In this document: positions 1 to 26,625 of the stretch, in pieces
Position numbering within the stretch: the stretch's first letter is position 1
Layout of the letters: the number at the start of each line of letters is the position of its first letter
Assembly (NCBI GenBank): GCA_009602725.1
Contig: WELB01000025.1
Coordinates: forward strand, 95,745-122,369
Origin: Spirogloea muscicola
Taxonomy: Eukaryota; Streptophyta; Zygnematophyceae; Spirogloeales; Spirogloeaceae
DNA: 26,625 nt
Reading direction: 5' to 3'
Notes under the pieces: model-generated
What the model saw: the letters and a program-made list of their open reading frames with translations, nothing else
What the model was told of the DNA's origin: nothing
Database searches by the model: none
Program-made: the position numbers and the translations under genes

Positions 1-85
1 CCGGCAATGAGGTCGCCATGGAGCAGCTTCGGAGGGCCGGCGAGCCGTATCAACCCTCTGCACGCCCCGGCTGCTGGGAGCGGCG

Positions 86-3000
86 ATGGCGGCGGCGGCG
101 CGCAACGAGACACGGCCTCCGCTGCTGCCGCTGCCACTGCCGCTGCTGCCGCCGCCGCTGCCGCTGGTCGTCCGGTCCAGCGGTGGCAGCTCTTCCCGGC
201 GAGGTGGGCTCCCCTGTGTGATGCAGTCCCGGCAACCCGCCCCAGTGCCTTCCAGCGACAGGCACTGACGACAATGTCGGCGGTTGTGCAGGCCTGCAGT
301 TGAAAGCCGGGCACCCGTGCCGCACTACGCTGAGGATGTCCGCATTGGCATCGAGGAGGATGAGGGCCTGCTCGGCGCGCCCGTCTTCAGTGGCCTGCTG
401 GAGCGCATGTTGCCTCCAGCGCCAGCGGCGCGCCGCCGCCGCAGCCGCCGGCGGCGACCCCCGCCGACAGCGGCGCTGCCCCGCGAGCTCCTCCACGCGC
501 ACCTGACGGACCGCGAGCTCGCGCTGGCCGGCGGCGAGCGACTGGCGCTTGCCGATGTGGTCGCCGTGACGCGCTGGGTTGGGTCGCGACGGCTGACGGT
601 GCACGCACTGCCGCCGGCAGCGGCAGCAGCGATGACGGTGGCAGCGTGGCAACCATGGCCGTGGAGGTCTGCTGCCCGTGTGCGACGTGACCTCGCTCTG
701 CGTGCACCCACCATTGCCGAGGCGGAACTTTGGGGGCTGGCGTTTGCTGGCCAGGGCTGCTTCGTCCACGAGCTCCCTGCTGACCCCCTTCTCGACAGCG
801 GCGATGTTGCCGACAACTTGCCGTTGCCTGCGTCGCCGGCGCTCGGCACCGGCTCTGGCACCTGGCAGCCGCCGCTGCGGCGCCGCCGGGTGCTGGTTGT
901 TGCCAACCCCAAGTCCGGCAACGGCCGCGCGCTCCACTTGTACCAGCGTGATGTGCAGCCCATCCTGGAGGTACCGAGATTGTCGCTGCTGCACGCCGCC
1001 CCTAGCGAGCACCCAAGGCTTGCTGCAGTACTGGTGGTGATGACGGCCCTCTTGCTGCCGACCGCTGCTGCAGCTCGGCGGCTTCGACTGCACGCTGGTC
1101 GAGACTCTGAATGCCGGGCATGCGCGAAAAGTGGCCGCCGCTATGGACCTCAGCGCCTGTCCTGATGGTGGGGCCCACCGTCTCCTGACTGTGATGCCAA
1201 TGCACAGCTGCCTCAGTGCCAACATCTGATCCTGGGCGGCCCACAGATTGTCGCTAGGCCTGATGACTGCCACCTGAACCTCCCCTTGGCAGGCATTGTC
1301 TGTGTTGGCGGCGACGGCATTGTGAACGAGGTAAGAGCCTCCAGCAGCGCATGCCTCGAGCCATGGTGGCCTGCCGCTTGGTGTGAATGCAATGTACCAT
1401 GAAGTTCATGCAAACACCTCATACATCCTAAACCACACGGCGCCGCACGCCTACACCCGGCTTGTTGCTCGCATGTCCGCAGGTTGTCAATGGCCTCCTC
1501 GCACGAAAGGATGCTGGCTCCCTGCTGCCAGTGCCGATTGGCATCGTGCCCGCCGGCAGTGACAACTCCCTTGCCTGGAGCGTGCTCGGCATCCGTGACC
1601 CGCTCTCCGCAGCGCTCGCCATCGTCAAGGTCGGCCGGCGCCGCCTGGCTTCCGATTGACGACGCGCTTCTTGTGGCGATTCCTAGACTACACAGTGGTA
1701 TATGGTGGCTGTCAGCTTGCACGCTTTCACGTGGGCGTCATTCGTTTGACTGTGACATCTGTGTCTGATTTGGCTCCTCTCGTCATCAGGGCGGCACGAT
1801 TGCGGTCGACACTTTGCTCGTGCAGGCTGGCAGAGCCGGGTCGGCGCATGCAGGGCTCTGCATTGCCTACTTTGGCTTCATGAGCGATGGTATGCCGCTC
1901 GCTTGCTCGACAGTTGTGCAGGCGGCGGCCCCATCTGCCGCGCCTCCGCGCTACGGTTTGCTTGCCGCTCCTATGACCATTTTGCCGGCTTGGCTGGTAT
2001 TGCAGTCCTGGAGCTGGCTACGCAGTACCAAGCGCGCTTTGGGCCACTGCGGTATGCCGTGGCTGGCGCAGTCAAGATCTTGCAACTGCCGTGTTATCGC
2101 ATGGACATTGAATTCCTGCCGCTGGTAGAGGAGGAGGAGGCGGAGGAGGCAAAGCTGCCTCTGCGGCCGCCACCACCGTCAAATGGCCGGACGCAGGCAG
2201 CCAGCCGAGAGCTCCTTCAAAAGCGGCCGAGCGAGTGGAGTGTGGCCGGTATGTCCGGCGTTGCTCAGGCGCACAAGCTAGACCGTTCTGCTGCTGGCAT
2301 CCTCAGTGGGGATTGTGGGGATTGGAGCGCGCGGAGAGCCCTAGACGAGCTCGACCTTGCGATGCCGCAAGCCATTGGCAGGTTGCCGAGGCAGCGCAGT
2401 AGCACGGGTACCGCCGCTCTCTCGGCTTCTCGGTCAATGCTGGACCAGCCGGCACTTTGGCGCAATGGTGGCCTCGAGCTTGCTTCTGCCGCCGCCGAGC
2501 AGCAGCAGCAGCATCATCCACCTGGCAGACGGAGGACGTCACCACCTCCGGAGCCTGAGCTGGAGACAGTGCCAAGCCAGCGCCGTTCGAGGGGCCGCGC
2601 TGCCCGGCGAGTTGGCGAGTGGCAGGAGCTGGAAAATGGCTGCCGTGGCACTGCCGCTGCAGCTGCCGCCAGTAGCCGGCGAGAGCCGCGCTGGTACTCG
2701 CTGCCGGGCTTCTCGCCGTGCTTCCACCCCGATGGTTTCTCTGCCGTGCAGGGAAGTGATGACGAGGATGCTGGGAGGTCGGTGGTACCACCGCTGACGC
2801 TGCCAGCCCCGCCGCCGCCTCCTCCACCGCCGTCCAGCGCAGCTGAGGCCGGCCCTCAGCAGCCCGATGCTGGTCGCAAGGGCGGTGGCCGCCAAAGTTT
2901 TGCAGCGCTGCTGGGGACTTGCTTCAGTGTCCCCACGTCGAAGCTACCGGCGAAGACGGCGGTCGCAACCGCAGGCGCTGGTGCAGGCGGGTGGGTACTG

Positions 3001-3491
3001 CGGCGGGGGCCGTTCTTGGCCGTCATGACATGCAACCACAGGTGCCGCAGCGTGCAGTGCCTTTCGAGCCAGAGCCTGGCACCGCATGCGGCCCCTGGCG
3101 ATGGCTCCGTCGACCTCATCCTTGTGCGCCCCGTTGGCCGCCTGCGCCTCCTTGCCTTCCTGGGCCTCATGCAGTTCAGCCGCCACCTGGCATTGCCCTA
3201 TGTTGAGTACTGCAAGGTAAGTAACAACCCCACCCTCGCTCAAGGGATTGCCTCACCTTCAGGTCGTTGTAGACCCTTGACAGTCATGAGGCTGCCAACT
3301 CATTGGTGGAAGCTGCGCCGCTGTTGCCGCCTGCATCGCAGGTGCGAGCGGTGCGCGTGATCCCTCTCGATGACCGGCACCGCGCATGTGGCATTGATGG
3401 AGAGCTCCTGCCACTGGAGGAGCCGGCTAGTGTGATGGTCATGCCAGGTCACTGCAGGCTCATAGGCCGACCTCAAACTCAAGCTCGCTGA
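86..3491 (+). CDS. Sphingoid long-chain-base kinase (DAGK-catalytic family), 8 exons
   Basis: ATP-dependent kinase that phosphorylates sphingoid bases to their 1-phosphates, a lipid-signalling step at membranes. Proposed exons: 86-203, 300-970, 1074-1167, 1293-1330, 1483-1629, 1790-1889, 2006-3216, 3342-3491. All phases agree and give about 842 residues. Seen: the nucleotide-binding motif NPKSGNG (about residues 242-248), catalytic GGDG (300-303), PIGIVPAGSDNSL (325-337), then RFGPLRY and a C-terminal block with CGIDGEL and CRLIG, an order I recognise from plant LCBK1-type kinases. An acidic, Gln- and Pro-rich segment of about 290 residues (roughly 430-720) separates the catalytic part from the C-terminal block. 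The 5' end is uncertain: an ATG at 7 spliced to an acceptor before 292 also keeps frame, and upstream exons may lie outside the window. The family call is firm; the exact substrate is inferred. Confidence 0.88.
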
Positions 3492-4472
3492 GTCTTTCCT
3501 CAACTACGACCTCTCACTAAAAGTTAGGCCTTTGCCACCTTCAGTATTCACAGAATACTGAGCTTTTACGTTATCCACTTTGATAAGCCGCTTGTCTGGG
3601 TAGCAAGTCCCACGGGCGTACGTGGGCACATGTGCAAAATGCAGCGCATTTCCTGCACTAGCAATTCAGGATGACAAACCAGCGAGCATCTCTTCTGTGG
3701 TGAGTTGCTTCATCGTAGGCCTTGGAGCAGCAATGTCCTGGCTGCCGTGATGGGTGTAATATGTACCTGATTTGTCACATTAATAGCCGTCTGATTCCCT
3801 GTGCCGAAAAGAAGCATGCTGGAGACATGCAAGCAATAACATAGCTGAAGCTAGCAAGCAATGCCCACAAAGCAGCACTGATAAGGTGGACCTATGCAAG
3901 CAAGTGATACTAACCTAGTGGCTGACATGAACATAAGAGCCAAGAAGACGAGGCAGCTTCATTGAAATGGACTGGTGCAACTGCTTAGCCTTGGTTAGAG
4001 ATATGGTAAAGATGAGTTGGGTGCAAAAGCGCTCCTTGAGGCCCTCGGTGAGGGCAGAAATAAAGGCGATGGCTCCACCAAAGGGCAAAACAGTGGGAGG
4101 CCAGCCCAACTGCATGCACGGAGAATGGTGCTGCTAGCGCCAGCAAGAGCAGAAGACGGCATCACTACAAAGCAAGCAGGCCAAATAGTCCAGTAAATGT
4201 AGCAGCTCATTTGTACCTTGCCTTTCGAAGAGGGGAAAGGCTGTTGTCAATCTGACCGACTCACATCAATAGAGCTACTGTCACTGTGGATGGCCCGCCT
4301 GGCAGGAGGTGCACAATTGTTGAGTTGAGAAGGCGCGAGCTATAAAGGACAAGCGTGCTTAGTCCGAAGAATGGCTGCAGAGGCCAGCCAAGCAATCACA
4401 GAGATAGGTGACAGATGGATGGCAGGTTGGCCCACACAGCTAAGCCAGCAGCGGCTGCTGCCAAGGTGGCTC

Positions 4473-4556
4473 AAAGAAGTGCCACTCCCAATGGGGGCAA
4501 GGGCTGTGAAAAGCCAGCCCGAACAAGAATTGACAAAGGGTCGAAGGGGCCAAATG
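4473..4556 (-). repeat. Hairpin-core dispersed repeat, minus orientation, well preserved
   Basis: This is a near-complete reverse-complement copy of the unit at 15811-15892. It carries the GGCCCCTTCGA-like leader, the AATTCTT tract, the hairpin core (4501-4520 on the + strand reads GGGCTGTGAAAAGCCAGCCC) and the CCCCCATTGGGAG tail. It shows that the family occurs in both orientations. Confidence 0.75.
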
Positions 4557-4686
4557 ATGGAGGGGCCTAAAAAGCGCTAAGCAGCTACGAAGGGGCCTGA
4601 AGATGCTATGGCTCAAACGACTCCTCACCGTTGAGTACGCTTCCAACACCCCCCTTTCAGGGGGCACTTCTTCTTTCAGGGGGTTT

Positions 4687-5270
4687 GGGCTGGCTTTTTC
4701 CAGCCCCCTATCCTCAATGGGCGAGCCCTTCATGTAAGGGGCCTTTGTTCAGTCTCCCTGTCTCTCTGACCTGAGGCTGCTTAGCAGGGGTTACTGAGTG
4801 CTTCGTAGCTGCTTCGTTGCTTTTTTGAGGATAGGGAGCAAGCGCGGCCAGATTAACTGGTGGCTGGGAGAGGCCAGCCCCAAAAGAATGGACAAGGTCT
4901 GAAGGAGTCGGAGTGCTAAGGACTGAGACAGCAGTAAGCGAACTCTCAGTAACCTCTCGTTAGTAGATGCAAATCTGAGTAGCTAGCAGGCGGAAAGACG
5001 TCACCCTGACGGGGTGCTCGTTGTTCTTTGTACTTCCCCTGGCCCCTTCTCGTCCTTTGTTCATTCTTTTTTGGGCTGGCTTTTTCCAGCACCTATCCTC
5101 AATGGGCGAGCCCTTCATCATTTGTTCCTGTCAGACCCTGTCCATTCCTTTGGGCTGGCCTCTCACAGCCATTGCTGTCAATTTGGAGGAGCTCTTCTAG
5201 TACCTAGCTTTTTGCGCCATCCGGCTTCTTCAGCCCTTGTCCATTCCTTTGGGCTTGCCTCTCACAGCTA
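4687..5270. repeat. Cluster of hairpin-core repeat copies
   Basis: Cores occur on the + strand at 4687-4706, 5073-5090, 5152-5170 and 5251-5269, and in reverse at 4862-4880. The first two share the same tail (CCTATCCTCAATGGGCGAGC), so they form a subfamily. A perfect CCCCC-TTTCA-GGGGG hairpin lies just upstream, at about 4649-4664. A further reverse core lies at 5370-5387, outside this span. Confidence 0.7.
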
Positions 5271-5646
5271 CCAGTCAATTTGGAAGCTCTGTTATCTTGT
5301 TTTTCAACATCGCTGCTCTTGGCCACAAATAGGCAGCAAAGTTGAGGAGGAGGTACTCGGCACACAGATGGCTGTGAAAGGCAGCCCAACAAAGATTGGA
5401 GTGACTGAGGAAGACATCTCCATCACTTGACCAAGGAGAGAGCTGTTGTGAGAAGCATCTGCGTGCCGGTCGCGCCCTGGCTGCAGCCTCTGGCTATGGA
5501 TCTGCTACCCGGAGACCAACATCTCTGAGTTGCGGCTGCCTAATTGGCTATATCTCAGAGCATCCATAGGACCCAAGCTTGCACTCACGAGACTGACAAA
5601 GAGCAGCGAACTACAGATGACTATCGACTTACTAGGCAGCCAAAGC

Positions 5647-5667
5647 ACCACTGAGCACCTCAGTGGT
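5647..5667. repeat. Perfect 9-bp inverted repeat with 3-nt loop upstream of ENGase
   Basis: ACCACTGAG, then CAC, then CTCAGTGGT. The arms are perfectly complementary and lie about 125 bp upstream of the ENGase ATG. It could be a dimeric protein-binding site or a hairpin in the 5' UTR; nothing in the sequence decides between these, and chance is possible. Confidence 0.45.
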
Positions 5668-5791
5668 CATGCAAGCCAGTGGGGCTGCAGGCGGCTGCCA
5701 GTATACATTCCCAGCAGACTTAGGAGGCCTTGGATGACTGGTATGCCAGTGCTTTGATACCGATGGTCTCGGCGATCCAAGGCATTGCGCG

Positions 5792-8700
5792 ATGGCCGCG
5801 GTGCCGGCAGCAGCGCACGAGCCGCCATTCGAGCCAGCAGCGGCACCGCTGAGGACCCTGCAGGACCTCCTGAGCTGGGCGCCGGGCGAGTCGCGCTCGG
5901 ACGCCTTCGTCAGAGGGTCGATAATGCCAGAAGCTCCATGCGGCTCCGGAATGGCGGCCGCGGAGGCTGCGCGACCCAGGCTGCTGGTGTGCCACGACCT
6001 GCGCGGCGGGTACACCGAAGACGCCGAGGCCCAGGGCGGCGCGCTCGGCAGCAACGCCTTCCGCCTGTGGGACTGGGACCTCGTCGACACGTTCGTGTAC
6101 TTCAGCCACGAGCTGGTGACGATACCGCCGCCCGGCTGGATCAACGCAGCGCACTTACACGGCACTCAGGTGCTTGAGCTGGGCAATCGCCAAGTCAGGC
6201 CTTGGTGCTCAGAGTCGACATCCCATGCTTTTGGCTGACTCAGGAGTCCGGCACCTGGGGCTCAGAACTACTTAGCAGCAAACCAGGGCTTTGGGCTGCT
6301 TGGTCAAGCGCTCAGCGCCAAACGTTTCGTTTGGGTTGCGAGCCTTAGAGCCTTAATTCCCATCAGATTGTTGACGTCGGCAGGTACTGGGAACGTTCAT
6401 CACCGAGTGGGAGGCAGGAGCAGTGCTGTGCGGCGCCCTGCTCGCATCGCCCACCACAGTGCGGGCCGCCGCTGCCCAGCTGGCCTCCATTGCAGACTAC
6501 TACGGCTTCGATGGCTGGCTGGTGAGGCTTGCCCATGCCCAACCCCTTACTAGTCTCTAGTCAGAAGAACTGGGCAGACGCCGTCGTTACCTCGCACACG
6601 AGCTGATCTTTGTGGGTTCAATTCAAGTGTGCATGTCAATGAGCCCTGAGTCAGACTATAGCAGCGATGAATGCAGAATGTAGAATGCTATCGTCACAGT
6701 GAGTGGTTCCTGCATCTGGATGTACTTGGTGCGACCAATGTCATGCAATGCTGTAGGTGAACATTGAGAACAAGGTGGACAGTGGCCAAGTGCCGCTGCT
6801 GATAGACTTCGTCGCAGCACTGAACGCGGAGATGCACCGATGCCGGGAGGGCTCGCTGATCATCTGGTACACGACCTCTTTCAGCACGCTGCTAGAAGTC
6901 GGCATGGCTGCCTCTAGATAGTCTGAAGATGCAAGAAGGAAGTCTCACAAACTGCATCAGCGTGCACGTACAGTCGTACATGAGTACATGGTGTCTTTGA
7001 CTCACGACTGACAAGCAGCTGGTGCGCAGGTACGACAGTGTCACCGAGGATGGCCGACTGCAGTGGCAGGACGGTCTGACCGACAAGAATTCCTGCTTCT
7101 TTGCAGCTGCAGATGGAATCTTCACCAACTATTGTTGGAAAGTAAGTGCATTTGCTGCAAGCCTTGCTTCAGTGCTGAATTGTTACCTGCTCTGTCATTG
7201 CATCTGGACAATCAAGCAGTCATTCAATGACTTGCATCTGGCAGCAGTCAGTCCCTTGCACTAACAGTCTTTGAGCATGACCATGACTAGGAAGGGGTTC
7301 CAAAGCAATGTGCACAAGCCGCTGGAGCCCGCCACCTAGACATCTTCATGGGCATTGATGTATATGGACGGGGCACATATGGTGGCGGGGGTTACCAGGT
7401 CAGCGCCCATGTCCTGTGGCACACCCTCACTAGTGTGCTCTGATCAAAGCCACGTCTTGCTTAAGTCGGGCTCTGTGACTGAGTACAAGGTGTTATCATC
7501 CCTGTTCTGGCCTTTGTACCTTTTTCAAAGTGCAAGCATGGGTAATGTGTACTATCTCATTGTGTGGCTAACCAGTGCGACTTAGCTGTGCGGGAAGCCT
7601 TTGCTGCTGGTACCTCCGTGGCTCTTTTTGGTCCTGCGTGGCCGTATGAGAACGAGCAGGAACTACCGTACGAGGCTGCACAATTGCGGTAGGCCATACT
7701 CCTGCCTCTTACATAGCAGATTCAGGTACATTGTGGTCATTCATGCCTCGGTATATCAAGGAGGCTTCGGCGTGCCCATGCCACACCACAGACGATGTTG
7801 TACCGTGCTGTGCGGAGTCAATGGTGGACCGCAGCTTTTGGGATCTCATAAGGAAAATCTGGACAAGCCGGCGGCCTCTCCCGCGGACTCTGCCATTGTA
7901 CTCCACCTTCGATCAGGTGATCCGCATGATCTGATCCCTTCATGTCATGGATGACACAGCTCTGCATAACATGTCTGATGTGGATGCAAATGCTGTGAGC
8001 TCTTACACAGCTTAATTGTCCAGTTTCTGAGTGCTGTTGCACTTAGAATGGCTAGTAGTGAAACTGAAGGCAGTATGAGGGTATGCTTGCGTGCCCTTAG
8101 GGCTGCGGGGAGGCCATCTTCATAGGAGGCTTCCAGGTCTCAGGACTCCCATGGAACAACCTCTCCCTGCAAAGCTTGCAGGTCAGTGTCTCGAGCTTTT
8201 TGTAGGTGGACGAGCTGGCTTTCAGTAACTGACTGCACTCAGCAACACTTTGTTATAAGTTGTTTGGATAGACGAGGTTTGGCTCATGCGATTGATTGCA
8301 TGAGATGCGGCTGACTCCTGGCGTGGTGCAGCCGCTTCACCACTCGCAGCACGTTGCTCTTGATGACGGGCTTAGGCTGACGGCATCTGTCGAGTATGTA
8401 TGCCAACCAGTAGTGGATTGTTTGCAAGGAATGCTTGTGTCAGTTCTGGTATTGGTCTTTCAGGTGGGCCGCCTGCTTAATCCGAGTATTCCTGGATGAG
8501 CATCCAGTCCCTGTCTTCAGTCTGAGCAATGAGACCAGGTGAATTATAGGACTTGCCTCATCCTTCACCTTGCAGCTCGTCTTCAGCATATGATGGTGGC
8601 TCTAGCTACCTCATCACTGGCAATCTGGCAGTGGAGCATCAGGCTAGTGTTGACATCTTCCAACCCAACATTCTCCTTATGGACATGGAGCACCTTCACG

Positions 8701-9851
8701 TGTCCTACTCGGTAAGCCAGTCACTTGGCTTTGTAGTTCGACTACGCCCATGCTTGCTGTGAACATTATTATTCCCATATTCACTCAGAGGGTCATTCTG
8801 CGTCTCAGTTGTGCCGCTCATTACCTTGAGTATTTCGATTGATGGTTCTGACAAGAGACTGCAATCCTTGTCTCTACTTGAGCAGGTCTTTACTGAGGAC
8901 AGACATAGTAATGTCAGCCTTGGTTTGACTTTCAGCAACATGGCTGCTGGCATCTCATCAACCTCGCTCTATCCGTCCCCCTGTCATAACCAGCTCCATG
9001 GGTCCCAAGTGCGAGCTGTCAAGCAGCACCCCATTTCGATGCCAGACAAGTTTCTGAGTGCTACAGAGGGCGCGCTCTCAGCATTGCTGGCAGGATGCTC
9101 TCTGATCAATACGCATGCAGGAGGCTGGACTACGAGAACGTTTGTTGGCAAGCTTCCAGAAAGTGTGCGCCTGATGCGTGTCAGTGCGCTGTGCTATCGG
9201 GAAGGAACCACCAGTCAGATGCTGCTGGATCATAGCACCCTGGGGCTTCTGACATCTGCACCAGTCAAGGCATCGCTCGGACAAGCCCCTGTGCCACCTG
9301 ATGATAAAGCTCGCTTACAGCGTGAGTCACAGCTCACCATTAGTGGGCCTAAGACATCTCAGGCCAAGGATCCTGGAGCACCAAGGCCCTATCAAGTGCT
9401 TGGACCCACTAGTACAGGTGTGGAACCAATGCCTGAGGGCTACATCGTCCGGATTGGCCACATCAGGATCGCGACGCACTCCGAGAGTGACTGCGCTGGG
9501 AACATTGAGATCACAAACTTTAGATGCCAAGATGTGGACATGAGCAGTAATGGATGTCACCTTGGCATCTCGCTAGCCTGGGACATCAGCTACAACACCT
9601 GCAGCCCACAACGCAGCAGGTCTGTGTGCCCAATTCACAATCAGCACATGTTCGCTTCTATTTCTGGTGGACCTCTGCAATGGATTGGCGCAGCAAAGCC
9701 CGCTTGTTTCCGGGCAAATCTGGATCTACCCTCCACGGTTGAAGGGGTCAATTTTCGCATGATAGCAACAACAGCCTGTGGGGCTCGCCTTGGAATTGAC
9801 ATACCATTAGAAGTATACTGGAAGGCAGAAAGGACAGCAGTACTTGATTGA
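5792..9851 (+). CDS. Cytosolic endo-beta-N-acetylglucosaminidase (GH85 ENGase), 12 exons
   Basis: Hydrolyses the chitobiose core GlcNAc-GlcNAc bond of free or misfolded-glycoprotein N-glycans in the cytosol. Proposed exons: 5792-6169, 6384-6521, 6757-6866, 7030-7141, 7291-7398, 7576-7688, 7835-7916, 8101-8181, 8332-8393, 8464-8538, 8576-8711, 8886-9851. All phases agree and give about 786 residues. Seen in order: PRLLVCHDLRGGY, DTFVYFSHELVTIPPPGW, VLGTFITEWEAG, then GFDGWLVNIENK holding the GH85 catalytic Asn/Glu pair (about N174 and E176), WYDSVTEDGRLQWQ, GIFTNYCWK, MGIDVYGRGT and LFGPAWPYE. The C-terminal accessory region (GGWTTRTF, VSALCY, EGVNFRMI) follows the plant enzyme. No signal peptide is seen, as expected for the cytosolic form. 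The start at 5792 is the first ATG of the open frame. The acceptors at 7835 and 8886 were chosen by phase and family alignment. Confidence 0.92.
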
Positions 9852-10282
9852 AACTTGGATCCAAGCACAAGCAGGGGGGATCGACTTATTCATTAGCTAT
9901 ACCAGCAAACACAATAAAAATGTCGTTCACGAGAGGTCCAACCAATATTTATGCAGTATGTTATTTTAGAATATGAGAGGTGCCAATTGCTTCCAAATGT
10001 AGCTATAGCCTGATTGAAGGGGCCTCATGTATAGCTAGAGATTGATCAGAGTCGGCCCACGTACTGGCTATAAACAGAATGTATACAGCTGAGGTACACA
10101 ATGCTCAATGCAATGTGCGAGCCCGCAGCACAACAGTGCAGAAACGAATGTTCTCCAGATCCTGAATCTGCAAGCCTGTGTACATCGGTCTGGAGGACGA
10201 TGCAGTGTCGAACTCAAGAATCTGTACAAGTGCTGCCGGAAGCGCCATGACCATAAGGAAGCCCATGCCTGGGTCTGAGTAT
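9852..10282. other. Intergenic region between convergent ENGase and hydroxylase genes
   Basis: This AT-rich 431-bp spacer separates the 3' ends of two convergent genes. It holds an AATAAA at 9913-9918. No repeat-family copy and no gene are seen. Confidence 0.7.
9913..9918 (+). terminator. Candidate polyadenylation signal of ENGase
   Basis: A canonical AATAAA lies 62 nt after the ENGase stop codon, in AT-rich sequence. The position fits cleavage shortly downstream, but no transcript evidence is available here. Confidence 0.4.
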
Positions 10283-11432
10283 CTATTTAGATGCACACCA
10301 GGGCTGCACGGGCTTGCGCAAGAAGGCCTGCCGGCGGGTTGGGACGAGGCGGTGCGTGGCACGGTATGTGCCAGCGAGGTGATCCCACCATGTGAAGTAG
10401 AGCGAGCGATTGAAGCGCGGATCTATGTGGTGGATGAAGTGGTCGGCGCTCTCCTGTGCGCCCGGCGTGAGTAGCACGCCGGCGCTGAGCGGCACCCACA
10501 GCCACACCGGGAGGTCGTATCCAGAGTGGCCCATGACATTGACAGCCGCGACTGGCCCCAACGTGGCGAGCAGTGACACGGGGTTCCAGCTCGGCCGCGC
10601 ATACTGAAGCGCCAGCACCGCAGCGTAGAAGGCTGACCAGTCCAGCAGGAACTCCACCGCCTCTGCATACGACGGCCCCGCTTCAGTGGGCAGGAAATGG
10701 ACAGGGAGAGACGCAACAATCGCGGCAATCAGTAGTGCGACACAGGCTGACGGGATTCCGACAGGCGCTGATTACCAGCGTAGGCGGTGCCCCAAGCATT
10801 GAGGTCGGCAGTTGCCTCGTGGTGCCGTTGGTGCAACGCCGCATACGCCACCTTGTAGCGGTGCATCAATGTGTGCAGAGCAAAGAACCACGCATCGTGC
10901 GCAACCATGGTGGCCCACACAAACGGCCAGATCGACGCCGGGTTGAAGTCTGGCGCCGCACGCGCCAGGAGGCCTCGGCGGCAAGCAGCCGCGCCGAGCA
11001 GCAGTGGGAAGTGGGACCCAGCAACAGAGCAGAAGTTCTGCCACCGGGGCCCCATCACCTGCGCCACACGTCGTCACGGATGTCAGCCCTCCACCGTGTC
11101 CGCCACATCGGTGCAGTAATGATTCATCAGAACGTTACAGTCTCAGCCAAGTTAATAATAGTCAGGTGGCAGACCTTGAAAGGCACAGAGGGTGCAAATC
11201 GCCGGACGAGGCTGCGGCGCTCAAGCCAGCAGAGGCCGTGGAAGCCCGCATACTCCACGAAGAACTGGCCGATGGCCAGGGCGGCACTCATCGCTGTGGC
11301 GAGCGCCAGGCATGTCAGGAGCTCGGCGAGGCCGCCCGTGGGCTGTGCACTTGGCACGCCGGCTGCCAGCAGGCCCACGCCCGCAGTCCTGTGCAAGCCT
11401 TTGTCCAATGGCACATGCAGAGCTGTCTCCAT
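10283..11432 (-). CDS. Fatty acid hydroxylase / sterol desaturase superfamily protein, 3 exons
   Basis: Membrane di-iron oxygenase family. Proposed exons, read on the minus strand: 11432-11175, 11058-10776, 10680-10283, giving about 312 residues with consistent phases. The three histidine boxes that bind the iron pair are visible: HTLMH (148-152), HQRHH (162-166) and HFIHH (261-265), plus GHSGYDLP (231-238) before the last box. Hydrophobic stretches precede box 1 and lie between boxes 2 and 3, as in this integral-membrane family, usually in the ER. The start is the ATG at 11432; an in-frame stop lies about 90 nt upstream, so this is the first Met unless a further 5' exon exists. Exons 2 and 3 were joined across a 95-nt intron (10681-10775) with a pyrimidine-rich acceptor. 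The substrate (sterol, sphingolipid or alkyl chain) cannot be told from the sequence. Confidence 0.82.
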
Positions 11433-12003
11433 CGTGGCCGGGTTGCCCTGCTGCCTCGCCTGAGTGCCTTCTTCCACCAGCACTACCGGAGCTGCCGGCG
11501 CGCCGATGGGCCCCGGGGATATGCTTCAGCGCCTCCAGGCTGTGACAGGCGGGGCGGTCTGCAGCCCAATTCGGCCTGTCATGCGACAGACCTGCAGCCC
11601 ACTTCTCCTTCCCCCGGCGGTACTCGAGCCGAGCTGATCGGGGCCTCGAGGCTGCCCAGGACTGCAGTGTGGCGGACAGCGCTCTTACCCTCGGCTGGGC
11701 AGAGGCCGCAAGCGGCAAAGCCAGCAAGATTGAGATGGGGACAGGGGGGCGGACGGGGCCAAGGGCAGCAAGGCCAGGGAGGGGTGTCGGTGACGCGCTG
11801 CTGCGCTAGCGTCCACGTGGGGCGAGCGCGGCCGCAGTCGGGCTTAAGCCCCCTAGCGGCCAAGTACTGGGGGGACGCACGCCTTCGACGACTTGTGGGC
11901 TTCACAGCCGATCACCTTCTTCAGAACTTGTTCACTTGATGCCCTTTTTGGTACCATGGGGAGCAGGCGGATGCCCATGCAGCAGGCTCGCTCGCGCAGG
12001 CAT

Positions 12004-12192
12004 ATCGCATGCGCCTGTCCGTCTCGCTGGTCCATGGCACGCCCGCTGCATCTGCGTGCCGGTCGTGCCTTAGCTGCAGCCTCTGGCTCGCACAAGTCTT
12101 CCGCATGCGCCTGGCCGTATCGCTTCAACGCTCCCTTGCCCACGCCGTCCACACGCGAGCAGGCCGTGCTAAGGCGGCCGCCTCTGGGTCTC
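12004..12192. repeat. About 96-bp imperfect tandem duplication
   Basis: The block around CGCATGCGCCTG near 12006 recurs about 96 bp later near 12102, followed in each unit by related GTGCT/GTGCC and CCTCTGG segments. Part of the first unit, around the CTGCGTGCCGGTCG motif near 12052, also occurs near 5460, just upstream of the ENGase gene. Confidence 0.6.
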
Positions 12193-12199
12193 GGCGGAG

Positions 12200-12395
12200 T
12201 GCCTCTTCCCTGCAGCGAGCTACTCAGACCTGATGTTGCTCACTCGTTGGTACTGAGCTTCCCTCTGCATCGTCTCTGTGTTCTGCAGTGTGTTGTAGTG
12301 TAGTCCTTTCTCCGGCTCCTCTTTCTTTGGCTTTGGACATTGTTCATTCTTTTTCGGGCTGGCTTTGCCAGCCCCTCTTCTCTATGGGCGCGCAC
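12200..12395 (+). repeat. About 190-bp direct repeat, copy 1 (copy 2 at about 15138-15330)
   Basis: The two copies match along their length by eye, with small indels: GCCTCTTCCCTGC, GAGCTACTC, TGATGTTGCTCACTCG, GACTGAGCTTCCCTCTGCAT, TTGTAGTGTAGTCCTTT and then a hairpin-core unit. The copies lie about 2.94 kb apart in the same orientation, on either side of the tail-anchored orphan gene. Confidence 0.75.
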
Positions 12396-12420
12396 TTCTC
12401 TCTGGCTCTGGCCAGGGGAG

Positions 12421-12452
12421 CCGCTACCAGGAGACCAGTTTCTCCGACCTGC
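12421..12452 (+). repeat. Interrupted-palindrome module, copy 1
   Basis: This module runs CCGC, spacer, GGAGA, 6 nt, TCTCC, spacer, GCGG, so it can pair with itself at two levels. An essentially identical copy is at 12858-12889. In both cases CTCAACAGG and a TTTCGTAGC motif follow, so the duplicated block is about 100 bp. Degenerate relatives occur near 4770-4830 and 5513-5542. Confidence 0.65.
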
Positions 12453-12857
12453 GGCTCAACAGGGTTACTGACTATTTCGTAGCTACTTGATTCCCTGTGT
12501 GCTTTACCGCTTTCCCTGGCCCCTTTCAGCTTTGTTCATTCTTTGTTCTTTTTCTTGGGCTGGCCTCTCACACGCTTTGCACCTGCGTGCTGGCCGTGCT
12601 CTCGCTGCTGCCTCTGGCTTTCGTCAGGGGGATTGTTTTCCGCCAGCTAGTCTGTCGGATTTGAGGCTCCTCACTCGTTGTTCTTGACTGATTCATGCTT
12701 CCCTACTTCAGAGCTAACGCCTTTGGCCCCATCGTAGTTTGGCCCCGTCAATTCTTTTCGGGCTGGCTTCTCACAGCCCTTGCCCCCATCGGGAGAGCCA
12801 CTTCTTCATCTCACAGCCACCGCCCTCTCCTGGAAGCGTCCTTGTCTCTTTTTGAAG

Positions 12858-12889
12858 CCGCTACCAGGAGACCAGTTTCTCCGACCTGC
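12858..12889 (+). repeat. Interrupted-palindrome module, copy 2
   Basis: Second copy of the module at 12421-12452, with the same nested complementary arms. It is followed by the same CTCAACAGG and TTTCGTAGC sequence, with small substitutions. Confidence 0.65.
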
Positions 12890-14529
12890 GGCCGCTCAAC
12901 AGGCTTTCTGAGTGTTTCGTAGCACTAATTTCCTGTGTGTTTTAGCGCTTTATCTGGCCGCTTCGAATTATCCTCGGCATTTTCCCTGGGCTGGCCTCTC
13001 ACAGCCACCGCCCTCTCCTGGAAGCGTCGTCCTTTCTTTTTGGCCGCTTTGGACCTCCTTCTCTTCGGGCTGGCTGTCTACAGCTTGCTTCACAGCCATT
13101 ACCTTCTTCAGACCTTGTTAATTTGAGCCCTTTTTGGCCCCTTTGGACCTGATGAATATCAGCCCTTTTCGGGCTGGTTATTTACCGCTCGCCCCCTTTG
13201 GGAGAGCTATGTTCTTCGTGCATTCCTTTAGGCTGGCCACTCACAGGCACTGCCTTACATGTGAAGAGCTGTTTCGGTTGGGCTGGCCTCTCACAGCCAC
13301 TGCCTTCCTTTGCCTGAACAGTGTTGGATCGGTGGCCACCCTTCCATTCCATGCGAGCCGCGCGCCTTCTCTCCTCTTTTGAAGAGCTTCTTCTCTCGTG
13401 TACTGGCTTGCTTTGTCCTCCCTCTCATTTCACGCACGCCGTGCACCTTGTCTCGTGCTCTGCAAGTGGGATGTCCGCTTCGCCATGTCCTCTCGTGGCT
13501 TGCCTTTCACAGCAATGCCCCCTCCGGAAAGGCTTTTCTTTGGCCTTGGCCCTAAGCAGCCATCGCCACCTTCTGACAGAAGCTTCTCCCACCATTTGTG
13601 TGCCGCCTGCTGCTGTAACCACCTCGTTGGGGGGGTTTCGTCTATGGGTCATACTGGCGAACAGTGCATGTAAGAAAAATCCGTGTAACGACCAAAAAAC
13701 TGATACGGACTGGCCAAGTCCAAGCAAGAAGCAGGAAGGCACTAGAGGGGGCCGAAAGGTAAGCAAGCCAATCAAGTCCAATGTGACCAGGGATCTCAGC
13801 TTAGTTACTGCATACTTGTGCTTGGGTTTGGCGACATGTGGTCTTTGCAGACCGCATCCAGATCCGAGGACGAAGGCGGGCTTGATTGAGTGCCACACGC
13901 ATGTACACCTCTAGCAAGTCACGGCCCACCCGGCTGTGCAACCGGGGCTGGAAAGCACTGCTTCACACAGCTACATCGAACGTGTCGTCCCAGTACACAG
14001 AAAGAGGAGAAAATGGAAACACACACAATGTTGTTAGACGAGGCAACGCATTGTTCCATTGTTCCCACCACACAGCTTGCTGCAATGCCCATTTCCACAC
14101 ACTCCCGCCTCACAGGTCAGCTAAGAGTTGTTGTAAACGAGGCCGATCTCTGGATGGCACATTCCAAGCCCCTCTCACAGCTCGCCTAGCTCTGGTGCAG
14201 AGTATTGGCCTCAGCCCGCTGCAGACACACAGACATGCGGCTCGTTTGAAGAAGAGCGACGCGGTGCAAGTCCGTGTTGGCCGAAAGCACCGTTGAATAT
14301 TGTTATATGCTTAATCGGCGGGTCGGGGTGCATGACCATCCCGCCCGTCTCATTGGGCCTTGAGAGTCCCCTGGATAAGGGAGGCCTCGGGCACCCATCG
14401 GGCTTACCCCCTATATCTGAGGCCACGCGGTGCGCCCAAGCGCCCTAGCCATGGCTGCCACCCACCTTGAGTGAGGGCGGAGCCTGTGCTGTCTGACTGA
14501 CTGTCTGAGATCTGAATCTGTCTGCCGCC

Positions 14530-15018
14530 ATGAGCGCATCTGAATCTGAGCCGCTGCGACGAGGTCGATCTGCTGGGCCGCCGTCTCAACGAGGGCGATT
14601 TGCTGGACCTGTGGACAAGGGCAAACGTCCAATGGAGGAGCTCGACTGGAGGAATGCAGACTCTGAGAACGCTGTGTACAACACACAGGGACAGGTACAG
14701 GAGCAGGTACAAGAGCGCACAGCCCAGGAAGGTTCTCAAGCACATCCTCACAGCGTGCACGCCCTAGACCCTCTCGGGCAAGACGTGGAAGCGAGAATCA
14801 AGACAAGTCAGACATCGCTGGCAGCTGGTCGAGGTGACAATGCGGACAGTGAAATTAGTGCTGCAACTTCGAGTTGCTCTGGGTCAAACAAGTCAAGGAA
14901 AGGCACGTCGTCTGCAGCCAGGTTGTACACGAACTATGTCAGAAGTGCGGGGGTGTTGACGCCCCTGGGCGTCCTTGTGATGGCCATCATGTCGATTATC
15001 TCCATGTTCACATGGTAG
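14530..15018 (+). CDS. Hypothetical single-span protein with C-terminal membrane anchor
   Basis: I do not recognise this 162-residue protein. It is intronless, and its ATG sits in a good context (GCCGCCATGA). The first 125 or so residues are polar and low complexity (Ser, Arg, Gln, Glu), with no signal peptide. Residues about 126-140 are basic and small (NKSRKG, ARLYTNYVRS). The last 22 residues form a hydrophobic segment ending directly at the stop (LTPLGVLVMAIMSIISMFTW). That layout is typical of tail-anchored proteins inserted after translation into ER or organelle membranes. Repeat clusters flank the gene on both sides. The coding call rests on the continuous frame and the coherent C-terminal anchor, without a family match. 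Confidence 0.6.
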   Translation: MSASESEPLRRGRSAGPPSQRGRFAGPVDKGKRPMEELDWRNADSENAVYNTQGQVQEQVQERTAQEGSQAHPHSVHALDPLGQDVEARIKTSQTSLAAGRGDNADSEISAATSSCSGSNKSRKGTSSAARLYTNYVRSAGVLTPLGVLVMAIMSIISMFTW

Positions 15019-15137
15019 CCGCATCTTGCACTGAGCAGCCAGGGCATCACTGAGAATTTTTGAAAGCCCACCAACTTCAAGGTGGGTCCTCACCCAGGTG
15101 CTCGTCGAACTCCTCTTCGCTGGCCTTGCACAGCACC

Positions 15138-15330
15138 CGTGCCTCTTTCCCTGCCGCGAGCTACTCTGCCTTGATGTTGCTCACTCGCGGGACTGAGCTT
15201 CCCTCTGCATCATCTCGTGTTTTGTAGTGTAGTCCTTTTTCGGCACCTTTTTCTTTGGATTTGGACATTGTCCACTCTTATTTGGGCTGGCTTTGCTAGC
15301 CCCCCTTCTCTCAGGGCGAGCACTTTCTTC
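15138..15330 (+). repeat. About 190-bp direct repeat, copy 2
   Basis: Partner of the block at 12200-12395. It ends in a hairpin core at 15284-15304 (GGGCTGGCTTTGCTAGCCCC). Relative to copy 1, the hairpin arm changes from CCAGCCC to CTAGCCC, which still allows a G-U pair in RNA. Confidence 0.75.
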
Positions 15331-15357
15331 TTCTTTAGGAGAGCCTTTTCGTTTCTT

Positions 15358-15893
15358 GGGCTGGCCTCCTACAGCTACAGTCCTCGTTGGTGGAGCCAGA
15401 CGTCAAGGGTTATGCTTACTGTAGTAGCCCCTTGTTCTGCTGATTGGTTGGCATGTTTGCGTCGGGCCTTGCATCCAGACTCTGTCCATCTTCTCGGGCT
15501 TGGCCGTTCACAGCCATCGCCCCCTCGGACGAGCTTCTCTTTGAGACAGTGTCTCTGACTTACGGATAGCTTCTCCCCCCTCTTCTCCGGTGGTGAACCA
15601 CTTGTTTGTTACCAACTAACCAGTGCTTTTGTGTCGATACTTCTTTTCTGTGGACCTGGTCCGCTTCGTCTGGGCTGGCCTTGCACCACCTACCGCCTCG
15701 TTCCCGGAAAGACTCCCGGCTTCTCCATCCCTCTCAGACTAACTGGTCCATCCTCCCCCGTTCTGCCATAGCATCTTCAGGCCCCGCAGTCGCTGCTTAG
15801 CTCGTAGTTTGGCCCCTTCGAACCTTGTCAATTCTTTTCGGGCTGGCTTCTCACAGCCCTTGCCCCCATTGGGAGAGCCACTTCTTCTCAGAA
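15358..15893 (+). repeat. Hairpin-core dispersed repeats, plus orientation
   Basis: Cores occur near 15358, 15496, 15672 and 15840. The unit at 15811-15892 is the best-preserved full-length example: GGCCCCTTCGAACCTTGTC leader, AATTCTTTTC tract, hairpin core, then a TTGCCCCCATTGGGAGAGCC tail. It is the reference used here for comparing the other copies. Confidence 0.75.
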
Positions 15894-16317
15894 CGTCTCC
15901 TCCTTCCTTCTCGAGTCCTCTCTCCGAAGGTGGCCCGCGCCATCCCGCGGGCCAGGACGCCAGGTGACGCATGCAGCGGCCACCATGTGACAGTGACGCC
16001 GCCGCCGGCGGTCCCGCCGCAGACCCCCTCCCGCGCCGCCGGCGGCGGGTCAACGCCGTCGGGGGGCCCGCGGCGGCCCGCAGACGTTCGAGGCCACGCG
16101 GCGGCCCTGGGTGGCTGCCACATCGGCGCACGTGCGGGGCACGCTGACGCAAACCGCCAAGTGGCAGCCTAGACGACAGCCCGGTGCTGACGCCAGGGTG
16201 GGGGGGTGACCCGGACCGCCGGCGGGGGTGGGGTATTTGAAGGGAGCCCGCCACTTCTGGTCAGCTCCCCCCGGCCTCCTCCCCAAGCTCCCAAGCTCGC
16301 CAGCTCGCCCGCCCACC

Positions 16318-19139
16318 ATGGCCGCCTCCGGCCGCCCCGCGCCGCCGCTGCTGCTCGCCGCTGCCGCCGCCGCGCTCCTGGTGAGGCCCCCGCCCCTCCG
16401 CCGCCGAGCTCCAGCTCCCAGCTCCCAGCTCCCAGCTCCCGGAGCGCGGAGCTTGGGCCGTGCCGCCTTCTAGGTCCCGTTCTTACCACCCGCTTCTCCT
16501 GCAGGTGCTGGCGGTGGGCGAGGCGCACGCGGCGACGAGCGCCGGCGACGTCGCGGCGCTCAAGCGCTTCAAGGCGGGCATCACCTCCGACCCCGCCGGC
16601 CTGCTCAAGAACTGGACCTTCACCTCCGACCCCTGCGACTCCGGCTACTACGGCATCACCTGCAGCAGCGGCACCACCAACAGGCGCGTCACCGGTGAGA
16701 CGAGCCCGCCCACGAAGAGCTTGTGATTGAGCTTCTGTCGGCCCTTCCTAAAAGCTGAGAATTGGGCCCTCAGAAGAGCTGAATTTCAGGCTGAATGAGG
16801 GAGGCCCGCTCAGTAACCACGGGTCAGCACATAGAGGTCGCTAACTGATGCCCACAGGGGATTGGCTCAGCAGCAGGTGATGTACACTAGTCAATGTGCT
16901 TGCCTCTGTACTTGGCCACTCAGGCCCTCCGTCACTTGGTACACACTCCATCCCCTTTGTGCTCACGATTGGTTGCGATTGTCTCCGCAGCCATCTTCAT
17001 CCCAGAGCCCGGGCCCAAGGGCCCGCCCACCGGCCTACCACCCATCGTGGGCAAGCTGCTCTCCGGCGGCATCGGCCGCCTCACCGCACTCACGTCCATC
17101 ACATTCGCGTACCAGAACTTTGGCGGCAGGCTGCCTGCGGACTTGAGCGACCTCGTCCTCCTCACGGTTCGTGGCGTCTCGGTTGCACGGCAACTCTAGC
17201 TCCCAGCTCGTCGGCACCCATGAAATTGTGAAGTTATTTATGTCGCTTTGACCTTCAGCCAAATTCAACCTTCTGATTCGTGTCTCGCCTCAAGTGGCAG
17301 AATCTGGAAGCAAGCGGTGGCAACTTCACTGGCAACCTCCCCAATCTGAGCAAGCTCACACGCTTGACAACACTCGACCTTAGCCAGAACCGGCTCAGCG
17401 GCTCGCTTCCTTCCTGGCTCAACAAGCTGACCCAGCTGACACAGCTGGAGCTGTCTTCCAACCGCTTCTCAGGGAGCATCCCAGGTTCGTGCCTGCCTGC
17501 TTACATACAAATACCTTCCATTCAGGGATGTTCAGGCCGCTGTTGAGATAGGACTTGGAATAATCACAACTCATCTTGGTGCTATTCTGTTTGCACAGAC
17601 CTTAACCAGCTGAAATCCCTCGTCGTTCTCAATCTTGGCGCCAACCGCCTGTCCGGTTCCATTCCTGCAAAGCACCTGAACAGGCTACCCAGTGAGTGGT
17701 TCTATGCCTTGACGCAGTAGTGCCCCCCTTCGTCTGCCCGTGCCCTTGCTACTCAGGTCCAGTTACAGAATTGCTAATTTGCCTTCTCCATGAAGACACT
17801 GAGCCCACATCTGCCTCAAACACTTCCAACGTGGTAAGCATGTCTGATTTCTAAGCTTTCTCGACTGCTGAATCTCATGATCTTTACAATCAAGACCATT
17901 ACTTCTTGTTGCAGAGCTGCAGGTGCTTGGGCTTCAACAGAACAGGTTCACGGGCAGTTACCCAACCGCTCTGAGGGCGCTGAGCAGCGTGTCGCAGTAA
18001 GTGCAACTTGCACTGCACTTGTCACTGCACAAAAAGTTCGTACAGTGTAGATGGTTCACACTCTTATTGCTCTGCTAGAATGCTCTGCTTGAGAAACTGT
18101 TAGCAGTGGCATGACTAACACCCTTGCAGAGAAGGTTCCCAGGAGGTCTTATACCGCTAGGGGGTTGGATGCATGCAGGCTGCTGGTGGGCAGCAACAGC
18201 CTGAGCGGACTGCTCCCCAATTTGACGCTCTGCCCCAGCCTTTTCACGGTTGACCTGTCTGGCAACCGCTTCCGGGGGCCTTTCAGCACTTTATTGTTTC
18301 CCAAGAACATCAGTTCAATCGATGCCAGCTTCAATCACTTGTCTGGATCACTACCTGGGTCGCTCCTCCCGCTCCCACAGGTATTAATGCCAACAGGCTT
18401 CGATATGGCATGCAAATGCGGATGGGTTGTCTCATGTGTTCAACCTCCTGTTGTAACCATCTCTGGCACCTCAGACGTCCTGGTCGTTTGCGAGCCTCTT
18501 GACAGGTCTCATCCCTCAATCTGGCGCACAACACTCTCAGTGGGCCGCTTCCAACGGCCCTGGTTGCCACAAAGTCCCTACAGCTGCTCAACCTCTCCTC
18601 AAACAGGCTCAGCGGCCCCATCCCTCCCCTGGTCAACGAAGCGACGGCCTATCTCCAAGATAATTACTTCAATGGCACTGCTCCTGCCCTCAACGCCAGC
18701 ACCTTCCAAGTACGATAAAATGGCCTTTCTTTTTCTGCACTTGTCATTTTAACACTTCCTTGTCATGCTGTGGTAAGTGAGCGTTCTGTGATTTCGCCAG
18801 GCAAGCGCAGTAGAATCTGTTTCATGGTGAAGATCTGGACGCTGATGAATTCGGAAGACAATGTGTGCAGCTGGGCAACTTCACGCTGAACTGCCTCAGC
18901 AACTGCCCCAGCACTAAGGCGCCCTGCACGGGAGCACCTCAGGTAAAAACAACTATTCTCTGGCTACATGGCTTTGCCATCAAGCCTGATAGTAGAGCAC
19001 TTCTAAGTGCCCTGCATCTGCGTCAGATGTGCAGTTGCATAATTAAGCATCATCTCGTGGTCTTTGCCTTGTGGATGGTGTAAGTTTCACTACGCACATC
19101 TTGCTGCAGGGTATGGGTCTGAAGTGGGAAATTGATTGA
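16318..19139 (+). CDS. Secreted leucine-rich repeat protein (plant LRR type), 10 exons
   Basis: Extracellular LRR protein; such proteins bind ligands or partner receptors at the cell surface. Proposed exons: 16318-16380, 16505-16694, 16991-17166, 17301-17484, 17599-17691, 17915-17996, 18179-18380, 18506-18709, 18814-18942, 19110-19139. Phases agree and give about 450 residues. Seen: a signal peptide (hydrophobic Leu/Ala core, cleavage probably after AHA near residue 30), an LRRNT_2 cap (DVAALKRFKAGI, LLKNW, DPCDSGYYGITC), then plant-type LRRs such as LTTLDLSQNRLSGSLP, LTQLELSSNRFSGSIP and LQLLNLSSNRLSGPIP, several with N-glycosylation sequons. A Cys-rich C-terminal cap (CLSNCPS, APC) follows. 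No transmembrane segment or kinase domain is seen before the stop. The last exon is only 10 codons long and is the least certain; another 3' splice could extend the protein. Confidence 0.85.
16407..16445 (+). repeat. CAGCTCC short tandem repeat in LRR intron 1
   Basis: Several 7-bp CCAGCTC/CAGCTCC units in a row lie in the first intron of the LRR gene. This is a simple minisatellite, likely variable in length between strains. Confidence 0.7.
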
Positions 19140-19944
19140 GCACACATCCATGTCACCTGAGATACTAAGCGGCATCGTTGCATCATGTTGCAGAGGTCGG
19201 CCAAGGTTTGCACCAGCTTCTACAAGAAGAAATAGCTGAGTGAGCAAGTCATACAAGTTACTGACTTGGAGTAAGTCTAAGTTCCCGAAGCTTGCAGGCG
19301 TGCACTAAGGCCAGAGGCTCCAAATCATCCTGCTGATCCTGGCCTCTGTATCAGCTCAAACCTGCTTAAATCTGGCAGGTCGTGCCATGCACACTGAGCA
19401 CATAGGCAGTAAGACGTTATAGAGGAACAAAGTATTATGATGTCAACTGGATTGAAGCCTGCTGCATTTTCGATCAACCTCAACAATCTTTCATTCTTTA
19501 CCATGTTCACGTGAATAATCTTCTTTGTTTTTGACTCCTTGCAACACCGAGTGGGGTGCCAGTGTACCGCTTGCAAGTAGCTTGCAAGCAATCCTCAAGT
19601 ACACAGCATACAATGGTCTTCAAGCATCCACTCTCTAGCCTGAAGCCAATATGGTTGAGGGCACATTATGCAAAATAGTTGCTCGCAGGCAGAAAATCAA
19701 TCTACCCGGCAAATACATTGCCAGCCTTTCACCAATTTACTCCTCCCAAAGTCAATGATTACAATTTGCAATGTAAGTAATTTGGTCAAACTACGATGTT
19801 GTCCACATCTTCATGAGAAATTGGATATAAATATCTCGATCTGGATCATAGCCTGGCTCCCTTGGCAAGTGACAGGAAGGAACACTGCATAGCGGAGTAG
19901 CTCTCCTCCGTCACCTCCCGTCAAGTACCTGTAGTGTCATAGGT

Positions 19945-20560
19945 TCTGGTTGCCTGCGGGCCCCCATTCAAACGATTGCATTGCTCAATCAAGGCGCACA
20001 ACCTCTACGGTGCGGCACCCAGCAGCGCTGAATCTGCTAAACTTCAAGCAAATTTGCAGCCATTTGTAAAAATTCCAAACCTCCTGAAGTATACAGAGTT
20101 TGAATCTGCCGTATTTAACATTTCACCGAGCGAGTGGCTCACTATCGGACTTGAAGCGATAACCAAAAGGCACAGAATGTAAGTCTGTCGTGTTTACCAA
20201 TTCTCACCATGCGAGCCAGCACCATAACGAAAAAAACGCAATAACCGGAAATCAAAGAGCTCTTCAGAAATTGTATCTGCTATTTGTTACTTTGCCTTGC
20301 TAATTGTTACTTCGCCTCTCTTGGGCAGGTGGCTCGAAGATCCTGGAGGAGTCCAGTGCCTCCGACGAATTGCGCTGCAGGCCCATGAAGCGACAGCCTA
20401 TCCCCAGCAGAAGCTGTGTGGACCCTGTCTTTCTCATTTGCAAATTCCGGCCACTACAGACCACCTTCACTTGGGCTGGCCATTCACAGCGCCACCCTCT
20501 GCAAGGGCTTCTTCTTTGATGAGAAGAAGCGGCTCTCCCCATGGGGCAAGAGGGCTGTGA
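19945..20560 (+). CDS. Possible hypothetical gene or gene remnant, two exons
   Basis: I do not recognise this protein. A reading frame opens just after an acceptor-like TAG (GTTCTGGTTGCC follows), runs to a perfect GTAAGT donor after 20178, and continues in the correct phase from 20329, after a T-rich tract ending GGGCAG. The joined product contains IPNLLKYTEFESAVFNISPS, then MWLEDPGGVQCLRRIAL, which look protein-like. No start codon or upstream exon is clear. The last 30 or so codons lie inside the dispersed repeat at 20473 onward, so the stop at 20558-20560 may come from the insertion. It could be a truncated gene, an unfinished model or chance. Confidence 0.3.
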
Positions 20561-20608
20561 TAAGCCAGCCCAAGAAGAAATGACGAGGTTCGAAGGGGCC
20601 AAGTTTGA
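20473..20608. repeat. Head-to-head inverted pair of hairpin-core repeats
   Basis: A plus-orientation core (20473-20491, GGGCTGGCCATTCACAGC) is followed about 60 nt later by a minus-orientation unit (core 20552-20571; + strand GGGCTGTGATAAGCCAGCCC). The minus unit extends to a GGTTCGAAGGGGCC leader ending near 20600. Together they form a large imperfect palindrome that also has a small internal arm (CTTCTTCT...AGAAGAAG). Confidence 0.7.
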
Positions 20609-21117
20609 CGGCAGTGCTCCTGACTGCCCTCACGACGGACTCCTCGCCACCTAACGTTGGCGACCCGTCACGTTACCGGACACGGAGCGGCGTCGCGTGC
20701 CAGCTTCCCGCCGTCCGATCAACGCAATCTCACGGCGGCTTGGCGCATGGAGTGTGAGCCGTCCAATGCGTGAATCCAGGGTCTGCCGCGCTCGGCGCTG
20801 GCCCGCAACTGTCGTCCTCGCTGGCACGGCAGGGCGCAGTGGGCGGTCGCCACGTGGCGCTGACGGGGCCGGCCAACTCCTCTGCGGGCCGCCGTCCCCG
20901 GGGGGCTGGCAGGGGCCGTTGAGAATTGAAACTGCGACTGTGTAACAATCATCCTCATCATATTTGTGAGCTTCGCTGAGAGGATTCGTGCCAAATAATT
21001 GTCCGAAGGCTGCTCGCCAGGTGTCGAGGTCCGCAGAGGAGGAACGGATGATGCAGACGGGCCCTTGCAGTCCGGTTCCCGGGCAGCCAGACGGGGAGAG
21101 AATTGACCAGCTGTTTG

Positions 21118-21132
21118 ACACGTGTTATAAAG
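21118..21132 (+). promoter_or_regulatory. G-box directly joined to a TATA box, accA promoter
   Basis: ACACGTGT (21118-21125, containing the CACGTG G-box) runs straight into TATAAAG (21126-21132). They lie about 127 bp upstream of the chosen accA start. G-boxes bind bZIP/bHLH factors in plants and are common in light- or stress-regulated genes; that this one is used is inferred from position only. Confidence 0.5.
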
Positions 21133-21258
21133 ATCCCGTGGTGCCGCGACCCCTCCTGGAGGGGGAAGGAGTGGGAGGCGCTTCGGAGGCAGTGAGCGGC
21201 TTTTGCGCCCCCGGCAGGGGCTAGGACTGACGTGGGGGTGGGGGCACGGTTTGACCAA

Positions 21259-21342
21259 ATGGGAGGCTCCTTACCAGCCGGCGCATGGCCAAACCTCCCG
21301 AGCTTCCCCGCGGTGAAGTCCTCCGCCGCCGCCGCCGCCGCC

Positions 21343-21373
<31 letters not shown>

Positions 21374-24300
21374 TCGTTGCGGCCCCAGCCGATTCTTTAC
21401 CCTCGCAGATTNGGCGGCGAGGACGCGCCCGCAGGGCTCGGCCGCGCGGCGCCGAGTGCGGCCTTCCTGAGGGCGGCAGCCAGCGTTGCGCAGCCCGAGG
21501 CGCGACCGGGCGCGGGCGCCGTGATGGTGCGGGCCAAGATCCGGAAGACGAAGCGCGCACCCATGGACCCGGACTACCCGTGGCCGGACAAGTACAAGGC
21601 AGAGGAGCACGGCTTCCTGGCCTTCCTCTCCAAGTTCAAGCAGGTCCCCAACAAGTCCGCCAAGCCCGTGACGCTGCCCTTCGAGCGCGAGCTCGTGGAG
21701 CTCGAGAAGAAGATTGAGGAGGTCAGTGGCATGCACGGCACTCCTAAGACCCCCCCCGCCGCACACTTGTGTGCTCGGTTCGACCCCCGCCATGCACGCC
21801 TGCTGCTGCGTTTTGCACACGGAGCGGTCTGCTGCGAGCGGGTATTCACTCCTTTTCGCCGGTTGCAGGTGCGGGCGCTGGCCAAGAAGACCGGCATGGA
21901 CTTCAGCGAGCAGATTCGGGAGCTGGGGACGAAGTACGACAAGGTGCGCAGCCGAATCGTTTCCGGCTCGGCTCGCGTCCATCAGCTCCTCACGTCTCCA
22001 TTGCTGCGTAGCAAGGGGCTCGCATTGCAGGTCCAGGCCAGCTTTCCTGTGCGGCTCCTCACTGATGCACGTTCTGGAGCACTCGTGGCAGCTGAGACGC
22101 GACACGTACCAGCGGCTCACACCCGTGCAGCGCCTGGCCGTGGCCCGGCATCCCAACCGGCCCACATTCCTCGACCACGTCATGAACATCACTGATAAGG
22201 TGACCTAGCCCTGGCCATCTCATGCACGTCTGCAATGCGCGGAACTCCTTTCTTGCTTCCATAGTTCACTGCGACATGGGAAATTACGCCTTGCCCTTTG
22301 CTGTGACCGAGAGAAGGGGAGATTGGTGTAACGTAGCCAGCATGCCATTCCTGTAGTCCATGATCCTCCTGCAGAAGCAAGCCTGACATGTTCCAGTGGC
22401 TCCTGAGCCACCGTCTGTGCTCAGTGGGTGGAGCTTCATGGCGACCGGGGCGGCTACGATGACCCGGCTTTGGTCTGCGGGCTCTGCCGCATCGACGGCA
22501 TGAGCTTCATGCTCATGGGCCACCAAAAGGGCCGCAACACCAAGGAGAACATCCACCGCAACTTTGGCATGCCCACGCCCAATGGGTAAGATCTTGGAGG
22601 AACTTGTGGCTGTGCTGATTCACATGGCCCAGCCTTAAGATTGGTTGATTTTCTTGCGAAAGTGGATCTCGCCTGTTTTGCTCCGCATGTCAAGTGGAGT
22701 AAACTGTGGTTGTTTTAACACTTTCGGTCAATCGTGCACCACGATTTAACATCACAAGAATGTGGTCTGCCTGAAATTCACTTATTCCTGCGGCTTGTGA
22801 GAAATGTCACAAGAGCGACCAAAGCAAAGGCCATCTGCCTCCTTGAGAGACCAAATGTCTGAAATTAAGGGCGGCGTGGTCCCAAGTTGATTAGGGGCGA
22901 CCAACATACGATGGCAGCAGCTGCAGTTCCTCATTTTGGGTGGCAAGCGCAGGTACCGGAAAGCGCTGAGGATGATGAGGCATGCGGACCATCATGGCTT
23001 CCCCATCCTGACGTTTGTTGACACTCCGGGTGCCTATGCTGGGGTTTCGGCCGAGGAGCTTGGACAGGTGACTATCATTTTCCAACACCTCCACCTGATT
23101 GAGCCGAGGATGCATGACGTCGATATGAGGATTAGGCACAGAGTCTTGACTTCAAGCTTATCATTCTCTATAGACTATTCCCAAATCAAGTGCAAGGAGT
23201 GGCGGAGGTTTTCCTAGCTGCCACAACGAGTGTTGCCAGTGGGGTTGTTGCCAGTGCTCCTCTGGGCCCGTCTTGGACTACTGTCTGGTGTGCTGCACAA
23301 TCTAATGCACGTCTGTGCCACAATGGCACTCGGTTTTCGGACTTATGGGGAGCCTCTTTCTCCGCGCCTCAGGGGGAGGCCATTGCGCACAACCTCCGCG
23401 AGATGTACGGCTTGAGGGTCCCAACAGTCTCTGTGGTTATTGGGGAAGGCGGCTCCGGAGGGGCGCTTGCTATCGGCTGCTGTGACCGGATGCTCATGCT
23501 GGAGAACTCAGTCTACTATGTGGCAAGGTCAGCAGCACGCAGAGCACATTGGGAGGTCACTCAGTAATGCAGCAGCTTGGCATTACTGAGGAAGGCTATG
23601 CACAGTGAAATTTGCACCAGCAGGCGCTAGGACAAACATTGGGTGAGCTTGTGGTTGACAGACATCAAGTTGCTTGTGCTGGAATTTACTTGAAATCCTT
23701 ACTTGTTTTTGCTTGGTGGCAGCCCTGAAGCGTGCGCTGCCATTCTCTGGAAGACTGCCAGCGCAGCTCCCAAGGTCTGCAGCACTATTGGCCTGTAGCC
23801 CTTCAGAGAGCCACCTATTTTGGTTCTGCACAAGTTGCTAAGGTCTGTCCAGCGTGTGCTGCGCAAGGGTGCATCGTGGTGGATGCACGGGTGTTGTCAT
23901 TCACGAGGAGCTTCCAGTGTTATAATCTCATTTCCTAATTTTCACCCTATGTTTACCTGGCAGGCTACTGAAGCTCTGAAGATCACAGGACAGGAACTGA
24001 TGAAGCTCAAGGTCTGCGACGCAGTTATTCCGGTATGCTTACTGCCTCCTCTCAAAACATCCTGCCTCTGTATGCATAGGACTGCCATACTGCATGTGGA
24101 GGAAATTTAGCTTGGACAAAGATTGTCATAGTATCAGCAGGCAAACTCCAAGTTAAAGTGTTGGCTCCTCTGCGCCTCAGGAGCCTTTGGGAGGTGCACA
24201 TGCGGACCCCTTAGCAGCCTCGCAGAACATCAAGACTGCCATCATGGCTCAAATGCATGTACGTATCAGGAGATTGTGGCACAGGTCCTGGGCAGTCCCT

Positions 24301-24868
24301 GTTGTCACGCCTGTTGTTAAGGTGCAGACTGTTCTGCAGTTCAAGCACTGTACTAAGCAGGTCATTGGCCATAGAATGCATGTGAGTGATGTTAGATGGA
24401 GCGCACAAATTCTGGACTAGATCTGCTGCATCTGATGGGCATCAGTCATCTGGCAACGGGCTCTTGCATTACTCTTACCCAGCGGCCCCTTTCCTGCCTC
24501 GGCTGGATGGCAAACCTGAGAGAGAGCTTGTACTTCAGGTTTCTTGAAGTGCGAGTGGCTTGTTGTGATTGCAGGAGCTGCTAGAGCTGGACACAAGCAC
24601 GCTCTTGAAGCAGCGCGTAGCCAAGGTGCGCCAGATTGGGGGCTGGATCGACAACAAGGAAGCAGACGCGAACATCAAGCGCTCGATGAAGAAGCGAGAC
24701 ATGCCCGCCGGGGGCAAGCCAGGGGAGCCTGCAAGGGACGGCAGCAACCAGCTGTTGCCGTCAGCGCTCAAGTCGCTCGACCAGCGCATCAACTGGCGCG
24801 GCTCGGCGGACCTCAACAATACGCCCGTGAACTCGTCCTTTGCGCGCAGCGGCAGCAGCAGGGAGTGA
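21259..24868 (+). CDS. accA: Acetyl-CoA carboxylase carboxyltransferase subunit alpha, plastid, 10 exons
   Basis: Alpha subunit of the carboxyltransferase of heteromeric plastid ACCase; with the beta subunit it moves CO2 from carboxybiotin to acetyl-CoA, the first step of fatty acid synthesis. Proposed exons: 21259-21721, 21869-21943, 22092-22199, 22425-22585, 22953-23067, 23373-23527, 23723-23774, 23964-24032, 24181-24258, 24575-24868, about 522 residues. Seen: an Ala-rich leader of about 90 residues like a transit peptide, then [85 protein letters not shown] (glycine-rich active-site loop), [11 protein letters not shown] and [10 protein letters not shown], in family order. The N at 21412 must be dropped for the leader to stay in frame with the conserved part. 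The start at 21259 is the first ATG of that frame. The family call is near certain. Confidence 0.95.
21325..21375 (+). repeat. GCC trinucleotide repeat in the accA leader
   Basis: A run of GCC triplets, with one CTC interruption, encodes poly-Ala in the chosen frame (poly-Arg or poly-Pro in the others). Such tracts slip easily, so length and frame here deserve caution, especially with the ambiguous base 37 nt downstream. Confidence 0.8.
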
Positions 24869-25482
24869 AGGAGGAGGCCTTCCTTTGTTGCGACAATTGA
24901 TGCCGATGTTGTAGACAGTTCAAGTGGAGCTGTTTATCATACGCGTGACGTGGTATTAGTAGACCCCCCACCCCCCGCCCCCTCCCTCCCCTTCCAGGAC
25001 AGCGTTGTGTGTTTGTACAGAGTGAATGTCTCAACCTCTTATCTTCTTCACCACTGTAAGTCTTATCAATATATGGGTAACATGGTCTGTGGGATTTCAT
25101 AAGGGCCTCCAAGTGTGCACAATATGCATCCAAGTGTGCACAACATGCAAAGGATGGCACTTCCACAGAGGCTGCCTCTGCTGTGCGAGTCCTACTTCCC
25201 TCAGCATGTTTTCGCTGTCAAAGAAACACGACCACCTTACTCGAAGTGCGTTGATTACAGTGGCAGGGCCTGCCTTCTGAGCTGGCCAATCCAAAACCTG
25301 AAATCTCCCGGAAGAATAGCCATCACAGTTAAAATGCCGTTTCTTGAGGCTCTGCTCAGTACACGACGTGAGCATTCAATGAAGCTCGAGTATGACGTGG
25401 CGTCTGGTAATTAGCAATATGTACAAGTTCGTATCGTCTAACTACTCTGAGCACCAACAGTGCGAGGCAGAGTACTGCAGCA
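24869..25482. other. Intergenic region between convergent accA and RING genes
   Basis: It contains the 3' ends of two convergent genes. A C-rich polypyrimidine tract is at 24964-24998. Two direct copies of a 21-bp unit starting CCAAGTGTGCACAA lie at 25109-25149. No gene is seen; ORFs on both strands are short and unlike known proteins. Confidence 0.65.
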
Positions 25483-26625
25483 TCAGAAGAGCTCGAGGCG
25501 GAAGGAGACAGCCCTGCGGCAGAGTGGGCAGCGCGAGATGCCTGCTCCGCAGGTACAGCACACCTGGTGACCGCAGCCCAGAGCCATGCGCGAGCGTGCG
25601 CAGAGGCAGACGGGGCATCGCTGCAGCGCCAATGCCTCGCCGGGCGACAACCCCTCCTCCGCCAGCCATTCCCACTCCTGCGACGGTGGTCCGCTCTCCT
25701 CGCCACCCTGGCCACCATCAGTCAGGTCCTCTTCCCCGGCGTCTCCACGGCCCTCTGACAAGCTGCTGCTGCTGCTGGCAGTGCCGTCGTCGCCGCCCGG
25801 CCCGGGCGACCACGTGGGATCATCATCCTCTGAGTCGGCCGCATTTGCCGCCATGACTTCCCGCTGGGAAGAGCGCCACCTGGTGCTCATGGCCTTGTCT
25901 ATGAAGAGACGCCGCAGCGGCTGGAGAAGCCAGGAGGTCAGGTCGCAGCTGGCGCCGCCGCCGGCCTCGGCCTCACGATAGTGCACGCGCCGCCATGTCC
26001 GGAGGCTGTACCGCGCAGAGCGGGTGTGGCTCGGTACAACGCGGCCGAGAGCCACGTCGAGGTGGTCGGCGAACGCTGCCAGTGCGGCAGTGACGCGGGA
26101 GGGAAGCCCAAGTGCGGCGCAGAGGCCGCAGGACAGCAGGCCGCCATGGACCTCCACGGCAACCAGCAGGAAGACCGCAGCGACCGGCAGCATGGCGGCC
26201 AGCCACGGCGGCGCGCCCCAGGCGGCAGCCACCTTGGCAGCCAGGAGCCTGCCGTTGACGGACGAGAGGGCCAGCGTGGCGCCCGATAGGAGCCCGATGG
26301 CGCGCACGCCGGCGCTCACGGCCGTGGCTACGCCGTCCGGCAGGCTGTCAACCAGCATGACCAGCGAGGCGCCGCGCTGCGGTGCGCGGGCGACGAGCCG
26401 GACTGCGCGGGCTGCGCCAGCGGCGGCAGCGTGGAACAGGACGACGGCGTACGCCGCTTGCGCGAAGCTGAAGCTGAGGTAGACGGCGGCCAGCGCAGTG
26501 CCGTAGACGTAGGCGAGGCCGGCTGCGAGCGCGGCGAGGGCCTCCCGGGCGCCGGCCCGCAGCGCCCAGAGGGCGACGAACCAGGGCAGCGCCAGGACCA
26601 GGCCCGGCGCGGCGGCGAGCGCGGC
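25483..26625 (-). CDS. Multi-span membrane protein with C-terminal RGLG-like RING finger, 5' part outside the window
   Basis: Probable membrane-bound E3 ubiquitin ligase. The frame is open from the window edge to the stop at 25485-25483, giving 380 visible residues with no intron. The N-terminal half has several hydrophobic segments (for example PGLVLALPWFVALWALRAG, YVYGTALAAVYLSFSFA and LAAMLPVAAVFLLVAVEV), suggesting about five spans. An acidic, Ser-rich linker follows (DSEDDDPTW, TASSSSSLSEG). The last 44 residues form a C3HC4 RING: CPVC, GCGHQVC, CTCG, CPLC, with spacing C-x2-C-x10-C-x-H-x2-C-x2-C-x6-C-x2-C. The GCGHQxCCxCG signature resembles plant RGLG/copine-type RINGs, which normally follow a vWA domain and not membrane spans. 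An internal ATG at 26358 exists, but the hydrophobic frame clearly continues upstream of it. Confidence 0.75.
   Translation of the reverse strand, partial: AALAAAPGLVLALPWFVALWALRAGAREALAALAAGLAYVYGTALAAVYLSFSFAQAAYAVVLFHAAAAGAARAVRLVARAPQRGASLVMLVDSLPDGVATAVSAGVRAIGLLSGATLALSSVNGRLLAAKVAAAWGAPPWLAAMLPVAAVFLLVAVEVHGGLLSCGLCAALGLPSRVTAALAAFADHLDVALGRVVPSHTRSARYSLRTWRRVHYREAEAGGGASCDLTSWLLQPLRRLFIDKAMSTRWRSSQREVMAANAADSEDDDPTWSPGPGGDDGTASSSSSLSEGRGDAGEEDLTDGGQGGEESGPPSQEWEWLAEEGLSPGEALALQRCPVCLCARSRMALGCGHQVCCTCGAGISRCPLCRRAVSFRLELF

Follow-up and report, generated by a model that had tools for sequence, protein, structure and literature searches.

Satellite DNA in dispersed form has reportedly been the subject of a study in Tribolium. 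Satellite families that are partly dispersed in euchromatin are well described (PMC10048060), and in Drosophila virilis the foldback element Tetris carries 220-bp repeats (TIR-220) that became satellite arrays (PMC4079207). The organelles of Volvox carteri harbour short palindromic repeats (14-79 nt in the plastid, with stems of 5-29 nt), some of which have nuclear copies, many of these being degenerate in their stems (PMC2670323). The mitochondrial genome of Lobosphaera incisa contains LIMP, a pentanucleotide palindrome, as well as other dispersed repeats, and these families are virtually absent from the nucleus (PMC4524435). Finally, unclassified repeats make up 3.0% of the Coccomyxa elongata genome (PMC11797067). 

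In the present study, we analysed a family of repeats in one window, i.e. the whole 26.6-kb stretch of DNA under study, which constitutes the evidence base for this family. Its main unit, called H, is about 80 bp long, lies in four intergenic clusters (A to D) and is accompanied by two upstream modules, U0 and HL. We favour, with a probability of roughly 0.6, the reading that these clusters are a decayed non-coding selfish repeat that was amplified in tandem and whose H part was also dispersed between gaps. Like dispersed satellite DNA as depicted in the excerpt of PMC10048060, the H family comprises tandem and scattered units outside heterochromatin, in non-coding DNA; it differs in that its array is single, tiny and old, in that one module spread alone, and in that its abundance is taken from one window only. 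Tetris and TIR-220 resemble the composite repeat in combining repeats of ~220 bp within a modular element with satellite-like arrays (excerpt of PMC4079207), whereas H has no convincing terminal inverted repeats and the host is unrelated. The Volvox carteri repeats, according to the excerpt of PMC2670323, are comparable in size class, in their non-coding location, in occurring in a green alga, as the host of H probably is, and in having many stem-degenerate nuclear copies, but the H stem measures 6-8 bp within an 80-bp unit and the H locus looks nuclear. Several intergenic dispersed families, some of them hairpin-forming, are likewise found in Lobosphaera incisa (excerpt of PMC4524435); those repeats are mitochondrial, and H differs from them in compartment and structure.

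The window has the appearance of eukaryotic nuclear DNA, with many short introns; its gene set and intron style suggest a green alga as the host. Gene bounds were drawn by eye from open frames, and Pfam was run on ten frames, four of which gave no match. Two putative genes rely on Pfam matches below the cut-off, one YegS_C-like (lipid kinase-like) and located within the first 3.5 kb, the other fatty-acid hydroxylase-like and located at 10.3-11.6 kb (minus strand). A predicted GH85 glycosidase gene extends from 5.8 to ~9.85 kb, with a Pfam match in its first exon only, and an LRR gene (16.3-19.2 kb) and an acetyl-CoA carboxylase alpha gene (21.3-24.9 kb) were delineated from open frames together with Pfam.

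H copies were retrieved by iterated nhmmer searches using positions 15808-15890 as seed, which gave 10 matches including the seed at the first pass and 24 at the fifth. The window also served to train the final profile, which makes the first pass the more independent of the two results. Scored with this profile, 22 of the 24 matches in the window reached at least 11 bits; the controls (the reversed sequence and dinucleotide shuffles, 50 of the window and 50 of its intergenic DNA) yielded no match at this level, their highest score being 10.1 bits. The H repeat family is thus real. Its 22 matches (18 on the plus strand and 4 on the minus strand) are all intergenic, fall in four of the six gaps, and are distributed as seven in cluster A (4.4-5.4 kb), nine in cluster B (12.3-13.5 kb), four in cluster C (15.2-15.9 kb) and two in cluster D (20.4-20.6 kb). 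No match lay inside the genes of the window as bounded by eye from open frames and Pfam matches; as the 22 copies fall in four clusters, i.e. effectively four events, this restriction to intergenic DNA is suggestive only.

These results agree with most of what a preliminary description of this DNA had put forward, namely about 20 copies in both orientations, their positions (4.4-5.4, 12.3-13.5, 15.2-15.9 and 20.5 kb), their absence from exons and introns (with bounds drawn by eye) and a unit of this length made of a leader, a T-rich tract, a core and a tail. The accompanying U0 and HL modules had been overlooked. The statement that the repeat fills the intergenic space was too strong: H covers 1,589 of the 9,580 intergenic bases (~17%), a coverage that rises to 2,267 bases when U0 and HL are included.

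The top-scoring H copy lies at 15808-15889 (+, 67.7 bits). It has one near relative in each of the other clusters, i.e. 4474-4554 (-, 93% over 81 columns), 20520-20602 (-, 88% over 83 columns) and 12723-12807 (+, 98% over 61 columns, with a gap of 10 in the leader). The remaining copies of cluster A are at 4651-4733 (+, 27.8 bits) and 5040-5119 (+, 46.6 bits), both with a CTTTTT loop, 4841-4911 (-, 48.9 bits), 5121-5198 (+, 45.6 bits), 5220-5292 (+, 44.0 bits) and 5358-5416 (-, 17.3 bits, core only). Cluster B further contains, all on the plus strand, copies at 12327-12399 (CTTTG loop, 38.9 bits), 12517-12575 (devoid of tail, 26.2 bits), 12955-13032 (34.4 bits), 13041-13110 (27.5 bits), 13134-13216 (36.1 bits), 13214-13271 (32.8 bits), 13272-13314 (truncated, 23.6 bits) and 13472-13533 (weak, 11.9 bits). 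In cluster C, three more plus-strand copies were found at 15256-15329 (CTTTG loop, 34.9 bits), 15333-15399 (27.7 bits) and 15465-15541 (29.8 bits). The second copy of cluster D (20447-20516, +, 18.4 bits) is a core placed tail-to-tail with 20520-20602, and this isolated inverted pair (20447-20602) stands ~4.6 kb from the nearest other H copy.

Profile searches of the window revealed eight copies of U0 upstream of H and, upstream of U0, three good copies and one weak copy of HL, the order of modules being HL-U0-spacer-H. U0 was found on the plus strand at 12182-12256 (54.5 bits), 12400-12471 (56.5 bits), 12612-12687 (54.3 bits), 12854-12911 (39.8 bits), 15139-15196 (33.4 bits), 4733-4797 (43.5 bits) and 5488-5546 (39.0 bits, with no downstream H), and on the minus strand at 4946-5011 (48.4 bits). 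Six of the eight copies lie 35-71 bp upstream of a same-strand H, and those at 12400 and 4733 directly follow an H unit, forming recurrent H-U0 junctions. HL occupies 12039-12088 (47.2 bits), 12570-12619 (43.1 bits), 5452-5495 (42.6 bits) and, weakly, 12151-12187 (13.1 bits), all on the plus strand.

With a composite profile 192 positions long, 23 matches were obtained, i.e. six near full length, two starting from position 68-69, 13 restricted to the H side and two restricted to the U0 side. Four of the six near-full-length matches are U0-spacer-H units arranged head to tail in one array (12192-13034, +) with starts 211-232 bp apart, i.e. tandem monomers as in a satellite, and this array was also seen as a self-match of 407 columns at 62%. 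Of the 18 pairs of neighbouring H copies, taken in either orientation, eight had a start-to-start spacing of 58-99 bp and seven one of 177-232 bp. Neighbours were in like orientation in 13 of 18 pairs over all clusters, which is not beyond chance (permutation p 0.43), so that the case for a tandem origin is built on cluster B and on spacing. TRF at score 40 reported no array within the repeat clusters, as would be expected of an old array only. A stretch of 200 columns, longer than the H unit, is also common to 12199-12397 and 15139-15325 (82%), in two intergenic gaps.

Thirteen matches to the best H copy start at 15808-15811 in five cases, end at 15885-15890 in seven and do both in four; one begins further out (15797), another ends further out (15899) and the rest are shorter. 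Since these matches share start and end positions, the H unit recurs with about the same ends. The four close copies, one per cluster, are 81-98% alike over their matched parts and their flanks mostly differ, apart from 37 bp upstream that the 15808 and 4474 copies share at 89%. Among 20 H copies, related flanks were found in 10 of 190 pairs upstream and 17 of 190 downstream, against 0.19 expected, an excess partly explained by flanks that consist of a further repeat unit.

Mean identity between H copies was 0.607 within clusters (56 pairs) and 0.606 between clusters (154 pairs; label permutation p 0.46), so that concerted evolution, under which neighbours are more alike, was not apparent in mean identity. 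A young, locally homogenised satellite is accordingly disfavoured. As mean similarity is no higher within clusters than between them, H probably moved between loci. In a tree built from 21 copies, with three weak ones excluded, no branch is firmly supported; the branch of the 15808 copy has zero length, and its relatives surround it. This tree groups cluster A to some extent (4 changes versus a shuffled mean of 6.0, with 19 of 500 shuffles giving a value as low), which is suggestive of a degree of local copying or conversion; for all clusters, 9 changes were counted versus 10.9 after shuffling (as low in 22 of 200). Taken together, equal identities within and between clusters and the grouping of cluster A point to exchange between loci with some local copying.

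Under the favoured reading, the longest recurring form would be an HL-U0-spacer-H unit of ~190-250 bp, amplified locally in tandem in steps of ~180-230 bp for the whole unit and ~60-100 bp for H alone. The 80-bp H part would also have spread between intergenic gaps in both orientations, the latest round presumably being that of the subfamily represented once per cluster. Spread may have been neutral or selfish, insertions in genes presumably having been lost, and could have proceeded by duplication through unequal exchange or template switching, with occasional mobilisation or gene conversion. With a family dispersed in both orientations, a non-coding selfish element stays the likeliest class, in line with the earlier proposal of spread as a non-autonomous element. 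H itself is an unclassified intergenic repeat, which we did not file as a satellite, MITE, SINE or Helitron.

The main rival, which we nevertheless consider unlikely, identifies H with the conserved 3' end of a LINE- or SINE-like retroposon spread by target-primed reverse transcription; H-only copies would be 5'-truncated and the 3' hairpin would be recognised by the reverse transcriptase. The H part is kept in 21 of the 23 composite matches, only two being devoid of it, and the 5' part is absent from 13 of the 23, which start no earlier than position 103 of 192 and have the 3' side in common. Truncation from the 5' side would produce this pattern of graded loss together with a preserved 3' end. 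Against this, 6 of these 13 starts cluster at 103-112 rather than being spread, and the poorly kept spacer may simply halt local matches. Words of at least 5 bases were shared by both flanks in 6 of 12 copies versus 30% of crossed pairs, a comparison of low power that gives a weak hint of target duplications and whose excess we take as noise at such a sample size; the mean longest common word was 4.33 in the 12 copies versus 4.28 in 132 crossed pairs. Precise target-site duplications, to which the preliminary description had looked, were thus not recovered. Neither an A nor a B consensus box of Pol III promoters was present on either strand of the 12 copies, and no poly-A tail was seen by eye. 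A tRNA-derived SINE had been considered on account of an antisense GGTTCGA, B-box-like in appearance, in two copies, and was rejected for want of a complete B box and of an A box. Pfam detected no domain at cut-off and no reverse transcriptase in nine open frames of clusters B and C. One open frame built of repeat units (13134-13379, +) gave a sub-threshold zf-RVT match (E 0.056) that is probably due to chance.

Less probable still is an origin of H as a non-autonomous DNA transposon (MITE, foldback or Helitron-like) that was incorporated into tandem arrays afterwards. This reading would be consistent with the recurring ends of the 80-bp unit, with its four close copies, one per gap and in both orientations, and with the inverted tail-to-tail pair of cluster D; tandem arrays can arise from foldback elements, as reported for Tetris (PMC4079207). 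However, the score for terminal inverted repeats was ordinary in four of five copies (0.64-0.73 of shuffles as high) and reached 0.044 in only one, only 3 of 12 copies contained the Helitron CTRR motif within their last 22 bases, and at differing places, and target duplications were wanting, so that MITE and Helitron were both rejected on their ends. The frequent relatedness of H flanks is also unlike simple independent insertion. A long shot, in our opinion, is that an 80-bp H unit devoid of inverted ends, clear target duplications, coding capacity and a Pol III promoter follows an undescribed route of spreading between algal nuclear intergenic sites, alone or with a 110-170 bp upstream part, satellite and interspersed element being combined in one family.

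We consider it very improbable that the H core serves as a functional hairpin, in RNA or DNA, under selection, e.g. a processing or regulatory signal, as had been proposed from the sequence. A GGGCTG/CAGCCC stem is possible in most copies, and one-sided G-U changes are present. The stem alignment comprised 24 copies, including the weak ones at 15655, 13480 and 4130 (reverse) and omitting a half copy at 12809. Over its six pairs, 84.6% of cells held standard pairs, and pairing fell to 20-68% when partners were slid by 1-3 columns; this drop favours a stem, yet is expected because the stem was read from these very copies. Shuffled partners paired equally well (83.6%, with 133 of 500 shuffles as high), and a compensatory double change was found in a single cell, so that covariation of the stem, for which the preliminary description had suggested a test, did not exceed the background. 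The covariation score was higher with partners slid by +1 to +3 (0.129-0.189) than with the true partners (0.126), and lower with slides of -1 to -3. The outermost pair is lost in 9 of the 24 copies, the G being retained in 8 of those 9. Mean column conservation was 0.96 in the left arm, 0.79 in the right arm and 0.78 in the loop; the earlier impression that the stem is better kept than the loop does not hold overall, the right arm being no better conserved. The left motif GGGCTGGC thus appears to be kept as a word and not as a stem half, bearing in mind that the search itself favours copies that keep GGGCTGGC. RNAalifold retained three pairs, one with a double change in one sequence, and seven single folds (one antisense) gave ordinary z-scores of -0.09 to -1.97, the lowest being that of the CTTTG-loop copy at 15256, with a stem of 8 bp. 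A functional hairpin was rejected on the basis of RNAalifold, pair counts and single folds, and the hairpin is most likely incidental. An RNA-structure screen could nonetheless take this repeat, with its 6-bp stem, for a functional hairpin. Remnants of a decayed protein-coding gene family or of a larger transposon are scarcely credible and were set aside: the U0 block reads by eye as a similar peptide in some copies, but gap lengths between copies are not multiples of three and the nine scanned frames hold no Pfam family at cut-off.

Relatives of the repeats were sought in several collections. Rfam gave no match in the repeats at E up to 1, and viral contigs matched neither of two core patterns that overlap each other, nor a U0 pattern. 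One core pattern had 14 single matches in bacterial and archaeal genome contigs, where ~15 are expected by chance (hand estimate, 17.5 specified bases in 257 Gb). Positions 12040-13320 had no match in phages, and 15740-15900 none in plasmids. None of the viral, bacterial/archaeal, phage and plasmid collections is a fair place for an algal nuclear repeat. The absence of a known matching family, noted earlier, is borne out in these collections and in Rfam, which include no eukaryotic repeat library. Among the papers listed by a literature search, nothing was recognised as the H family, which is no proof of its absence from print. The family is probably unnamed, but it is ordinary, and it is absent from the libraries searched; as a modular intergenic repeat missing from them, it amounts to a naming gap and not to a new principle.

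Three neighbouring features were also observed. A tRNA-Val (TAC) prediction of 84 nt (20134-20217, -) lies 230 bp from the isolated H pair; the Rfam tRNA match (20136-20216) scored 30.7 bits versus a cut-off of 29, and the prediction could be an intron-bearing gene or a degraded copy. Between two repeat clusters, an open frame of 162 aa (14530-15018, +), with no Pfam match and a C-terminal end that is hydrophobic as judged by eye, is possibly the gene of a small tail-anchored protein. Downstream of the carboxylase gene, positions 25108-25149 hold a 21-bp tandem duplication (two copies, 95%).
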